From CAVSKL01 sp963728475 [NCBI: Candidatus Eiseniibacteriota bacterium] (lineage in GTDB: Bacteria > Eisenbacteria > RBG-16-71-46 > JABDJR01): a DNA stretch of 64,000 nt. Location of the stretch: the NCBI GenBank assembly GCA_963728475.1, contig CAVSKL010000001.1:1240001-1304000 (forward strand). Direction: 5' to 3'. A program made the position numbers and the translations under genes. Below are positions 1 to 64,000 of the stretch, piece after piece. The notes under the pieces are model-generated. The model saw only the letters and a program-made list of their open reading frames with translations. It ran no database searches and had not been told where the DNA came from. Every line of letters begins with the position of its first letter. The first letter of the stretch is position 1.

Positions 1-1
1 C

Positions 2-1942
<1,941 letters not shown>

Positions 1943-2154
1943 CCGGCGGCCGAAAGCCCGGTCCGGCCGCGCATCCGGCAAAGCGGCCCGGGCGCCCGCG
2001 GGGCAAGGTCCGCCCGCCTTGCCCGTCTTCCCGGGAGCGGTGTAAGCTTCAGGCACTTCACATCGTCGTTACGCGCCTCCTTGCCCCCAGGCGCCGGTCA
2101 GTCGTTCCTTCAGGCCTTCGTCATCCGGGCCCTCAACCAGGAGTCGATTCCGCC

Positions 2155-3480
2155 ATGACCTCGCGCCCGTCCGCCTCCCGGCCGCCCGTCTCCACTCCGT
2201 CCTTCCTGGAGCGCTTCCGGCGGGTTCGCGCCGCCACCGAGGCCCTCTGCGCCACCCTCCGGACCGAGGACTACGTCATCCAGTCGATGCCCGACGTGAG
2301 CCCGACCAAGTGGCATCTGGCGCACACCAGCTGGTTCTTCGAGACCTTCGTCCTGGAGCGCGGCGTCCCGGATTTCCAGCCTTTTCACCCGCAATACCGG
2401 TATCTCTTCAACTCCTATTACAACTCGGTGGGGCCGATGTTCTTCCGTCCCGAACGCGGGCTTCTCTCCCGGCCCACGGTGGAGGAGGTCTTCGCCTACC
2501 GCAAGCACGTGGACGAAGGGATGACCCGGTTCCTGGAGTCGGGCGATCCGGCGCGGGTGGCGGAAGTCACCCCGGTGGTGACCCTGGGGCTCCACCACGA
2601 ACAGCAGCACCAGGAACTCCTTCTCACCGACATCAAGCACGTGCTCTCGCTGAACCCTCTGGGACCGGTGTTCCGGGACCGTGAGCCGGGGCGGGAGGGC
2701 GACACGCCCGCCGCGGGATGGCTGGAGTTCGAGGCAGGGCTCCGGGAGATCGGCTTCGCCGGCCGGGGTTTTGCCTACGACAACGAGGGCCCGCGCCATC
2801 GCGAGTTCGTGAGGGCGTTCCGGCTTGCCGACCGCCCGGTCACCGCCGGCGAGTATCTGGCGTTCCTGGAGGACGGCGGATACCGGCGCCCGGATCTCTG
2901 GCTCTCCGACGGCTGGGCCACGGTGCAGGCGCAGGGTTGGACCGCGCCGCTCTACTGGCGCCGCGATTCCGACCGCTGGCTCCAGTTCACTCTCTCCGGA
3001 TGGCGGCCGGTGCTCCGCAGCGAACCGGTGGCCCACGTGAGCCTGTACGAGGCGGACGCGTTCGCCCGATGGGCGGGCGCGCGCCTTCCCACCGAGGCGG
3101 AATGGGAGATCGCGGCGGAAAGATCGGCGATCCGCGGGAACTTCGTGGAAACCGGGCGGCTCCATCCCGCGGGGGCCGGGGCCTCGGAGGTGGAAGCCGG
3201 TCCCGACGGTGACGCCGTGCCCGCGACCGCCGGCGGGCCATCGCGGCGGATGTTCGGCGACGTGTGGGAGTGGACGGCGAGCCCGTACTCGCCGTATCCG
3301 GGCTACCGGCCGCCGGCGGGGGCGCTGGGGGAGTACAACGGCAAGTTCATGGTGAACCAGATGGTGCTCCGGGGCGGGTCGTGCGCCACCCCGGTTTCGC
3401 ACATCCGCCCCACCTACCGGAACTTCTTCCCCCCGTCCGCGCGCTGGCAGTTCTCGGGCATTCGGCTGGCGCGGGACTGA
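2155..3480 (+). CDS. egtB: EgtB-type sulfoxide synthase (ergothioneine pathway)
   Basis: Predicted non-haem iron enzyme joining hercynine to a thiol donor (gamma-glutamylcysteine or cysteine) with O2. 441 aa from ATG 2155, preceded by CAGGAG about 11 nt upstream. The N-terminal DinB_2 domain has WH54LAH57 and a HHEQQH segment (H148, H152) that supply the three-His iron site. The C-terminal half is a formylglycine-generating-enzyme-like lectin fold with RLPTEAEWEIA, GDVWEWTASPY and the closing LRGGS...R.TYRNFFPP...GIRLARD. No egtD or egtC lies nearby, so donor specificity cannot be read from context. It is clearly distinct from the second family member at 18063-19412. A frame running in from acs at 94 is only a chance extension; the homology begins after 2155. 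Confidence 0.88.
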   Translation: MTSRPSASRPPVSTPSFLERFRRVRAATEALCATLRTEDYVIQSMPDVSPTKWHLAHTSWFFETFVLERGVPDFQPFHPQYRYLFNSYYNSVGPMFFRPERGLLSRPTVEEVFAYRKHVDEGMTRFLESGDPARVAEVTPVVTLGLHHEQQHQELLLTDIKHVLSLNPLGPVFRDREPGREGDTPAAGWLEFEAGLREIGFAGRGFAYDNEGPRHREFVRAFRLADRPVTAGEYLAFLEDGGYRRPDLWLSDGWATVQAQGWTAPLYWRRDSDRWLQFTLSGWRPVLRSEPVAHVSLYEADAFARWAGARLPTEAEWEIAAERSAIRGNFVETGRLHPAGAGASEVEAGPDGDAVPATAGGPSRRMFGDVWEWTASPYSPYPGYRPPAGALGEYNGKFMVNQMVLRGGSCATPVSHIRPTYRNFFPPSARWQFSGIRLARD

Positions 3481-3589
3481 GCGCGGGCGCGGCGGCGGGC
3501 AGCGCCTCGTCGCCGGGGCGGTCGCCGGCCCGCCCGGCGGCGGCGCGGGAAGTTTCCCCGGGAAACCGGCCCGGCCGCGTTCCCCGGGC

Positions 3590-4025
3590 GCGTCGCTTTG
3601 AGATACCCGGGTGCGGCCCGGGTCGCCGCCTCGGAGCCTCTGAGCGCGACTGCTGACCGTGCCGGTCGAGCCCCGCGAACCCGGAGCGTCTGAGCTACGG
3701 CCGCCGGCGCCCATTTGCCGCCGGCCGCGAACCCGGGTAGTACGTTGGGGCGCTTGAGGATACCCGGGTGCGGCCCGGGTCGCCACCCCGAGCCTCCGGG
3801 CGCTACGGCCGCCGGCGCCCATTTGCTGCCGGCCGCGAACCCGGGTATTGCGTTGGGGCGCTTGAGGATACCCGGGTGCGGCCCGGGCCGCCGCCTCGGA
3901 GCGTCTGAGCGCGACGGCCGCCGGCGCCGGTCGAGCCCGCGAACCCGGAGCGTCTGGGCGCTACGGCCGCCCGCGCCCTTTTGCCGCCGGCCGCGAACCC
4001 GGGTATTGCGTGGGGGCGCTCCTAC
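3590..4025. repeat. GC-rich ~108-bp intergenic direct repeats
   Basis: The 540-bp gap between egtB and the convergent Mpo1-like gene holds no gene I can support. It is built from imperfect copies of a unit containing TACCCGGGTGCGGCCCGGG, a GCTACGGCCGCCGGCGCCC block and GCGAACCCGGGTA. The CTTGAGGATACCCGGGTG segment recurs at 3753 and 3861 (108 bp apart), with a related copy near 3596 and a last half-copy ending near 4020. Units differ by substitutions and by insertion of a GGTCGAGCCC(C)GCGAACCCGGAGCGTCTG stretch. Copies are adjacent rather than separated by unique spacers, so this is a degenerate tandem array. Function unknown. Confidence 0.8.
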
Positions 4026-4420
4026 CGGCCCTGGTCCGCCCGCGCCGGGGGCCGGGCGTCGGGGCCGGGCTGTCCCGCTGCGCGGAGGGCGCGGGCCCAT
4101 CCGCCGGTGAACACGAACTTCGGGAAGGCGTACCACTCCTCCACCAGGGTCCGCCGCACCGCGTCGCCGGAACCTATGTAGGGAACCGGCGGAGTTCTCT
4201 CCAGCCGGTGGCCGCGCCCCTGGGCCCAGAGCGAAACCGTCACCGCGACCAGGGAGACCGCCCCCAGGAGCAGCGTGCCGTTCGCGAGGGTGATGAGTAT
4301 CCCGACGTTGCCGGCCAGGAAAAGTGGCACCGCGACCAGGTGGATAAGCAGGTTCGCCCGGGAGCGATGGTGGAGCGCGTAGTCGCGCGGACGGGGCTTC
4401 CGGGCCGTGGTCGCGGTCAT
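4022..4420 (-). CDS. Mpo1-like (DUF962) membrane protein
   Basis: 132 aa from the ATG at 4420, which has a GGAGA ribosome site; the longer upstream extension is not protein-like. The N-terminal part reads YALHHRSRANLLIHLVAVPL, followed by two hydrophobic helices (about residues 24-65), then QGRGHRLERTPPVPY and EEWYAFPKFVFTGGW. This pattern of a His-rich start, paired membrane helices, GH.xE and an FPKFV-type end matches the Mpo1-like/DUF962 family; yeast Mpo1 is an ER dioxygenase acting on 2-hydroxy fatty acids. The bacterial function is not established. It is followed upstream on the same strand by another small membrane protein. Confidence 0.65.
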   Translation of the reverse strand: MTATTARKPRPRDYALHHRSRANLLIHLVAVPLFLAGNVGILITLANGTLLLGAVSLVAVTVSLWAQGRGHRLERTPPVPYIGSGDAVRRTLVEEWYAFPKFVFTGGWARALRAAGQPGPDARPPARADQGR

Positions 4421-4583
4421 GAGCGTCTCCTCGGTTGGGGGGCAGTGGCGCCGGACGGCATTGTCGCAGTTTTCCCGGCGGGAGCGAAAGGCCGATGGCA
4501 GGGATCTCGACCGGCGGCGCTCGAGGGCGCGGCGGGGGCGTCTCCCCCGGAAATTCTCGATCCGGGCCGGAACGCCCGAGAGG

Positions 4584-5006
4584 TCAGGCTTCGGGGTCCC
4601 GTTTCCGCACCAGCCCCACCCCGAGCACCAGCACCCCCGCCGCCAGGAGCACGGCCCCGGCATAGGCCAGGTAGATGAAGCCGTTGGGCCGGGTGGCGTC
4701 CGGGCTGAGCACCGACAGAAAGAAAGCCGCAGGGAGCAGGATGGCGGAGAGGGGGATGGCGCTCCTCACGAACTGCTTGAGCCTCTCGCCCAGCCCCGCC
4801 TCGTCGACGTATCGCAGCGCGATCAGGGAGAGGAGCAGGAGCACGCCGGCATGGGCGTGTCCCGCCCTCCAGAGATTCTGGCGGAGGGGGTTCGCCATGT
4901 AGCGGGGGTCGTGTACGAGAAGGCGCAGCAACTCCACCCCGCCGTACATCACGGTCGGCAGCACGATCAGGAGCAGGCCGGCGAGCTTGCGTGAGTTCCG
5001 GCTCAT
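4584..5006 (-). CDS. Four-helix membrane protein, unknown function
   Basis: 140 aa from the ATG at 5006, which follows an AGAGGAACGC ribosome site; an upstream in-frame ATG at 5027 is less likely. Four hydrophobic segments are visible (about residues 9-28, 46-64, 79-98 and 110-131). The second opens with RAGHAHAG, two histidines on one helix face, which could hold a metal or haem, though I do not recognise the family. It sits between the Mpo1-like gene and a NUDIX gene, all on the minus strand, and may be co-transcribed with them. Confidence 0.7.
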   Translation of the reverse strand: MSRNSRKLAGLLLIVLPTVMYGGVELLRLLVHDPRYMANPLRQNLWRAGHAHAGVLLLLSLIALRYVDEAGLGERLKQFVRSAIPLSAILLPAAFFLSVLSPDATRPNGFIYLAYAGAVLLAAGVLVLGVGLVRKRDPEA

Positions 5007-5064
5007 GCGTTCCTCTCCGCGCGGCAATCGCCCCCGCGGCCGGTCCCGCGGCGCCGGCCGGCGG

Positions 5065-5523
5065 TCAACCGAGCCTCTCTTCCAGTTGCTCCAGGAGATC
5101 CAGTTGCCCCTCGAGGATCTTGCGGCGGGCGGACTCCAGCGAAAACCACTCGGCGCGGTCGATCTCGGGAAACTCCTTCCGCTTCCCGGACCGGGGGGGC
5201 CACTCCATGGAGAAGGTGTTGCTCCGGACGGCCGCCGTATCCAGATCGCCGTCCACCGCCCAGGCGTGCACGATCTTCCCGCCGGGCTGGCGGACCGGAT
5301 TCAGCGCGATCTCTTCGCCCGTGACTCCGACCCCGGTTTCCTCCTCGAACTCCCTCCTGGCGGTGGCCAAGGGTTCCTCGTCCTCCTCCAGCTCGCCCTT
5401 GGGGATGGTCCAGGCGCCGTCGTCCCGGTCGGACCAGTAGGGTCCTCCCGGGTGCACCAGAAGAACCTCGACGCCGTCCCCGGTGCGCCGGTAAAGCAGG
5501 AGTCCCGCGCTCTGCCTGGGCAT
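5065..5523 (-). CDS. NUDIX hydrolase
   Basis: 152 aa starting at the ATG at 5523 behind a GAGAGGAAGC ribosome site. The NUDIX box is complete: GELEEDEEPLATARREFEEE followed by TGV fits G-x5-E-x7-REUxEExGU, about residues 43-65. The N-terminus PRQSAGLLLYRRTGDGVEVL and the GPYWSDRDDGAWTIPKGE segment are typical of the group of NTP or dinucleotide-polyphosphate pyrophosphohydrolases (MutT/Ap4A-like) that carry WTIPKGE. Soluble cytoplasmic enzyme; substrate not predictable. The C-terminus EQLEERLG is helical. It is the upstream gene of a minus-strand run with two small membrane proteins. Confidence 0.9.
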   Translation of the reverse strand: MPRQSAGLLLYRRTGDGVEVLLVHPGGPYWSDRDDGAWTIPKGELEEDEEPLATARREFEEETGVGVTGEEIALNPVRQPGGKIVHAWAVDGDLDTAAVRSNTFSMEWPPRSGKRKEFPEIDRAEWFSLESARRKILEGQLDLLEQLEERLG

Positions 5524-5880
5524 GATTGCTTCCTCTCGCAAAGTGATGAGCGAGGCTGCCCCCCGCCTTACCATGAATCGATGACGGCGCCGCGCGCCTT
5601 TTCCCAGTGTACCCCGCCAAGCGGCGTCCGGAACACGGTGTTGTCCTCCGCCGGCGGCGACGGCGCCTGAATCACCCGCCGGGGCCCGGCCGCGGCTTCC
5701 GGCCCGCCACCGCCACCTGCACGCCGGCGAAGCCGGCGCCGGGGCCCGCGGATTCCCGGTGACGGGTCGAAAGCCGACCGAAACGATCCTCCGATATTCG
5801 CCCTTGCGGGCGCTCCGCGCAAGGCGCCGCCGGCCGGAGGTATACTGGGTCTCGCTTCCGGTCGAGAGGGGAGGTTCGCC
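5524..5880. other. Divergent intergenic region
   Basis: About 357 bp between the minus-strand NUDIX gene and the plus-strand lipoprotein gene at 5881. No coding potential beyond shadows is apparent. It contains the NUDIX ribosome site at its left end and a TATACT box at 5841 at its right end. Confidence 0.6.
5841..5846 (+). promoter_or_regulatory. Candidate -10 element (TATACT)
   Basis: TATACT, a close match to the TATAAT box, stands out in GC-rich DNA 34 nt before the ATG at 5881, with a GGGGAGG ribosome site in between. No good -35 hexamer is visible 17 bp upstream. Followed by GGG, as at several other gene starts here. Confidence 0.4.
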
Positions 5881-6945
5881 ATGGGTACTGCACGGTATCG
5901 GTGCGCGGGGTTTGTCCGGGCGGCGGCGATGGTTCTCTTGGCGGCGCCGGCCGCGGGGTGCGGGGGCGGCGGGACCGAGCCTTTGCCGGAGACGCTTCCC
6001 TTCGAGCACTACGACGCGGGCTTCTTCTCCATCGACAAGCCGCGGGGCTGGCAGGTGCTCACCGCCGGCGGCTGCACCACGTTCGCGTTCCTGCTTCGCG
6101 ATCCCCAGGAGCCGCTCCGCCAGATCTTCTACTTCGGCACCCTGGGCCCGGTATACCTCAATCAAGAGCAGAAGGACCTCGACGCCTGGTACGTGGCTCA
6201 CGGCGGCTTTCCGCACACCTGGATGGATGCGCCGGTGGTCGACCCCCTCACGCCGGAGAACTTCATCGCCCACTGGCCGCGGATCGCGGAGATGAACGCG
6301 GCGACGGCGTTCATGCCGGACTTCCCCCCGCTCGCCGACCTGGCGCTCGTCGCCCATGCCTCGCAGGCGGCCATGCTTCCCGGGGCGTTCACCGGGAACG
6401 CCCGGGGCCTCTTCGGCCGGAACGGCCGGGTGGGGGAGGGCATGTTCCTGGCCACGGTGAAGACCTTCTCGCCCTGGACGGGAAACCCGGGAGGCGGAAC
6501 CGCCTACGGCAACTTCGTCTGCGGGGTGAGCGCGCCCAAGGGCGAGTTCGCCGGGGTCGCCGACCGCCTGGTGGCGTCGCTCGAGAGCTTCACCGTGACC
6601 CGGGGCTACGTCGACGATTGTTTCCGCCAGGCGCAGCAGCAATGGGGGGCGGTGGCGGCGGCGGGAAGAACGCTCAGCGAGGCCTCGGACGTGCTGTGGG
6701 AAGGATGGGAGGCGCGCACGCACTCCGAGGACATCTCCGCGGAGAAGTGGAGCGACGCCTATCGCGACGTGGAACGCGTCTACGACCCGGGCACCGGCGA
6801 GGTCTACGAGGTGCCGGTGGGGTGGTACACCGACTACGACCTTCACCGGGGCGAGTACGACATGAGCGGGCTCCAGCCCATGCCCCCGGACGACTGGGAG
6901 GCCTGGATGCGGGCGGTGCTGGAAGGGTCGAGCCGCATCCACTGA
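5881..6945 (+). CDS. Exported lipoprotein, unknown function
   Basis: 354 aa with a strong GGGGAGG ribosome site. The N-terminus has a positively charged start, a hydrophobic stretch and a lipobox-like APAAGC at about residues 22-27, followed by GGGG, so a lipid-anchored envelope protein is expected. The mature part is rich in Trp, Phe and Gly and has a compact alpha/beta look, with segments such as DAGFFSIDKPRGWQV near the N-terminus that resemble PsbP-like or stress-protein folds beginning with a fatty-acid or sugar-binding sheet. The C-terminus includes DPGTGEVYEVPVGWYTDYD, a motif seen in uncharacterised proteins. I do not recognise a defined family and assign no function. Confidence 0.75.
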   Translation: MGTARYRCAGFVRAAAMVLLAAPAAGCGGGGTEPLPETLPFEHYDAGFFSIDKPRGWQVLTAGGCTTFAFLLRDPQEPLRQIFYFGTLGPVYLNQEQKDLDAWYVAHGGFPHTWMDAPVVDPLTPENFIAHWPRIAEMNAATAFMPDFPPLADLALVAHASQAAMLPGAFTGNARGLFGRNGRVGEGMFLATVKTFSPWTGNPGGGTAYGNFVCGVSAPKGEFAGVADRLVASLESFTVTRGYVDDCFRQAQQQWGAVAAAGRTLSEASDVLWEGWEARTHSEDISAEKWSDAYRDVERVYDPGTGEVYEVPVGWYTDYDLHRGEYDMSGLQPMPPDDWEAWMRAVLEGSSRIH

Positions 6946-6982
6946 TCCCGGCGCGACTCCGTTCCGGAGCGCCGGACCCCGC

Positions 6983-8143
6983 CTATCCGCTGACCTTGAT
7001 CGAGCCGCTCCCGGTGTCGAGCTTGACCTGCGCCCCGCCGTCGCCGATCCTGAAGTTGAGGTCGCGGCGGGTGCTCTTGTGCACGCCGTCCCCGGGGAAG
7101 TCGAGCACGATGGAGCCGCTCCCGGTGGAGGCGGCCACGTCGGCGCCCGCGTCCTTGGGGACCGCCAGCTCGATGGAACCGCTTCCGGTGTCGAGCTTGA
7201 ACACGCCCGTTCCCATGTGCACCAGCTCGAGGGTGATGTCGCCGCTCCCGGCGTCCAGGTCGGCCTCCTCGGCGCTGATGCCGGAGGCGTCGATGGAGCC
7301 GCTCCCGGTATCCACGTAGAACGTGGTGCAGGTGGCGCCGCGCACCGAGACCCCGCCGGAACCGGTGTCGATGTGGATGCGCGGCCCCTTCACCGTGTCG
7401 AGCGTCACCGAGCCGCTCCCGGTGTCCACCAGCAGCTCGCCGTCGATGTCGCCCGCAGTGACGGGCCCGCTTCCGGTCTCCAGGTCGGCCTTGCCGGCCT
7501 GGTTGCGCGCCTCGATCCCGCCGCTCCCGGTGTCGGCGCGAAGCTCGCCCTTGATCCCGTTCAGGTTCATGCCGCCGGACTTGGCGTGCAGGTCCAGGTC
7601 CGCTTCCACGTCCGAGGCCTCGGTGGCCCCGACTCCGCTCCGCACCTTGAGCTTGGCCCCCCGCGGCACCTTGATCGTCACGTCGGCCCAGGCCTCCATG
7701 CCGCGCCCGGACCCCGAGACCTCGATCTTCTTGCCGCCGATCGCGCCCAGGAGTTCCGACCAGATTCCGTGATCCTTCCCCCCGTCGTCGCGGAGGGTGA
7801 AGGTGGACCGCGAATGCGATCCCAGCTCCGGATAGACGTACCGCGTCTCCCGGTCCACCGGGAACGGCACGCGGAGGGTGGGTTCGGCGCCGTCGGTGCG
7901 TTCGATCCGGATCGCGTCCCGGGTGGCGTCCTTGCCGTCCACCGCGACGTCGACCTCGAACGCGTCGCCGTCGGTTCCCTCGATCCGGATCTTTCCGATC
8001 AGGTCGTCCACGGTGAGCGATCCGGACCGGAAGGTCTCGTGCTGCGAGAATCCGGCGCGGGCGGGCGCCGCCGCCAGGACGGAGACGGTCAGGGCCAGGA
8101 CGTACGGTGCCGGACAGGCGAAGCGGCGGGAAAGGCGCGTCAT
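6983..8143 (-). CDS. DUF4097-type exported beta-repeat protein
   Basis: 386 aa from the ATG at 8143 behind AAGGAGA. A signal peptide (LALTVSVLAAAPARA) leads into a right-handed beta-solenoid of the DUF4097/adhesin-like family. From about residue 190 the protein is a ladder of rungs each marked D/ETGSGS/G/P (for example DTGSGGIEARN, ETGSGPVTAGD, DTGSGSVTLD, DTGSGGVSVRG, DTGSGSIDASG), spaced about 18-22 residues apart, some ten in total. Members of this family are thought to be surface or periplasmic beta-helices of uncertain function. It is divergent from the small gene at 8464 and has no obvious partner. Confidence 0.88.
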   Translation of the reverse strand: MTRLSRRFACPAPYVLALTVSVLAAAPARAGFSQHETFRSGSLTVDDLIGKIRIEGTDGDAFEVDVAVDGKDATRDAIRIERTDGAEPTLRVPFPVDRETRYVYPELGSHSRSTFTLRDDGGKDHGIWSELLGAIGGKKIEVSGSGRGMEAWADVTIKVPRGAKLKVRSGVGATEASDVEADLDLHAKSGGMNLNGIKGELRADTGSGGIEARNQAGKADLETGSGPVTAGDIDGELLVDTGSGSVTLDTVKGPRIHIDTGSGGVSVRGATCTTFYVDTGSGSIDASGISAEEADLDAGSGDITLELVHMGTGVFKLDTGSGSIELAVPKDAGADVAASTGSGSIVLDFPGDGVHKSTRRDLNFRIGDGGAQVKLDTGSGSIKVSG

Positions 8144-8463
8144 CAGTCTCTCCTTGGCACGGGACCGCGGCGGGGGAGGGGCGTCGCCCCGCCTCGAAGG
8201 TATGACGGCGGCGACAGGGGAAAGGTTGGAACGGGTCCGGGACCCGCGCCTGCCGCCGGCCGCCGCTTCAGTGTACGCAACCGGGCCTCGGGGGGTTGCA
8301 CGGGGGGCGGGCTTTCCCGCGCGGCCCGCATCCCGTGATTCCATCGGTGGTTGGGGGCGGCGGCGCTCCCATCGGGAGGCGCTTTCCCCCCGCCCGCCCC
8401 GGTCGCTAGAATGGAAGCCGCTTCGTCCTTCGAATCCGAGCCGACGGCGAAGGGAGGTATCGC
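8144..8463. other. Divergent intergenic region
   Basis: 320 bp between the DUF4097 gene and the Rho-N-like gene. It holds the ribosome site of the former, a TAGAAT box at 8407 for the latter and otherwise GC-rich sequence in which I see no gene or RNA. Confidence 0.6.
8407..8412 (+). promoter_or_regulatory. Candidate -10 element (TAGAAT)
   Basis: TAGAAT, one mismatch from TATAAT, lies 51 nt before the ATG at 8464; a TTCCCC hexamer lies roughly one spacer length upstream but is a weak -35. Confidence 0.4.
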
Positions 8464-8781
8464 ATGGACTGGCACGAACTCGAGAAGAAGAAGGTCACCG
8501 AACTCCGCGAGATGGCCAAGGAACACACCCAGCTCACCGGGGTGAGCGGCATGAACAAGGAGCACCTGGTCGAGGCCCTGGCCCACGCCATGGGGATCGA
8601 GAAGCCCCACAAGGTGGTTCACAGCGCCCAGAAGACCAAGATCAAGCAGGAGATCCGCGCGCTCAAGGCCGAGCGGCAGGACGCCATCGCCAAGCGCGAC
8701 AAGGCGACCATGGAATCCACCCGCGAGAAGATCCACCGCTTGCGCCGGAAGCTCCGCCGGATGGCGGTGGTCGGGACTTAG
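8464..8781 (+). CDS. Small Rho-N/SAP-like nucleic-acid-binding protein
   Basis: 105 aa starting at 8464, seven bases after a GGGAGG ribosome site. The first ~45 residues, KKKVTELREMAKEH...GMNKEHLVEALA, have the two-helix pattern of Rho N-terminal/SAP-like domains (x-x-L-x-x-M-A-K-x-x... N-K-x-x-L-V-x-A-L). These typically bind single-stranded or AT-rich nucleic acid. The rest (about residues 58-100) is a very basic amphipathic coiled coil ending KIHRLRRKLRRM. The protein is highly charged and probably cytoplasmic and nucleic-acid-associated. Monocistronic by position. Role unknown; a regulatory or nucleoid function is a guess. Confidence 0.8.
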   Translation: MDWHELEKKKVTELREMAKEHTQLTGVSGMNKEHLVEALAHAMGIEKPHKVVHSAQKTKIKQEIRALKAERQDAIAKRDKATMESTREKIHRLRRKLRRMAVVGT

Positions 8782-8842
8782 CAAACCGCGGAATGACCGG
8801 TCCGGCCGCGCCGGGAGCGCCGCCGGGCCGGCCCCGGTCTGC

Positions 8843-8848
8843 TACGCT
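8843..8848 (+). promoter_or_regulatory. Candidate -10 element (TACGCT)
   Basis: TACGCT followed by CTGGTCCCGGG, 78 nt before the start at 8927. The downstream GGTCCCGGG is shared with the element at 58426, and TCCCGGG with 29884. Confidence 0.3.
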
Positions 8849-8926
8849 CTGGTCCCGGGCGATCCGCCGGACCCGGCCTTCGTCCCGGGCTGGCGTTCAC
8901 GGTCCCGTCCCCACAGGAGGATCTCC

Positions 8927-9388
8927 ATGAAGCGACTCGCGATCGCAGTTATCGCGTGCATGTTCTTGATCGCACCCGTCCCGCTCCTGGCCCAGGAGCA
9001 CCCCGAACACCCCACCGACAAGCCGGTGTCGCAGGAGCCCGGCCTCACCAAGGACGGCCTCGCCGACGCCGCCCAGACCTGGGTCCAGCACCAGACCGCC
9101 ATGCAGGGCGGCTACTTCCTGGTTTACGACCCGGTGGCCAAGGCCCCGCTCGTGCTCACCCTGGACAAGGTGCACCGCGACCGGGTTTCCCGGCTGGGGG
9201 ACAATGAATACTTCGTCTGCGCCGACTTCAAGGCGACGAACGGCAAGACCTACGACATCGACGTGTTCATGACCCAGGGCGAGGACGGGGGGCTCCAGGC
9301 CACCGACCTCGGCATCCACAAGGTCGACGGCACCCCGCGCTATACCTGGTCCGAGGAGGACGGAGTGTGGAAGAAGAAGAAGGCGTAG
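8927..9388 (+). CDS. Exported protein, unknown function
   Basis: 153 aa with a clear signal peptide (MKRLAIAVIACMFLI...LLAQ, cleavage probably after LLA near residue 22) and a CAGGAGG ribosome site. The mature part begins EHPEHPTDKP, is soluble and contains a beta-rich region around GGYFLVYDPVAKAPLVL, DNEYFVCADFKATNGKTYD and FMTQGEDGGLQATDL, ending in a run of lysines. The central layout resembles small periplasmic proteins of a few uncultured phyla, but I do not recognise a named family. The next gene starts 7 nt after its stop, so the two are probably co-expressed. Confidence 0.75.
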   Translation: MKRLAIAVIACMFLIAPVPLLAQEHPEHPTDKPVSQEPGLTKDGLADAAQTWVQHQTAMQGGYFLVYDPVAKAPLVLTLDKVHRDRVSRLGDNEYFVCADFKATNGKTYDIDVFMTQGEDGGLQATDLGIHKVDGTPRYTWSEEDGVWKKKKA

Positions 9389-9395
9389 CTCTCCC

Positions 9396-10667
9396 GTGAG
9401 CCTGACGGTCTCCGAGGGGTTCCGGAGGCGGGGGCGGACGGCGTGGGTCGCGGCCGCGCTGGTGGCCGCGACCGTGGCCGGCTGCTCCCGGTCCGGGCCT
9501 CCCCGCGGCGCGGCCACCCCGATCCCCGCCCCCGCCGCTCCCGGGAGCCGGGAGCCGGGCCTGACCCTGGGCGCCGACGGCACGCTCTACCTGAGCTGGA
9601 TCGCCTCCGTCCCGGAGGGGGCGGCGCTGGAGTTCTCGCGCTGGACCGGCGAGGGCTGGTCCCCGGCCGACACCGTCGCCGTGGGAGGCGACTGGCTCCT
9701 GAACCCGGCGGACCCTCCCGCGCTCAACGCCCTCGCCGACGGCACCCTGATCGCCTCGCACGCGGTGCTCCTTCCCGGCGGCGGGACGGCGGAGCGGCTG
9801 GAGCTCAACGAGTCCCGGGACGGGGGCAAGACCTGGCCGGGTCCGGTGGTGCCCCATCCCGGGGCGGCTCCCGCCGAGCGCGGCTTCGTCACGCTCTTCC
9901 CGATCGCCCCCGACACCATGGGGATGGTGTGGCTGGACGGCCGGGCGATGGCGGCCCGGCCCGATGGGGCCTCGGGCGGGGACTCCGCCGCCGGGGAACC
10001 GGCGATGGCCCTCCGATTCACCACCCTCACCCGCGAGGGGACCCTCGGCGACGACACTCTTCTCGATCCCCGGGCCTGCGACTGCTGCGCCACCGGCGCG
10101 GTCCGGCTGGACGACGGCACCCTGGTGGTGGTGTACCGCGACCGGAGCGCGGCGGACGTCCGCGACGTCGCGGTGATCCGGCGGGTGGCGGGAGCGTGGT
10201 CCGAGCCCACCCCGGTCCACGACGACGGCTGGAGGATCGTCGGCTGCCCGGTCAACGGACCGGCGCTCGCGGCCCTGGGGAGCGAGGTGGCGGTGGCCTG
10301 GTACACCCAGGACTCCGGCGGCCGTCCCCACGTGCGGGTGGCGTTCTCCACCGACGGCGGCGCCGGCTTCGGGCCGGCCTTCGAGGTCGGCGAGGCCACC
10401 CCGCTCGGCCGGGTGGACGTGATCGTGGCCGACGACGGATCGGCATGGGTGTCTTGGGTGGAGCAGACCGCCGGGGACGCCGCCTCGATCCGGCTGCGCC
10501 GCGTCGCCCCCGACGGCGAGCGCGACGTCTACGACACCGTCGCCCCCACCACGGTGTCGCGCGCGGGGGGCTATCCGAAGCTGGCGCGGTGGAAGGATGA
10601 GATGATCGCGGCCTGGACCGAGGTCTCGGGCGACACCACCCGGGTGGCCACCGCGGCGATCCGCTGA
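9396..10667 (+). CDS. Sialidase-like (BNR-repeat) lipoprotein with CDCC motif
   Basis: 423 aa from GTG 9396, 7 nt behind the previous stop. The signal peptide ends in VAGC (about residue 30), so this is a lipoprotein. The mature protein has Asp-box/BNR-type repeats of the sialidase superfamily: ESRDGGKTW at about residue 145, FSTDGGAGFGPAFEV near 310 and WTGEGWSP near 85. They suggest a six-bladed propeller. The central DPRACDCCATG (about residue 228) is a striking Cys cluster that recurs in exported propellers of unknown function and could bind metal or form a disulfide. No catalytic sialidase residues can be assigned, so enzymatic activity should not be assumed. Confidence 0.75.
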   Translation: MSLTVSEGFRRRGRTAWVAAALVAATVAGCSRSGPPRGAATPIPAPAAPGSREPGLTLGADGTLYLSWIASVPEGAALEFSRWTGEGWSPADTVAVGGDWLLNPADPPALNALADGTLIASHAVLLPGGGTAERLELNESRDGGKTWPGPVVPHPGAAPAERGFVTLFPIAPDTMGMVWLDGRAMAARPDGASGGDSAAGEPAMALRFTTLTREGTLGDDTLLDPRACDCCATGAVRLDDGTLVVVYRDRSAADVRDVAVIRRVAGAWSEPTPVHDDGWRIVGCPVNGPALAALGSEVAVAWYTQDSGGRPHVRVAFSTDGGAGFGPAFEVGEATPLGRVDVIVADDGSAWVSWVEQTAGDAASIRLRRVAPDGERDVYDTVAPTTVSRAGGYPKLARWKDEMIAAWTEVSGDTTRVATAAIR

Positions 10668-10670
10668 GCC

Positions 10671-10685
10671 GGGGGCGCCTCCCCC
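10671..10685. terminator. Possible bidirectional hairpin
   Basis: GGGGGCGCCTCCCCC between two convergent genes can fold as a five-pair G/C stem. There is no T-tract on either side, so this is only a weak terminator candidate. Confidence 0.25.
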
Positions 10686-10704
10686 GCCCGCCGCCCCGCC
10701 GCGA

Positions 10705-11613
10705 TCAGGCCCGCGGCGCCTCGCGGAGCGCCGCCCGGCGCCGCCACGGCACCTGGACCAGGGTCACCCCGGTCAGCACCAGGAGCCCTCCCGCCACCAC
10801 CTGCGCGCCCGGCACCAGCCCGAACACCAGCCAGGCCAGGAGCGCGGTGGCCGGAGGCTGGAGGTTGGTGAACACCGCCACCTGGCTCGGCTCCAGCCGC
10901 CGGAGGGCGTAGTACCAGAAGGTGAAGGCGAGCCCGCTGGTCATGGCGCTCAGATAGAGCACCTCGAGCCAGCCGCGAAGGCCGGGGGCGGTGGGGTGGA
11001 ACCCGCGCCAGACCCAGGGGGCGGCGGGGAGCACGGTGAGCGCTCCCACCACCATGGCCCAGGTGATGGCGGTGAAGGGGTCCACCCGCCGGAGAACGTC
11101 CTTTCCGGCCAGGGTGTAGCCGGCCCACGCCACCACCGCGCAGAGGATGAGGAGGTCCCCGGCGAGCGGGCCGGACGAGAGGGTGAGCCCCTTGGCCAGC
11201 AGCACCAGCACCACCCCCCCCACCGCCAGCGCCACCCCGAAGAGCTTCCCCACCGACGCGCGCTCGTTCAGCCAGAGCGCGGCCGCCGCCAGCACCAGCA
11301 CCGGGGTGAAGGCGTAGAGGAGCGCGGCGTGCAGCGGGGTGGAGAGCCGGATTCCGAAAAGGAAGAGCACCTGGTTCAGGCTCACCCCCAGGATACCCAC
11401 CAGCGCCAGCCGCCGGCGGTCGCCGGCCTTGGGCCAGGGACGTCCCCGGCGCACCAGGAGATGGGCCGAGGCCATGAGCACCGCGCTCAGCATGAGCCGG
11501 AACCAGACGAGCTGGAGCGGGGTGAAGAGCGCGGTGGCGTCCTTGGCCACCAGGAAGGTCCCGGCGGCGATCAGGGTCTGCGCGGTGAGGGCGAGATAGG
11601 CGGTGATCTTCAT
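10705..11613 (-). CDS. EamA-family (DMT) transporter
   Basis: 302 aa from the ATG at 11613; a longer frame runs upstream through the miaE repeat but is not protein-like. Ten hydrophobic helices form two EamA repeats of five, each opening with the usual AAGTFLVAKDAT and WAGYTLAGKDVL segments, and the first ends FTPVLVLAAAALWLNER. Members export amino acids, purines or other metabolites across the inner membrane, or import nucleotide sugars; the substrate cannot be told from sequence. The gene converges with the propeller lipoprotein and is divergent from miaE. Confidence 0.9.
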   Translation of the reverse strand: MKITAYLALTAQTLIAAGTFLVAKDATALFTPLQLVWFRLMLSAVLMASAHLLVRRGRPWPKAGDRRRLALVGILGVSLNQVLFLFGIRLSTPLHAALLYAFTPVLVLAAAALWLNERASVGKLFGVALAVGGVVLVLLAKGLTLSSGPLAGDLLILCAVVAWAGYTLAGKDVLRRVDPFTAITWAMVVGALTVLPAAPWVWRGFHPTAPGLRGWLEVLYLSAMTSGLAFTFWYYALRRLEPSQVAVFTNLQPPATALLAWLVFGLVPGAQVVAGGLLVLTGVTLVQVPWRRRAALREAPRA

Positions 11614-11728
11614 GGGATACCCCGCGGCCCCGGGCGGACCCCGGAACGCGGGCGGCCCACCATAACCCGGCGGAGGCGGGGCCGCCACGGTCCGGGTTCG
11701 GGATCTCCCCGGCCGTGCCCGCGCTCTC

Positions 11729-11891
11729 ACGTCCCCGGACCGCCCCGGCCGCCGGCGCGGCTGCTGTGCTTTTCGTCCCATGACCGCCCCGACCGCCGGC
11801 GCGGCTGCTGTGCTTTTCGTCCCATGACCGCCCCGTCCCCCGGCGCGGCTGCTATGCTTTTCGTCCCATGACCGCCCCAACCGCCGGCGCG
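11729..11891. repeat. 44-bp tandem repeat overlapping the miaE start
   Basis: Exact or near-exact units begin at 11760, 11804 and 11848, each containing GCTGCTGTGCTTTTCGTCCC, then ATGACCGCCCC and a GC-rich run ending CCGGCGCG; partial copies flank them. ATG codons therefore recur at 11780, 11824 and 11868. Because 44 is not a multiple of three, only the last is in frame with miaE. The final unit reads TATGCT where the earlier two read TGTGCT. Confidence 0.92.
11853..11858 (+). promoter_or_regulatory. Candidate -10 (TATGCT) giving a leaderless miaE mRNA
   Basis: TATGCT ends 9 nt before the miaE ATG and there is no Shine-Dalgarno sequence in TTTCGTCCC. If used, transcription would begin at or beside the start codon. 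Earlier repeat units carry the poorer TGTGCT. Confidence 0.35.
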
Positions 11892-12506
11892 ACCGGCTTT
11901 TCCTGGACCGACCCCCTCGAGGGTCTCCCGCTCCTCCTGGGCACGCCCCGGGCCTGGTGCCGGGCCGCGCTCGAGAACCTGGACGCGCTCCTGGTCGACC
12001 ACGCCCACTGCGAGGAGAAGGCGGCGAGCCAGGCCCTGGCCCTGATCGGCCGGTTTCCCGCCCACCCCGGCCTCGCCCGCGGCATGATCGCGCTGGCTCA
12101 CGAGGAGATGCGCCACTTCCGCCAGGTCCTGGACCGCATCGAGGCGCGCGGCGGCGTCCTCACCCGGCCGCTACCCGACACCTACGTCCACGACCTCCGC
12201 CAGTGGGGGTTCCGCCACCGGGGCGGGATCGGACCGCTGGGCGACCTCCTCCTGGTGAGCGCGTTCGTGGAGGCGCGCTCCTGCGAGCGCTTCCGGCTCC
12301 TGGCCCGGTCCCTGGCCGATCCGGACCGCGAGCTCTCGCTCTTCTACGCCCGGCTGGCCGACGCCGAGGCCCGCCACTGGGAGCTTTTCCGCGACCTGGC
12401 CTACGGGGCGGAAGCGCCGGCGGCGGTGGACCGGCGGCTTGCGTCCATGGCCGAGGCCGAGGCGGCGATCGTCGCGGCCCGGGGGATCGTTCCCCGGATG
12501 CACTGA
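11868..12506 (+). CDS. miaE: tRNA-(ms2io6A37) hydroxylase MiaE
   Basis: 212 aa. MiaE is a diiron monooxygenase that hydroxylates the isopentenyl group of ms2i6A37 in tRNA. The ferritin-like four-helix fold shows the expected ligands: Glu in DHAHCEEKAAS (about residue 48), HEEMRH (about 77-82), VEARSCERF (about 134-140), and DAEARHWELF (about 165-174). The pattern ALALIGRFPAHPGLARGM..LAHEEMRHF is characteristic of MiaE. The start at 11868 is the last of three repeated ATGs and has no ribosome site. The substrate-making miaB/miaA genes are not in the window. Confidence 0.93.
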   Translation: MTAPTAGATGFSWTDPLEGLPLLLGTPRAWCRAALENLDALLVDHAHCEEKAASQALALIGRFPAHPGLARGMIALAHEEMRHFRQVLDRIEARGGVLTRPLPDTYVHDLRQWGFRHRGGIGPLGDLLLVSAFVEARSCERFRLLARSLADPDRELSLFYARLADAEARHWELFRDLAYGAEAPAAVDRRLASMAEAEAAIVAARGIVPRMH

Positions 12507-12519
12507 CCGGGGCGGGCGG

Positions 12520-13557
12520 TTACCGGCGCGGCCGGCTGAGGAAGGCGAACCCGAGCATCTTGTAGAGGAGCCGCGCTCCCACGTTCCCGTCCCATCCGTT
12601 CCCTCCGGCGGGGTCCGGCGCCACCTCGCAGAGGTCCAGGCCCACGATCTCGCGGCCGCTCTGGACCACCGTCCGCAGGAGCGAGGTCGCCTCGGCGAAG
12701 GAAAGCCCTCCCGGGACCGGAGTCCCGGTGTGGGGGCAGAGGGCGGGATCGAGCCCGTCGATGTCGAACGATAGGTAGACCTTTTCAGGAAGATCCTCGA
12801 TGATCTCGACGGCGATGCGGCTCCAGGGCTCGCCGTCCTGGAGGCGGGATCGAACGTCGCTCTCGAACCGGGTGCGGAGCCGTTCCGCGCCCTTCCGGAT
12901 GAGCGCGTCCTCCTGGCCGGCCAGGTCCCGGATCCCGACCTGGACGATCCGGCTCACCTCGGGAATCCGATCGTACACGTTCGCCATGATGGAGGCGTGG
13001 GACCAGGTGAACCCCTCGTAGGCCCGGCGAAGGTCGGCATGGGCGTCGAGGTGGAGCACGCCCACCCCGGGATGGCGGCGGGCCGCCGCGCGGATCGAGC
13101 CGAAGGGGACGGAGTGGTCGCCGCCCACCACCGCCACCAGCTTCCCCCGGTCCATCCAGCCGGAAGCCTCGGCCTCGACCCAGGCGTTGAGCTCCTCACC
13201 CAGCGCGTTCACCCGGGCCGCCTCCGGCTCCAGGGACGGGTCGTGCTCGACCCCGCCCCCCGCGATCACCGTGGCCGCCGCCTCCCGGGCTTCGGCGTTC
13301 AGCCGCGCCACCTTCGCCGGGAGGGGCAACATGGCGATCCCCCGTTCGTAGGGGCGTCCGGTCTCGCGGTCGAAGAGGTCCACCTGGCGGCTGGCCTCCA
13401 GGATCGCCGCCGGCCCGCCGGCGGTGCCGGCGCCGTAGGAGACGGTGGCCTCCCAGGGGACCGGAATCAGCACCGCTTCCGCGGTTTCGGGGGTGAAGGG
13501 GAGGCCGTAGATGCCGTCCCCCCGGGCGGCGGCGTCGGGGTTGAAGGGTTCGGGCAT
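12520..13557 (-). CDS. Agmatinase/arginase-family ureohydrolase
   Basis: 345 aa from the ATG at 13557 (GGAGAG about 10 nt upstream). Manganese-dependent hydrolase of guanidino substrates. The binuclear metal site is intact: GGDHS (His), HLDAHADLR (Asp-His-Asp) and SFDIDGLDP (Asp-Asp), in canonical order, together with TWSHASIMANV. The closing GNGWDGNVGARLLYKML is typical of agmatinase-like members. It could act on agmatine, guanidinobutyrate or formimidoylglutamate; no neighbouring pathway gene decides. Convergent with miaE (stops 14 nt apart). A TATACT box lies about 90 nt upstream. Confidence 0.85.
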   Translation of the reverse strand: MPEPFNPDAAARGDGIYGLPFTPETAEAVLIPVPWEATVSYGAGTAGGPAAILEASRQVDLFDRETGRPYERGIAMLPLPAKVARLNAEAREAAATVIAGGGVEHDPSLEPEAARVNALGEELNAWVEAEASGWMDRGKLVAVVGGDHSVPFGSIRAAARRHPGVGVLHLDAHADLRRAYEGFTWSHASIMANVYDRIPEVSRIVQVGIRDLAGQEDALIRKGAERLRTRFESDVRSRLQDGEPWSRIAVEIIEDLPEKVYLSFDIDGLDPALCPHTGTPVPGGLSFAEATSLLRTVVQSGREIVGLDLCEVAPDPAGGNGWDGNVGARLLYKMLGFAFLSRPRR

Positions 13558-13649
13558 GGGGTCGAGACTCTCCGGATACGGGGTGGGGGCCGAGCCCTCG
13601 GCGGAAACGCTTGTCGGATAGAGGGATCTGATGATCCCGACAGTCCGCC

Positions 13650-13655
13650 AGTATA
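13650..13655 (-). promoter_or_regulatory. Candidate -10 element (TATACT) for the ureohydrolase
   Basis: On the minus strand GGCTATACTGG precedes the ureohydrolase start by about 92 nt. The hexamer and following GG equal those at 5841. The surrounding 283-bp divergent gap also contains an AT-rich stretch near 13670-13690 but no gene. Confidence 0.35.
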
Positions 13656-13840
13656 GCCGCGGAAACGTGAATCTCCCATATTCATAGCATGAAGGCGCTG
13701 CCCCGGTACGAAAGGACGATGATTGGAGGCCGGAGCGTCCGGGGCCGGCGTCGCCGCCGGCGGACGGGACGCGCCGGTGGGGGCGCAACCGGCCGGAGGG
13801 CCGGGGCGTGGGGCCGCCGCCGCGGCCGAGGAGGCAGGTC

Positions 13841-14974
13841 ATGATCATCGGGGTTCCGAGGGAAACGCATCGGCTGGATCATCGGGTGGGGCTCACCCCG
13901 TTCGCGGTGGCGCGTCTCACCGAGGAAGGGCACACCGTTCTCGTCCAGAAGGACGCGGGGAGCGCCGCGCACTTCAAGGACACCGACTTCACCGCGGTGG
14001 GGGCCAAGGTGGTCTACGGCCCCGAAGAGGTCTACCACCGCGCCGACCTGGTGTGCCGGGTGGGGATGCTGGCCGGCGACGAGCTGGAGTTCCTGAAGCC
14101 GGGCTCGGTCATCGCCGCGTTCCACCACCTCGCGGTCACCCCGAAGGCGCGGGTGGACCGGCTGATGGAGCTCGAGACCACCCTCATCGGGTACGAGATC
14201 ATCCGCGACCGCGTGGGCGACCTTCCGGTGCTCTTCCCGTTCAGCGAGATGGCGGGGCAGATGGCGGTCCACATCGCCGCCCACTACCTGCAAAACGGGT
14301 TCGGGGGGCGCGGGATCCTGCTGGGATCGGTGGCCGGAGTGCCGCCGCCCACCGTGCTCATCCTGGGGGCGGGGACGGTGGGGCGGATCGCCGCCCGCCA
14401 GGCCCTGGCCACCGGCGCCCACGTGATCATGCTCGACGTGGACCTGGCCAAGCTCCAGCGGGTGAACCACGAGTTCTCGGGCAAGGTGGTGACGGTGGTG
14501 GGCGGCCTCGACCGCATGGAGAAGTACACCGCCATTGCCGACGTCCTGATCGGGGCGATCCTGATCCCGGGCGGGCGGCCCCCGCTATTGGTCACCGAGG
14601 CCATGGTGAAGGCGATGAAGCCGGGGAGCGTGATCATCGACATCTCCATCGACCAGGGTGGGTGCGTGGAGACGAGCCGGCCCACCCGCCTGGACAATCC
14701 GGTCTTCACCGCCCACGGGGTGGTGCACTACTGCGTGCCCAACATGACCGCGAACATCCCCCGCACCGCGTCGCGGGCCCTCTCCAGCGCCGCGCTCCCC
14801 CACGTGCTGTCCCTGGCGGGGAACGGGGTGGCCCAGGCGCTCCGCGAGGACCCGGGCCTGGCCGAAGGCGTCTACCTCTACCGCGGCAAGATGGTGCGGC
14901 CGTTGGTGGGGGAGGCGCTGGGGATCTCCACCGCCTCGTTGCCGGAGCTCCTGGAGAGGGGGGCCGGACAATGA
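13841..14974 (+). CDS. Alanine dehydrogenase/transhydrogenase-family enzyme with altered active site
   Basis: 377 aa; GAGGAGG lies 6 nt before the ATG at 13841. It aligns end to end with NAD-dependent alanine dehydrogenase: MIIGVPRETHRLDHRVGLTP at the start, a Rossmann VLILGAGTVGRIAA near residue 180, KPGSVIIDISIDQGGCVET and HGVVHYCVPNMTANIPRTAS. The usual KVKEP segment carrying the catalytic lysine (about residue 74) reads CRVGML here, while the HLA histidine segment (AFHHLAV) is kept. Classical alanine dehydrogenase activity is therefore doubtful; another amino/imino-acid oxidoreduction is possible. Its stop overlaps the CoA-transferase start by 4 bp (ATGA), implying translational coupling. 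Confidence 0.82.
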   Translation: MIIGVPRETHRLDHRVGLTPFAVARLTEEGHTVLVQKDAGSAAHFKDTDFTAVGAKVVYGPEEVYHRADLVCRVGMLAGDELEFLKPGSVIAAFHHLAVTPKARVDRLMELETTLIGYEIIRDRVGDLPVLFPFSEMAGQMAVHIAAHYLQNGFGGRGILLGSVAGVPPPTVLILGAGTVGRIAARQALATGAHVIMLDVDLAKLQRVNHEFSGKVVTVVGGLDRMEKYTAIADVLIGAILIPGGRPPLLVTEAMVKAMKPGSVIIDISIDQGGCVETSRPTRLDNPVFTAHGVVHYCVPNMTANIPRTASRALSSAALPHVLSLAGNGVAQALREDPGLAEGVYLYRGKMVRPLVGEALGISTASLPELLERGAGQ

Positions 14975-16269
14975 GCTGGCTCGACGACTACAAATCCAAG
15001 CTCTGCACCGCCGCCCGCGCGGTGAGCACGATCAAGAGCGGGGACCGGGTCTACTACGGCGGCAACGCCGCCATCCCCCAGACCCTGGTGCGGGCCCTGG
15101 CCGAGCGGCGGGACGAACTCGAGAACGTGCAGCTCAACCACGTCCTGCTTCTGGGCAAGGACCCGCTCTCCGCCCCGGACATGGCCGGGCACTTCCGGCA
15201 CAACTCGCTCTTCGTGGGTCCCGCCGACCGCGAGGCGGTGAACGACGGGCGCGCGGACTACGTTCCCATCTTCCTCCACCAGATTCCGAGGCTCTTCCTG
15301 GAGAGGGTGGTGCCGCTGGACGTGACCATGGTCCAGGTCTCCCCCCCCGACGAGCACGGGTTCATGAGCCTGGGGGTGGAGACGCTGGCGTCGAAGGCCG
15401 CCTGCCAGAGCTCGAAACACGTGATCGTGCAGGTGAACGAGAAGATGCCGAGGCTCCTGGGCGACTGCTTCCTGCACGTGCGGAACGTCCATTCCGTGGT
15501 GGAGGCCACCGAACCGCTCCCGACCCTCGTTCCCAAGCCGGCCACCGACGTCGAGATGGCCATCGGGCGGCACATCGTCAAGCTCATCGAGCCCGGTTCC
15601 ACCATCCAGATGGGGATCGGGGGGATCCCGGACGCGGTCTACGCGGCCATGGAGGGGGCCCTGGACCTGGGCGTCCATACCGAGATGATCTCGGACGGGG
15701 CGATGCGGGCGATCGAGCGGGGCATCGTGACCGGAAACCGCAAGTCGCTCCACCCCGGGAAGGTCATCATCACCTTCGCTTTGGGAAGCGAGGAGCTGTA
15801 CGAGTTCCTGGACAACAACCCGCTCATCGAGGCCCACCCGGTGGACCACGTGAACGACCCCTTCATCGCCAGCCAGAACGACAACCTGGTGGCGGTGAAC
15901 TCGGCGATCGAGATCGACCTCACCGGCCAGGTGTGCTCGGATTCGATCGGCTCCTACATCTACTCCGGCTTCGGCGGCCAGGTGGACTTCATCCGCGGCG
16001 CCGCGCGCTCCCGGGGGGGAAAGCCGATCATCGCCATCCCCGCCACCGCCAAGGGCGGAACCATGTCGCGGATCGTGCCGTTTCTGAAGGAGGGCGCGGG
16101 GGTGGTCACCAGCCGTGCCGACGTCCACTACGTGGTGACCGAGTTCGGCGTGGCTCACCTTTTCGGGAAGAACCTGCGCGAACGCACCGAGGCCCTGATC
16201 GGGATCGCCCACCCCGACTTCCGGGGCGAGCTGGAACGGGCGGCGAAGGCGCGGAAGCTGTTGCCGTAG
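14971..16269 (+). CDS. Acetyl-CoA hydrolase / 4-hydroxybutyrate CoA-transferase family
   Basis: 432 aa, start overlapping the previous stop (ATGA). Class-I-like CoA transferase of the Cat1/Cat2/AbfT group, in which a glutamate forms the CoA thioester. The catalytic Glu is in NSAIEIDLTGQV (about residue 313), preceded by DPFIASQNDN, and oxyanion/CoA-binding glycines are in IQMGIGGIPDAVY and YIYSGFGGQVDF. The C-terminal SRADVHYVVTEFGVAHLFGK is diagnostic. It moves CoA between short acyl groups such as acetate, succinate, propionate or 4-hydroxybutyrate. Coupling to an Ald-like dehydrogenase suggests fermentation or catabolism of an amino or hydroxy acid, which is inference. Confidence 0.9.
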   Translation: MSWLDDYKSKLCTAARAVSTIKSGDRVYYGGNAAIPQTLVRALAERRDELENVQLNHVLLLGKDPLSAPDMAGHFRHNSLFVGPADREAVNDGRADYVPIFLHQIPRLFLERVVPLDVTMVQVSPPDEHGFMSLGVETLASKAACQSSKHVIVQVNEKMPRLLGDCFLHVRNVHSVVEATEPLPTLVPKPATDVEMAIGRHIVKLIEPGSTIQMGIGGIPDAVYAAMEGALDLGVHTEMISDGAMRAIERGIVTGNRKSLHPGKVIITFALGSEELYEFLDNNPLIEAHPVDHVNDPFIASQNDNLVAVNSAIEIDLTGQVCSDSIGSYIYSGFGGQVDFIRGAARSRGGKPIIAIPATAKGGTMSRIVPFLKEGAGVVTSRADVHYVVTEFGVAHLFGKNLRERTEALIGIAHPDFRGELERAAKARKLLP

Positions 16270-16283
16270 GGGCGGTGGTTGGG

Positions 16284-16988
16284 CTAGCGCCCTGCCGTGT
16301 CCGGCGGGGCGCCCTCCGGCGAGCGGCCCGTCCCCGTGCTTCCCGGCGCCGCGGGCGCGCCGCCTCCCTCCGGCGGCGCCGGGTTGGTCTGCCGCCACTC
16401 CCGGAGCAGCGACAGCCAGGTCTGGGCCGCCTGTCCGGTGTAGAGGAACTTGCCGTCCGGCATGATCGCCTTCAGCCGGTCGGGATGCCTGGCCGCCGCC
16501 CAGCGGACGAACGGGGGGAGCTTGCGGGCGATCTCGAACTCGCTCCCGGCCGAATAGGGCGCCGGCACCACCCGCACGATCCGCCCTTGCGAGAAGATGA
16601 AGCGGGTTCCGGGCTCATAGGTCACTTCGGGGATACCCAGGAGGCGGAACCAGTCGCTGCGCTCGGTCACCGAGCCCGCGACCAGGGTGTCCCCGGCCAC
16701 GGTGAGGCTGTCGATGTGCATCTCGCCGTTGAGGGCGGCGTCCCATTCCTCGATGTTCCGGATGGCGGAGCGCCCTTCGAGGCGTCTCTGACCCGCGATC
16801 TCCACGACCGCGTTCTGGGAGAAGAAGCTCAGCGACCGGGTGACGTCGTGCGAGTTGTGGGCGGCCAGGTACTGCTCCAGACGCTCCCGGTTCGACTTCC
16901 CCCCTTGCCCGCACCCCGCGACGGCCGCCGCGAGGAGAGCGAACGCCACCATCGGGAACCGCCACCCACCGTGTCCTGCCTGCATCAT
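16284..16988 (-). CDS. SnoaL/NTF2-like lipoprotein
   Basis: 234 aa from the first of two adjacent ATGs (16988 or 16985) behind GGGAGGACAC. The signal peptide ends VAGC (about residue 26). The mature region begins RERLEQYLAAHNSHDVTRSLSFFSQNAVVEI, the typical first helix and strand of an NTF2-like/SnoaL fold, with the GRSAIRNIEEWDAALNGEMHID part matching the family's second half. The C-terminus is Pro/Gly/Ala-rich and disordered. Such domains may bind small hydrophobic ligands; there is no evidence of catalysis. Follows a membrane protein gene by 50 bp on the same strand. Confidence 0.75.
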   Translation of the reverse strand: MMQAGHGGWRFPMVAFALLAAAVAGCGQGGKSNRERLEQYLAAHNSHDVTRSLSFFSQNAVVEIAGQRRLEGRSAIRNIEEWDAALNGEMHIDSLTVAGDTLVAGSVTERSDWFRLLGIPEVTYEPGTRFIFSQGRIVRVVPAPYSAGSEFEIARKLPPFVRWAAARHPDRLKAIMPDGKFLYTGQAAQTWLSLLREWRQTNPAPPEGGGAPAAPGSTGTGRSPEGAPPDTAGR

Positions 16989-17038
16989 GTGTCCTCCCTT
17001 TCCGCGTCCGTCGGGCGGCGCGGTCCGCCGCCGGGCGG

Positions 17039-17677
17039 CTACGCCCCCTCCACCGGTATGCCGTTCTGTGAGGCCTGGGCCAGGAACGCGGCCAGGACCT
17101 CGGTCCGGTTGTCCACCCCTTTGAGATTGATCCGGTGCGCCCGACCCTCCCCGGTCTCGAACTCGATCACCCGCTCGCTCGCCCGCACTCTCTGCAGGCT
17201 CTTCCAGGTGAGATCGAGGTGATGAAAGCGGGACATCCGGGCGCTGAACCCCAGCGGATTGAAGTGGATGGCCCGCCGCCGCGCCCGCCGCGCGCCGAGC
17301 CGGGCGGCGAAGACCCCCTGGGCGAGGGTGGCCAGCCCCAGGCAGATCCCCGCGTACGACGGATGGAACCCGGTTCCGGGATGGGGCCGGGTGAGGGCCT
17401 GGGCCAGGAGAACGAGCCCGGCGAAGGCCTCGAGCCAGCCCAGGGTGATCCGCTCGCGCGCGCTCAGCCGCCGCCACGTGAACACGATCAGGAAGAAGAG
17501 CATCATCCCGCAGGCGATCCCCAGGCCGCCGAGCAAGATCCGCGCGAGGCCGCCGGCGCGGATGTGGTCGAAGCCGCCGGTGATGAGGGCGAAGCCGAAG
17601 GGGAAATAGAGCAGGGTCTGGAGCTTTTCCACCCGCTGGAAGCGGGACATTTCGAGCGGGACGGTGAACGTATCCAT
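17039..17677 (-). CDS. Polytopic membrane protein with C-terminal cytoplasmic domain
   Basis: 212 aa; about four hydrophobic segments (residues 20-40, 42-66, 80-95, 106-125) lead to a cytoplasmic beta-rich C-terminal region (about residues 138-205) reading HFNPLGFSARMSRFHHLDLTWKSL and IEFETGEGRAHRINLKGVDN. That C-terminal half looks like a PH-like YcxB/DUF-type domain, but I do not recognise the family with confidence. It is between the histone-fold gene and the SnoaL-like lipoprotein, all on the minus strand with short gaps, so they may share a transcript. Confidence 0.65.
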   Translation of the reverse strand: MDTFTVPLEMSRFQRVEKLQTLLYFPFGFALITGGFDHIRAGGLARILLGGLGIACGMMLFFLIVFTWRRLSARERITLGWLEAFAGLVLLAQALTRPHPGTGFHPSYAGICLGLATLAQGVFAARLGARRARRRAIHFNPLGFSARMSRFHHLDLTWKSLQRVRASERVIEFETGEGRAHRINLKGVDNRTEVLAAFLAQASQNGIPVEGA

Positions 17678-17767
17678 GGGGCTCCGGAAGGCGCGGGGCC
17701 GTGGGCGGGAAGCGGACGGGGAGGACGGCGGGTGCCGCCCTCCCCGGAACCAAACCTGTTCGGGCGG

Positions 17768-17971
17768 CTACACGCTGCCGGGAGCCGGGAAGTCCCGGTC
17801 CATGACCGTCTTCCGCCCGTCGGCCCGGGCGTTCTCGATCGCCTGATTGCAGAGCCTGCGAACGTGGTCGGACAGCGCCTCGGGAACGCTCCCCGAGGTG
17901 TTCATGCCGGACTGATCCTTGATGTAGTTCTTGATCTTCGAGACCACGACCAGGACTTCGTTTTCGCTCAT
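17768..17971 (-). CDS. Bacterial histone-fold protein
   Basis: 67 aa from ATG 17971, with a strong GGAGGGAGGA ribosome site. The sequence shows the histone-fold order: a first helix VVVSKIKNYIKDQ, loop with MNTSG, a long second helix around PEALSDHVRRLCNQAIENA, then ADGRKTVMDRDF, where R-K-T-V plus D-R-D-F is the loop-2/helix-3 signature of histone folds (compare the R..T...D pair of archaeal histones). It closely resembles the short bacterial histones known from Bdellovibrio and Leptospira. Expected to be an abundant chromatin or DNA-binding dimer. It is only 91 bp downstream of senA on the same strand. Confidence 0.82.
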   Translation of the reverse strand: MSENEVLVVVSKIKNYIKDQSGMNTSGSVPEALSDHVRRLCNQAIENARADGRKTVMDRDFPAPGSV

Positions 17972-18062
17972 GAAATCCTCCCTCCGGACGGAGCCAGGCC
18001 GGCGCACCGGACGCCGGCACTCCGGGATCTTCCCAGATCCGGGCCGAACCGGCAAATCCTTG

Positions 18063-19412
18063 CTAGCGGGCGCAGGTGCGGAACCCCGCCGGAACGTCGT
18101 TCCGTTCCGGCAGATAGAAATTCCGCCAGGTATTGCGCAGCAGCCGCCCCCGGGTGGCCCAGCCCCCCCCCCGGAGCACCCGGTGCCGGCCGTCCATCCA
18201 GGGTTCGGAATAGTCCTGGTAGGGGTCGGGAACGAACCCGGGGTAGGGGAGGAACGCGCTCGCCGTCCACTCCCAGACGTTGCCCACCAGGCCCCGGATG
18301 CCCAGGGCGGAGTCGCCGGCCCCGAACGCCCCGACCGCGACCGGGCCCAGCCGGCGGCCGTCCAGGTTCGCCCGGTCCGGGCCGGGAGGATCCGCGCCCC
18401 AGGGGAATCGGCGCTTCCCGCCCGGTGCGGCGGGATCGTAGGTGGCCGCCCGCTCCCACTCGGCCTCGGTGGGGAGCCGCCGGCCCGCCCACGCGCAGTA
18501 GGCCTCCGCTTCGAACGCGTTCACGTGGATCACCGGCTCCGCGTCCCCGAGGGGGACCCAGGCGTCGAACTCCCGCCGTTCCCAGCCGCCGGTGCCCCCC
18601 CGCCGCCAGTAGACCGGATGGTCCGCGCGCGCCGACTCCAGCCAGCCGCGCCCCCCCGGGGACCAGAGCTCGGGGCGGCGGTAGCCGCCGTCCTCCACGA
18701 ACGCGGCGAAGCCGGCGTTGGTGACCGGCGCCCGGGCCATCCGGAACGGGGCGACCGCCACCGGGTGCGCCCACTTCTCATTGTCGAAGACGAAGGGCTC
18801 CCCGTCCGGGGTCGCGCCCAGGGCGAAACGTCCGCCGGGGACTTCCACGTCCCCTTCCAGCCCGCCGGCTTCCGCCCCCCGGTCCCGGCGGGCGGCCGGC
18901 TCCCCCCCGCGCGGGAGGGAGGCCCCCTCCGGGGCGAGCCGGAGCCGGGGGGCGGGATAGGCCAGGGTCTGGCGGGTGTAGGTGAACGCCTCGTCGTGCA
19001 TGTCCTCGTGGAAGATCACCAGCCGCAGGAAGTAAGCGAGGCCGGGGGGAACCGGATCGGCGTCGAGGAACCCCAGCACGCGGTCCAGCACCGCCGCCAT
19101 GTAGGCCAGGGTGCCGTCCAACGAGGGCAACGGCAGGTCCCAGCGGGTGTGGTGGGGGACCGCCATGGAGTCGTAGAGGGCGTCGGCGTCGGGCCGGGCC
19201 GGAGGCTCCCGGTTCAGATGGCGCACCACCCAGTTTTCCTGGAACCAAGCCAGGTGGCCGATCTCCCAGAGGAGCGGGTTTACGGTCCCGAGCCGGGGAC
19301 CCATCAGGCGCTCCGGGCCCAGGCCGGACACCAGGTCCAGGGTGCGGGCCCGGGCATCCAGCAGGTCCCGGCGGAGGCGATCGGCGGAGGCGGTCGGATG
19401 GGAAGACGTCAC
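18063..19412 (-). CDS. senA: SenA-type selenoneine synthase (EgtB/OvoA superfamily)
   Basis: 449 aa from GTG 19412 with AAAGGAGCAA upstream. Like EgtB it has an N-terminal DinB_2 domain and a C-terminal FGE-sulfatase domain. The iron-binding histidines are at H53 (WEIGHLAWFQENW), H135 and H139 (FHEDMH). The WEIGHxxWFQE signature and the C-terminal TWRNFYLPERNDVPAGFRTC block distinguish it from ordinary EgtB and match the EgtB-variant group defined as SenA, which joins hercynine to a selenosugar to give selenoneine. The divergent neighbour 54 bp away is a SenB-type selenosugar synthase, the expected partner. SenC (a SelD-like selenophosphate synthetase) is not in the window. Assignment rests on motif recall plus gene pairing. 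Confidence 0.8.
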   Translation of the reverse strand: MTSSHPTASADRLRRDLLDARARTLDLVSGLGPERLMGPRLGTVNPLLWEIGHLAWFQENWVVRHLNREPPARPDADALYDSMAVPHHTRWDLPLPSLDGTLAYMAAVLDRVLGFLDADPVPPGLAYFLRLVIFHEDMHDEAFTYTRQTLAYPAPRLRLAPEGASLPRGGEPAARRDRGAEAGGLEGDVEVPGGRFALGATPDGEPFVFDNEKWAHPVAVAPFRMARAPVTNAGFAAFVEDGGYRRPELWSPGGRGWLESARADHPVYWRRGGTGGWERREFDAWVPLGDAEPVIHVNAFEAEAYCAWAGRRLPTEAEWERAATYDPAAPGGKRRFPWGADPPGPDRANLDGRRLGPVAVGAFGAGDSALGIRGLVGNVWEWTASAFLPYPGFVPDPYQDYSEPWMDGRHRVLRGGGWATRGRLLRNTWRNFYLPERNDVPAGFRTCAR

Positions 19413-19466
19413 TTGCTCCTTTCCCCGGCTGTGAAGGCAGGGCCGGCTCGACTATTCTATCCGCCG

Positions 19467-20417
19467 ATGGTCCGGATCGTCTTGGTCAGCCCTTCCCCCT
19501 GGAGCGGAGAGACCGGGAACGCGGTCACCGCCCGGCGGTGGGCCCGTATCCTGCGGCACCTGGGTTGCCGGGTGACCGCGGCCGCGCGCTACGACGGCGA
19601 GCCCACCGACCTGGTGGTGGCGCTTCACGCCGCCAAGAGCGCGGCCTCGGTCCGCCGCGCCTACCTGGAGGGGGTGCCGTCGGTGGTGGCGCTCACCGGC
19701 ACCGACCTCTACCGGGACCTCGCGCAGAGCGAGCCGGCGCGCGAGTCCCTCCGGACCGCCTCCAAGCTGGTGTTCCTCCAGCCCAAGGGGCTGGAGCAGG
19801 TCCCCGGCCACTACTGGTCCAAGTCGGTGGTGATCCACCAGTCGGTACGGATGCCGTGGGTGGAGGCGTCGGAGCGGCCCCGGCACTTCGACGTGGCCGT
19901 GCTCTCGCACCTGCGCGAGGTCAAGGACCCGCTCCGGGCCGCTCTGGCTTCCCGCCGCCTTCCCCCCGCCTCCCGCATCCGGGTGGTCCACGCCGGCGAT
20001 GCGCTGGAAACGGCCTGCGCGCGGCGGGCGCGGGAGGAGGCCCGCCGCAATCCCCGCTACGTGTGGAAGGGGCCGCTTCCGAGGTGGCGGGCGAAGCGCC
20101 TGCTGGCCGGGAGCCGGCTCTTGGTCCTCAGCTCCCGCATGGAAGGCGGGGCCAACGTGGTGTCGGAGGCCTGCGTGGCCACGGTGCCCATCCTGGCCAC
20201 GCAGATTCCGGGGACGGTGGGGATCCTGGGAAGCAGCTATCCCGGCTACTTCCCGGTGGGGGATACCGCCGCCCTGGCCGCGCTCATGAACCGGGCCGAG
20301 ACCGAGCCCGCATTCTATGCGACAATGCGGGCGTGGGTTCGCCGGCTGGCTCCCCTTTTCCAGCCGTCCCACGAACGCGGGGCCTGGAGACATCTGCTCG
20401 AAGAGTTGCTGGGCTGA
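19467..20417 (+). CDS. senB: SenB-type selenosugar synthase (glycosyltransferase fold)
   Basis: 316 aa from ATG 19467. GT-B-like glycosyltransferase with MVRIVLVSPSPW, GNAVTARRWARILRHLGC in the N-terminal Rossmann half and SSRMEGGANVVSEACVA with PILATQIPGTVGILGSSYPGYFPVGD in the C-terminal half. This is the pattern of the TIGR04348-type family recognised as SenB, which uses selenophosphate to build a seleno-sugar from UDP-GlcNAc. SPS-type SMEGGANV replaces the usual GT4 SxxEGxxxx loop. The divergent senA is 54 bp away, so they probably share a control region. The selenium assignment is inferred from family and pairing; it depends on a selenophosphate supply elsewhere. Confidence 0.82.
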   Translation: MVRIVLVSPSPWSGETGNAVTARRWARILRHLGCRVTAAARYDGEPTDLVVALHAAKSAASVRRAYLEGVPSVVALTGTDLYRDLAQSEPARESLRTASKLVFLQPKGLEQVPGHYWSKSVVIHQSVRMPWVEASERPRHFDVAVLSHLREVKDPLRAALASRRLPPASRIRVVHAGDALETACARRAREEARRNPRYVWKGPLPRWRAKRLLAGSRLLVLSSRMEGGANVVSEACVATVPILATQIPGTVGILGSSYPGYFPVGDTAALAALMNRAETEPAFYATMRAWVRRLAPLFQPSHERGAWRHLLEELLG

Positions 20418-20459
20418 CCGACCGGCCCGGAATCTTGCCCCGATCGAGGGAACCACGAC

Positions 20460-21416
20460 ATGACACGCGCACCCCGACTGATCGCCGCCGCGCTCCTCCT
20501 GCTCGCCGCGGCGCTCCTTGTGCTCGCCGCACTTCCCGCCGCCGCCGGCCCGGCCGATCCTCCGCTCCCGGGCGCCCAGGCCGCCGCGGACAGCCTGTTC
20601 GAGGCCGGGCGGTGGGGGATGGCGGCCGCCGCCTATCGCGACCTTCTCGACCGCGACGGTTCGGTTTCCCGGAACTGGTACCGGCTCGGCACCGCGCGCT
20701 ACCGGCTCGGGGACTACCGCAAAGCCGCCGACGCCTACGACCGCGCCGCCGGCAAGGGGTTCTTCCCCCTGGCCAGCCGCTACAACGAGGCCTGTTCCTG
20801 GGCGCTGGCCGGGCGGCCGGGGTCCGCCTTCGACGCCCTGGACAAGGCGGTGGCGGCGGGGTACCGGCAGGACACCGCCATGGCCCAGGATCCCGACCTG
20901 GCCTCGCTCCACGACGACCCGCGCTGGGGGCCGCTCCTGGAAAAGGTGGGCCGCGCCGCCCATCCGTGTCTCTACGACGACCGGTACCGCCGGCTGGATT
21001 TCTGGCTGGGGGACTGGACGGTGACCCGCTCCGAGGGGCAGGAGGCGGGCTCCAACCACGTGGAGCGGATCCTGGACGGCTGCGCGATCATCGAGAACTG
21101 GTCGGGCGCGCTTGGCGGCGGGGGCAAGAGCCTCAACTACTTCGATCCGACCAGCGGGCACTGGAAACAGACCTGGGTGGATGATTCGGGGGGCGTTCTC
21201 GAGTACTCCGAGACCGGCGAGCACCCGCCCGAGGCCGAGATCCGCTTCCTGGCCCGGGTGTATGGGCCGAGCGGCACCGTGACCCTGCGCCGGATGACGT
21301 TCTACCGGAAGGGGCCCGACACCGTGCGGCAGTTGATCGAGAACTCCAACGACGGCGGGAACACCTGGATCACCGCGTTCGATGGGACTTATGTCCGCCA
21401 GACCACGGATCGGTAG
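20460..21416 (+). CDS. Exported TPR plus lipocalin-like protein
   Basis: 318 aa. A long Ala/Leu-rich signal peptide (about residues 1-30) is followed by tetratricopeptide-like helices (residues 35-145: DSLFEAGRWGMAAAAYRDLLD, NWYRLGTARYRLGDYRKAADAYDRAA, NEACSWALAGRPGSAFDALDKAV). The second half is a DUF1579/THAP4-like beta-barrel, from RRLDFWLGDWTV to YFDPTSGHWKQTW and FDGTYVR. The combination of TPR and this barrel is found in exported proteins of many Gram-negatives, function unknown. It lies 42 bp after senB and overlaps the next gene if the upstream start is used. Confidence 0.75.
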   Translation: MTRAPRLIAAALLLLAAALLVLAALPAAAGPADPPLPGAQAAADSLFEAGRWGMAAAAYRDLLDRDGSVSRNWYRLGTARYRLGDYRKAADAYDRAAGKGFFPLASRYNEACSWALAGRPGSAFDALDKAVAAGYRQDTAMAQDPDLASLHDDPRWGPLLEKVGRAAHPCLYDDRYRRLDFWLGDWTVTRSEGQEAGSNHVERILDGCAIIENWSGALGGGGKSLNYFDPTSGHWKQTWVDDSGGVLEYSETGEHPPEAEIRFLARVYGPSGTVTLRRMTFYRKGPDTVRQLIENSNDGGNTWITAFDGTYVRQTTDR

Positions 21417-22386
21417 CGGCGGGGCCTCGATGGGGACGTGGGGCGTGCTGGTTCTGCTGGGCGCCCTGACCGCCGGAATCCTGCCGCCCGGCCCGGGCGC
21501 GCGCCCCGCCCGGGCCGGCGGCGCCGACGGCAAGGACCCGGGCCCGGCCTGGGTGCCCACCACCCCGGCCGACTCCACGGCCGCCGACTCGGCCGGCGCC
21601 GACTCCGCCGGGGCCCCTTATCGGCTTCCCGGGTACCGGGTCGAGACACCCACCCTGTCCACCGCGGACAAGATGACCCTGGACGAGATCATCGACCGGT
21701 GCGTGGAGGGGGAGAAGACCAAGCTGGCCGGCCACCACGACGTGACGGTGACCCTCACCCTCCGGACGGTGGTGTCGTGGAGGAAGAAGAGACTCGTGAC
21801 CGACGCGGGTTATCTGGCCTACCAGGACGAGAGCGGGTTCGGGAAGTCGGTGCGGTTGGGGGAGCGCGAGCGGAAGTTCAAGCTCGAGGACGGCGCGTGG
21901 GTCTACGACAAGGACGAGGGCAAGGACAAGAGCCCGGTCACCCTGGAGGTGTCCGACAATGGAAAGGGGCTCCAGGACGTGCCGTTCTTCCTGGCCCAGC
22001 GGTCGGAGTACGACTTCAAGCTGTTCAGCCGGACCCTGGAGGGGGACCACGTGATCTTCAAGGTCGCGTTCAGCCCCAAGTCCGACTTCAAGCCGCTCCC
22101 CTCGGGCATCGTCTACGTGGACACCGACGCCTTCCGCATCATCCACGAGGAGTTCACCTTCGAGAAGCAGAACCCCCTCCCGCTTTTGCTCAAGAACGTG
22201 AAGCGGATCTCGCGGGAGTGGCGGCAGCTCCCCACCGGCGAGTGGGTGGTATCGCGGATCCTCGCCGACGTGGATCTGCGCGGCGGCTGGACCGGGGTGA
22301 TGCCGGAGAGCGTGACCTTCGCCCTGGCGCTCGACGACTACCGGTTCGATCAGGGCTACGACGCCGCCCGGTTCGGGAAGCGCTGA
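21391..22386 (+). CDS. Exported protein, unknown function
   Basis: About 331 aa. ATG 21391 gives MSARPRIGS with positive charge ahead of the hydrophobic GTWGVLVLLGALTAG, so it is preferred over ATG 21430, which would lack charge; ATG 21382 is a further option. It overlaps the end of the preceding gene. The mature part has a Thr/Ala/Asp-rich linker (repeated DSxxAD units) and then a beta-rich lipid- or lipoprotein-carrier-like domain (KYR-like strands, LDEIIDRC, FKVAFSPKSDF, YVDTDAFRIIHEEF). This resembles LolA-type outer-membrane-lipoprotein carriers, but I cannot confirm that. It precedes a beta-barrel gene by 1 bp. Confidence 0.65.
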   Translation: MSARPRIGSGGASMGTWGVLVLLGALTAGILPPGPGARPARAGGADGKDPGPAWVPTTPADSTAADSAGADSAGAPYRLPGYRVETPTLSTADKMTLDEIIDRCVEGEKTKLAGHHDVTVTLTLRTVVSWRKKRLVTDAGYLAYQDESGFGKSVRLGERERKFKLEDGAWVYDKDEGKDKSPVTLEVSDNGKGLQDVPFFLAQRSEYDFKLFSRTLEGDHVIFKVAFSPKSDFKPLPSGIVYVDTDAFRIIHEEFTFEKQNPLPLLLKNVKRISREWRQLPTGEWVVSRILADVDLRGGWTGVMPESVTFALALDDYRFDQGYDAARFGKR

Positions 22387-22387
22387 G

Positions 22388-23713
22388 GTGCGCGCCGTCC
22401 TCCTGCTCCTGCTCGTCGCGCTCGCCGCGGCGGTCCCGCCGGGCGGAGCGGACGCGGCCTCGGGCGGGGACGCCGATACCACGGGGGCGCCCGCGCGCGC
22501 CGACACCCTCCGCCGCGGCGACCTTCTCCGCGAACTCCAGCGCGAGGACCAGGACTTCTATCCGCCGGGGCTGCTGGAGCTGAACCGGAGCCTGGCCGAT
22601 TCCGGGCTCGCCCGGCTCGATTCCCTGGGGTTCCGGACGTTCGTGAAGGAGGAAGGCCGGCGGGCGCGGGGACGGGGGATCGGGATCAGCGCCCCCGACC
22701 TGGGCGACTACAACCGGGTCGAGGGTGGGCTCCTGGCCGCCGGGCTGTCCTTGCGGGAGCCGGTCTGGCACGGGATGGGCCTGCAACTCCAGGGGGGGTA
22801 CTCGACCTCGTCGCGGCGCTTTCGCCATTACGAGGCGCTCACCGTCCGCCTGGACGACTTTGCGCTTCTCCCGCAGGTGGAGCTGGGCTACACCGACCGG
22901 GTGGTCCCCTTCGGCTCCAACCGCCCCGCCGCGAACGGGATCCGCGCCCTGTTCGCCGCCGACGAACAGGACTACCTCGAGGAGCGCGGCGGGTGGGGCG
23001 GCCTCCGGTGGACGCGGAGTCCCGTCGGCAAGGTCGAGGCCCGCTACGTTGCCAAGCGGCAGCTCTCGGTGGCGACCCACACCGACTTCCGTCTCATCGG
23101 CAACCCGGGCCTCTTCGGCCCCAACCCGCCGGTGGATGAGGGGATCGACCGCGCGGTGGACCTTTCCTGGACGGCGGGCTCGCTCGCCTCGGGCCGGGAG
23201 TCGATCCATCTGGAGCACCGGGTGTCGGGGGGGGCGCTCGGCGGAGACTTCGACTACGTGCGGTCGTCCGCCGAGGCCTCGGCGCGCCGGTATCTGGCGG
23301 CCGGCCACGAGCTGGTGCTGGACCTGGGCTACGTCCGGGCGGGCGGCGATCCCCCGGTGCAGCGGCTGGCGGACGCCGGGGGCCTGAGCACCGTCCGGGG
23401 CTTTTCCCGCCGGACCGAGACCGGCCGGGAAGCGGTGCGTGGGAGGGCGGAGATCCTCGTTCCCTACGACCTCCTGGGCCGGAGCGGGATTCCGCTGGTG
23501 CGCCGGCTCCACCTGCAGTTCGTGCCGTGGGCCGACGCGGGGCGGGTGCTGGGCGGGCCGCGCTGGCTGACCTCGGCCGGGATCGGAGCCCAGTACTACC
23601 TGGGGCCGTTCGGGGGGGTCTCCTACCTGAGGTTCGACGCCGCCTTTCCCCTCGGGCCCGACCGGCCCGGGGACGTCCGCTTCTACTTGAGGTTCGCGCG
23701 CGGGCTGTTCTAG
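22388..23713 (+). CDS. Outer-membrane Omp85/BamA-like beta-barrel
   Basis: 441 aa from GTG 22388, one base after the previous stop. A signal peptide (VLLLLLVALAAAVPPGGADA) leads to a linker and then the barrel with alternating residues. The C-terminal LSTVRGFSRRTETGREAVRGRAEILVP carries the VRGF/Y substrate-motif typical of loop L6 in Omp85-family proteins, followed by LHLQFVPWADAGRVLGG and the closing VRFYLRFARGLF, which ends in Phe as outer-membrane signals do. There are no POTRA domains, so it is a short Omp85-related or 'surface antigen' barrel, probably acting with the preceding exported protein. Confidence 0.8.
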   Translation: MRAVLLLLLVALAAAVPPGGADAASGGDADTTGAPARADTLRRGDLLRELQREDQDFYPPGLLELNRSLADSGLARLDSLGFRTFVKEEGRRARGRGIGISAPDLGDYNRVEGGLLAAGLSLREPVWHGMGLQLQGGYSTSSRRFRHYEALTVRLDDFALLPQVELGYTDRVVPFGSNRPAANGIRALFAADEQDYLEERGGWGGLRWTRSPVGKVEARYVAKRQLSVATHTDFRLIGNPGLFGPNPPVDEGIDRAVDLSWTAGSLASGRESIHLEHRVSGGALGGDFDYVRSSAEASARRYLAAGHELVLDLGYVRAGGDPPVQRLADAGGLSTVRGFSRRTETGREAVRGRAEILVPYDLLGRSGIPLVRRLHLQFVPWADAGRVLGGPRWLTSAGIGAQYYLGPFGGVSYLRFDAAFPLGPDRPGDVRFYLRFARGLF

Positions 23714-23734
23714 GAACCGGTTGAAGACCCGGTC

Positions 23735-23748
23735 CCGGTCGCGACCGG
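23735..23748. terminator. Palindrome between convergent genes
   Basis: CCGGTCGCGACCGG is a perfect 14-bp palindrome 22 nt after the barrel gene's stop and before the convergent methyltransferase. No T-tract, so a terminator role is possible but unproven. Confidence 0.35.
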
Positions 23749-23794
23749 ATCCGGGGTTTCAGCGGGGAGCGGCCTTCGCTTCCCGGGCCGGGGG

Positions 23795-24451
23795 TCAGAC
23801 GCGCGCGGCCACCAGGACCTCGGAGGGGACGGCGAAGGCCACCACGGTCCGGCGGTAGCGCACCTCCCAGCCCGCGCCCACGTGGTCCAGGAGTTCCACC
23901 GGGCGGCAGCCCCCCACCAGCACCGGGCTCAGCCGGTGCAGGCCGCGCCACAGGCCGATCACCGACTTCGATAGAAGGCCGGTCCCGTGGGTGAGGCTCA
24001 CCAGGCAAAGAAGCCCGCCCGGCGCCAGCACCCGGTGCGCCTCGGCCAGCCAGGCCCGGATCTCGTCTCCGGGCAGGAGGTCGAGCACGTAGTTCGAGAC
24101 GAACCGGTCCGCACCGCCCTCGGGAAGATCCACCTCGGGCTCGCCGGGGATCCGGATCACCGAGGCCCGCGGACCGAACCGGGCAAGCCGGTCTCCGGCC
24201 AGCCCCGCCATGGTCTCGCTCAGGTCCACGCCCAGGTAGTGCGCGCCGGGGGGGAGGGCCCCGGCGAGGAGCCGCTCGGCGAAACTCCCGGTGCCGCAGC
24301 CCAGCTCGAAAACGGAATGCGCATGCTCGAAATCGGCGTGGGCGGCGAGGTCCCCGGTCGCGGGGTTCTCGTAGAAACGCTGGGAGTCCTGACCGGCCCC
24401 CAGCCGGTCGTAGAACCTGCGGGCGCGGCGGCGGCTCAGGGTCCGGCTCAA
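23795..24451 (-). CDS. Class I SAM-dependent methyltransferase
   Basis: 218 aa. The SAM-binding motif I is FELGCGTGSFAERLL (about residues 48-62), followed by the acidic strand-2 residue in YLGVDLSE and a motif-IV-like FVSNYVLDLLP and APGGLLCLVSLTHG. The protein belongs to the UbiE/Methyltransf_11 or _25 group that commonly modifies small molecules or lipids. The N-terminal RRRARRFYDRLGAGQDSQRFYENPATGDL has no recognised fold. Substrate not predictable. The VOC protein gene starts 10 bp upstream on the same strand, so the pair may be an operon. Confidence 0.88.
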   Translation of the reverse strand: MSRTLSRRRARRFYDRLGAGQDSQRFYENPATGDLAAHADFEHAHSVFELGCGTGSFAERLLAGALPPGAHYLGVDLSETMAGLAGDRLARFGPRASVIRIPGEPEVDLPEGGADRFVSNYVLDLLPGDEIRAWLAEAHRVLAPGGLLCLVSLTHGTGLLSKSVIGLWRGLHRLSPVLVGGCRPVELLDHVGAGWEVRYRRTVVAFAVPSEVLVAARV

Positions 24452-24461
24452 CGGAGGCCTC

Positions 24462-24911
24462 TCACGACCAGCTCTGGAGCTCGATCACGTTCCCCTCGGG
24501 GTCGGTGAGGTAGCACCAGGTCACGCGCGCTCCCGCCGGGGTGGTGAGGGTGACCACTTCGCCGACCACGCCGCCGCCGGCTTCCAATACCAAGCGCCGG
24601 GCGGCGGCCACGTCCTCCACCTCGAACGCCAGGTGGCCGTAACCGGGGCGATTGACCGCGGTGGGAGGGCGCTCGGCCGGGGCGTCGTACTGGTAGATCT
24701 CCAGGGTCGGCCCGTTCTCGCCCCAACCCGGAAGGCGATAATGGGCGCCCCGGAGATGGGCGTCCCGGAGCGCGGTGCCCCGGTCGAGCGCCTCCCCGCG
24801 GTAGTCCCGCTCCGGGGGCGCGGGCACGCATCCGAAGACCTTCCGGTAGAAGTCCCCCAGGCGCCGCCAGTCGCGGGCCACCAGGTTCGTGTGCACGTAC
24901 TTCGCCCGCAT
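24462..24911 (-). CDS. VOC/glyoxalase-superfamily protein
   Basis: 149 aa, start 24911. The beta-alpha-beta-beta-beta pattern of the vicinal-oxygen-chelate superfamily is clear: KYVHTNLVARDWRRLGDFY (His at residue 7), LEIYQYD, GYGHLAFEVEDV (His 93) and WCYLTDPEGNVIELQS (Glu 144). These are potential metal ligands of a glyoxalase I-like active site. Members include glyoxalases, dioxygenases and antibiotic-resistance proteins, so substrate is uncertain. Co-oriented with the methyltransferase. Confidence 0.88.
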   Translation of the reverse strand: MRAKYVHTNLVARDWRRLGDFYRKVFGCVPAPPERDYRGEALDRGTALRDAHLRGAHYRLPGWGENGPTLEIYQYDAPAERPPTAVNRPGYGHLAFEVEDVAAARRLVLEAGGGVVGEVVTLTTPAGARVTWCYLTDPEGNVIELQSWS

Positions 24912-24965
24912 GGTCCTCTTCCGGCGAACGGAAGCGGGCGGGCCGCGGACGCCCGCTCCTTCCGG

Positions 24966-25382
24966 TCAGCGCTTGCTGGTGGGCTCGCCCCGGATTTCCA
25001 CCTGGATCGTATCCGAGGCCCCGATCCCCTTCATCGCTTCCCGCACCGCGCGGCTGGCGGCGGCGGCGTTCGCGACCGAGGTCAGGCCGACGCTGGTGCC
25101 GAGCACGACGTTCCCGGCCGCGGGGCGGGCGTTGGCGCCCAGGAAGATGTTCATGCCGGGGTTTCCCTTGACCCCGTCCACCAGGATCTTGACCCCCTCC
25201 GGTTTCAGGATCTGGGTCTGGGCGCGGTAGGTCCCCGCCGGGGCGAACGAGGCCCCCGAGGACCCGAGCTGGAAGGGGGTTTCCAGGCTGTAGGCCACGC
25301 GCTTGCCGTCGACGCTCAGCACCCCGACCTGGCCGCCGGCGATGGCGAGAAGCCGCTCGATCGTCATCCTGTGCATTCCCAT
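24966..25382 (-). CDS. DUF5675-family protein
   Basis: 138 aa from the ATG at 25382 with GGAGGAA upstream; the earlier frame extension lacks protein character. It begins MTIERLLAIAGGQVGVLSVDGKRVAY with a repeated beta pattern, SLETPF and PAGTYRAQTQI, and then the GNPGMNIFLGANARPAAGNVVLG segment, which resembles the conserved HxGN...GCILLG core of DUF5675 (phage-associated, possible peptidoglycan-linked protein family). No signal peptide or membrane segment. Role unknown; family assignment is moderate. Confidence 0.6.
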   Translation of the reverse strand: MGMHRMTIERLLAIAGGQVGVLSVDGKRVAYSLETPFQLGSSGASFAPAGTYRAQTQILKPEGVKILVDGVKGNPGMNIFLGANARPAAGNVVLGTSVGLTSVANAAAASRAVREAMKGIGASDTIQVEIRGEPTSKR

Positions 25383-25593
25383 GCTGGATTCCTCCGAGAA
25401 GCCGCCGCCCTTGGGGTTCCTCCCGCCGCCACGGACGGGCGGGCGGGCGTCGAGAGGTCTCGACCGCAGGCACCTCTGCGCGAACCGGATTGCCGGCGCG
25501 GTGGGCCCGGGCCGGGCGGGCCGACGGGATGGGGGCGGCGGTCCGCAGCCCGTGAGTCTACCGGTTCCCGGCCCTCGTGTTGAGTGCGAGTTT

Positions 25594-26397
25594 TTACGGC
25601 CCCGGGGCCGGGCCACCGCCCGGCGAGGTCGGCCGCTCCGGCGCCTCGGGGACGGGCGCGCCGGAGTCCCGGGACTGGACGGATCGCCGCCCCCGCCCCC
25701 GGGCCGCCCCGTGGAAGCCCAGGGCCGGCCCCAGGGCGAAGAACACCAGCCCCGCGGGCAGAACCCCGCGCCGCCCCAGGATCGCGGCGATCAGGAACGA
25801 GGCGAACCCCACCGTCACGTAGATGAGGTGCACCTGGATGCTGGTGACGGTGTCGAATCGCTCCACCGCGGTCAGCTCCAGTTCCCGGCGGCGCCGCCAC
25901 GCGTGCAGGTAGAGGAACGCGAACACCCCGAACACCGCCATGAACCCCGCGGCGTAGGTCATGAGAAGGCCCGCCCCCTGGTCGGGCCGGATGGTGAGCG
26001 GGATCTCGCCGGATCCGGTCCCCAGGATCTGCTGGAGCATGAGGGTGAACACGAACTTCAAGGGATAGACGTAGAAGAGCACCACGAACAGCAGCGCCGA
26101 GTTCAGGAACAGGGTCGTCCCGTCGCTCAGGCCGTACCGGCGGAAGAAGACGTAGTGGGCGTGCCAGATCACCAGCAGAAGGGTGAAGCAGATCCCGAAG
26201 GCGGGGAAGTTCCGCATGGTGCCCAAGAGCTGATCGAAGGAGTGCGGCACCTCGAGCGAGACCACCAGGAGGGTGATCGCGAACCCGAACACCGCGTCGC
26301 TCAGCCCTTCCAGGCGCGACACCTCGCCGCCCCGCCACCGGAACCCCGGACTTCCGCCCCATCCCCGCCGCATGGCCGCCGCCCGCACTCCCGTCAT
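25594..26397 (-). CDS. TMEM175-like potassium channel family protein
   Basis: 267 aa from the ATG at 26397. Six hydrophobic segments follow the hallmark first helix RLEGLSDAVFGFAITLLVV (about residues 28-46), a variant of the RxxxFSD motif that lines the pore of bacterial TMEM175/DUF1211 channels. The C-terminus (about 230-267) is Arg/Pro/Gly-rich and probably cytoplasmic. The start overlaps the antiporter stop by 4 bp (ATGA), so both are translated together: a cation/proton antiporter and a K+ channel, suggesting ion or pH homeostasis. Confidence 0.85.
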   Translation of the reverse strand: MTGVRAAAMRRGWGGSPGFRWRGGEVSRLEGLSDAVFGFAITLLVVSLEVPHSFDQLLGTMRNFPAFGICFTLLLVIWHAHYVFFRRYGLSDGTTLFLNSALLFVVLFYVYPLKFVFTLMLQQILGTGSGEIPLTIRPDQGAGLLMTYAAGFMAVFGVFAFLYLHAWRRRRELELTAVERFDTVTSIQVHLIYVTVGFASFLIAAILGRRGVLPAGLVFFALGPALGFHGAARGRGRRSVQSRDSGAPVPEAPERPTSPGGGPAPGP

Positions 26398-28043
26398 CGC
26401 TCCTCTCCCCGGCCCGGCTCGGCCTCGCTCTCCTCGCGATCCTCTTCCTCGGCGCGCCGCACCGTCTCTTCCTCGGGCTCGGGCTCCGCCGTCACCCCCG
26501 ACTCCACCTCCACCAGCCGCGCGTCCACGTCGGCGAGGAGCTTCTCGTAGGCTTCGTGGCTCAACGTCCCCTGGTGGTAGGCCGAGATCGCCTTGTTCTT
26601 CTCCACCAGCAGCAAGTGCCGCCGCGCCCAGCGCATCTCGTCGCGATGCAAGACATCCTCCTTCACGTGCATCTCCCGCAGTTCCGACTCGGCGTCGTCC
26701 ACCGCCTTCCGGTAGGCCTCGCGCAGCTCGCCGAGGACGTCGGTGGGGGTGGCGCGGGTGCGGGCCATGTCCTCGATCTCCTCCAGCGCGGCGTTGGCCG
26801 CCTGCAGCAGCCCCCGCTTCACCTCGTATTCGGTGCGCCCCGTGCTCATCGTCACCACCCCGAGCTTGCGCAACAAGGGCGCCATGGTGACGCCCTGGAT
26901 CAGGATCGACAGGAATACCACCCCGAAGGTCATGTTCACCAGGAGGTCGCGGTGGGGAAAGTCGGGGGCCAGGCTCAGCACCAGCACCATGGAGAGGCCG
27001 CCCCGGAGTCCGCCCCAGGTGACGATCGCGCTCCAGGACCGGGAGATCGGGTTCCGGGTGGCGTGCAGGAGCGCCGACACCCCCGTGATCACCACCGCCC
27101 TCCCCGCCGTCACCGCCAGGTAGGCCACCAGGACCGCCTGCCAGGAGTGGAGGAGGCTCTTGAGATGGATCTCGAACCCGATGAGCAGAAACACCATCGA
27201 ATTCAGCGCGAAGGCGATGTACTCCCAGAACGTCTCCACCGCGATCCGGGTGGACGGGGACATGCCCACCCTTGCCCCGTAGTTGCCGCAGAAGAGTCCC
27301 GCGGTCACGACGGCGATCACCCCCGAATAGTGGAGCTGCTCGGCCAGCACGAACGACCCGTAGGCGGCGATGGTGGTGATGGTGATCTCGATCATCGGCT
27401 CGTCGACCTGCTTGATCACCTGGGAGGCGGCCAGCCCCACCCCGGTTCCCACCAAGAGGCCCGCCCCCACGATGACCAGGAAGTCCATGGCCAAGCCCCT
27501 GGCCTGGACCTGGGAGCCGGTGGCCAGCGCCAGCGCCAGGGTGAAGAACACGATGGCGGTGCCGTCGTTGAGGAGGCTCTCGCTCTCCATCAGCACCGCC
27601 AGCCGCTTGGGCGCCCCCAGCGAGCGGAAGAGGCCGACCACCGCGATGGGGTCGGTGGCGGAGATGAGCGCGCCGAACACCAGGGCGTAGTGCCAGTGGA
27701 AGCGGGTCACGAAGTCCAGGGCGTCGGCCACCGGGGTGATGATCAGCGTCACCAGCACCGTGGCCGCGATCACCCCGGGGACGGCCAGCGCGAACACCGC
27801 GGTCCGTTCCTGCCAGAACGCGCGGAACTCCAGGTGAAAGGCGGCCTCGAACAGGAGCCCGGGGAGGAACACCGAGAACAAGAGGTCGCGGGTGAGGTGG
27901 GGGGGTTCGAAGGCGTGCGTCACCCCCAGGATCAGCCCGGCCACCACCAGGGCCACGGTGTAGGGGATGCGTAGCCGCCGCACCATGATCGCCACCGCGG
28001 TGGCCACCATGAACATCAGGATGAAGACGGTTTCGCCGTGCAT
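26394..28043 (-). CDS. CPA1-type cation/proton antiporter
   Basis: 549 aa. About 12 transmembrane helices fill residues 1-400, with GALISATDPIAVVGLFRSLG (the TDP motif near residue 128), ESLLNDGTAIVFFTLAL (the ND motif near 160) and GLRGGLSMVLVL typical of CPA1/NhaP Na+(K+)/H+ exchangers. A hydrophilic C-terminal tail (about 410-549) is strongly charged and helical with many E/R, ending in a Glu-rich stretch, and may be a regulatory coiled coil. The inner-membrane protein overlaps a TMEM175-like channel gene. Confidence 0.92.
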   Translation of the reverse strand: MHGETVFILMFMVATAVAIMVRRLRIPYTVALVVAGLILGVTHAFEPPHLTRDLLFSVFLPGLLFEAAFHLEFRAFWQERTAVFALAVPGVIAATVLVTLIITPVADALDFVTRFHWHYALVFGALISATDPIAVVGLFRSLGAPKRLAVLMESESLLNDGTAIVFFTLALALATGSQVQARGLAMDFLVIVGAGLLVGTGVGLAASQVIKQVDEPMIEITITTIAAYGSFVLAEQLHYSGVIAVVTAGLFCGNYGARVGMSPSTRIAVETFWEYIAFALNSMVFLLIGFEIHLKSLLHSWQAVLVAYLAVTAGRAVVITGVSALLHATRNPISRSWSAIVTWGGLRGGLSMVLVLSLAPDFPHRDLLVNMTFGVVFLSILIQGVTMAPLLRKLGVVTMSTGRTEYEVKRGLLQAANAALEEIEDMARTRATPTDVLGELREAYRKAVDDAESELREMHVKEDVLHRDEMRWARRHLLLVEKNKAISAYHQGTLSHEAYEKLLADVDARLVEVESGVTAEPEPEEETVRRAEEEDREESEAEPGRGEER

Positions 28044-28099
28044 GTCCCTCCCGGAGGCGGTTCAGGCCCGGTGCGATTGTTTCCCGGAGCGACGATGGA

Positions 28100-29773
28100 T
28101 CAACTCAAGGACGGATGCTTCTCATGATACCCGGTTTTGTCCTGGTATGCCTTGGCCACGGCAAGGAGGCGGTCTTCGCCGAAGAGGCGCCCGGTGAAGG
28201 TGATCGAGGCCGGGGTGCCGTCCTCCCGGAACCCGTTCCGCACCACCACCGACGGCTGCCCGGTGAGGTTGGTGATGAGGAGCGTGCCCCCGCCGTAGGT
28301 GGGGTGGACGTAGACGTCCACCTCCTCGACCGCCTTGCGGTACGCCTCCATGAGGAGCGTGCGGGCGCGGTTGGCCTGGATGTACTCCACCGCCGGGACC
28401 AGCTGCGCGGCGCGGAAGACGTTGGGCCAGGCCTGGGCCGCCTGCCGCACCATGAGGTCGTCGCGGTTGGAGAGCGTCAGGTCGTTGAAGGCGGCGGCGG
28501 CCTCGGACTCCAGGATGAAGAGCATATCGCCCACCGGGAGGTCCGGCAGCTTCACTTCCCGCAGCCGGAACCCCATGGCGCGCAGGGTCCGGAGCGCGGC
28601 CTGGTCGAAATGGTAGTCGGTGCCCTCGTCCTGGAACGCGGCGGCGTCGAAGCCCACCCGGAGGGTGCGCGGATCCAGGCCCGCGTCCCAGTTGAAGGGG
28701 GCGTCGATCACCGCCGGGTCCTTGCCGTCCGACCCCCGGACCGCGTCGAGGACCAGCGCGCAGTCCTCGACGGTGCGGCAGATCGGCCCGGCCTTGTCCA
28801 TGCTCCAGCTGAGCGCCATGCACCCCGCGCGGCTCACCCTTCCGAACGTCGGACGCAGCCCGGTAGCGCCGCACCGGCTGGAGGGCGAGATGATCGAGCC
28901 CAGGGTCTCGGTCCCGACCGCGAAGCCGACCAGGCCCGCCGCCACCGCGGCGGCCGGCCCCGCCGAGGAGCCGCTCGAGCCCTGATCGAGCTTCCAGGGG
29001 TTCATGGTCTGGCCGCCGAACCACACGTCGCCCCAGGCCAGCGCCCCCACGCTGAGTTTTGCGGTCAGAACCGCCCCCGCGTCGCGGAGCCGGCTCACCA
29101 CCGTGGAATCCTCGTCCGGCACCCGGTTCCGGTAGGGCGCCGCCCCCCAGGTGGTGCGGATCCCCTTGGTGTCGTAGAGGTCCTTGATCCCGTAAGGGAT
29201 GCCGTGGAGCGGCCCGCGGTACCCGCCGGCGCGGATCTCGCGGTCGGCCTCCGCCGCCTGCCGCATGGCCTGGTCCTCGGTCAGGGTGATCACGCAGTGG
29301 AGTTCGCGATCGAACCGCTTCAACCGGCCCAGGTAGAACTTGGTGAGATCGGTGGAGGTGATCCGCCGTCCGCGAATGAGAGCGCCGAGATGGGTGAGGG
29401 GGAGGAAGGCCAGGCCGTCCCCGGAGGTGGGGAGGGCCGGCGCCGGGACCTCGGTGGGACGGATGGGGAGGTCGGGGCCGGTGATGGCCTCTCCCGGCCG
29501 GAGCGGGCGGAACACCAGCGCGGGGGGGACGTCGTGGGTGAGCGGAAGGCCGCGGAGCCTGTCGAAGTTCTGGAGGTGGTCGTTCACCCCCTTTTCCATC
29601 AGTTTCCGCTCGCCGTCGGTGAAGGTGAGCCCGGCCAGGGTCTCCGCCTTGGCGATGGCGGCGGCGGTGACCGCTTCCTTTCCCTGCGCCCATACCTCGG
29701 GGGCGATGAGGGTGGCGGCCCCGATGGTGGAGAACCAGGCCAGGAAGCGGCGGCGGTCGAGCGGCTGGGCCAT
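28100..29773 (-). CDS. Tat-exported amidase (amidase-signature family)
   Basis: 557 aa. The N-terminus has a twin-arginine signal (DRRRFLAWFSTIGAATLIAP), so export in folded form is predicted. The amidase-signature Ser-Ser-Lys triad is intact: lysine in GIPYGIKDLYDTKG, cis-Ser region in the Gly/Ser-rich DQGSSGSSAGPAAA and nucleophile in VGTETLGSIISPSSRCG. The family includes GatA-like, fatty-acid and aryl amidases; an exported amidase probably cleaves an extracellular or periplasmic amide. The gene is 56 bp upstream of the antiporter on the same strand. Confidence 0.93.
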   Translation of the reverse strand: MAQPLDRRRFLAWFSTIGAATLIAPEVWAQGKEAVTAAAIAKAETLAGLTFTDGERKLMEKGVNDHLQNFDRLRGLPLTHDVPPALVFRPLRPGEAITGPDLPIRPTEVPAPALPTSGDGLAFLPLTHLGALIRGRRITSTDLTKFYLGRLKRFDRELHCVITLTEDQAMRQAAEADREIRAGGYRGPLHGIPYGIKDLYDTKGIRTTWGAAPYRNRVPDEDSTVVSRLRDAGAVLTAKLSVGALAWGDVWFGGQTMNPWKLDQGSSGSSAGPAAAVAAGLVGFAVGTETLGSIISPSSRCGATGLRPTFGRVSRAGCMALSWSMDKAGPICRTVEDCALVLDAVRGSDGKDPAVIDAPFNWDAGLDPRTLRVGFDAAAFQDEGTDYHFDQAALRTLRAMGFRLREVKLPDLPVGDMLFILESEAAAAFNDLTLSNRDDLMVRQAAQAWPNVFRAAQLVPAVEYIQANRARTLLMEAYRKAVEEVDVYVHPTYGGGTLLITNLTGQPSVVVRNGFREDGTPASITFTGRLFGEDRLLAVAKAYQDKTGYHEKHPSLS

Positions 29774-29883
29774 GCGGAACGCTCCTTCCGGTGGGTCGCG
29801 GCGATGCGGATCCGGGACGCCTTCTTATAGCACGGGCGCGGCGGCCGCGCATCCGGCGCCTTCGCCGGCGGGGGCCGGTCTTG

Positions 29884-29889
29884 TATAGT
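29884..29889 (+). promoter_or_regulatory. Candidate promoter, -10 TATAGT
   Basis: TATAGT at 29884, with TTCGCC as a possible -35 hexamer separated by 17 bp (29861-29866), 70 nt before the start at 29960. The hexamer is followed immediately by CCCGGG. Confidence 0.45.
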
Positions 29890-29959
29890 CCCGGGCGCGG
29901 GTCTTCCCCCGCCCGCCGCGCGCGACGGTCGGGCCGCGCGCCTGATCCGGGAGCCCCTC

Positions 29960-32914
29960 ATGAACCGGAAACCACAGAGGCCGGGACGCGCGATCACCGC
30001 CGCGGTGTGGCTGGCCGCCGCGACCGCGGTTCCGCACGGCCGGGCCCTTGCCCAGCCCCTTCACACCCTGTTCCCCGAGAGCCGGGTGGACTGGACGCTC
30101 CTCGAGCGCCACGGCGACTTCCATCTGAGCTACGGGGTGGCCGACCGCGACCTGGCCGGCCGCGCCCACTGGGTGTTCGTGGTGCGGGGGGCGGCCCCGC
30201 GGCCGGGCGCGCGGGCGGTGTTCACGCTGCGGCTCTCCGACTTCGGATACGGGCCGCAGCCGGTGGCCTCGGCGGGATTCTGGTTGTGGCGGTGGGAAGC
30301 GCGGGCGGTGCGCCCCCCCAACGCCGTCGTCCTCCAGCTCGAGGACGCGGAGGGGCGCGTGCTCGATCTCACCCCGGGCGGGCGCACCCGCGACTACGCG
30401 GAATACGGGGAGCTGGCCCCTCAGGATGCCCTGTGGGAGTCGTATGCCTCGGTGGACGAAGCCCTGGCCTGGGACCGCGCCCGCGGGCGCGCGCCCGCCG
30501 GCGGGTTCGGTCCGGTCACCGGCCTCCGGTTGACGTTGGCCGTGTTCGACGACCAGGAGGTGCGGGTGGGGCCGATCGCCTTCGGGCCCGCGCGCGGAGA
30601 CTCCGGGATCCCCCCGCTCCTCTACCGGGGCCTGGGCGAGGACCTGGAGCCGGGGGCGTCGCTCACCGTGGACCTGGACGGGGACGGCGTGCCGGAAGTG
30701 GTGACGCCGGACCGGGCCGGGAGCAAGGTCTGGCGCTACCGCGCGCGCGACCGCGCGTTTCATCCCCAGGCCCGGAACGGAGCCCTCGGCCGGGCTGCGC
30801 CCTATCACCTGGCCGTCGCCGCCGACCTGGACGGGGACGGCGACCCGGACCTGGTCGCCGCCGATCCCGACGATCGCACCTTCCACGTTCTGCTCAACCG
30901 CCGGGACGGGTTCGCGGACCGGAGCTTTTTGGTGGAGTTTCCGGCGGGTCCGGACCGCGCCGCCGCTCCCGGGCGGACCTACCTCAGCTCCATGGCCCTG
31001 GCCGACGACGACGGCGACGTGAAGTTGGATCTCTTTCTGGGCTATCTCCGCTTCGATCGCGACTCCAGCGCCTGCGTTCTGCGGCTTTCCGGGCGCGGAG
31101 CGGGGTTCGGGCCACCGGCTCCGGTGGCCGCGACCCGCGGACCCGCCTCCGGGAGCACCGCGCTTCAGGCGGTGCTGGATCTGGACGGGGACGGCCGGGA
31201 CGACCTGGTCACCGTCGCCGCCGGGCGGGGGATCTTCGCGGCGCCCGGCCGGGGCGACGGGGCCTTCGGGCCGGCGGTCTGCCTGGATCCGCTCATCAAC
31301 GACGGGCGCCCCCGGGCGATCGCGGCCGGGGACGTGGACGGGGACGGGCGGATCGACCTGTACTTGCCGGTGAGCGGGATGTCCCGGCTCTCCAACCGCT
31401 CGGATCAGAACCGGCTCTACCTGAACCGCGGAGGATTCCGGTTCACCGAGGCGGCCGGCGGCTACGGGTTGACCGGTGAGCCGGTGAGCCGGGACGCGGT
31501 GTTCGCGGAGGTGAACGGACGCCCCGGCCCCGAGCTGGTGGTGCTGGAGCGGAACCTCGGGGTGGTGGTGTACGACGTGGCCGCCGCCGGCGGCGGGACG
31601 GCGCCGGCGGACACCCTTCGGCTCCCCTCCGAACTCACCGCCGGCGCGCACCGGGTGGCCGCCGCCGATCTGGATCGAGACGGGCGGACGGAGCTGGTGG
31701 TGACGCGTGAGGAGGGGCCTACGGTGGTGCGCCTCCCGGACGCGGGCCCGGTGCGCACGGTGCGGCTGCGCGCGCCCGGCCCGGGCTCGGAAGGGGTGGG
31801 GGCGGTGATCCTGTTCGCCGGGGGACGGCGGTTGCCGCTCGTCTCGACCGATCATGCCGCCCCCGGGCCGGTGGTGGTGGCGGCCGGGGAACGCGCGCGG
31901 GTGCTGGGGGGGGCCGACACGGTGGAAGTGCCGGTGGGCGCGCCGGGGGGGATGGTCACGGTGAACTTCCGCCCGCGGGGAGGCGGCTGGCTCCGCTACC
32001 GCGCCCCCACCTGGTGGGAGATCCCCTACGCCGCGGCGGCGCGGCGCGGGGTGCGGGTGGCGGGCGTGCTGGCGCTGGTGGGGCTGACCGGGCTCACCTG
32101 GTCGGGGTGGCGGCGCGCCACCCGCCGGAACCGGGAGCGGATGTGGCGCGAACTCCTGGCCGGGATCGGGCTCTCTTCCCATGCCTCCTGGCGGAAGGCG
32201 CTGGTCGCGTTCACCCGGGCGGTCTCCGCCGGGGCCTCGGAGGAGGGGGGCGAAGCGGCGGGAGTTCCGCGGGAACGGCCCCGCGACCGGCTGCCGGAAG
32301 CGGTGCTGGAGGAGCTTCGAGGCTCGGTGAAACTGGCGGCGCAGCTCGACCTGGAAGGGGCTCGAAGCGCGGGGCGGGCGATCCGGGAGCTGGCGCGCGT
32401 TCACGGTCCCGGGCCCGGCCCCGGCCGGCCGGTGGAGGCGGCGCGGGCCCTGGAATCCTCGCTCCGGCTGATCCAGCGCGAGCTGGCCGAGCGGTTTTCC
32501 TGCGATCTCGACGCGGTGTTCGCCGGCGTGGCCCGGTTCCGCGCCGCCCCCGGAACCCGAATCGAGAGGGGGGAGGGCGATGCCGAGCTGTGGGCGCGGT
32601 TTCCGCTCCGCGAGGGCGACGCCTTCGCCTGCCTGGACGAGCTGGTGGCCAATGCGCTCAAGAAGGATCCCGCGCCGGGCCGGATCACCGTCGCCGCCCG
32701 CGCCCGGGGAACGCAGGTGGCGGTGCTGGCGGTGGAGGACGACGGCGCCCCCCTGGACCGCGAGCGGTCGCGGGAAGCGCGCCCCGGCACCCGCCGGGGG
32801 CTCGATCTCCTGGCCGCGAGGCTCCGCCCCTACGGCCCCCGGGTGGGCCTCGAGGATCGTCCCGAGGGCGGAGTGCGGGCGGAGATTTGCGTGCCCCGCT
32901 TCGACCTGGACTGA
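29960..32914 (+). CDS. FG-GAP/VCBS-repeat receptor with C-terminal HATPase domain
   Basis: 984 aa. A signal peptide (to about residue 34) precedes a large extracytoplasmic part. It contains FG-GAP/VCBS-type calcium-binding loops DLDGDGVPE (from residue 238), DLDGDGDPD (289), DLDGDGRDD (409) and DVDGDGRID (458) plus degenerate ones (DDDGD, DLDRDG), as in integrin-like propellers. One membrane helix (AGVLALVGLTGLTWSGW, about residue 700) follows. The cytoplasmic part ends in a GHKL ATPase domain: N-box DELVANALK (about 893), G1 VEDDGAP, G2 RRGLDLLAARL. I see no phospho-accepting His helix like HisKA; LRLIQRELAERF precedes the ATPase in the LytS-type position. No response regulator gene is adjacent. 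Function as a sensor is inferred. Confidence 0.82.
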   Translation: MNRKPQRPGRAITAAVWLAAATAVPHGRALAQPLHTLFPESRVDWTLLERHGDFHLSYGVADRDLAGRAHWVFVVRGAAPRPGARAVFTLRLSDFGYGPQPVASAGFWLWRWEARAVRPPNAVVLQLEDAEGRVLDLTPGGRTRDYAEYGELAPQDALWESYASVDEALAWDRARGRAPAGGFGPVTGLRLTLAVFDDQEVRVGPIAFGPARGDSGIPPLLYRGLGEDLEPGASLTVDLDGDGVPEVVTPDRAGSKVWRYRARDRAFHPQARNGALGRAAPYHLAVAADLDGDGDPDLVAADPDDRTFHVLLNRRDGFADRSFLVEFPAGPDRAAAPGRTYLSSMALADDDGDVKLDLFLGYLRFDRDSSACVLRLSGRGAGFGPPAPVAATRGPASGSTALQAVLDLDGDGRDDLVTVAAGRGIFAAPGRGDGAFGPAVCLDPLINDGRPRAIAAGDVDGDGRIDLYLPVSGMSRLSNRSDQNRLYLNRGGFRFTEAAGGYGLTGEPVSRDAVFAEVNGRPGPELVVLERNLGVVVYDVAAAGGGTAPADTLRLPSELTAGAHRVAAADLDRDGRTELVVTREEGPTVVRLPDAGPVRTVRLRAPGPGSEGVGAVILFAGGRRLPLVSTDHAAPGPVVVAAGERARVLGGADTVEVPVGAPGGMVTVNFRPRGGGWLRYRAPTWWEIPYAAAARRGVRVAGVLALVGLTGLTWSGWRRATRRNRERMWRELLAGIGLSSHASWRKALVAFTRAVSAGASEEGGEAAGVPRERPRDRLPEAVLEELRGSVKLAAQLDLEGARSAGRAIRELARVHGPGPGPGRPVEAARALESSLRLIQRELAERFSCDLDAVFAGVARFRAAPGTRIERGEGDAELWARFPLREGDAFACLDELVANALKKDPAPGRITVAARARGTQVAVLAVEDDGAPLDRERSREARPGTRRGLDLLAARLRPYGPRVGLEDRPEGGVRAEICVPRFDLD

Positions 32915-32964
32915 CCCCGGCGGCGGCGCCGCCCCGGCCACCGGATCGATTTGGCCGGCTTGTC

Positions 32965-32974
32965 TCAAATTTGA
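32965..32974. promoter_or_regulatory. AT-rich palindrome before the DNRLRE gene
   Basis: TCAAATTTGA, a perfect 10-bp palindrome in an isolated AT-rich patch 107 nt before the ATG at 33081. It could be an operator half-site or promoter spacer; weak. Confidence 0.25.
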
Positions 32975-33080
32975 TAGCCTGGGGGGCGTCCGCCGTCTCC
33001 GGCGGACCGAAGCCGGTTCGGACTCCGGCGGGCGGCCGCCCGGCCCCCCGCGATCCGCCGATTCCACCCGAGGTACCGCG

Positions 33081-33827
33081 ATGCGTCGATTCCCCCGCGT
33101 CCCGGCCGCGTTCGCGCTCCCGGTCGCGGCGTTGCTCTTGGCGGCCTCCGCGGTGCGGGTTCCGGCCGGCGAGATCGTCCTCACCCCGCCGGTGGCGCAG
33201 GTGGTGGTCTACCACGACTCCCTCTGTACCCACGCCCCGTGCGGCGGCCGGGAGCAGGACGGCGGGGCCGAGATGGGAGTGGAGCGGCGCGACGGTTGCG
33301 GGAGGCAGAGCCACATGCTCCTCGCCTTCGACCTCACCGATCTGCGCTCCGACCAGGAGATCACGAGCGCGGTGGTCCGCCTCTACGCGGTGGAGCAGAC
33401 CGAGTACAACAGCGCCACCTTCTGCGTGGCCCGGCTCACCGAGGCGTTCGTGCCCGGCGAGACCGACTGGTGCCGGCGCGCGGAAGGGAAACCGTGGACG
33501 ACGCCGGGGGGCACCTACGCCGTCGCGGGCATGGCCGCCCGGGTGGTGCCGAGCAAGGTGGCCGAGGACCTCCCGCCGGTCAGCACCAAGTACGCCTACC
33601 GCCAGTGGCTGGAGTTCGACGTCACCGGCATCGTCCGCGACTGGGTGGAAAAGAAGGCGCCCAACTGCGGACTGGTGGTGTTCCAGCGGAGCCTGGGAAT
33701 GCACGGTCGGAACCAGGCGGTCGCCTTCGCCACCGAGAAGCGCGGGGCCGGCGCCGAAGCCCCCCAGCTCGCGATCACCTTCGGCGGGGAGGCTCCGCTC
33801 GCGGACGGGAAACCGGAGCCGAAGTAG
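33081..33827 (+). CDS. Exported DNRLRE-domain protein
   Basis: 248 aa. A signal peptide (ALPVAALLLAASAVRVPAG) is followed by a jelly-roll of the DNRLRE type: SHMLLAFDLTDLRSDQEITSAVVRLYAV, ARLTEAFVPGETDWCRRAEGKPWTTPGG, and FDVTGIVRDWVEKKAPNCGLVVFQ (DVT..V..W motif). Such domains form extracellular carbohydrate-binding or structural modules. It has several Cys residues that could pair. It lies behind the FG-GAP receptor but with a 166-bp gap. The minus-strand ferrochelatase ends 3 bp after its stop. Confidence 0.8.
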   Translation: MRRFPRVPAAFALPVAALLLAASAVRVPAGEIVLTPPVAQVVVYHDSLCTHAPCGGREQDGGAEMGVERRDGCGRQSHMLLAFDLTDLRSDQEITSAVVRLYAVEQTEYNSATFCVARLTEAFVPGETDWCRRAEGKPWTTPGGTYAVAGMAARVVPSKVAEDLPPVSTKYAYRQWLEFDVTGIVRDWVEKKAPNCGLVVFQRSLGMHGRNQAVAFATEKRGAGAEAPQLAITFGGEAPLADGKPEPK

Positions 33828-33830
33828 CCG

Positions 33831-34907
33831 TCACGCGTCCGCGCGCGGGACCCGCACCGTGCCTTCCCGCACCAGATCCACCACCGTGTCCACCCACGCC
33901 GGGCCCGCGTTCAGGGACGGCACCAGCTCGAACGCCTCGCCGCCGGCCTTGAGAAACGTCTCCTTCCCCCGGATCGCGATCTCCTCCAGGGTCTCGAGGC
34001 AGTCCGCGACGAACGCGGGGCTCATCACCGCCACCCGCTTCACCCCCGCGCCGGGCAGCGCGGCCAGGGTGAGGTCGGTATAGGGGCGGATCCAGGGGGT
34101 GCGGCCCAGCCGCGACTGGAAGGTGATCTGCCACCGGCCGCTTTCCAGGCCCAGCGCGGCCGCGAGCCGGCGCGAAGTCTCGAAACACTGGGCGCGATAG
34201 CAGTTCCGGTTGGCGTCTTGCAGCCGGTCGCAGCAATCCGCCGAGGCCAGGCAGCGCGACCCGGTGGGGTCGGCGCGGCGCACCTGCCGTTCGGGAAGCC
34301 CGTGATAGCTCATGAGCACCCGGTCGGGGCGGAGCCGCGCCAGGACCGGGCGCGCGGTCCCGGCGAAGGCGCGGATGAATCCGGGGTGGTCGAAGAACGC
34401 GGGCACGGTGGCGAGATCGGGCACGTTCCCGAGGCGGCCCGCCTCGGCGTAGACCTTCTCCAGCGCGGAGCCGGTGGTGGCGGAGGCGAACTGCGGGAAG
34501 AGCGGCAGCACCACCACCCGGTCGGCTCCCGCCGCGCGCAACCGCTCCAGCGCGCCGCCCACCGGGGGATTCCCGTAGCGCATGGCCAGCTCCACCGGGA
34601 CGTCCGGCCCCAGCCGTTCCCGCACCGCCGCCGCCAGGTCCTCGCCGTGGACGAGGAGCGGCGAGCCCCGCTCCGTCCACACCTTGCGGTAGGCTTCCGC
34701 CGAGCGCGGCGAACGGAACGGGGCGATCACGAGATTCACCAGCGCCCACCGTCCGGCCGCGCTCACGTCGATCACCCGGGGATCGGACAGAAACTCGCGC
34801 AGATACCGGCGCACCTCCGGGGTGCGCGGCGCGTCGGGGGTCCCCAGGTTCACGAGGAGGACCCCGGTGCGGCTCGTTCTGGACGGTGTGGAGTCGGGCG
34901 CGTTCAT
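33831..34907 (-). CDS. hemH: Ferrochelatase
   Basis: 358 aa. Catalyses insertion of Fe2+ into protoporphyrin IX, or into coproporphyrin III in bacteria with the coproporphyrin route. Canonical blocks are present: GVLLVNLGTPDAPRTPEVRRYL at the start, YHGLPER (catalytic His near residue 200), CYRAQCFETSRRLA, TFQSRLGRTPWIRPYTD and MSPAFVADCLETLEE (catalytic Glu near residue 290). Length fits a single-domain ferrochelatase. The Cys residues near 240 (CYRAQCF) do not match the classic 2Fe-2S signature. Other haem genes are not in the window. Confidence 0.96.
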   Translation of the reverse strand: MNAPDSTPSRTSRTGVLLVNLGTPDAPRTPEVRRYLREFLSDPRVIDVSAAGRWALVNLVIAPFRSPRSAEAYRKVWTERGSPLLVHGEDLAAAVRERLGPDVPVELAMRYGNPPVGGALERLRAAGADRVVVLPLFPQFASATTGSALEKVYAEAGRLGNVPDLATVPAFFDHPGFIRAFAGTARPVLARLRPDRVLMSYHGLPERQVRRADPTGSRCLASADCCDRLQDANRNCYRAQCFETSRRLAAALGLESGRWQITFQSRLGRTPWIRPYTDLTLAALPGAGVKRVAVMSPAFVADCLETLEEIAIRGKETFLKAGGEAFELVPSLNAGPAWVDTVVDLVREGTVRVPRADA

Positions 34908-35077
34908 GAGCGCTCACAGACTAGGCGCGGGGCGCCCCCCGGGCAATCCCCCGAGGCGCGGGTCGCTGGCCCGGCCGGCAAGCCCGGTGCTAGGATGGCT
35001 TTCGGCTCCCATGCCGTCACCGACCGGGCCCCGGGCCCCGCGGCGGTCCCGCCCCCGTCCCCGCCGCCCCCTCCGCG

Positions 35078-35300
35078 CTGGCTCAGGGCCCCTTCCACTA
35101 TCCCGACGCCCCCCGGGGCACGGTGGTGGACGACTACTTCGGGACCCGGGTCGCCGACCCCTACCGGTGGCTCGACGTCCGCGAGGTGAAGTCCGACCAG
35201 GACCTCCTCGATCGCATCCGGTGGGTCAAGTTCAGCCACGCCGCCTGGCTCCCCGACGACAGCGGGTTCTTCTATACCCGCCGGCCGGAGCCCGGAAGCG
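35078..35300 (+). pseudogene. Remnant of a prolyl oligopeptidase (POP family)
   Basis: One plus-strand frame reads ALAQGPFHYPDAPR, then VVDDYFGTRVADPYRWLD, and after only a few codons DQDLLDRIRWVKFSHAAWLPDDSGFFYTR. In full-length prolyl oligopeptidases the first segment is the N-terminus and the second lies roughly 130-150 residues later, so an internal deletion has joined them. The catalytic C-terminal half is absent and no start codon lies in this frame upstream (the nearby ATGs at 34995 and 35011 are in other frames). A short tandem repeat follows. It is a decaying fragment, not a gene. Confidence 0.75.
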
Positions 35301-35360
35301 CGGGACGGGGGCGCCGGCGCCTCGACGCCGGCCCTCCCGTCCCGTATCGTCAAAGGGCAG

Positions 35361-35427
35361 CGCGGCTGGTCGAGTGGAAGCGCGGCGGGTCGAATGAAAG
35401 CGCGGCGGGTCGAGGGGAAGCGCGGCG
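35361..35427. repeat. 20-bp tandem repeat, about 3.3 copies
   Basis: CGCGGC(T/G)GGTCGA(G/A)(T/G)(G)GAAAG-type units of 20 bp start at 35361, 35381 and 35401, with a partial copy at 35421. It lies between the prolyl-oligopeptidase remnant and the thioredoxin-like gene, where deletion ended the older gene. Confidence 0.85.
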
Positions 35428-35518
35428 CCGGCCCGAGCCCTGCACCCGATTCGAACCGAGGCACCGGGCCGCGGCCGCCCGCCGGCCGGTCCGCCAACCC
35501 GAGGAGCACCAAGAGACC

Positions 35519-36106
35519 ATGACACGGAACCTGATTCTCCGGAGCGCCGGGGCGGCGCTCCTGGCCCTCAGCCTGGCCGCCTGCGGCGGCGAACGGAACT
35601 CCTCGAAGACCGCGGGCGCCGGCGGCCTGTCTCCCGAGAGCCCGCCCCAGGAGATTCACGCCAAGCTCGAGTTCCCCAATTTCTACGTCTACGACCTCGA
35701 CAGCACCGAAGTGCAGACCTCCTCGCTCCTCGCCGGGCACGAATCGCTGGTCCTCTACGTCTCCACCGGATGTGAGGTGTGCCACGAGACCATCGAGGCG
35801 TGGAAGTCGATGCTCTCCGACATTCCCTCCGGCGTGAAGGTGTTCGCGATCGTCAACGACGACGTGGACTTCGCCCGGAAGTGGGTGAAGACCATCGAGT
35901 TTCCCTTTCCGCTCTACGTGGACACCCGGGGGGTGATCATCGACAAGTACGGGGTGGAGATGTATCCCACGGTGTTCGGGGTGGGGTCCGACGGCAGGGT
36001 GATCTACGTCCGGCGCGGGGTCTCCAACATCTTCACCCCGGCCCGGGCGGTGATGCTGCTCCACCCGCCGGCCGCCTCCGCCGACACCGTCGAGTCGGAG
36101 AACTAG
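35519..36106 (+). CDS. Thioredoxin-like lipoprotein (TlpA type)
   Basis: 195 aa from the ATG at 35519 with GGAGCACC upstream. The lipobox LAAC lies at about residue 22, so it is an envelope protein. The mature part has a thioredoxin fold with a redox-active STGCEVCHETIEAW (CxxC, about residue 84), and later the cis-Pro segment YPTVFGVGSDGRVIYVRRGV. TlpA/ResA-like proteins reduce or donate electrons for disulfide exchange, for example in cytochrome c maturation. No other maturation gene is nearby. The SDR gene starts 4 bp after its stop. Confidence 0.85.
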   Translation: MTRNLILRSAGAALLALSLAACGGERNSSKTAGAGGLSPESPPQEIHAKLEFPNFYVYDLDSTEVQTSSLLAGHESLVLYVSTGCEVCHETIEAWKSMLSDIPSGVKVFAIVNDDVDFARKWVKTIEFPFPLYVDTRGVIIDKYGVEMYPTVFGVGSDGRVIYVRRGVSNIFTPARAVMLLHPPAASADTVESEN

Positions 36107-36110
36107 GCCG

Positions 36111-36764
36111 GTGGGGGCGCTCGACGGGATGGTGGCGGTGGTCACCGGGTCCAGCCGGGGGCTGGGAAAGGCCCTGACCGAGGCGTTCCGGGCCGCGGGA
36201 GCGGCGGTGGTGGGCGCTTCGCGTTCGAGCGGGGTGGACGTGAGCCGCTCCGACCAGGTGGCCAAGCTCATGGCGGGGGTGGCGGCGGAGCACGGCCGTC
36301 TGGACCTGCTGGTCAACAACGCCGGTATCCTCACCCCCCGCAAACCCGTGGTCGAGGTCACCGACGCCGAGTGGGAACGGTCGATCGCGGTCAACCTCAC
36401 CGCGGTCTTCACCTGCACCCGGGAGGCGCTCAAGGTCATGCTCCCCCAGGGGAGCGGGCTCATCGTGAACGTGTCCTCGGGCGTGGCCGGCCGCGCCGCC
36501 CCCACCTGGGGGCCCTACGCCGCCGCCAAGTGGGCGGTGGAGGGGCTGACCAAGCTCACCGCGGAGGAAGTGCGTGAGAGCGGCATCCGGCTGGTGGCGG
36601 TGAACCCCGGGCGCACCCGGACCGGGATGCGGGCGGCCGCCTATCCGGACGAGGATCCGCAGACCGTGAAGACGCCGGCTGAGACCGCGCGGTTTTTCGT
36701 GGCCCTGGCCTCGGGCGAGGTCGCGTTCACCACCGGGGATTCATTGGAGTACCGAAACACTTAG
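36111..36764 (+). CDS. Short-chain dehydrogenase/reductase
   Basis: 217 aa from GTG 36111. Classical SDR: TGSSRGLG cofactor-binding motif (about residue 12), NNAG at about 68, active-site Ser in NVSSGVAG and YAAAK (Tyr-x3-Lys) at about residue 140, PGRTRTGM near 165. The C-terminal part is shorter than usual. Could reduce a ketone or an acyl/sugar substrate; substrate not predictable. Placement directly after the thioredoxin-like gene suggests co-transcription but not a shared pathway. Confidence 0.9.
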   Translation: MGALDGMVAVVTGSSRGLGKALTEAFRAAGAAVVGASRSSGVDVSRSDQVAKLMAGVAAEHGRLDLLVNNAGILTPRKPVVEVTDAEWERSIAVNLTAVFTCTREALKVMLPQGSGLIVNVSSGVAGRAAPTWGPYAAAKWAVEGLTKLTAEEVRESGIRLVAVNPGRTRTGMRAAAYPDEDPQTVKTPAETARFFVALASGEVAFTTGDSLEYRNT

Positions 36765-36832
36765 TTCTCGCCTCGCGGCCGGCGCGGCGGCGCCCCGGCG
36801 CAGCCGGCCCGGCCCGGACGGGAGGAGGGGCC

Positions 36833-37624
36833 ATGCCCGAACTTCCCGACGTCGAAACATTCAAGCGCTACCTGGACTCCACCGCGCTCCATCAGAAGGT
36901 GACCGGCGTGCGGGTGGCCGACGCCCGGGTTCTCAAGGGGGTCTCCAAGAGCGGGCTCGGCCGCGCGATCGAGGGCAGGAAGTTCACCTCCACCCGCCGC
37001 CACGGCAAGCATCTCTTCGCCCGGCTCTCCGGCGATGGATGGCTCCGGCTCCACTTCGGAATGACCGGGTTCCTGGACTACGGCAAGGACGAGGGGGAGC
37101 CGCCCGAGCACGCCCAGGTCACGCTCTCCTTCGCCGGCGGCCACCGCCTGGCCTACCTCTCCAAGCGGAAGCTGGGGGAGGTGGGGCTGGTGGACGACCC
37201 CGGCGGGTTCGCGGAATCCGAGGACCTGGGCCCCGACCTGCTGGGCCTGGGCCTGGACGCGTTCCGCGAGCGGCTGGGGTCGCGGCGGGGCAGCATCAAG
37301 AACGCGCTCATGAACCAGTCGTTGGTGGCCGGTCTGGGCAACGTGTATTCGGATGAGGCGCTATACCAGGCGGGCCTTCATCCCCGCGCCGAGGCCTCGG
37401 AGCTGGATGCGCGGACGCTGGCGCGTCTCCACCGGGCGCTCGAACGCGTGTTGCGGGTGACCATCCGTCACCAGGCCCAGCCCGAGGATTTTCCGGAGGG
37501 GTACCTGACCCGGCATCGCGAGGAGGGGGCCCGGTGCCCACGGTGCAAGGGCAAGGTGAAGCGGATCAGCATTTCCGGGCGGCACACCTACTTCTGCCCG
37601 GGCTGCCAGAGCCGGGGGGGATGA
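36833..37624 (+). CDS. Fpg/Nei-family DNA glycosylase
   Basis: 263 aa. The N-terminus MPELPDVETF has the catalytic Pro and Glu that become active after Met removal. The H2TH region has NQSLVAGLGNVYSDEALYQAGLHP and the C-terminal zinc finger is CPRC...FCPGCQ. This matches formamidopyrimidine-DNA glycosylase/endonuclease VIII enzymes that remove oxidised bases and cleave the strand. The MPELPDVE start, rather than the classic MPELPEVE, and the short C-terminus leave substrate specificity (MutM or Nei type) open. Preceded by GGAGG. Confidence 0.9.
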   Translation: MPELPDVETFKRYLDSTALHQKVTGVRVADARVLKGVSKSGLGRAIEGRKFTSTRRHGKHLFARLSGDGWLRLHFGMTGFLDYGKDEGEPPEHAQVTLSFAGGHRLAYLSKRKLGEVGLVDDPGGFAESEDLGPDLLGLGLDAFRERLGSRRGSIKNALMNQSLVAGLGNVYSDEALYQAGLHPRAEASELDARTLARLHRALERVLRVTIRHQAQPEDFPEGYLTRHREEGARCPRCKGKVKRISISGRHTYFCPGCQSRGG

Positions 37625-37658
37625 GCGGCGGCGGCCCGGGCGCCGGCGCGGTTTTGTT

Positions 37659-37672
37659 CAAGGTATACCTTG
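37659..37672. promoter_or_regulatory. Palindromic operator candidate upstream of the SufR-like gene
   Basis: CAAGGTATACCTTG is a perfect 14-bp palindrome in a short AT-rich patch. The following GCATAATTT resembles a -10 box. It is about 140 nt before the regulator's likely start and could be its own binding site, as SufR-type regulators usually control themselves. Confidence 0.5.
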
Positions 37673-37815
37673 CATAATTTGGCGGGGCCGGTTGTTGCGC
37701 TCCGGGGGGCCGGGGGCGGCGGAGTGATTCGAGCGGGAGTAAACCGGTTGGCGGCGGGGTAGCAATAGAAAGCCTTGTGCCCTTGGAACACTTCACTTTA
37801 GGGGAAGAATGTGCC

Positions 37816-38547
37816 GTGATTCGCCCAATCGACCAGCTTGGAAGGACCCGCCGCGAGATACTCTCCGCCCTCAAGCAGAACGGACAGGCCACCATCGCCC
37901 AGCTATCTGAACGGCTCGGCGCGACCGGCGAGGCCGTCCGCCAGCACCTGGCCCAGCTCCTCCGGGCCGGTTGGGTGGAGGCTCACACCGAACGCAAGAC
38001 CCACCGGCACGGAGGCGGCCGGCCCGCCGCCCTCTACACCCTGACCCCCGCCGGGGAGCACCTCTTTCCCAAGACCTACGAGACGCTCTCGATCGACCTG
38101 GTCGATGCGGTGAACGATCGCCTGGGCCCGGGAGCGGTGCGCGAGGTGCTGGCCGCGGTCACCGACTCCCGGGTGCGGGACTGGGCCTCGCGCCTGGAAG
38201 GAAAGTCCCTGGCCGAGCGGGTGGACGCGCTGGCCGACATCTACCTGAGCGGCGATCCCTACACCCAGGTGGAAATGGTCGACGACGGCTGGCTCCTGGT
38301 CGAGCGCAACTGCCCCTTTCTCACCGCCGCCATGGAGCGGCCCGCCCTTTGCAGCACCACCGTGAACGCACTGGCCCGGCTCCTGGGAGTCCGGGTGGTG
38401 CGCGAAGCCCGGTTCCAGAACGGGGACGGGCGGTGCGCGTTCCGGATCCTGGCCGGGGAGCCGGTGCCCAAGTCGCTTGACTTCGAGTTCGAGCCCCAGC
38501 CCGAGCCGGCGGTGGAGCTGGCTTCCGGAACGCATTCCACCGCCTGA
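37816..38547 (+). CDS. SufR-like winged-helix transcriptional regulator
   Basis: 243 aa from GTG 37816 (an in-frame GTG at 37777 would add 13 residues; the GGGGAAG before 37816 and the protein pattern favour the former). An N-terminal winged-helix DNA-binding domain of the ArsR/MarR-like type (ILSALKQNGQATIAQLSERL, GATGEAVRQHLAQLLRAGW, GGGRPAALYTLT wing) precedes a sensor domain with NCPF...ALCSTTV and GDGRCAFRI. The Cys pattern matches the Fe-S-sensing SufR regulators, which repress suf/isc genes and their own. A perfect palindrome lies upstream. No suf genes are in the window. Confidence 0.75.
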   Translation: MIRPIDQLGRTRREILSALKQNGQATIAQLSERLGATGEAVRQHLAQLLRAGWVEAHTERKTHRHGGGRPAALYTLTPAGEHLFPKTYETLSIDLVDAVNDRLGPGAVREVLAAVTDSRVRDWASRLEGKSLAERVDALADIYLSGDPYTQVEMVDDGWLLVERNCPFLTAAMERPALCSTTVNALARLLGVRVVREARFQNGDGRCAFRILAGEPVPKSLDFEFEPQPEPAVELASGTHSTA

Positions 38548-38820
38548 TCGCCCGCCCCCGGCCGTTCTGCTCCGGTTGCCGGGCCGGGCCGCACCGGGCC
38601 GCGGCCGCTCCCGTTCCCTGGCCGTGCCCGCTCCCGGGGCCTGGCGTCCCCCCCGGGGACCCCGGTTGCGCCAACCGCCGCACTCCGCCCACGCCCGGAA
38701 CGCCGCGGGCTGGGGGCGCCTCCGCCCCCGCCGATACCTCGGGTAACGACTCCGTCCCCCGGGCGGCCCGCCCGCCCGGCGCCCCGCGTCCCCCACATCC
38801 CCTGCGGAGGCTTGGAACCC

Positions 38821-39912
38821 ATGCGCACGAGTCTCGTCCTTCTCCTCGGCCTCGGAGCGGCCGTCGCCGCCACCGGGATCGCCCGGGCCCAGACCGTCGG
38901 ACAGGAGATCGTGGTTCTGGTAAACCAGGCGAGGTGGGACAACGGACAGTTGCCCCCGCTCAAGGACTGTTCGCTCCTCGACACCTCGGCGGGGGGGCAC
39001 AGCGCCGACATGGCGGACCGCGACTTCTTCGCCCACTGCGACCTGGACACGCACACGCTCCCCTGGGACCGGATGGCGGCCGCCGGGTACAGCCGGAACT
39101 GGTCGGGGGAGAACATCGCCGCCGGCTACTCGACCGCGGCCGACGTCATGACCGGATGGATGGGGAGTTCCGGCCACCGCGCCAACATCCTGAGCGCGAA
39201 CTACCGCGAGATCGGGGTGGGGTACGACTACCAGTCGAGCGACCAGGGGAACGTGCGCTACGACCCGGACGGGGATTGTGCGTCCAACGGCACCGAGGGG
39301 CCGTTTCGTTCCTACTGGACCCAGAACTTCGGCTCGCGCACCGGGGTCTACCCGGTGGTGATCGATCGCGAGGCGGTCGTCACCGACACCAGGAGCGTGG
39401 CGCTCTACGTCTACGGCGCGGGCTGGGCGACCGAGATGCGATTCCGGAACGAGAGCGGGGCGTGGTCGGAGTGGGTGCCCTACGCCCCCGAGGTGGCCTG
39501 GACCCTGAGTCCGGGGAACGGGACCAAGACCGTGAACGCGGAACTCCGTAAGGGAACGACCGTGCTCGACGCCAGCGACGCCATCGACCTCGACGCGCCG
39601 CAGGTGGGGGTGGCGGATCCGGTGGTTTCGGTGACCGCGCCGGCGTTGCTCCCGGCGGTGCCGAATCCGTTCGCGGGCTCGACCGAGATCGGGTTCGAAC
39701 TGCCGCAAGCGGGCCCGGTGCGGCTCACGGTCTACGACCTGGCCGGGCGGCCGGTGTCAACGCTGGTGGATGGGGCGCGGGCGGCGGGGCGCGGCTCGGT
39801 GCGCTGGGATGGACGCGGGTCGGACGGCGTGGAGCGGCCGGCGGGGATCTACTTCATCCGGCTCGAGGTTCCGGGCGGCGTGCGGATGGGGAAGGTGATG
39901 CTTCAGGACTGA
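38821..39912 (+). CDS. Exported CAP (SCP/PR-1) domain protein with FlgD-type sorting tail
   Basis: 363 aa from ATG 38821 (GGAGG about 11 nt upstream). A signal peptide (VLLLGLGAAVAATGIARA) precedes a CAP domain: EIVVLVNQARWDNGQLPPL, HSADMADRDFFAH, GENIAAG and GHRANILSANYREIGVGY, which hold the conserved His, Glu and Asn residues. The C-terminal ~85 residues form an Ig-like FlgD_ig/type-A sorting domain (VTAPALLPAVPNPFAGST, RLTVYDLAGRPVSTLVDG, WDGRGSDGVERPAGIYFIRL), probably for transfer across the outer membrane. CAP proteins are secreted, often lipid-binding or proteolytic; exact function unknown. Confidence 0.85.
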   Translation: MRTSLVLLLGLGAAVAATGIARAQTVGQEIVVLVNQARWDNGQLPPLKDCSLLDTSAGGHSADMADRDFFAHCDLDTHTLPWDRMAAAGYSRNWSGENIAAGYSTAADVMTGWMGSSGHRANILSANYREIGVGYDYQSSDQGNVRYDPDGDCASNGTEGPFRSYWTQNFGSRTGVYPVVIDREAVVTDTRSVALYVYGAGWATEMRFRNESGAWSEWVPYAPEVAWTLSPGNGTKTVNAELRKGTTVLDASDAIDLDAPQVGVADPVVSVTAPALLPAVPNPFAGSTEIGFELPQAGPVRLTVYDLAGRPVSTLVDGARAAGRGSVRWDGRGSDGVERPAGIYFIRLEVPGGVRMGKVMLQD

Positions 39913-40208
39913 CCGGCGGGGGCGACAGATCCGCCCACTCTCGGCCGGAGGCGGGGCTGACCGGGGGGCTGCCTGCCGGCGATCTGCGGACCGGGTACGG
40001 CCGGGTACAAGACGATGGTGACGATCCAGGCCACCGCCGGCTTGAACCGGCCCTCACCGTGGCGGTGAGCGTCGTGCCGTTGATCCCGGCTGGTATCTAC
40101 GAACCGGCACCGGACATGCGGACGCGCAGCACCGCGTATCGAGCCGCCGCCGGCATTGCGCTTGCGGCAGCCTTCCACCTCATGGGTTATCCGCGGCCCG
40201 CGCCGGTT

Positions 40209-40706
40209 CTAACCCGAACCCGACTGAGCACCTGAGCGCGGGCCGCCGGGTGCAAGCGCTTGTCGGGCCCTATCCGTCCTGCCGCGGCCCCGATCCACCG
40301 CCCAGACATGGCACTCGTGGAAGAAGCCGCTTGTCTCACCTGGGTCGAGCCACCCCAGCTCGTGCTGGCCAGAATCACCGGGTTGACCCTGAAATTCGGC
40401 GCGGAAGAACCTTGCGAACATCTTGTACCACCGCGTCGAGTCCCGGAAATACTGGATGGCATCTCCCAGATGGCTGGTGACTCGCGACGAGCAAGCGCAT
40501 TCCTCTTGAATCTCGCGAAGAACGGTCGCCTCTGGAGACTCGCCGACGAGACTGCCTCCGCCGGGGAGGAACCAGAACTCACCGGACCGGACGACCGCGA
40601 CGCGACCGGCGGCATCGAAGATGACGGCGTAGGCCGCTCGCCGGTCCTCGCACCCGGTTGTGGCGGGAGGAGAGCCGAACGTCCTGGGCATGCGCTCATC
40701 GGCCAT
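40209..40706 (-). CDS. NUDIX hydrolase (variant box)
   Basis: 165 aa from the ATG at 40706, preceded by AAGGGTG; a TTG 30 nt upstream is the alternative. The NUDIX box GGSLVGESPEATVLREIQEE has all catalytic Glu/Arg positions, but the GU at its end reads AC, so the last glycine is lost. The N-terminus CEDRRAAYAVIFDAAGRVAVVR and the later FRDSTRWYKMFARFF, HELGWLDPGE are typical of MutT-like proteins of unknown substrate. Its GC content is noticeably lower than that of upstream genes. It is divergent from the M43 protease. Confidence 0.75.
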   Translation of the reverse strand: MADERMPRTFGSPPATTGCEDRRAAYAVIFDAAGRVAVVRSGEFWFLPGGGSLVGESPEATVLREIQEECACSSRVTSHLGDAIQYFRDSTRWYKMFARFFRAEFQGQPGDSGQHELGWLDPGETSGFFHECHVWAVDRGRGRTDRARQALAPGGPRSGAQSGSG

Positions 40707-41003
40707 GTCGTCACACCCTTGCCGAAATGGGCCCAACTACCCGTTGAACCTGACGGTCGCGCCCCCGTCGCGAACAGTCGGAGGTTAGGCAGATGACTCG
40801 ATTCAGGGTCGGCCTTCAGGACGTGGAACCGCCGCGCCGTGCGGCTCGCACCGTAGCGGCCGGCGCCGCCCTGTCGAGGTCGCCCACAACTCACACGGGA
40901 ACTCCCGTCCCGTACGCCACCCTCGCCACTCCACGAACCGCCGCGCGGCCCGGCCAGGGGTGCAGGAATGGCCGAAAACCTGCAAACGCGTAAGGAGATC
41001 CCC

Positions 41004-42347
41004 ATGCGAATCAAGAAGCTGTTGGCACTTACATTGATCCTGCCCCTGCCCCTGGCGATGGCAGCCTCCTCGACCGTTGCGGCCCAGAACCGGTGCGGTA
41101 CTCCCGTACCGACGCCCGAGGAGCAACAAGACCTGGCCGACGCCCTGGAGGCATGGGTTGGGAGCCGGATCGAGGGCCTGACCAGCGTTGTGACCATCCC
41201 CGTGGCCTTTCATGTGGTGCGGGACGACGCCGGCAACTTCAACGTCACCGATCAGCAGATCTACGACCAGATCGACGTGCTCGATGCTTCCTTCCTCGGA
41301 ACCTTGTTTCAGTTCACGCTGGTCAGCATAGACCGGGTGAACAATAGCGCCTGGAGCGATGGAGTGTCCCAGGAGGCGGCCATGAAGGCCGCCCTTGCCG
41401 TGGATCCCGCCACCACATTCAACATCTACACGGCGAACCTCCCCGGCGGATTACTCGGATACGCGTGGTTTCCCTGGTCGTTCCCCGAAGACAGCCACAT
41501 GCACGGGATCGTGAACCATTGGAATTCCCTTCCCGGCGGTGGAATCCCCAACTACAATGAGGGGGACACCGTCGTTCACGAGGCGGGCCACTTCTTCGGG
41601 CTCTGGCATACGTTCCAGGGTGGATGCACGCCCCCTGGGGACGAGGTCGAAGATACACCCTATGAGGCTACCTCGACCGAGGGGTGTCCGGTGGGGAAGG
41701 ACACCTGTCCCGCTCTCGGGGCGGATCCGATCCACAACTTCATGGACTACTCTTTCGATCCCTGCATGTACGAGTTCACCCCGGGACAGGCGGTGCGCTC
41801 GGAGCAGGTGACCACCTTCTACCGACCCACCATGGTCACCGTGACGACCGTCGTCGAGTACCCGGGAGAGGGATTCTATCTGACGCTGCAAGCGGCGATC
41901 GATGCCGTCCCAGCAGGTACCACTGTGGAGGTCGATGGGTATCGAGTGACCGAGTCGGACCCTGAGCCCGCCATCCGGATAAAGCGAGGTGTGCTCGTTC
42001 GGGCCAAGCCGGGTGAGCCGGCGCCGGTCATCAACGCTCAGGGCGCGGGTTCCGGAGTCATCTTCCCTTCGAATAGCGATGCCCTCACGGAGATCTCGGG
42101 ATTCCTGGTCAAGAACTTCTCGATCAACGGGATCGAGGTGGAGCGGGACCCCATCCAGGAGTCAACGACGGCCACGGTCACGGCGTGCAGTATCGTCGGG
42201 GGTAACGTGGGGGTCTTTGCAGAAGAAGCGAACCTGGTGGTGCGAGACTGCGTGATCCGCGACCAGAGCGGAGCGATTCCCCCCGCGGGGATCTACCTCG
42301 AGGACTACTGGTTCACAGCGACGATCTCGAGCCGGCTTGACCCGTAG
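41004..42347 (+). CDS. M43-family metalloprotease, C-terminus probably truncated
   Basis: 447 aa from ATG 41004 with a strong TAAGGAGATCCCC. A signal peptide (KKLLALTLILPLPLAMAASSTVAA) is followed by a pappalysin-like zinc protease: catalytic HEAGHFFGLWH at residues 192-202, a Met-turn HNFMDYSFDP near residue 247, and Cys-rich NTxxGCxP segments. From about residue 270 the protein becomes a right-handed beta-helix (YPGEGFYLTLQAAIDAVPAGTTVEVDG..., GFLVKNFSINGIEV). It stops abruptly at ATISSRLDP, 27 bp before the transposase stop, so the insertion probably cut off the rest of the helix and any sorting tail. Confidence 0.82.
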   Translation: MRIKKLLALTLILPLPLAMAASSTVAAQNRCGTPVPTPEEQQDLADALEAWVGSRIEGLTSVVTIPVAFHVVRDDAGNFNVTDQQIYDQIDVLDASFLGTLFQFTLVSIDRVNNSAWSDGVSQEAAMKAALAVDPATTFNIYTANLPGGLLGYAWFPWSFPEDSHMHGIVNHWNSLPGGGIPNYNEGDTVVHEAGHFFGLWHTFQGGCTPPGDEVEDTPYEATSTEGCPVGKDTCPALGADPIHNFMDYSFDPCMYEFTPGQAVRSEQVTTFYRPTMVTVTTVVEYPGEGFYLTLQAAIDAVPAGTTVEVDGYRVTESDPEPAIRIKRGVLVRAKPGEPAPVINAQGAGSGVIFPSNSDALTEISGFLVKNFSINGIEVERDPIQESTTATVTACSIVGGNVGVFAEEANLVVRDCVIRDQSGAIPPAGIYLEDYWFTATISSRLDP

Positions 42348-42374
42348 TACCCCCCACCTCCACAGTGCCGGCCC

Positions 42375-43583
42375 TCACGCGCTCTTCCTTTCCTCGGTTG
42401 TCAACCACTCAGCGAGCTTCTGATACCCGTCGACCTTTCGTAGCCGGATCGCTCCCGAGGCGATCAGGCCGAACAAGAGCACCAACGCCGCGGCCTCCGT
42501 GGGAAACGAGCCCTGGGTCTTGACCCGGCGCCGGAACTCCCCATTGATCCGCTCGATCAGGTTGGTCGTCCGCAAGCTCTTCCACATCTCCGGCGGAAAC
42601 CCATAGAACGTCAGCAGATCCGTCCCCGCCTCCTTCAGGCTGGTCACCACCTCCGGCACCAACTTCTGCCACTTCTGGCAGAACGCCGCGTAGGCCTTCT
42701 CCGCCTCCTCGCGATCCCCGGCATGGGTGATGCCTGCATAGTCCCGCTTCAGCTCCTCGTGGCAGTGCTTCGGCGCCTTCGCCTTCAGGTTCTCCCACTT
42801 GTGGTTCGTGCACCGCTGCAGCTCCGCCTGCGGCCAGACCGCCTGCACCGCGCCGATCAGCCCCGCGTTCCCGTCCACCAGAACCAGGCGCGGGGAGGCC
42901 ATCCCCCGACTCGCCAGCCCCTCGACCACCCCGTCCCACGCCTTGCGGCTCTCGCTCGGCGCCACCCGCAGCTCCAACAGCTCCTTCTCCCCAGTCACCC
43001 GAACCCCAATCACCACCTGCACCGGCACCTTCACCACCCGACGCGCCATCCGGATCGGCAGCCGGATCCCATCCAGAACCAGGATCGGGTAGCTTTCCGC
43101 GCTCAGATCCCGACTCCGCCACCCCTGGAACACCCCCTGCAGCCGCTTCGTCAACCGCGACACCGCGCTCCGCGACAGCCCCGTCCCCTCCACCAACGGC
43201 TTCAGGGCCAGCTTCACCTTCCGCGTGTTCGCCCCCGTCAGATAACTGCTCAGGACCGCCGCATCCAGCCGGCGCGTCCGCCGCTGGTAGCGCCGGACCA
43301 GCTGGCTCTCGAACTCCTGCGTCCCCGCCTCGTTCTTCAGCCGGCCTCGTGGCACCGCGATCTCCACCGGACCAAACGAGGTCAACAGCTTGCGCGGCTC
43401 CCGGGTGCCGTGGCGGTAGCCCGCCCGGCCAGGGGTCCTCTCATGGCTGGCCGCCCCCAGAGCCGACTCGAGCTCCTCATCCAACACCGCGGCAATGACT
43501 TCCCGAATCCGACCCCGGATCAACGTCTCCAGGTCGTGAAAATCACTTCTCGGCGCGAGCACCTGTGCGGTACGATCATCCAT
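42375..43583 (-). CDS. IS256-family transposase
   Basis: 402 aa from ATG 43583 with GGAGGAACACGCC. DDE-type transposase of the IS256/Mutator group: SYLTGANTRKVKLALKPLVEG, LDGIRLPIRMARRV (first Asp), LVLVDGNAGLIGAVQAVWP (second Asp), QRCTNHKWENLKAKAP with the CxxH signature, and SLRTTNLIERINGEFRRRVKTQGSFPTE (Glu). Full length and free of stops, so it may still be active. It lies between the protease gene and the beta-helix gene, both of which converge on it. Confidence 0.94.
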   Translation of the reverse strand: MDDRTAQVLAPRSDFHDLETLIRGRIREVIAAVLDEELESALGAASHERTPGRAGYRHGTREPRKLLTSFGPVEIAVPRGRLKNEAGTQEFESQLVRRYQRRTRRLDAAVLSSYLTGANTRKVKLALKPLVEGTGLSRSAVSRLTKRLQGVFQGWRSRDLSAESYPILVLDGIRLPIRMARRVVKVPVQVVIGVRVTGEKELLELRVAPSESRKAWDGVVEGLASRGMASPRLVLVDGNAGLIGAVQAVWPQAELQRCTNHKWENLKAKAPKHCHEELKRDYAGITHAGDREEAEKAYAAFCQKWQKLVPEVVTSLKEAGTDLLTFYGFPPEMWKSLRTTNLIERINGEFRRRVKTQGSFPTEAAALVLLFGLIASGAIRLRKVDGYQKLAEWLTTEERKSA

Positions 43584-43600
43584 GGCGTGTTCCTCCGGTT

Positions 43601-43619
43601 CAAGTCCACCGCGGACTTG
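43601..43619. promoter_or_regulatory. Hairpin upstream of the transposase ribosome site
   Basis: CAAGTCC-ACCGC-GGACTTG folds into a 7-bp stem beginning 18 nt upstream of the transposase start and next to its GGAGGAAC ribosome site. Such hairpins often limit read-in translation of transposases; this role is inferred. Confidence 0.4.
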
Positions 43620-43698
43620 GGTTTAGGTCATCCGGAGAATACGCCTTTTCCCTTTTTCAACAACTCCCGAGACGGGACCTTCCCTGGAGGCGGGAGAC

Positions 43699-45090
43699 CT
43701 ACCTGTAGAGCGCCTTGAGCCGGCCCCAGGTGATGGGACGGACCGCGGTGCCCTGGCAGCCGGGCTCGGAGATGGCACCCATCGGGCCGTTGGGGTCGGT
43801 CAAGGCGGGCGAGTTTGCGGCCACCGACCAGCCGCCCGAGGTCGTGTCACAGAAGGCCGGATCCGCCACGAGATTCCCGTTCGATTGCCACCACTCGGGG
43901 CACTCTCCCGCCCCATCGCCACCCTCGTTCTGCCAGGCAAGATTGTTCCGAATGAGGGCCGTCGTTCCCCCGTAACATTCGATCCCGCCTCCGTCGCTGG
44001 AGTACGCGATGATGTTGTCCTCGACCACCATGGTTCCCTGCAACCACAACCCGATGCCGCCTCCATAGTCGTTCACATGACCGACGGCCGCGCACTGAAC
44101 CACCGTGTTGTTCCGAACGGAGGCATTTGCCAGGGCGAGACATATTCCGCCTCCCGCCACCCCCTTGTTGGCCCGCCCGCCCGCACCGTTCGACCAGATG
44201 AGATTGCCTTTGATGGTTACGAAGTCATCGGCTTCATTGCCTTCGACGTAGATACCTCCGCCCTTGTCCGCGGCGAAGTTGCCATGAATACGATTCCCGG
44301 AAACGACGCTCCCGAGCTTGCAGCCCGTGCACATGACCCCGCCGCCATCACCGTGCGTGACAATATTGTTGAAGACATCGTTGTTCTCGAAATCGATGAT
44401 CATGTAGGCCCCCTCTATGCCTCCGCCCACGAGATAGGCCTGATTGTCAAACACGGTATTCCCGATGACTAAGGGACCCGTCTCGGTGCCGCTACCCGCA
44501 GCCAAGATGCCGGTTCCTTCGCCGCCCCCGGCAACTGTTGAGTTGCCGGTTACGATGTTGCCACGCACTATTGGGCTCGCTCTGATCACGACAACCCCGT
44601 GCCCTCCGCCGGTTATCGTGAAGCCCTCCAAGACGGTTGCGCGCGTCTCCCCGTTCTCCATGGTCACGACGGTTCCAAGGTAGGCCTCGGGGCCAAGCCA
44701 CCTGTCGTTCCCCTCGGCATCCGGTCCAAGGCGGATCGCCTTTGCCTTGAGCCCCGTCGGCCGCACCGTCGGCGAACCCTGGATGATGGTTGTCTCCGGG
44801 CCGGTTTCGCTCTTGAGCACGATGTCTCGACCACGAAAGAGGATGTTCTCGTGGTAGGTGCCGGGGCCCACCAAGACCGTGTCCCCGACCGCAGCGCTGT
44901 CGATCCCGGCCTGAATGGTCGGGGCGTCGCCTGTACCGTCAGCGGCGATGTACCATGTTCTCGCGGTGGCAGCAGTCGGTAGGGCCTCCAGGATGGCGAG
45001 CGGAGCTAGTATGAGCGCGGCCAGGGGAACGGCCGTGGCTGGCAGGCGGCCTCTTAGGGAGGACCAAAGCGGTCTGCGTTGAGTTCTCAC
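43699..45090 (-). CDS. Exported right-handed beta-helix protein
   Basis: 463 aa from GTG 45090, with AAGGAGG upstream; the longer frame continues without protein-like character. A signal peptide with basic start (QRRPLWSSLRGRLP then ATAVPLAALILAPLAILEALPTAATA) leads to TWYIAADGTGDAPTIQAGIDSAAVGDTVLVGPGTY, the N-terminal cap typical of parallel beta-helix/pectate-lyase-like proteins. About ten rungs follow, marked by N/G-turns (NRIHGNFAADKGGGIYVEG, RNNTVVQC, EDNIIAYSSDGGG). It ends naturally with ITWGRLKALYR, a common C-terminus in such proteins. Probably surface or extracellular carbohydrate-related; no catalytic residues recognised. Confidence 0.82.
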   Translation of the reverse strand: MRTQRRPLWSSLRGRLPATAVPLAALILAPLAILEALPTAATARTWYIAADGTGDAPTIQAGIDSAAVGDTVLVGPGTYHENILFRGRDIVLKSETGPETTIIQGSPTVRPTGLKAKAIRLGPDAEGNDRWLGPEAYLGTVVTMENGETRATVLEGFTITGGGHGVVVIRASPIVRGNIVTGNSTVAGGGEGTGILAAGSGTETGPLVIGNTVFDNQAYLVGGGIEGAYMIIDFENNDVFNNIVTHGDGGGVMCTGCKLGSVVSGNRIHGNFAADKGGGIYVEGNEADDFVTIKGNLIWSNGAGGRANKGVAGGGICLALANASVRNNTVVQCAAVGHVNDYGGGIGLWLQGTMVVEDNIIAYSSDGGGIECYGGTTALIRNNLAWQNEGGDGAGECPEWWQSNGNLVADPAFCDTTSGGWSVAANSPALTDPNGPMGAISEPGCQGTAVRPITWGRLKALYR

Positions 45091-45227
45091 CTGCTTACCT
45101 CCTTCGGGAACTGCGGGGGGGCGGGCTTTAGTCGCGGGCAGAAGCAGGGGGCAAACTGTCCGCCCTTTGGGGGGGCGGGACGGCATGGACCAGCCTGCGG
45201 GTCCCATCGGTTCACAGCAGAGGCCTC

Positions 45228-45773
45228 CTACTTCATGAATCCGTACCAGAGCAAGAGCCGCGCCTGTCCCAGGTACGGCCGGAGCTGCGCCGGCGTGAGA
45301 TCCGGTGTGGCGACAGTCACTCCGTAGTTGGAGGCGGCCGTAGCCGCCCAGGATTCCACCATGGGGCGGAGGTTCAGGACGACCATGCCGCGGTGGCCCC
45401 GAGCCGCATCTCTGGGGCCCACTTCCCAGCGATCCGCAGCTTCCCCCTTCGCCTGGACCGTCGCTGTTCCCGCCGCCACTCCGGCGGCGTCCCGGCTCCT
45501 CGTGATCTCGCGGACGGAGAACCCCGCCGTGGCCTCCATGGACAGTGTCGGGACTTGCCAGATAAGGAGCGCCTTGTCGATCCGCCGCCCCTCACCCGCT
45601 TCCAGCGTCGAGAGGTCAAAGACCAGCGCGACCCGGGTCGTGTCGTCGCCTTGCACACTTGGCAGAACCACAGTTCGGACCGGCTCCAACGTCGCCGTCT
45701 GCGCCCACACCTCCTTGGCGCCCACGCCCAGAAGGAGGGCAGCCATCACAATGCTCGCAATCGCCCGCAACAT
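45228..45773 (-). CDS. Exported DNRLRE-like jelly-roll protein
   Basis: 181 aa from ATG 45773 with GGAGGAAAC. A signal peptide (AIASIVMAALLLGVGAKEVWAQ) precedes a beta-sandwich. VALVFDLSTLEAGEGRRIDKALLIWQVP is like the DNRLRE core, and VVLNLRPMVESWAATAASNYGVTV resembles its second half. The end LARLLLWYGFMK is hydrophobic. It lies 20 nt after the large broken beta-helix gene on the same strand, whose FlgD-type tail suggests shared secretion. Function unknown. Confidence 0.6.
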   Translation of the reverse strand: MLRAIASIVMAALLLGVGAKEVWAQTATLEPVRTVVLPSVQGDDTTRVALVFDLSTLEAGEGRRIDKALLIWQVPTLSMEATAGFSVREITRSRDAAGVAAGTATVQAKGEAADRWEVGPRDAARGHRGMVVLNLRPMVESWAATAASNYGVTVATPDLTPAQLRPYLGQARLLLWYGFMK

Positions 45774-45792
45774 GACGGTTTCCTCCTTCTCT

Positions 45793-48700
45793 CTAGCGGA
45801 CGACCAGGATCTTCGCGGTCTGGCGAAGGCCCTTGTCCGTCCGGACACGCACGAAGTACATGCCGCTTGTCACGCGCTGGCCCTGCGCGTTTCGTCCGTC
45901 CCACTGGACATCATGGTCTCCTTCCGGGAACTCGACGGGACCGATCTCCCGGACAAGCCGTCCGGCGATGTCGAAGACCTCCGTCATTACCTTGGCCCGT
46001 CCACCTTCGAGATGGAACCGGATTGCGTGGAGCTCGTTTCCTGGGTTCGGCCAGACGCCGCGGACGCTGAGCGCCCGGGCGGCAGTTTCTCCCACTCGCA
46101 CGATGGGGGCCTCGACGTTCAGCGGCCCGTAGGGATCGCTACAAAGGTAGCTGTCGGCGATCAGGGTGCCGTAGATGCAACCTGGTGGCGGGCACGCTCC
46201 CCACCAGTTCCCCTCGGCAAGGATCCCGATCCCGGTGCTGTTCTTGACGCAGTAGGTCGTGTTGTCGTAGAAGCTGTTCTTCCCCTCATGACTCGTATCC
46301 GTCCCCAAGTCGGGCCGTCCGCTACGGTAGGTCACCTCGATCCCTATCCCGTTGCTCGCGAGGTAGTTGTGCCGGACGGTTCCACCAGCAAGGGACCCCG
46401 AAAAGCGGAGCCCATCGGTCACGTTCCCGGTGATCGAGTTGTCCCGCGTGCTGCCACCAGCATCCCCGATCACCGGCGTGCCCTTGCTTACCAGGATCCC
46501 GTACTTGCAGCCCGAGATGGCGTTCTGGTAGATGTCCGGGGCGCCGTCCTGGATCTCGATCCCGGCCTGCAAGTCGAAGTCCGTAATCGTGTTCTCCTCG
46601 ATCGTCGGCGCCGAGCTTCCCGAGTTGGACGTGAGCACCCCCTGCGCGTAGGTTGCCACCTTGTCAAACGTGTTGCCGACGACGTGGACACCGGAGTTGT
46701 TGTACTCGAGGTAGAGCCCGTAGGCTCCGCCGCTGTTGAACGTGTTACCCGCCACCAGCACCGTGTCTCCCCCGCTCACCCCCCAGGCTTCGCAGTCGGA
46801 GATCCCGTCGTGGGCGAAGGTGGTGTTGGTGACCCGCCCGTTGGCGCCGGCCCTGAACCGCAGCCCGTAGGTGCCGTACATCACCTCCGAGTTCACGATC
46901 ACTACCACGCCGCCGTCCCTGACGTCGATCCCATACCAGTCATCGTAGGCGGGCGATGCCTGAGCGGATGTGAAAGCAACCCGGTCGGCACTCAGCACTC
47001 CCTCGACAAGCAACTCCACCTGGTCAGAGCTACTCCCACCGGACTGGTTGTCGCTCTTTGGCGCGTCGATTGTCACTGCGGTGGAGATGCTGCCCAGCGT
47101 CAGCGTGTCGCCGCTCAAGACCGTGACATCCCCCGGGGCCGACAGAGTGCCGTTCGTGAACGTCGAGGAGCGCGAGAGGGTGTCGTACATACAGGCCACC
47201 GGAAACGCGCCGATGAGCCCAAGGCTGCTTGTGTTGTCGGTGTTCTCCGGGTTCCCGTAGGAGTCGATGCGAAGGGAGTATTCCCCGGGGCCGCAGTAGA
47301 GCGGATCTTCGTTGGCACAGGTGGAACTCAGCGTTCCGGAGGCGAAGCCATTGGGTCCGGGCGCGATACAGTAGGCCACGGAATCGCCCTCGAAGCCGTA
47401 GGTGGTGAACCCCGTGCTGATGCAGTTCTCCACCGTTCCCGCGCTGTCGATCACCCCGATGTCGGTGCCGTCGATGGTGCATTGCTGGAGGATGGAGCCC
47501 GCGTGGACGACGGCGCCGCGGCCGCCCGGGGCCGAGATGAAGCTCTTGGACACCTTTCCCAGGCCGGATTGGAGTTGGACACCGTAATTCTCGGCTGCGG
47601 AATCGGTCGCGGTAAAGCGGCAGTCGGTGAACTCGAAGGTCGCCCCGGAGGAAGCCCTGACCCTGGCGGCGACACCGGTCGCGACCGTCACGTCGGAGTT
47701 GGAAATGGTCCCGGAAGCTCCGTCCACATCGATCCCGTAGCTATGGGGAGCGCTGACGCGGAGGACCGAGTAGTTGCCGCTGCCGTCCACGATGTCAAGG
47801 CCGTCGCCTGAGGATACCACGACCAACGTGTCGCCCGTGGCCGTCCCGGTGAAGTCAATGGCCCGGAACGCAACGCCGGTACTATCCTGGATCCGGCAGC
47901 CCTGAATCGTCAGGCTACTGTCACCTCCGCTGACCAGGAGGCCGGTGCCCGTGCCGACGGACACGCCGCTCGCGGAAAGCGAGCCAGAGGCGTTATCCAG
48001 GCTGACCCCGAGACTATCCGGCACGTCGACAAGGAGCCCAGAGTACGTTGCGGTTCCACCGTTTACACTCAAGCCCGATCCTGACGTGGCGACGACGAGG
48101 GTGTCCGCCGAGAGGGCCCCGCTGAAGTCGGTGGCTTGAAGCGCCGACCCGGAGTCTGCCTGGACCCGGCTACTCCGGAGCGTCAGATCGGAACCGCCGC
48201 TCAGCTTGACCCCGGTCCCCGTACCGACCGTCACACTGGAGTTCGACACGGACCCCCCACACCGTCGAAACTGAAGCCGACGCCGTCCGCTACGTCGGCG
48301 ATCACCCGGGAGTAGATCCCGCTTCCTCCAATCGCTTCCAGGCCAAGGCCGGAGCCGAGCACCTCGACCGTGTCGTCCAGCGCGGCGCCGGCGAAATAGC
48401 TGGCCTTGAGGGCCGACCCATTTCTGACACGGATGCGGCAGTTCTGGATTCTCGCGTCGGCTCCGGTGCTCTCGGCGAAGACCCCAACCGGAGTGGTGGC
48501 GCCCGTTGTGTCGATGAGGCAGTCGCCTAAGAACCCGTCGCCCCGCAAGTGCACGACCTCGCCTCCGCCTCCCCGGAGGACGAAGTTGGCGAAGACCGTG
48601 TTTCCACCCGCGGAATCGGGGTATGAAACCGCCGCCGTCGTGTCGGGAGCCGCAAGAACGGGCAGACCACGAGTAGGACTGGATACGCCGATGACCCTGA

Positions 48701-50324
48701 CGCCGCTCTTCAGTCTTAGGTTCTCGTTGTAAGCCTGTCCTCCGGTCTTCGGACTGACCTGGATCACGGCGCCTGGGCTGCTCGCGTCGATCGCGGTTTG
48801 GATTGCAGGCTTGTCGAACGGAACATTGATGATGCTGGGCGAGAAACTCTTCCACCGCGTCCCGTACTCCGAGGAAGAGAGGGCGTACATGTTGAAAGCC
48901 CAAAGCCGCGTGTTGTCCGACGGGTCGATGGACATGCCGCTATAATCGCCCCACCGGCTATTGCTCCCGGGAGTGTATGCAGCCACGCCAAGCGCCACGG
49001 TGTCCGCTGGGCCGAAGTAGCCAATCGGATCTCCGGGAAGGCGCATGGCGAAGTACGCCCCAGGGTAGACGGAGGGCCCCGAGGCTCCGAACCCGAGACC
49101 GATATAGCCCTCGCTGGTGACGGCGATCGACGGAAAGTAGGTGGACGTGCTCTCGGCGATGTCCTCTCCTCCCACGTTGCCTTGCATAACGATCGTCAGT
49201 GAATCTAGGTCTGCCGTTGAAATCTGCCACCAGTGGGCAGTGACTTGGGCGGAATCAGGCCCGGCGGTAGGGACGACTTCGGCGGTAGCATAAAGATAGC
49301 CATCACGCCAAACGGCGGACAAGGCGATGCGGTTACGAACATCTATCGTAGCAGTCGTGCCCGGCTCGGGGGCATGGAGGTAGCTGGTACCCCCAACCGT
49401 CGTGTCGTCTATCGCCCCCACGGGCACAAACTGACTCGTGAAAACCGGGCTGCCCAGCGGGTCGTCGACGCGGATAATGCTGAGATACTCCTGCGTTGAA
49501 TCATGGCACACGGAGTACCGCACAAGAAACATTCCGAGATCTGGGGAGATAGGACCGTAGATCTGTGTAGGCGCTGAGACAGCGCCATCCGTGCCCGCCA
49601 GGGCATTCGGATCGTAAACGGAGACAGTGGAGGTACCGCCCTGGTACAGGTCACTCTTTTGGGTAATCCAAAGTCGAAAGCCCAGTACGGTGTTGCCACC
49701 GTTGGACATCTAAGCCGTTATATAGACTGCGCTGTCATCCACGGCGAGCTGAGGGAAGTCGGCAAGGGCCTCGTGTCCGCTTATGGTCATAAAAGAATCA
49801 ATTCTCTGAAAATACCATTCATCATTGGGATTGCCCGTTGAGGACACGGCGACCAGAATGTGCGAATAGGGCCCATACACGCTCTCTTCTATGGCGATAA
49901 CCACGAATCGATCTTCGTACGTGTCATAAACAACACGAGGATCGAAAGGGCTTCCTGTGGCGATAGTCGTGAAGAAGGAAGAGAGGTCACTCTCGCACTC
50001 TGATGTCCCGTCCTTGAGGTGCCACGCGATCTGGGAATTTCCAATTGACACGAGATAGTCCGGTCCGACTGCGCCGTTTGGGTCAGGAGGGAAGTTTGCG
50101 ATTCCGCCGCGAAGGTACCCCTCGAAAGTTGCGGCATGCCAATCGCAATTGGTCCCAGACTGTTGCCCTGCTTCGGCACTGTCAGGAATTGCTGATGGCT
50201 CCAGAAAGACCGGGTGGCTCTGGGCGGCGGCGGACGGCGGGGAGGTGGCCGGTAAACAGAGGACTGTGGTAAGCGTGAGGAGAGGGAGTAGCCGGCAGCG
50301 GCTGGGAACGGAAACGGGCGGCAT
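45793..50324 (-). pseudogene. Large exported beta-helix protein, disrupted by a TAG and a frameshift
   Basis: The reading frame begins at ATG 50324 with a signal peptide (LLPLLTLTTVLCLPATSPPSAAAQ) and continues to ...VYITA, then an in-frame TAG (49710-49712), after which the same frame carries on directly (MSNGGNTVLGFRLW). At a G6 run (C6 on the plus strand, 48253-48258) one missing base throws the frame off. The next frame continues the same repeat pattern: GGSVSNSSVTVGTGTGVKL. Downstream are many beta-helix rungs (GNTFNSGGAYGLYLE and others) and a FlgD-type tail (VFDIAGRLVREIG, WDGRNAQGQRVTSGMYFVRV) ending at 45793. Repaired length would be about 1510 aa. The first half has a propeller-like, date/time-checked exported domain. 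It may be a recent pseudogene, phase-variable, or sequence error. Confidence 0.85.
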
Positions 50325-50803
50325 GATACCCCCTTCGCCCCCGGCACAATGCGGGGGCTGTGCGCACTGGCACGCTGTCTCGGGGGAAAGCTGAGTACTG
50401 ATTACACCCGATCACGATGATGATCAAGCGCGAATTACCGAGAGGAACCGCTCCGGGATTTCCGAAGGCCCGGTTCTTGAGAGGATTGGGCCCATGGGAG
50501 GAGCATGGAGTGGGAGGATTGAGGATTGGGAGCCGGTCCCCGCCTCGCAGTCCCGGGCCGTAGTTCTCGTCGCCCGGGGAGCCGGCATCACGATAGGCCA
50601 GCGGGTCTCGGCGAACATCAGCGGGAGCTGGAGACCAAGGTGGGGCGGGCCCTGGTGGGCGGCGAGGTGGGGGAGGTGGCGAAGCTCCGGGTGTCGGTGA
50701 AGGATGGGGGCCTGGAGGTGGTGGGGAGCTGATGCCGGGCGGTCTGACCGAGCTGTAGACTGGTCCCGATTGCGGGTACGCCCGTCCGGAGCGGTTGGTT
50801 TGA
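50325..50803. other. Gap between broken gene and IS91 transposase
   Basis: 479 bp. The left end is the promoter/leader side of the broken gene. The rest contains one short coding-like fragment (see 50622) and purine-rich stretches near 50500. No intact gene. Confidence 0.55.
50622..50732 (+). pseudogene. Possible ClpB-like C-terminal fragment
   Basis: The frame RELETKVGRALVGGEV...AKLRVSVKDGGLEVV ending at a stop resembles the C-terminal end of ClpB-type AAA+ chaperones (helix, then LxGEx...xxVRVxVxDGxLxV). The upstream ATPase part is missing. Only about 36 residues, so the match may be chance. Confidence 0.3.
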
Positions 50804-52400
50804 GTGGGTTCCGTCGGACTCGGGGGAGCAGGAACGAGCCCCCCGGCGGTATACCGGCCGCGACACCCGGAGCGCAGCGCTCTGTACCGGGTGGTGGAGC
50901 GGCACCTGGACACCTACCTGGGCAGCTACGAGGAGCGGTTCGAGCCGCGTCACGGTCCCCTGCGCTCGGTGGTGAAGCGCACGGCGGAGGCGTACCTGGA
51001 GTGCGGGCGGCTGCAGAACGGGTTCGCGCGGATCCGGTGTCCGCGGTGCCGGGGTGAGCACCTCTTGGCGTTCTCGTGCCGGAGGCGGAACTTCTGTCCG
51101 AGCTGCCAGGCCAAGCGATCGGCGTTGTTGGCCGAGCACCTGAGGTTCCGGGTTCTGGCGCCGGTCCCCCACCGGCATGTGGTGTTCACGATCCCCAAGG
51201 CGTTGCGGGGAGTGTTCGAGCGGGAGCGCCGATTGTTGGGGCTGTTGTCCCGATGCGCGTACGAGACGGTGCGGCGGACGTGGGGGGTGGGATTCGAGGC
51301 TGCGGACTCGAGGCCCGGCACGGTGTGCTCGATCCAGACGTTCGGGTCGTACGCGGCGAACTTCCACCCGCACATCCACGCGCTTCTGACCGATGGAGTG
51401 GCGACCCCGGACGGGGAGTGGCTGCGGCTGCCGCAATGGACACCGCAGACGCTGGAGGAGGTGTTCCGCCGGGTGGTGGTGCGTCGGCTGGTGCAGGCGG
51501 AGCGTCTGTCGGAGGAGTTCGCGGACAGGTTGCTGACGTGGACGCACACGGGGTTCTCGGTGTGGGGGGAGCAGGTGGTGTACCCGGAGGAGGGGGAGCG
51601 GCTGGAGCGGTTGGCGCGGTACGTGACGCGGCCTCCGTTGGCGGTGGGGTTGGTGGAGGAGACGGGGGAGGGGAGGATCCGGGTGCGGACCCCACCGGAC
51701 CCGCGGACGGGGACGACGGAGGTGGAGCTGGACCCGGAGGAGTTCCTGCACGCGCTGGGCCGTCAAGTGCCGGACCCGGGTCAGCACATGGTTCGCTATT
51801 ACGGGCTGTACGCGAATCGATCGCGCCGGGAGTGGCAGGCGCGGTGGCGGGGGGATCCGTGGGGCGAGGGGGAGCCGGCTCCAGGGGTGACGGTCCCTGA
51901 GGCGTCCGGACCGGGACACGGGGGCCGGGCGGGATCGAGGACGGGGAGCTGGGCGCGGTTGCTGCGCCGGGTGCTGGAGGTGGACCCGCTCTTGTGTCCG
52001 CAGTGCGGGGTGAAGATGAAGGTGGTGTCGGTGGTGACCGAGCCGCGGGTGGTGGACCGGATCCTGCGGCACGTGCGGCTGGGCGGCGGTCACGACCCGT
52101 TCGCGGAGCGGGCGCCCCCGCAGGTGCAGGCCACGCTCGCGAACTGACCCCCGTCCCGTGCCGGATCGCCACGGCGGGGCCGGTGGGTGGGGGAGGCGCG
52201 TGCTGGGCCGGCGGTTCGGGCCCCGAAGGCGGGGGAGATGGCCGGGTGGGTGAGATGACTGCGCCCGCTCAGCCCCATCACGCTCCCCCCGTGGTCACCG
52301 GGCGACACCGGAAAGGGACCGTGCGCCGCGGCTGGACGCCCGCGTCGCGCATGATGATGCCGTACAATCGCACATTCCGGCCGCAAGAAGAATACCCGGG
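50740..52400. mobile_element. IS91-type element (limits uncertain)
   Basis: A Y1/HUH transposase gene with flanking GC-rich sequence. IS91 elements lack inverted repeats and move by rolling-circle replication, so ends cannot be drawn from sequence alone. The AT-rich tail near 52360-52450 may mark its right end. Together with IS256 it brackets the exported-protein cluster. Confidence 0.5.
50804..52147 (+). CDS. IS91-family transposase
   Basis: 447 aa from GTG 50804 (the first ~15 residues are uncertain, since homologues begin near YRPRHPERSALYRVVERHL). A Cys-rich N-terminal zinc-finger region RCPRCRGEHLLAFSCRRRNFCPSCQ, an HUH motif in FHPHIHALL, and the tyrosine region HMVRYYGLYANRSR mark a single-strand nicking Y1/Y2-type transposase of the IS91 group. 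The C-terminal CPQCG...MKVVSVVTEPRVVDRIL is also characteristic. Intact, so the element may be mobile by rolling circle. Confidence 0.93.
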   Translation: MGSVGLGGAGTSPPAVYRPRHPERSALYRVVERHLDTYLGSYEERFEPRHGPLRSVVKRTAEAYLECGRLQNGFARIRCPRCRGEHLLAFSCRRRNFCPSCQAKRSALLAEHLRFRVLAPVPHRHVVFTIPKALRGVFERERRLLGLLSRCAYETVRRTWGVGFEAADSRPGTVCSIQTFGSYAANFHPHIHALLTDGVATPDGEWLRLPQWTPQTLEEVFRRVVVRRLVQAERLSEEFADRLLTWTHTGFSVWGEQVVYPEEGERLERLARYVTRPPLAVGLVEETGEGRIRVRTPPDPRTGTTEVELDPEEFLHALGRQVPDPGQHMVRYYGLYANRSRREWQARWRGDPWGEGEPAPGVTVPEASGPGHGGRAGSRTGSWARLLRRVLEVDPLLCPQCGVKMKVVSVVTEPRVVDRILRHVRLGGGHDPFAERAPPQVQATLAN

Positions 52401-52475
52401 TACTTCATTGTGAGAAAACAAGATAGCTAAGATGAGCCTGAATGAGAGGCCGGCGAAGCAGGCCCCGCGATCCCG
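52148..52475. other. Gap between IS91 and lhr
   Basis: 328 bp with no supported gene. The right half (about 52360-52450) is unusually AT-rich for this genome and contains several short palindromes (such as CCCGGG at 52396). It may hold the IS91 end and the lhr terminator. Confidence 0.5.
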
Positions 52476-55400
52476 CTACCGGCTCACGCCCAGGTAGGAC
52501 CGTAGCCGGGGGGGCACCGGACGGCGGGAGAGCGCCTTCCGCGCTTCCCAGGCCTCGGGCTTCGGCAGATCGAGCAGCACCCGGGTTTCCCCGGCGGTGC
52601 GAACGGCCAGCGGCACGCCGTCCCGGTAGAGCACGCGGTTGCCCGCAAGCGCCGGGACCCTCGGGCCGGGAGTCAGGATCCCCACCAGGTTGAGCGGATC
52701 GGCCGCGCCCACCGTCACCAGCTCGTCGCCCGCGGCGGGTTTCCGGCGCACGTCGCGGAGAGCGCTCACCGCCTCGGGGAGCGCAAACTGTTCGCCGGTG
52801 AAGCCGCTCACGAACCGCCCGCCCCTCAGCTCGCCGCGCGCCTCCAGCCGCCGGTAGATGCGCAGGAGGTCCCTCCAGCGCGGGGCGGTGCTCTCCCGCT
52901 CCAGGATCCTCCGGAAGACGACGCCGTAGCGGCGAAGCAGCACCCGCGCGAGGTGCTCCACGTCCTCGGGCGGAATCCCGGGAGCGCCCGCGCGTGCACG
53001 GCGGCCGCCGTTCTCCGGCACCCCGCCCCCGGCCGCGGCCCCGTCCTTCGCCGTCGAGCCGTCCCCTTCCCCCACCGGCGGTCGCAGCACCGACCACCGG
53101 CCGCCGTCCTCGATCCCGAATGCCGCCCGCCGGCCGCGCTGCGAACCGCCCCGGATCGCCCGCCGCCGGCCCGACGGCACCAACAGCGCGCGCAATCCCC
53201 CGAACCCGTCCGCGGTCACGAGCCCCGCCGCGGCCAGCTCGCCGAGCGCGGACTCGAGCTGGGTGCGCAGGAGCCCCGTCGCCGAGAGCAATTCCTCGAA
53301 GAAGAGCGCGCCGCGCGTGGAGAGCGCCTCCCACACCCGGCCCGCGTTTCCGGTGGGGGGCGCGGCCGGCGCCTTCCCCCGGGTCGCGGCGAGCCAGGTC
53401 CCGAGGCCCCGCCGCGAGACCAGGGCAACGGGGGTCGAGCGCACCGGCCCCGCCCGGCCCGAACCCACCGTGGCCGGCCCCGCCCGGCCCGAACCGGGGC
53501 GGGAAGGCGCCGGGCCCTCGCTCCCGCCGAGGGCCGTCCCGCCGGAGCCGTCTCCATCCGGGGCCTCGGGCCGGGACGCGGCAGGCGGGGAGAGCCGCGC
53601 CCACGCCGTTCGCCCCGACTGACAGAGCGCGTCCAGCCACGCCGGATCGTAGTCGGCGATCCGGGCGGGGAGGAGGTCGCCCTCCCAGGCCACCGCGGGC
53701 GCCTCGAATCCCTCGAGCTGCTCCACCGCGCGGGCGAGGCTTTCCGGCCCCTCGCCCTGCTCGCCGGGGAGCGCCCCCTGCCAGCGGAAGAGGAACCGCA
53801 GGAAGTCGGCCGCGGTCACCGGCTCGATTTCCCGCCGCAGCCGTTGAATCGTGTACCTATGGATGCGGGCGAGCAGCCCCCGCTCGCACCACTCGGTCCC
53901 GGGGGCGCCGGGGGTGAACGAGCCGCGCAGGACCACGCCTTCCGTTTCCAGAGCGACCAGGGCGGCCTCGACCTCGGCCTCCGAAGCGTCCAGCGATGTC
54001 GCCACCGCCGCCGCGGTCACCGGACCCAGGCCCTCCAGGCGCCCCCGCACCAGCTCCCGCAAGGCGTCGCCGCGTGTCCACGCCCGCGCCTCCGGCGCCC
54101 GCACCGGAGGTTCCCACCGCGCGTCCGGGAGCGCCGCCCGGAGTTCCTCGCTGCGCTCCGCCGCCGCCCAGAGGACCGGGCCGCCGCCGGTGGGCACGAC
54201 TCGCGCCGCCCGCCCCTGCGAGGCCAACGAGTCCAAGAAGCCGCGCCATGCGCCGCCCGCCCCGGCGCCCCCGGAGACCCCGCCCGCCCCGTCCCCACCA
54301 GCGCCGCCCGCCCCGTCCCCACCAGCGCCGCCCGCCCCGTCCCCACCAGCGCCGCCCGCCCCGTCCCCACCAGCGCCGCCCGCCCCGTCCCCACCACCGC
54401 TTGCCCCACCAACGCCGGCAGCCTCGCCGGAATCCAGCGCCCCCCGGAGCCCTTCCGATTCGGTGAGGTATCCGAGCACCATCAACCCGTCGTGCAGCTC
54501 GTCGGGATCGCGGGCGTCGGGCCAGGCTTCGGCGCGCACCCGCGCGATCGCCTGAACGTCCAGCGCGCCCAGATCCGAAGCCGACTCCGGATCCAGCCAA
54601 CGCCGGCTCATCACCGCCTGGGTGCGCCGCTCCTCCAGAGGCGCATCGTCCAGGAACGCGTAGGGCTTGGCGTTCAGGATCTCCTGGGCGAGCGGCGACG
54701 GTTCGCGCAGGTCGCGTGCCACCAGCCGCCGGGCGCCGCTCTCCATGGAACGCAGGAGCGACTCCAGCCCTTCCACGTCCATGGCCCCGGTGATGCAGTC
54801 GCGGATCGCCTCCTGGACCAGGGGATGATCCGGAATCTCGCGGTCGCCGGCGATGTTCTCCAGACACGCGAGCTGGTCGGGGAAGACCACCGCCGCCAGG
54901 TCGTCGGCTTCCATGCGCTGGATCTGCGGCGCCACCTTCCGCCCGCCCCGGAACCGCAGCACCGCCAGCGCCCGCGCCGCCGTCCACCGCCACCGCACCG
55001 CGAAGAGTGGAGCGTCCAGCAATGCCTGGACCAATACCTCCCGCACGGTGGCGGAATTCAGGTACCGGAAGACGTCGTCGAGGGGAAAGCTGTGGGTGGG
55101 GCCGAGCGACAACACGATCGCGTTCTCGTCCGCCGCCGCCTGCAGTTCGAAGTTGAACTTCCGGCAGAAGCGCTTTCGCAGCGCCAGCCCCCACGCCCGG
55201 TTCACCCGGCTCCCGAGCGGCGCGTGGATCACGAGCTGCATGCCCCCGGTCTCGTCGAAGAAGCGTTCCAGGACCAGCGTGTCCGCGGTGGGCAGGACCC
55301 CGAGCGCGGCCCGGCCCGCGGCCAGGTACTCCACGATCTGGTCCGAGGCCTCGGGGGGGAGCCCCACGGTGTCCCCGAGCCGGCGCGCGGCGCCTTCGAC

Positions 55401-57227
55401 CGAACCGGACGCGAGCCATCCCTCGATCTCCGCCCGCAATCGCGACACCGCGTGCGAAAGCTCGTCGGTCCGCCCCGGCGCTTCGCCCAGCCAGAACGGG
55501 ATGTTCGGCGGCTGCCCTCCCGCGTCCTCCACCCGCACCACCCCCGGCTCCACCCGGAGAATGCGCCACGATGCGTTCCCGAGCTGGAACACGTCGCCGG
55601 CCATGCTCTCCACCGCGAAGTCCTCGTTCACGGTGCCGATCATGGTCTCGGCCGGTTCCAGCACCACGCGGTAGTCGGCGGTGTCGGGAATGGCTCCCCC
55701 CGAGGTGACCGCGGCCAACCGCGCCCCCCGACGTGGCCGCAAACGCCCGTTCACCGCGTCCCGGTGAAGGTGGGCGCTCCGCCGCCCCCGCCGGGTGGCG
55801 AAGCCGTCGGAGAGCATGCGCACCACCGCGTCGTAGTCGGCCCGCAGGAGCCCCCGGTACGGCCAGGCCCGCCGCACCAGCGCGTAGAGCCCATCCTCGT
55901 CCCGCTCGCCGCAGGCGACCTCGGCCACGATCTGCTGGGCGAGAATGTCCAGCGGCCGCTCCGGAATCCGGAGCCGGTCAAGCTCGCCCCGGCGAACCGC
56001 GTCGAGGAGCGCCGCGCACTCCACCAGCTCGTCACGGCTGAGCGGAAAGAGCCGCCCCTTGGGGAGCCCGGTCACCGCGTGGCCGGAGCGCCCCACCCGC
56101 TGCAGAAAGGTGGCGATCGACCGGGTGGAGCCGAGCTGGCAGACCAGGTCCACGTCGCCGATGTCGATCCCCAGCTCCAGGGAGGCGGTGGCCACCAGCG
56201 CCTTCAAAGCGCCGTTCTTGAGGCGCCTCTCCGCGTCCAGCCGCTGCTCCTTGGACAGGCTCCCGTGGTGCGAGGTCACGTCCCCCTCGCCCAACCGCTC
56301 GCTCAGGTGGCGCGCCACCCGCTCGGCGTGGCGGCGGGTGTTGACGAAGACCAGGGTGGTCCGGTGCTCCCGCACCAGCGCGGCCAGCCGGTCGTAGATC
56401 TCCTCCCACACCTCGCCGGCCAGGACCGGCTCGAGCGGCGAGGAGGGAAGCTCCAGCGCCAGGTCCAGGGTCCGCCGGTGACCGGTGTCCACGATCACGC
56501 AGTCGGGGGCCGCGCCCGCTCCGGCCCCGTCCGCGGCGCTGCCCGAGGCCTCGGAGCCGAAATCCGAGCCCGCCCCTACCAAGAACCGCGCCACGTCCTC
56601 GATCGGCTTCTGGGTGGCCGAGAGCCCCACCCGGACCAGGGGACCGGCGACCAGGTCGGCCAGCCGCTCCAGGGAGAGGGCCAGGTGCGACCCGCGCTTG
56701 GTCCCCACCACCGCGTGGATCTCGTCCACGATCACCGTGCGCACGGTGCGGAGCATCTTCCGGCCCCGGTCGCCGGTGAGCAGGATGTAGAGCGACTCGG
56801 GGGTGGTGACCACGATGTGGGGCGGGCGGCGCACCATGGCCTCGCGCTCCGAGGCGGTGGTGTCGCCGGTCCGGACCAGGTGGCGGATGGGGGCGGCGTC
56901 GGGGAAGCCGCGGATGGCCAGCTCCGAGCCGATCTCGGCCAGCGGCTCCTCCAGGTTCCGGTGGATGTCGTTGGAGAGCGCCTTCAAGGGCGAGACGTAG
57001 AGAACGTGGGTCTGGTCGGCCAGCTCGCCCCGCTCCGCCCGGCGGACCAGGTCGTCGACGGCGGCGAGAAAGGCGGCAAAGGTCTTGCCCGAGCCGGTGG
57101 GGGCGGCGATCAGGGTGTGGCGTCCCGCCTGGATGGCCGGCCAGGCCAGGCGCTGCGGCTCGGTGGGCCCGGGGAAACGGCGGGTGAACCATGCGCTCAC
57201 CGCGGGATGAAAGAGTTCGGTGATCAT
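52476..57227 (-). CDS. lhr: Long Lhr-type superfamily 2 DNA/RNA helicase
   Basis: 1583 aa from ATG 57227. Motifs are in order: [16 protein letters not shown] and [77 protein letters not shown]. The protein continues as the Lhr helicase-like core plus a long C-terminal part with the usual [22 protein letters not shown] winged-helix and Lhr-CTD segments. A Gly-rich insertion of repeated GGDGAGGA units lies near residue 950 and appears to be a tandem-repeat expansion. ATP-dependent 3'-5' unwinding, probably in repair. The antisense 1484-aa ORF here is a high-GC shadow. Confidence 0.94.
54281..54396. repeat. 24-bp tandem repeat inside lhr
   Basis: GTCCCCACCAGCGCCGCCCGCCCC units begin at 54291, 54315, 54339 and 54363, with partial copies at both ends. 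On the coding strand this encodes repeated GGDGAGGA, so changes in copy number would keep the frame. Confidence 0.95.
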
Positions 57228-57529
57228 GTCTGTACGGTTCCAGCAAGGGGGCCGGTGCCCGACACGGGGCCGATCCCGCGGGGGCGGACCGGGTGCGCCC
57301 CATCGGCGGCGCCCGGCCGTTCACCCCGAATCCGGGGTGGGGAAGTGGGTGCGAATAGATTACCCCTTGACCCCGATCCGATTCTCCAATTATCAAAGGA
57401 CAACTAATTCGGCTCCGGTTCGATCTCGCGCCGATTCCCGTCCGGCCCGGCGGCCACCGCCGTCCGGATCCGCAGGAATGGGGAGGAGATCCCCACGTCA
57501 CCATGTCCCCCAAGAACCTGGAGGTACGC
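57228..57529. other. Divergent region between lhr and a cytochrome gene
   Basis: 302 bp. Contains a recognisable promoter (below). The stretch near 57370-57420 is AT-rich relative to the genome. No gene. Confidence 0.5.
57367..57396 (+). promoter_or_regulatory. Sigma-70-like promoter for the cytochrome gene
   Basis: TTGACC at 57367 is a good -35; TATCAA at 57391 follows with an 18-bp spacer and would be the -10. The leader to the start at 57530 is about 125 nt. This is the best two-box promoter seen in the window. Confidence 0.5.
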
Positions 57530-58177
57530 ATGTTCCGCCCGTCTTCCCGCCTCTACGGGCCCCTCGGTTGCCCCTTTTCCCTTCTGGCCGTGGTGGCCCT
57601 CGTCGCGGTCCTCATCCTGCCCCTGGTGCTCGCCGCCTGCCAGGCCAAGGCGCCCGCCGGGGGCGACCAGCCCGCCAACGCCGCCCCCGCCATGGACCCG
57701 GTGGCCCACGGGAAGTACCTGGTCACCACCGCCGGATGCAACGATTGCCATACCCCGCTCATGATGACCGACCAGGGCCCCAAGCCCGACATGAGCCTCA
57801 TGCTCTCCGGCCATCCCGCCGGCTCCCAGCTCCCGCCGCCCCCCGCGCCGTCCGGACCGTGGCTCTATAGCGGCTCCGCGGACATGACCGCGTGGGCCGG
57901 GCCCTGGGGGGTCTCGTTCACCGCCAACCTCACCCCCGACACCACCACCGGGATCGGCGCCTGGACCGAGGACATGTTCGTCCAGACGCTCCGGAACGGG
58001 AAGCACATGGGGTCCGGCCGCGCGCTTCTTCCCCCGATGCCCTGGATGTGGGTGGGCCAGATGAACGACCAGGATCTGAAGGACATCTTCGCCTACCTCC
58101 GCACCATCCCGCCGGTCCAGAACCAGGTTCCGCAGCCGCTGCCGCCCGCGGGCGGCGGTATGGGAGGCGGCGAGTAG
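57530..58177 (+). CDS. Cytochrome c-type lipoprotein
   Basis: 215 aa from ATG 57530, with GGAGG five bases upstream; an ATG at 57503 is the alternative. Lipobox LAAC at about residue 37 makes it an anchored envelope protein. One haem c site, TTAGCNDCHTP (CxxCH), is visible, followed by a long loop and GKHMGSGRALLPPMPWMWVGQMND, where Met is the likely distal ligand; DIFAYLRTIPPVQNQVP is the typical last helix of class I cytochrome c. It probably passes electrons in the periplasm; the partner is not in the window. Confidence 0.88.
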   Translation: MFRPSSRLYGPLGCPFSLLAVVALVAVLILPLVLAACQAKAPAGGDQPANAAPAMDPVAHGKYLVTTAGCNDCHTPLMMTDQGPKPDMSLMLSGHPAGSQLPPPPAPSGPWLYSGSADMTAWAGPWGVSFTANLTPDTTTGIGAWTEDMFVQTLRNGKHMGSGRALLPPMPWMWVGQMNDQDLKDIFAYLRTIPPVQNQVPQPLPPAGGGMGGGE

Positions 58178-58425
58178 CGCGCCTCCGCTCCACGGCAACC
58201 GGCAGGCAGCGCTTCACGGCAACCGGCAGGCCGGGCTTCACCGGTCCGGGTGACGGCCGCCCGGCGCCCGCCCTGCCCGCTGTGCGCGACCCACCCGAGG
58301 CCCCGTCGCCCGCGCGGCGGGGCCCCGGTCCTTCCCGCTTCGGGACATGGATTTGTACCGGCGCAACTCTCTGACTCGTAACGAAATACCCGAGCTATGA
58401 AAGGCCCGCGCCCGCTCCCGTCGTC

Positions 58426-58431
58426 TACACT
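58426..58431 (+). promoter_or_regulatory. Candidate -10 element (TACACT)
   Basis: TACACT followed by GGTCCCGGG, 64 nt before 58496. Same downstream context as at 8843 and 29884. Confidence 0.35.
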
Positions 58432-58495
58432 GGTCCCGGGCCGGGTCCCATTCGACCGGCCGCGTCCCGGCCCCCGACCCCCAACCGGAGCCTCC

Positions 58496-59644
58496 ATGCC
58501 CGTCCGTATCCGGCGCCTGCAACGTCTGCTCCCGGCCGCGTTGATCCTCGCGATCGCCGGCCCCGCCTGCTCGGGGGCCGGCGGCACCACCGCCGGGAGC
58601 CAGGCGTTCACCGCGGGCGCGCCCGGGGCGTTCGACCCGCGCGTGTCCGACGGCACGCTCAAGCAGTGCGGGGTGAACTGGGTGGCCGGGGACTCGGTGA
58701 CCGGCGCCGACCTGGACGCGCTGGTGCGCGACCACGTGACCTGGATCGCCCAGACGCCGTTCGGGTGGCAGAACGGCGTGGGAAACCCCGAGGTGAGGCT
58801 GGTCACCGAGGGGCGGGTGTTGTGGGGGGAGCGCGACTCCGGGCTGGCGCAGACCACCCGCATGGCCCACGAACGCGGGATCCACGTGATGCTGAAACCG
58901 CACCTGTGGGTGCGCGGCGCCGGCACCGGCGGACCCGAATCGATCGCGATGGCCGATGAAGCCGGCTGGGACGCCTGGTTCGCGAGCTACCGCGCCTTCA
59001 TCCTCCACTATGCGGCGTTCGCGGAGGCGCACGGGATCGAGGCGCTCTGCATCGGGACCGAACTCGGCTCCACCCTCCCCGGCCACGAAACGCAGTGGCG
59101 GGAGATCATCCGCGCGGTGCGCGGGGTCTATCCCGGCCGGCTCACCTACGCCGCCAACTGGTACGGGGAGTGGGAGAAGGTGCCGTTCTGGGACGCCCTC
59201 GACGAGGTCGGGATCCAGGCCTATTTCCCGCTCTGCGACGCGCCGCGGGCCGGGCTGGATTCGCTCCGGGCCGGCTGGCGGCCGCATCTGGCCCGGATCG
59301 AGGCGTTCCAGAAGCGGACGGGGAAACCCGTCGTCTTCACCGAGATCGGCTACCGGAGCATCCCCGCCGCCGGGGCCAGGCCGTGGGAATGGCCCGACCG
59401 GCGCGTCGCGGCCGAGGCCGACTCGGTCGCCCAGGCCCGCTGCTACGAGGCGTTCTTCCGCGCGGTCTGGGCGAAGCCCTGGTTCGCCGGGGCCTACGTG
59501 TGGAAGTGGTTTCCGCACCCCGGCCGCTGGAGCGAGCGGGCCGACGGCTTCACCCCCCAGGGAAAGCCGGCGGAGGGGGTGATGGCGCTCTGGTACGGGG
59601 CCACCGGGGCCTCGACCGAGGCCGCCGGACCCGCCGGCAACTGA
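58496..59644 (+). CDS. Glycoside hydrolase, GH113-like beta-mannanase family, lipoprotein
   Basis: 382 aa from ATG 58496 (GGAG 5 nt upstream). The signal ends in GPACSG, so the protein is lipid-anchored. A (beta/alpha)8 barrel is suggested by GIHVMLKPHLWVRG, ALCIGTELGS (predicted acid/base Glu), YAANWYGEWEKVPFWDALDEVGIQAYFPL, and VVFTEIGYRS (predicted nucleophile Glu). These match GH113 or closely related clan-A enzymes such as GH5/GH26-like mannanases. KWFPHP and AEGVMALWYG close the barrel. The substrate is probably a beta-linked polysaccharide, possibly mannan. Confidence 0.82.
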   Translation: MPVRIRRLQRLLPAALILAIAGPACSGAGGTTAGSQAFTAGAPGAFDPRVSDGTLKQCGVNWVAGDSVTGADLDALVRDHVTWIAQTPFGWQNGVGNPEVRLVTEGRVLWGERDSGLAQTTRMAHERGIHVMLKPHLWVRGAGTGGPESIAMADEAGWDAWFASYRAFILHYAAFAEAHGIEALCIGTELGSTLPGHETQWREIIRAVRGVYPGRLTYAANWYGEWEKVPFWDALDEVGIQAYFPLCDAPRAGLDSLRAGWRPHLARIEAFQKRTGKPVVFTEIGYRSIPAAGARPWEWPDRRVAAEADSVAQARCYEAFFRAVWAKPWFAGAYVWKWFPHPGRWSERADGFTPQGKPAEGVMALWYGATGASTEAAGPAGN

Positions 59645-59724
59645 CGCCGCGCCCCCCCCGTTTCCAACCGCGCCCGCGTGTGGTTTCATGGAGGTATCAG
59701 CCGATCAGTTATCGGGAGGTGGGC

Positions 59725-60036
59725 ATGAAAGTGATCGCCGATCTGAGCGTGGTCCCGCTGGGGGTGGGAGTATCCGTCTCGAAGTACGTGGCCGCGTGCG
59801 AGCGGGTGCTCCGGGAGGCCGGGCTCGAGCCCGGGCTCCACGCCTACGGCACCAACGTCGAGGGGGAGTGGGACGCCGTGTTCGCCGCGGTCAAGCGCTG
59901 CCATGAGGTGCTCCACGAGATGGGAGCGCCGCGAGTCTCCTCCAACCTGCGGTTCGGCACCCGCACCGACCGCGACCAGACCATGGCCGACAAGGTGCGA
60001 AGCGTGGAGGAGAAGCTCCAGAAAGGCGGCGCATGA
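59725..60036 (+). CDS. MTH1187-family thiamine-binding protein
   Basis: 103 aa from ATG 59725, 5 nt behind GGGAGG. The family (DUF77/YkoF-like) binds thiamine or HMP and forms ferredoxin-like dimers. Sequence blocks IADLSVVPLGVGVSVSKYVAACERVL, LHAYGTNVEGEWDAVFAAVKRCHEVLHEMG and RVSSNLRFGTRTDR are characteristic. Cytoplasmic. Its stop overlaps the start of the next gene (ATGA), so the two are coupled. Confidence 0.92.
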   Translation: MKVIADLSVVPLGVGVSVSKYVAACERVLREAGLEPGLHAYGTNVEGEWDAVFAAVKRCHEVLHEMGAPRVSSNLRFGTRTDRDQTMADKVRSVEEKLQKGGA

Positions 60037-60422
60037 TGCGGGCCGTGCTCGCCGTCATCGTGGGCTACGTGCCCATGGCCGCGGCCGTATTCGTGTCGTT
60101 CCATCGCGCCGTGACCGGTACCGACGCCACCCTCTCCGCGGGGCCCGACCTGGGACGGCTCATCTACGACGTCATCGCCGCCCTTCTCGGCGGCTACCTG
60201 TGCGGGTGGGTCGCGGGGCGGAACGAGATCAAGCACGGGGTGGTCCTGGCGGTGGTGGGCGTGGTGATCGGCACCTATTTCCTCTTCATCTCCGCCGAAA
60301 ACGTGCCGCCGTGGCTCGAGTTCCTGGACCTGGCGTTGATGGTGGCGGCCGTGCTGGCCGGCGCCCGGATCCGCGCCTGGGTGAGGGCGCAGCCGGCGCG
60401 CACCGGGGCGCGGTCCGCATGA
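60033..60422 (+). CDS. Small four-helix membrane protein
   Basis: 129 aa, start overlapping the thiamine-binding gene by 4 bp. Four hydrophobic segments are visible (about residues 4-24, 44-62, 68-88, 96-112), with GGYLCGWVAGRNEIKHG between the second and third. This segment occurs in uncharacterised bacterial membrane proteins. It overlaps the next gene's start by 4 bp. Function unknown; coupling to a thiamine-binding protein could point to transport of a related compound. Confidence 0.75.
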   Translation: MMRAVLAVIVGYVPMAAAVFVSFHRAVTGTDATLSAGPDLGRLIYDVIAALLGGYLCGWVAGRNEIKHGVVLAVVGVVIGTYFLFISAENVPPWLEFLDLALMVAAVLAGARIRAWVRAQPARTGARSA

Positions 60423-61213
60423 GCCGGGAGGTGCCGCCGGCCGGAGACGCCCGTGCCGGGGGGGACGGCATGCGCGTGCTCACCCTTTGCCTGGACCTCT
60501 TCGTGGACCCGCTCCCCGGCTGGTCCGGTCCCCGGGCGGAGCGGCTCCTGGACCGCGACCACAAGGTGTGGCCGCCGGACCGGGTGCGCGCGTTCCTGGA
60601 GGAGGGGCTGGGGTTCGGCGCGCACGGGAACCCCCCCGCGCGCGTGGTCCGGGACCACGAGGCCCCGCTCGCGGCCTTCCACGACCTGATCGGCTCCGGG
60701 CGGCTGTCCACGCCGTTCCACCTGGTCCAGGCCGACGCCCACACCAACCTCGGAACCGGAGACGCGGGCTGGTTCCACGTGCTCGGCACCCTTATGCACC
60801 TTCCGGTGGAGCAGCGGCGGGAGCCCGATCCTCTCCGGGTCACTCCCGAGAACCATCTCCTGTTCGCGCTGGCCGCGGAGTGGCTGTCGGGGTTGGACCT
60901 GGTGGTTCACCCCGACTGGAAGCCCGACGTCCTCCCCATCCTCTTCGAGTCGGCCGACCCGGGAACGGGCCGGCTTCAGCTCCGCGCCTACGACCGGAAC
61001 CTCCTCCACCTGGCGTTCGAGATGGAGAAGATGGAGCTGCCGGAACCGGTGGACGCGGGGCCGGCGGTGCCTCTCCGCACCGCGACCATCCCCGAGGCCT
61101 CCGCGGCCGGCCCCTTCGATTTCGTGCTGGTGGTCACCGCGCCGCACTTCACCCCGCCCGCGGCCGACGCGCTCCTGGACGTGGTCACCGCCTCTCTGAA
61201 GCGGGAGAGCTGA
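60419..61213 (+). CDS. UPF0489 (C5orf22-like) domain protein
   Basis: 264 aa, with the start in the overlap with the previous gene; MRVLTLCLDLFVDP at residue 18 is an alternative. Residues near HLVQADAHTNLG and LPVEQRREPDPLRVTPENHLLFALAAEWL, VVHPDWKPDVLP and EMEKMELPEP match the UPF0489 family, which has an arginase-like alpha/beta fold with a possible metal-binding Asp/His pair (D in QADAH). Reaction unknown. Third gene of an overlapping cluster with the thiamine-binding and membrane proteins. Confidence 0.75.
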   Translation: MSREVPPAGDARAGGDGMRVLTLCLDLFVDPLPGWSGPRAERLLDRDHKVWPPDRVRAFLEEGLGFGAHGNPPARVVRDHEAPLAAFHDLIGSGRLSTPFHLVQADAHTNLGTGDAGWFHVLGTLMHLPVEQRREPDPLRVTPENHLLFALAAEWLSGLDLVVHPDWKPDVLPILFESADPGTGRLQLRAYDRNLLHLAFEMEKMELPEPVDAGPAVPLRTATIPEASAAGPFDFVLVVTAPHFTPPAADALLDVVTASLKRES

Positions 61214-61246
61214 CAACCGCGCCGGTCCTCCATCCCGGCCAGTCGG

Positions 61247-62923
61247 TCACCGGGCCGCGATCCACCCCTCCACCATGGCGGTGAGCGTGGCCAGGTCCAC
61301 CGCGCCCTGGCCCAGAACCACGTCGTGAAAGGCGCGGAGGTCGAAGTCCTTCCCGAGCGCGGTCCGCGCACGGTCACGGAGCTTCAAGAGGTGGCGCTTG
61401 CCCAGCATGTAGCCCAGCGCCTGCCCCGGCCAGGCGATGTAGCGGTCCACCTCGTTCACGATGTTGTTCTCGGCGAGCACGGTGTGGCGGAGCATGAACT
61501 CGATGGCGGTCTCCCGCGACCAGCCCAGGGCGTGCATGCCGGTATCCACCACCAGGCGGCAGGCGCGCCAGGCGTCGAAGCTCAGCATCCCCATCCGGTC
61601 CAGGTCGCCGGAGTAGAGCCCCATCTCGTCGGCGAGGCGCTCGGCGTAGAGTCCCCAGCCCTCCACGAACGCGGTCACCCCCAGGTGCTTGCGGAACTCG
61701 GGGAGCCCGGCGAGTTCCTGGGCGATGGCGATCTGGGTGTGATGGCCGGGCACCGCCTCGTGATACGCCAGCGCCTCCGCCTCGTAGCGGGGGCGGGTCT
61801 CGGGGGCGTAGGTGTTGATGTAGTAGCGCCCGGGCCGCGACCCGTCCACCGAGGGCCGCTGGTAGTAGGCGATCGTGCTGTGCTTCTCCTCGTGGGGCTC
61901 CATCCGCACCACCGTGCACGGCGCCTTGGGGAGCCGCCCGAACCACTCCGGCACCGCGGCCTCGGCCCGGCGGAGCGCCGACTCGGCCTTCTCCGCGACC
62001 TCGTCCCGGGTGGTGAAGTGGACGGCGGGGTCCTCGCGGAGCCGGCGATGGATCTCCTCCAGGTCCGACGTTCCGAAGAGCTTCGCCCCCAGCGCGCGCG
62101 TCTCCTCGTCGATCCGCGATACCTCGTCCCGGCCGATCATGTGGATCTCGCTCGGGGTGAAATCGAGCGAGGTGTGCGCCCGGATCAGCCGCGGGTAGGC
62201 CTCGGCCCCCCCCTCGACGTGCAGGATCCCCGGCTCGTCGTCGCTGCGGGCGGCGGGGAGCACCTCGTCGCGCAGGAAGTCGCGGTAGCGGAGGAGCGCG
62301 GGGCGGAACCCGCCGGCCACCGCCGCGGTGAGATCCTCCAGGAAGCGCGTCCGCTCCGCCGGCGGCCAGTCCGCCGGGATCCGTGAGGCCGGGTCCGCCA
62401 CCAGGGTCCAGCTCTCCACCGGCCGCGCCTCCAGATCGTCGATTGACGCCACCACGCGCTCCAGCGCGGACACCGTGGCCGTCCTCCCCGCGTCCAGCCC
62501 CCGAGCCAGGTTGTCGATCCGCTGCGCCACCGCCGGGCCCAGGGCGCGCCACCGTTCCAGCATGGCCCCGGCCTCGTCGCGCCCGGTCAAGGGCTGATAG
62601 GCGGGGAGGTTGGGAAAGTCGATGTGCGGCCCGGTCATGGGATCCACGTTCCAGGTCTCCATGCCGCTCTCCAGCTCGGCCAGGTCGCTCCGGATCTGGT
62701 GGAGGAGCGCGGTCCGGGTCACCCGGTCCCCGGCGTCCAGCGCCTCCAGCGCCGAGGCCTCGGCGCGCCGCAGCAGGTCCCGGAGGCGGGCGCGGGCGCG
62801 CTCCAGCCCCTCCGGCGAAAGATCCCGCACCCGGCCGTGGTGGCGGGGGTCGCCGAGGACGGTGGCCTCCTCGGGATGGGTCTCGAGATACGCGTCCCAG
62901 TACTCGCGGGAGAGGTCCTTCAT
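61247..62923 (-). CDS. DUF885-family metallohydrolase
   Basis: 558 aa from ATG 62923 with AAGGAG. DUF885 enzymes resemble M2/M32-type zinc peptidases. The metal signature HEAVPGHH (EALAYHEAVPGHHTQIAIAQELA) is at about residue 390, followed by the typical GWGLYAERLADEMGLY and DTGMHALGWSRETAIEFM segments. No signal peptide in this start, so probably cytoplasmic, though family members are often exported. Substrate unknown, possibly small peptides. It converges with the UPF0489 gene (33 bp gap). Confidence 0.9.
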   Translation of the reverse strand: MKDLSREYWDAYLETHPEEATVLGDPRHHGRVRDLSPEGLERARARLRDLLRRAEASALEALDAGDRVTRTALLHQIRSDLAELESGMETWNVDPMTGPHIDFPNLPAYQPLTGRDEAGAMLERWRALGPAVAQRIDNLARGLDAGRTATVSALERVVASIDDLEARPVESWTLVADPASRIPADWPPAERTRFLEDLTAAVAGGFRPALLRYRDFLRDEVLPAARSDDEPGILHVEGGAEAYPRLIRAHTSLDFTPSEIHMIGRDEVSRIDEETRALGAKLFGTSDLEEIHRRLREDPAVHFTTRDEVAEKAESALRRAEAAVPEWFGRLPKAPCTVVRMEPHEEKHSTIAYYQRPSVDGSRPGRYYINTYAPETRPRYEAEALAYHEAVPGHHTQIAIAQELAGLPEFRKHLGVTAFVEGWGLYAERLADEMGLYSGDLDRMGMLSFDAWRACRLVVDTGMHALGWSRETAIEFMLRHTVLAENNIVNEVDRYIAWPGQALGYMLGKRHLLKLRDRARTALGKDFDLRAFHDVVLGQGAVDLATLTAMVEGWIAAR

Positions 62924-63243
62924 GTCGCGCTCCTTCCCGGCGTCCGCCGCGAAAAAGGTCCGGCTACGAATCGATCCGGATGAACGGTAGGGCCGCTCCC
63001 GTAGTCTTAGCCAGAGCGAGGCGCCGGACAAGCGGTTTCGGGATATCGGAACCTTCCGACATCCAGCGTGCCACTCCCGGTGGGGGGGCCGGATGTGCTA
63101 GTCTCTTCCCCTCAGATTTCCTGCCCTCGATACCCCTCGACACGCCCTTGCAGCCTTCGCCGTCACCGACGGTGGAAACCGCCGGCGCCCGGCAACCGGA
63201 CATTCGTCCAGCCGTGTCGCTCGAGCCATGAGGTCGACTCCAC
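62924..63243. other. Divergent region between DUF885 and RND adaptor
   Basis: 320 bp without a gene. Contains a possible -10 (TAGTCT at 63099) for the downstream gene. Otherwise GC-rich and unremarkable. Confidence 0.5.
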
Positions 63244-64000
63244 ATGAAGCGTGAACTGAAGGGTCGGGGCGTGTCCGCCTCCCTTCGTCTCCTGTCCGGG
63301 CGCCTGTTCCTGGCCGGCCTTCTCGTCGCGGCGGTGGCCGCCGCCGGTTGCGGCAGGAAGGGCGATCCTCCCGCCGGCGCCCGCGGGGCCGGCAACGCCG
63401 AGGCCGCTCCCGGCATGATGCGTCCGCAGGTCCCTCCCATCCCCGTCGCGGTGGAGCCGGCTTCCCGAGGCCCCATCGCGAGCTATTACCGCGCCACCGC
63501 CACCCTGGAGCCCAACAAGCAGGCGGAGATCCTGGCCCGGGTGAACGGGGTGGTGCTCAAGACCCTGGCTGAGGAAGGGGACTATGTGAAGGAAGGGCAG
63601 GACCTTCTTCTCATCCAGGACGACGAATACCGGTTCCGGCTGGAGCAGGCCGAGGCCTCGGTGAACCAGGCCCAGGCCAAGTTCGACCGCACCCAGAAGA
63701 TGTTCTCGGGGAACCTGGTCTCGGCCGAGGAGTTCGACACCGCCAAGACCGACCTCGCCACCGCGAGGGCCAACCGGGACCTGGCCAAGCTGGAACTCTC
63801 CTATACCCACGTGGCCGCCCCCTTCTCGGGGCGGGTGACCCGGCGGGCGGTGGACCCCGGCCAGACCGTGTCGAACGGCACCTCCCTCTATACCCTGGCC
63901 GACCTGTCCAAGCTCCTGGCCCGGGTGCACGTCCCCAGCAAGGAGTTCGGCAAGATCCGCTCCGACCAGCCGGTGGAACTCAGCCTGGATTCGGACCGGG
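63244..64000 (+). CDS. RND efflux periplasmic adaptor (3' partial)
   Basis: At least 252 residues from ATG 63244; the gene runs off the window. Lipobox AAAGC at about residue 36 anchors it. It shows the membrane-fusion-protein plan: lipoyl halves (QAEILARVNGVVLKTLAEEGDYVKEGQDLLLI, and THVAAPFSGRVTRRAVDPGQTV), with a helical hairpin between them (RLEQAEASVNQAQAKFDRTQKMF, SAEEFDTAKTDLATARANRDLAKLE). This is the AcrA/MexA-type subunit linking an RND pump to an outer-membrane channel; pump genes should follow. Confidence 0.9.
   Translation, partial: MKRELKGRGVSASLRLLSGRLFLAGLLVAAVAAAGCGRKGDPPAGARGAGNAEAAPGMMRPQVPPIPVAVEPASRGPIASYYRATATLEPNKQAEILARVNGVVLKTLAEEGDYVKEGQDLLLIQDDEYRFRLEQAEASVNQAQAKFDRTQKMFSGNLVSAEEFDTAKTDLATARANRDLAKLELSYTHVAAPFSGRVTRRAVDPGQTVSNGTSLYTLADLSKLLARVHVPSKEFGKIRSDQPVELSLDSDR

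What the first reader, a model, noticed from the sequence alone, without database searches (positions are those of the whole stretch)
18063..20417. Divergent senA-senB pair suggesting selenoneine biosynthesis
SenA-type signatures (WEIGHxxWFQE; H53, H135, H139; C-terminal TWRNFY...AGFRTC) lie 54 bp from a SenB-type glycosyltransferase. In the published pathway SenB makes a selenosugar from selenophosphate and UDP-GlcNAc, and SenA joins it to hercynine. The third known gene, senC/selD-like, is not beside them, and there is no EgtD for hercynine in the window, so the pathway would be dispersed in this organism.
Basis: partly seen in the sequence, partly recalled or inferred. Interest (0 to 1): 0.82.

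Follow-up and report, generated by a model that had tools for sequence, protein, structure and literature searches.

The report
Selenoneine-making gene pair senA–senB
Two back-to-back bacterial genes very probably make the selenium antioxidant selenoneine, and in some distant relatives one of the two genes seems to carry selenium in its own protein as selenocysteine.

Summary
Window 18063-19412(-) encodes a full-length SenA and 19467-20417(+) a full-length SenB, head to head, 54 bp apart. SenA passes NCBIfam SenA (509 bits, cut-off 420), fails EgtB, keeps the three iron histidines, and has Tyr/Asn/Phe at the three sites whose change turns histidine-using OvsA into a hercynine-binding variant. 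SenB keeps the catalytic Lys and donor-binding residues of the tested V. paradoxus enzyme. SenB lies near SenA in 68 of 80 related loci. Of 70 relatives' genomes searched, 66 have EgtD and 59 SelD. Neither was found in the window, and the window's own genome is not held, so a complete pathway is inferred.

The pair is a new member of a known kind. Outside the window I found something possibly new: 10 of 81 SenB relatives carry one in-frame TGA. Five, all Poribacteria, have it at a column that is cysteine in 67 of 82 rows. SenB thus looks like an unrecognised selenoprotein family in some lineages; the window's copy is not one.

The parts
18063..19412 (-). SenA, selenoneine synthase (449 aa; DinB_2 + FGE-sulfatase domains; Fe ligands H53/H135/H139; Y401, N431, F432)
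   Evidence: NF041186 509 bits > cut-off 420; TIGR04373 81 > 71; TIGR03440 EgtB 320 < 360; domains; tree; residues; AlphaFold2 model pLDDT 80.8
19467..20417 (+). SenB, selenosugar synthase (316 aa; K153 = catalytic K158 of V. paradoxus SenB)
   Evidence: TIGR04348 350 bits > cut-off 300; the four PDB sequences matched at E<=0.001 are all SenB-type; residue mapping
19413..19466 (.). 54-bp spacer between the divergent starts, presumably holding both promoters (inference)
   Evidence: Sequence; no sigma-70-type match found; a divergent arrangement occurs in 23 of 80 relatives
2155..3480 (+). EgtB, type II ergothioneine (sulfoxide) synthase; uses hercynine; 14.6 kb from the pair
   Evidence: TIGR03440 587 bits > cut-off 360; SenA model 363 < 420; best PDB relatives are the Chloracidobacterium EgtB structures, 570 bits

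Best explanation
The two genes encode the committed steps of selenoneine synthesis. SenB takes selenophosphate (from a SelD/SenC encoded elsewhere) and a UDP-sugar and makes a selenosugar. SenA, a non-heme iron enzyme, uses O2 to join the selenosugar's selenium to the imidazole ring of hercynine (from an EgtD encoded elsewhere); loss of the sugar part gives selenoneine. Shown here: family, active-site residues, gene pairing, phylogeny, and presence of EgtD and SelD in most relatives searched. Taken from the published pathway (PMC9814287): the reactions. Inferred: that they run in this organism and that its genome carries selD and egtD. The EgtB in the same window implies that hercynine is made, so sulfur (EgtB) and selenium (SenA) branches probably share one hercynine pool.
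For: Both proteins pass curated equivalog cut-offs. SenA falls in an 84-row clade with V. paradoxus SenA, OvsA and the relatives (SH-aLRT 99), apart from the EgtBs, the window's own EgtB included. The PDB title of 8ux5 says OvsA M401Y/Q430N/A431F is a hercynine-binding variant with selenoneine-biosynthetic activity; the window has Y401/N431/F432, as does V. paradoxus SenA. SenB keeps N20, T23, H58, T83, T85, Q131, R155, K158, E231 and E239 of V. paradoxus SenB; R61 is K, H235 is N, T214 is A (roles from PMC10891094). SenB is within about 1.2 kb of SenA in 68 of 80 loci (45 co-directional, 23 divergent). EgtD: 20 of 20 over cut-off, then 46 of 50 at E<=1e-30, 38 over cut-off; 0 of 14 control genomes over cut-off. 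SelD over cut-off: 17 of 20 and 42 of 50, against 2 of 14 controls. In 64 Gemmatimonadota genomes EgtD is in 6 of 6 with SenA against 7 of 58 without (p=2e-5). 13 of 20 genomes have EgtD and SenA but no second full-length SenA/EgtB-type protein (draft genomes may be incomplete).
Against: The nearest solved structures by sequence and by fold are OvsA, not SenA (321 v 258 bits; profile 467 v 346; Foldseek); V. paradoxus SenA lacks a stretch of about 45 residues present in the window protein and OvsA. OvsA also passes the SenA model's cut-off (434 bits), so that test alone does not exclude it. Y-N-F is not universal in the clade: 61 of 81 rows, with 17 Y-N-Y, 2 Y-T-Y and 1 C-C-L, and EgtB 6o6l also reads Y-N-F. 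SelD's association with SenA in Gemmatimonadota is not significant (6 of 6 v 41 of 58, p=0.18). SelD was not found over cut-off in 11 of 70 relatives and EgtD not at E<=1e-30 in 4 of 70. Neither is in the window. The window SenA departs from 7 of 126 near-invariant columns.
Confidence: 0.87

Rival explanations
1. The SenA-like protein is an OvsA: it puts selenium on histidine for ovoselenol rather than on hercynine for selenoneine, fed by the same SenB.
For: OvsA is the best-scoring solved structure and passes the SenA model. At 17 columns OvsA has the clade consensus where V. paradoxus SenA does not, and the window has it at 15 of them.
Against: The window has Y/N/F, not the wild-type OvsA M/Q/A, at the three switch sites. 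It has the SenA state at 14 of 14 columns where V. paradoxus SenA and the clade agree against OvsA. TIGR04373 is passed (81 > 71) while OvsA fails it (57). EgtD is in 66 of 70 relatives' genomes searched.
Confidence: 0.06
2. It is a second ergothioneine-type sulfoxide synthase, and the glycosyltransferase makes a thiosugar or some other sugar.
For: Same fold as EgtB; EgtB 4x8b scores about as high as V. paradoxus SenA (261 v 258 bits).
Against: It fails the EgtB cut-off (320 < 360), lies outside the EgtBs in the tree, has SenB nearby in 68 of 80 relatives, and a proper EgtB is already in the window.
Confidence: 0.04
3. The pair is a remnant or a partial acquisition: the genome lacks selD, so no selenoneine is made.
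For: No SelD or EgtD found in the window; own genome not held; 11 of 70 relatives lack a SelD over cut-off, though one of these (G008) has a partial match at a contig end and another (G013) a short C-terminal match.
Against: Both frames are intact with codon usage like the other called genes, and the iron ligands, switch residues and catalytic Lys are kept.
Confidence: 0.05

Closest known systems
sen cluster of Variovorax paradoxus (SenA, SenB, SenC)
   Same: SenA and SenB families, catalytic residues, gene pairing; SenB from V. paradoxus and two relatives biochemically tested (PMC10891094)
   Different: No senC beside the pair; the SenA keeps about 45 residues missing in V. paradoxus; SenB has R61K, T214A and H235N; the orientation in V. 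paradoxus was not checked here
OvsA (ovoselenol selenoxide synthase, Halomonas utahensis)
   Same: Same clade, same fold, closest solved structures
   Different: Wild-type OvsA has Met/Gln/Ala where the window has Tyr/Asn/Phe
EgtB type II (Chloracidobacterium thermophilum)
   Same: Fold and iron site; the window's second enzyme at 2155-3480 is of this family
   Different: The window SenA fails the EgtB cut-off and is paired with a Se-glycosyltransferase

Membership tests
SenA (NF041186) | Curated score above 420 bits | tested here: met
   509 bits; caution: OvsA also passes, 434
SenA (NF041186) | Three iron-binding histidines | tested here: met
   H53, H135, H139; H in 93 of 93 rows
SenA (NF041186) | Hercynine-type residues at the OvsA switch sites (Tyr/Asn/Phe) | tested here: met
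   Y401, N431, F432; meaning taken from the PDB title of 8ux5; 61 of 81 clade rows share all three
SenA (NF041186) | Selenosugar plus hercynine converted to selenoneine | not testable with these tools
   Needs an enzyme assay
SenB (TIGR04348) | Curated score above 300 bits | tested here: met
   350 bits
SenB (TIGR04348) | Catalytic Lys (K158) and donor residues N20/T23/E231 | tested here: met
   K153, N18, T21, E226; the published EGGAHV motif reads EGGANV here (H235 to N)
SenB (TIGR04348) | Uses selenophosphate and a UDP-sugar | not testable with these tools
   Needs an enzyme assay
Complete sen pathway | A selenophosphate source (selD/senC) and hercynine source (egtD) in the genome | not testable with these tools
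   Own genome not held; not found in the window; found in most of 70 relatives searched
OvsA | Met/Gln/Ala at the switch sites | tested here: not met
   Y/N/F
EgtB (TIGR03440) | Curated score above 360 bits (for the 18063-19412 protein) | tested here: not met
   320 bits; the 2155-3480 protein does meet it, 587

The most novel reading that the evidence does not exclude
SenB, the enzyme that puts selenium on a sugar, is itself a selenoprotein in several lineages. In Poribacteria five of 15 SenB genes carry a single in-frame TGA at the column equivalent to residue 144 of the window's SenB (V149 of V. paradoxus SenB), nine residues before the catalytic lysine, where 67 of 82 rows have Cys. Two further genomes have TGA at another partly-Cys column (5), and two Gemmatimonadota share one at column 129. 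The selenophosphate made by SelD would then feed both the product and the selenocysteine in the enzyme that makes it. The window's SenB has Val, Met and Ala at columns 5, 129 and 144 and is not a selenoprotein.
Probability: 0.8. Interest if true: 0.68.

Novelty: new member of a known kind. Interest (0 to 1): 0.45.

Why it matters
Selenoneine is one of two small selenometabolites recently characterised in bacteria (PMC13188914, passage). This pair, the egtB near it and its relatives, which carry the names of more than ten phyla in their record titles, show how far the pathway reaches beyond the betaproteobacteria in which SenB was characterised, and that sulfur and selenium branches can sit near each other on one hercynine supply. 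If the TGA codons in relatives' senB genes are read as selenocysteine, the selenometabolite pathway and the selenoprotein machinery are directly linked, and ordinary gene callers would cut those genes short.

Tried and rejected
OvsA as the identity of the SenA-like protein: taken seriously because it is the top PDB hit; rejected on the switch residues, TIGR04373 and relatives' EgtD. Family score alone was rejected as proof because OvsA also passes.

Taxon of the window: unresolved. AcsA (47-1942) matched 47 of 64 Gemmatimonadota genomes at E<=1e-150, mostly 58-63% identical (range 47-63% near full length; one partial match 71%), and at best 60% over full length among 30 relatives. FlgD-type C-terminal domains, and a Por-type one below its cut-off, hint at the FCB group (recalled), no more.

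Promoters in the 54-bp spacer: none found.

Sec in SenB, points against: folding downstream of the TGAs did not stand out from shuffles. Of four SelD TGAs meant as positive controls my pattern located two, one strong (z -4.2) and one not (0.5), so the test is weak. The TGA of L013 (column 170) sits at an Arg column and may be a point mutation or error. In L011 the TGA is near the start and a GTG two codons later could be the true start. The genome of L006 (G103) gave no SelD at E<=1e-28. SelD was not seen in the short loci L121 and L130, whose genomes were not searched for it. Column 129 is not Cys in any other row. SelA, SelB and tRNA-Sec were not searched for. TGA as an ordinary sense codon is unlikely: TGA ends long open frames in the same loci.

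Literature: searches listed no paper that I could see naming SenB as a selenoprotein; the lists of 37, 74, 79 and 92 were capped (20 of 1,930, 20 of 160, 10 of 3,327, 10 of 11). The 2026 review PMC13188914 holds neither TIGR04348 nor 'glycosyl' in its main text. Two selenoprotein papers by Haft (2023, 2025) and the two Kayrouz papers (Nature 2022, Nat Chem 2024) are not held, so an earlier report cannot be excluded.

Full report
What is there. Window 18063-19412(-) is an intact 449-aa frame and 19467-20417(+) an intact 316-aa frame, divergent, with 54 bp between their start codons. The first scores 509 bits against NCBIfam SenA (cut-off 420), 320 against EgtB (cut-off 360), 143 against the OvoA domain (cut-off 400) and passes the EgtB-X signature (81 > 71); the second scores 350 against SenB (cut-off 300). 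The PDB relatives of the second at E<=0.001 are four SenB-type sequences.

Which substrate. Passing the SenA model does not exclude OvsA, which makes ovoselenol from histidine: OvsA scores 434. OvsA is also the nearest solved structure by sequence and by fold of the AlphaFold2 model (pLDDT 80.8, pTM 0.83). The deciding evidence is the set of three residues named in the title of PDB entry 8ux5: OvsA M401Y/Q430N/A431F is called a hercynine-binding variant with selenoneine-biosynthetic activity (the paper itself was not available). The window protein has Y401, N431 and F432. Of 81 clade rows from relatives, 61 have Y-N-F, 17 Y-N-Y, 2 Y-T-Y and one (L087) C-C-L; V. paradoxus SenA and EgtB Cabther have Y-N-F, EgtB 4x8b Y-N-W. 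So the triad excludes wild-type OvsA but does not by itself separate SenA from EgtB; the family models and the tree do that. At 14 columns where V. paradoxus SenA agrees with the clade and OvsA does not, the window sides with SenA 14 times; at 17 columns where OvsA agrees and V. paradoxus SenA does not, the window has the consensus 15 times. That consensus comes from 80 rows chosen for likeness to the window, and the OvsA row used is the 8ux5 variant.

Phylogeny. In a 93-row tree the window SenA lies in an 84-row clade with V. paradoxus SenA, OvsA and the relatives (SH-aLRT 99), apart from EgtB of both reference types and from the window's own EgtB (quick tree, long branches for V. paradoxus SenA and OvsA, no OvoA row). 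Of 97 frames found in loci, seven from re-fetched loci, two duplicates and one short frame were left out; six window and reference rows were added.

SenB residues. Against V. paradoxus SenB, whose residues were tested by mutation (PMC10891094, sections 8-10 read), the window keeps N20, T23, H58, T83, T85, Q131, R155, V157, K158, E231 and E239; R61 is Lys, T214 Ala and H235 Asn, so the EGGAHV motif reads EGGANV.

Company kept. Eighty related loci from many phyla were fetched with the SenA protein (the 80 best of 584, itself a capped list). SenB lies near SenA in 68 of 80: 45 downstream in the same direction (median 15 bp, at most 1,221) and 23 divergent (median 99 bp, at most 746). Of the 12 without it, five have 10 kb on both sides; three of those five genomes (G011, G017, G029, Poribacteria) have SenB elsewhere, right beside SelD, a clear precedent for a split pathway. 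EgtD lies in 39 and SelD in 17 of the 80 loci. Whole genomes were searched for 70 of the 80 loci: EgtD over cut-off in 20 of 20 and, in 50 more, 46 at E<=1e-30 of which 38 are over cut-off; SelD over cut-off in 17 of 20 and 42 of 50. Controls over cut-off: EgtD 0 of 14, SelD 2 of 14. The ten loci left out were L028, L035, L036, L037, L041, L047, L056, L057, L065 and L069. Of the first 20 genomes, 13 have one SenA and no second full-length protein of the SenA/EgtB kind, so there EgtD has no other known partner in this family, unless the draft genomes miss one. In 64 Gemmatimonadota genomes, SenA over cut-off is in 6, SenB in 5 (all within those 6), EgtD in 13 (all 6 included, p=2e-5) and SelD in 47 (all 6 included, not significant, p=0.18); two more genomes (G091, G101) have a SenA piece at a contig end next to SelD.

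Window 2155-3480(+) is a type II EgtB (587 bits, cut-off 360), best matched by the Chloracidobacterium EgtB structures (570 bits). EgtD and SelD were not found in the window. EgtB needs hercynine (established pathway knowledge), so an egtD elsewhere in this genome is likely, and ergothioneine and selenoneine branches probably share it. Seven of 20 relatives also hold a second full-length protein of this kind; six of the seven fall outside the SenA clade, on the EgtB side, so holding both enzymes is not rare.

A lead outside the window. Asking for a SenB alignment failed because some relatives' genes hold a stop codon. Of 81 SenB relatives (five duplicate loci removed), 10 contain exactly one in-frame stop, always TGA: five at column 144 (L121, L130, L131, L015, L032; all Poribacteria), two at column 5 (L011, L006), two at column 129 (L112, L115; Gemmatimonadota), one at column 170 (L013). 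Column 144 is Cys in 67 of 82 rows (TGC 52, TGT 15) and column 5 is Cys in 25 of 82. In Poribacteria 84 genomes were searched, 15 have SenB and 5 of 15 carry the TGA; in the 64 Gemmatimonadota 2 of 5 do. Internal stops occur in SenB in 5 of 66 loci but in SenA in 0 of 80 and EgtD in 0 of 39 (p=0.005). Between the five Poribacteria genes, differences downstream of the TGA are concentrated at third codon positions just as upstream (10 of 10 pairs), so the part after TGA is under selection as protein. On the SenB tree (81 rows) the column-144 TGA rows sit on several branches among Cys rows (many branches there are weakly supported). SelD of six of the ten genomes is over cut-off and itself carries an in-frame TGA (G006, G028, G108, G104, G063, G067), and SelD in L131 has an in-frame stop too; L006's genome gave none, and L121's and L130's were not searched. 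RNA folding gave no support for a SECIS. Sec/Cys pairing is the standard criterion for new bacterial selenoproteins (PMC13188914, passage), and I put this at 0.8; it is not a property of the window's SenB.

Verdict. The window holds a normal, probably working senA-senB pair: a new member of a known kind, with an egtB nearby. The wider interest lies in the likely selenocysteine form of SenB in relatives, which I did not find described in the papers that could be searched (several lists capped), with the gap that four key papers are not held. Papers: PMC9814287 read whole; PMC10891094 abstract and sections 8-10; PMC13188914 and PMC12013277 passages only; PMC10702425 and the others from search listings only; Kayrouz 2022 and 2024 and Haft 2023 and 2025 not seen.

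Noticed in passing
L121, L130, L131, L015, L032 (SenB genes); also L011, L006, L112, L115, L013: Single in-frame TGA codons in SenB genes of relatives, five of them at a column that is Cys in 67 of 82 rows: probable selenocysteine in the selenosugar synthase.
   Followed up: yes
window 2155-3480: Type II EgtB (ergothioneine synthase) 14.6 kb from senA-senB, no egtD found beside it.
   Followed up: yes
window 3694-3928: GC-rich tandem repeat, period 108, 2.2 copies at 91%, just downstream of egtB.
   Followed up: no
window 54250-54400: 24-bp tandem repeat, 6.2 copies, inside the large helicase frame 52476-57227.
   Followed up: no
window 35123-36106: One frame matches a short piece of the prolyl oligopeptidase N-terminal domain followed by an AhpC/TSA domain: an odd fusion or a wrong start choice.
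   Followed up: no
window 42375-43487 and 50891-52147: A Mutator-family transposase and an IS91-type transposase lie either side of beta-helix proteins whose third-position GC (0.78-0.83) is lower than in most other called genes.
   Followed up: no
L074 9947-11212: The Caldithrix SenA joins OvsA in the tree (SH-aLRT 93, long branch) yet has Y/N/F and EgtD in its genome; possibly near the branch from which OvsA arose.
   Followed up: partly
L087 (G007:C79:150900-152400): Second SenA-like protein in G007, 402 bits (below the cut-off of 420), with C-C-L at the three switch sites in this alignment.
   Followed up: no
G011, G017, G029 (L126, L127, L124): In these Poribacteria the pathway is split: selD-senB in one place, senA (with egtD within a few hundred bp) in another.
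   Followed up: partly
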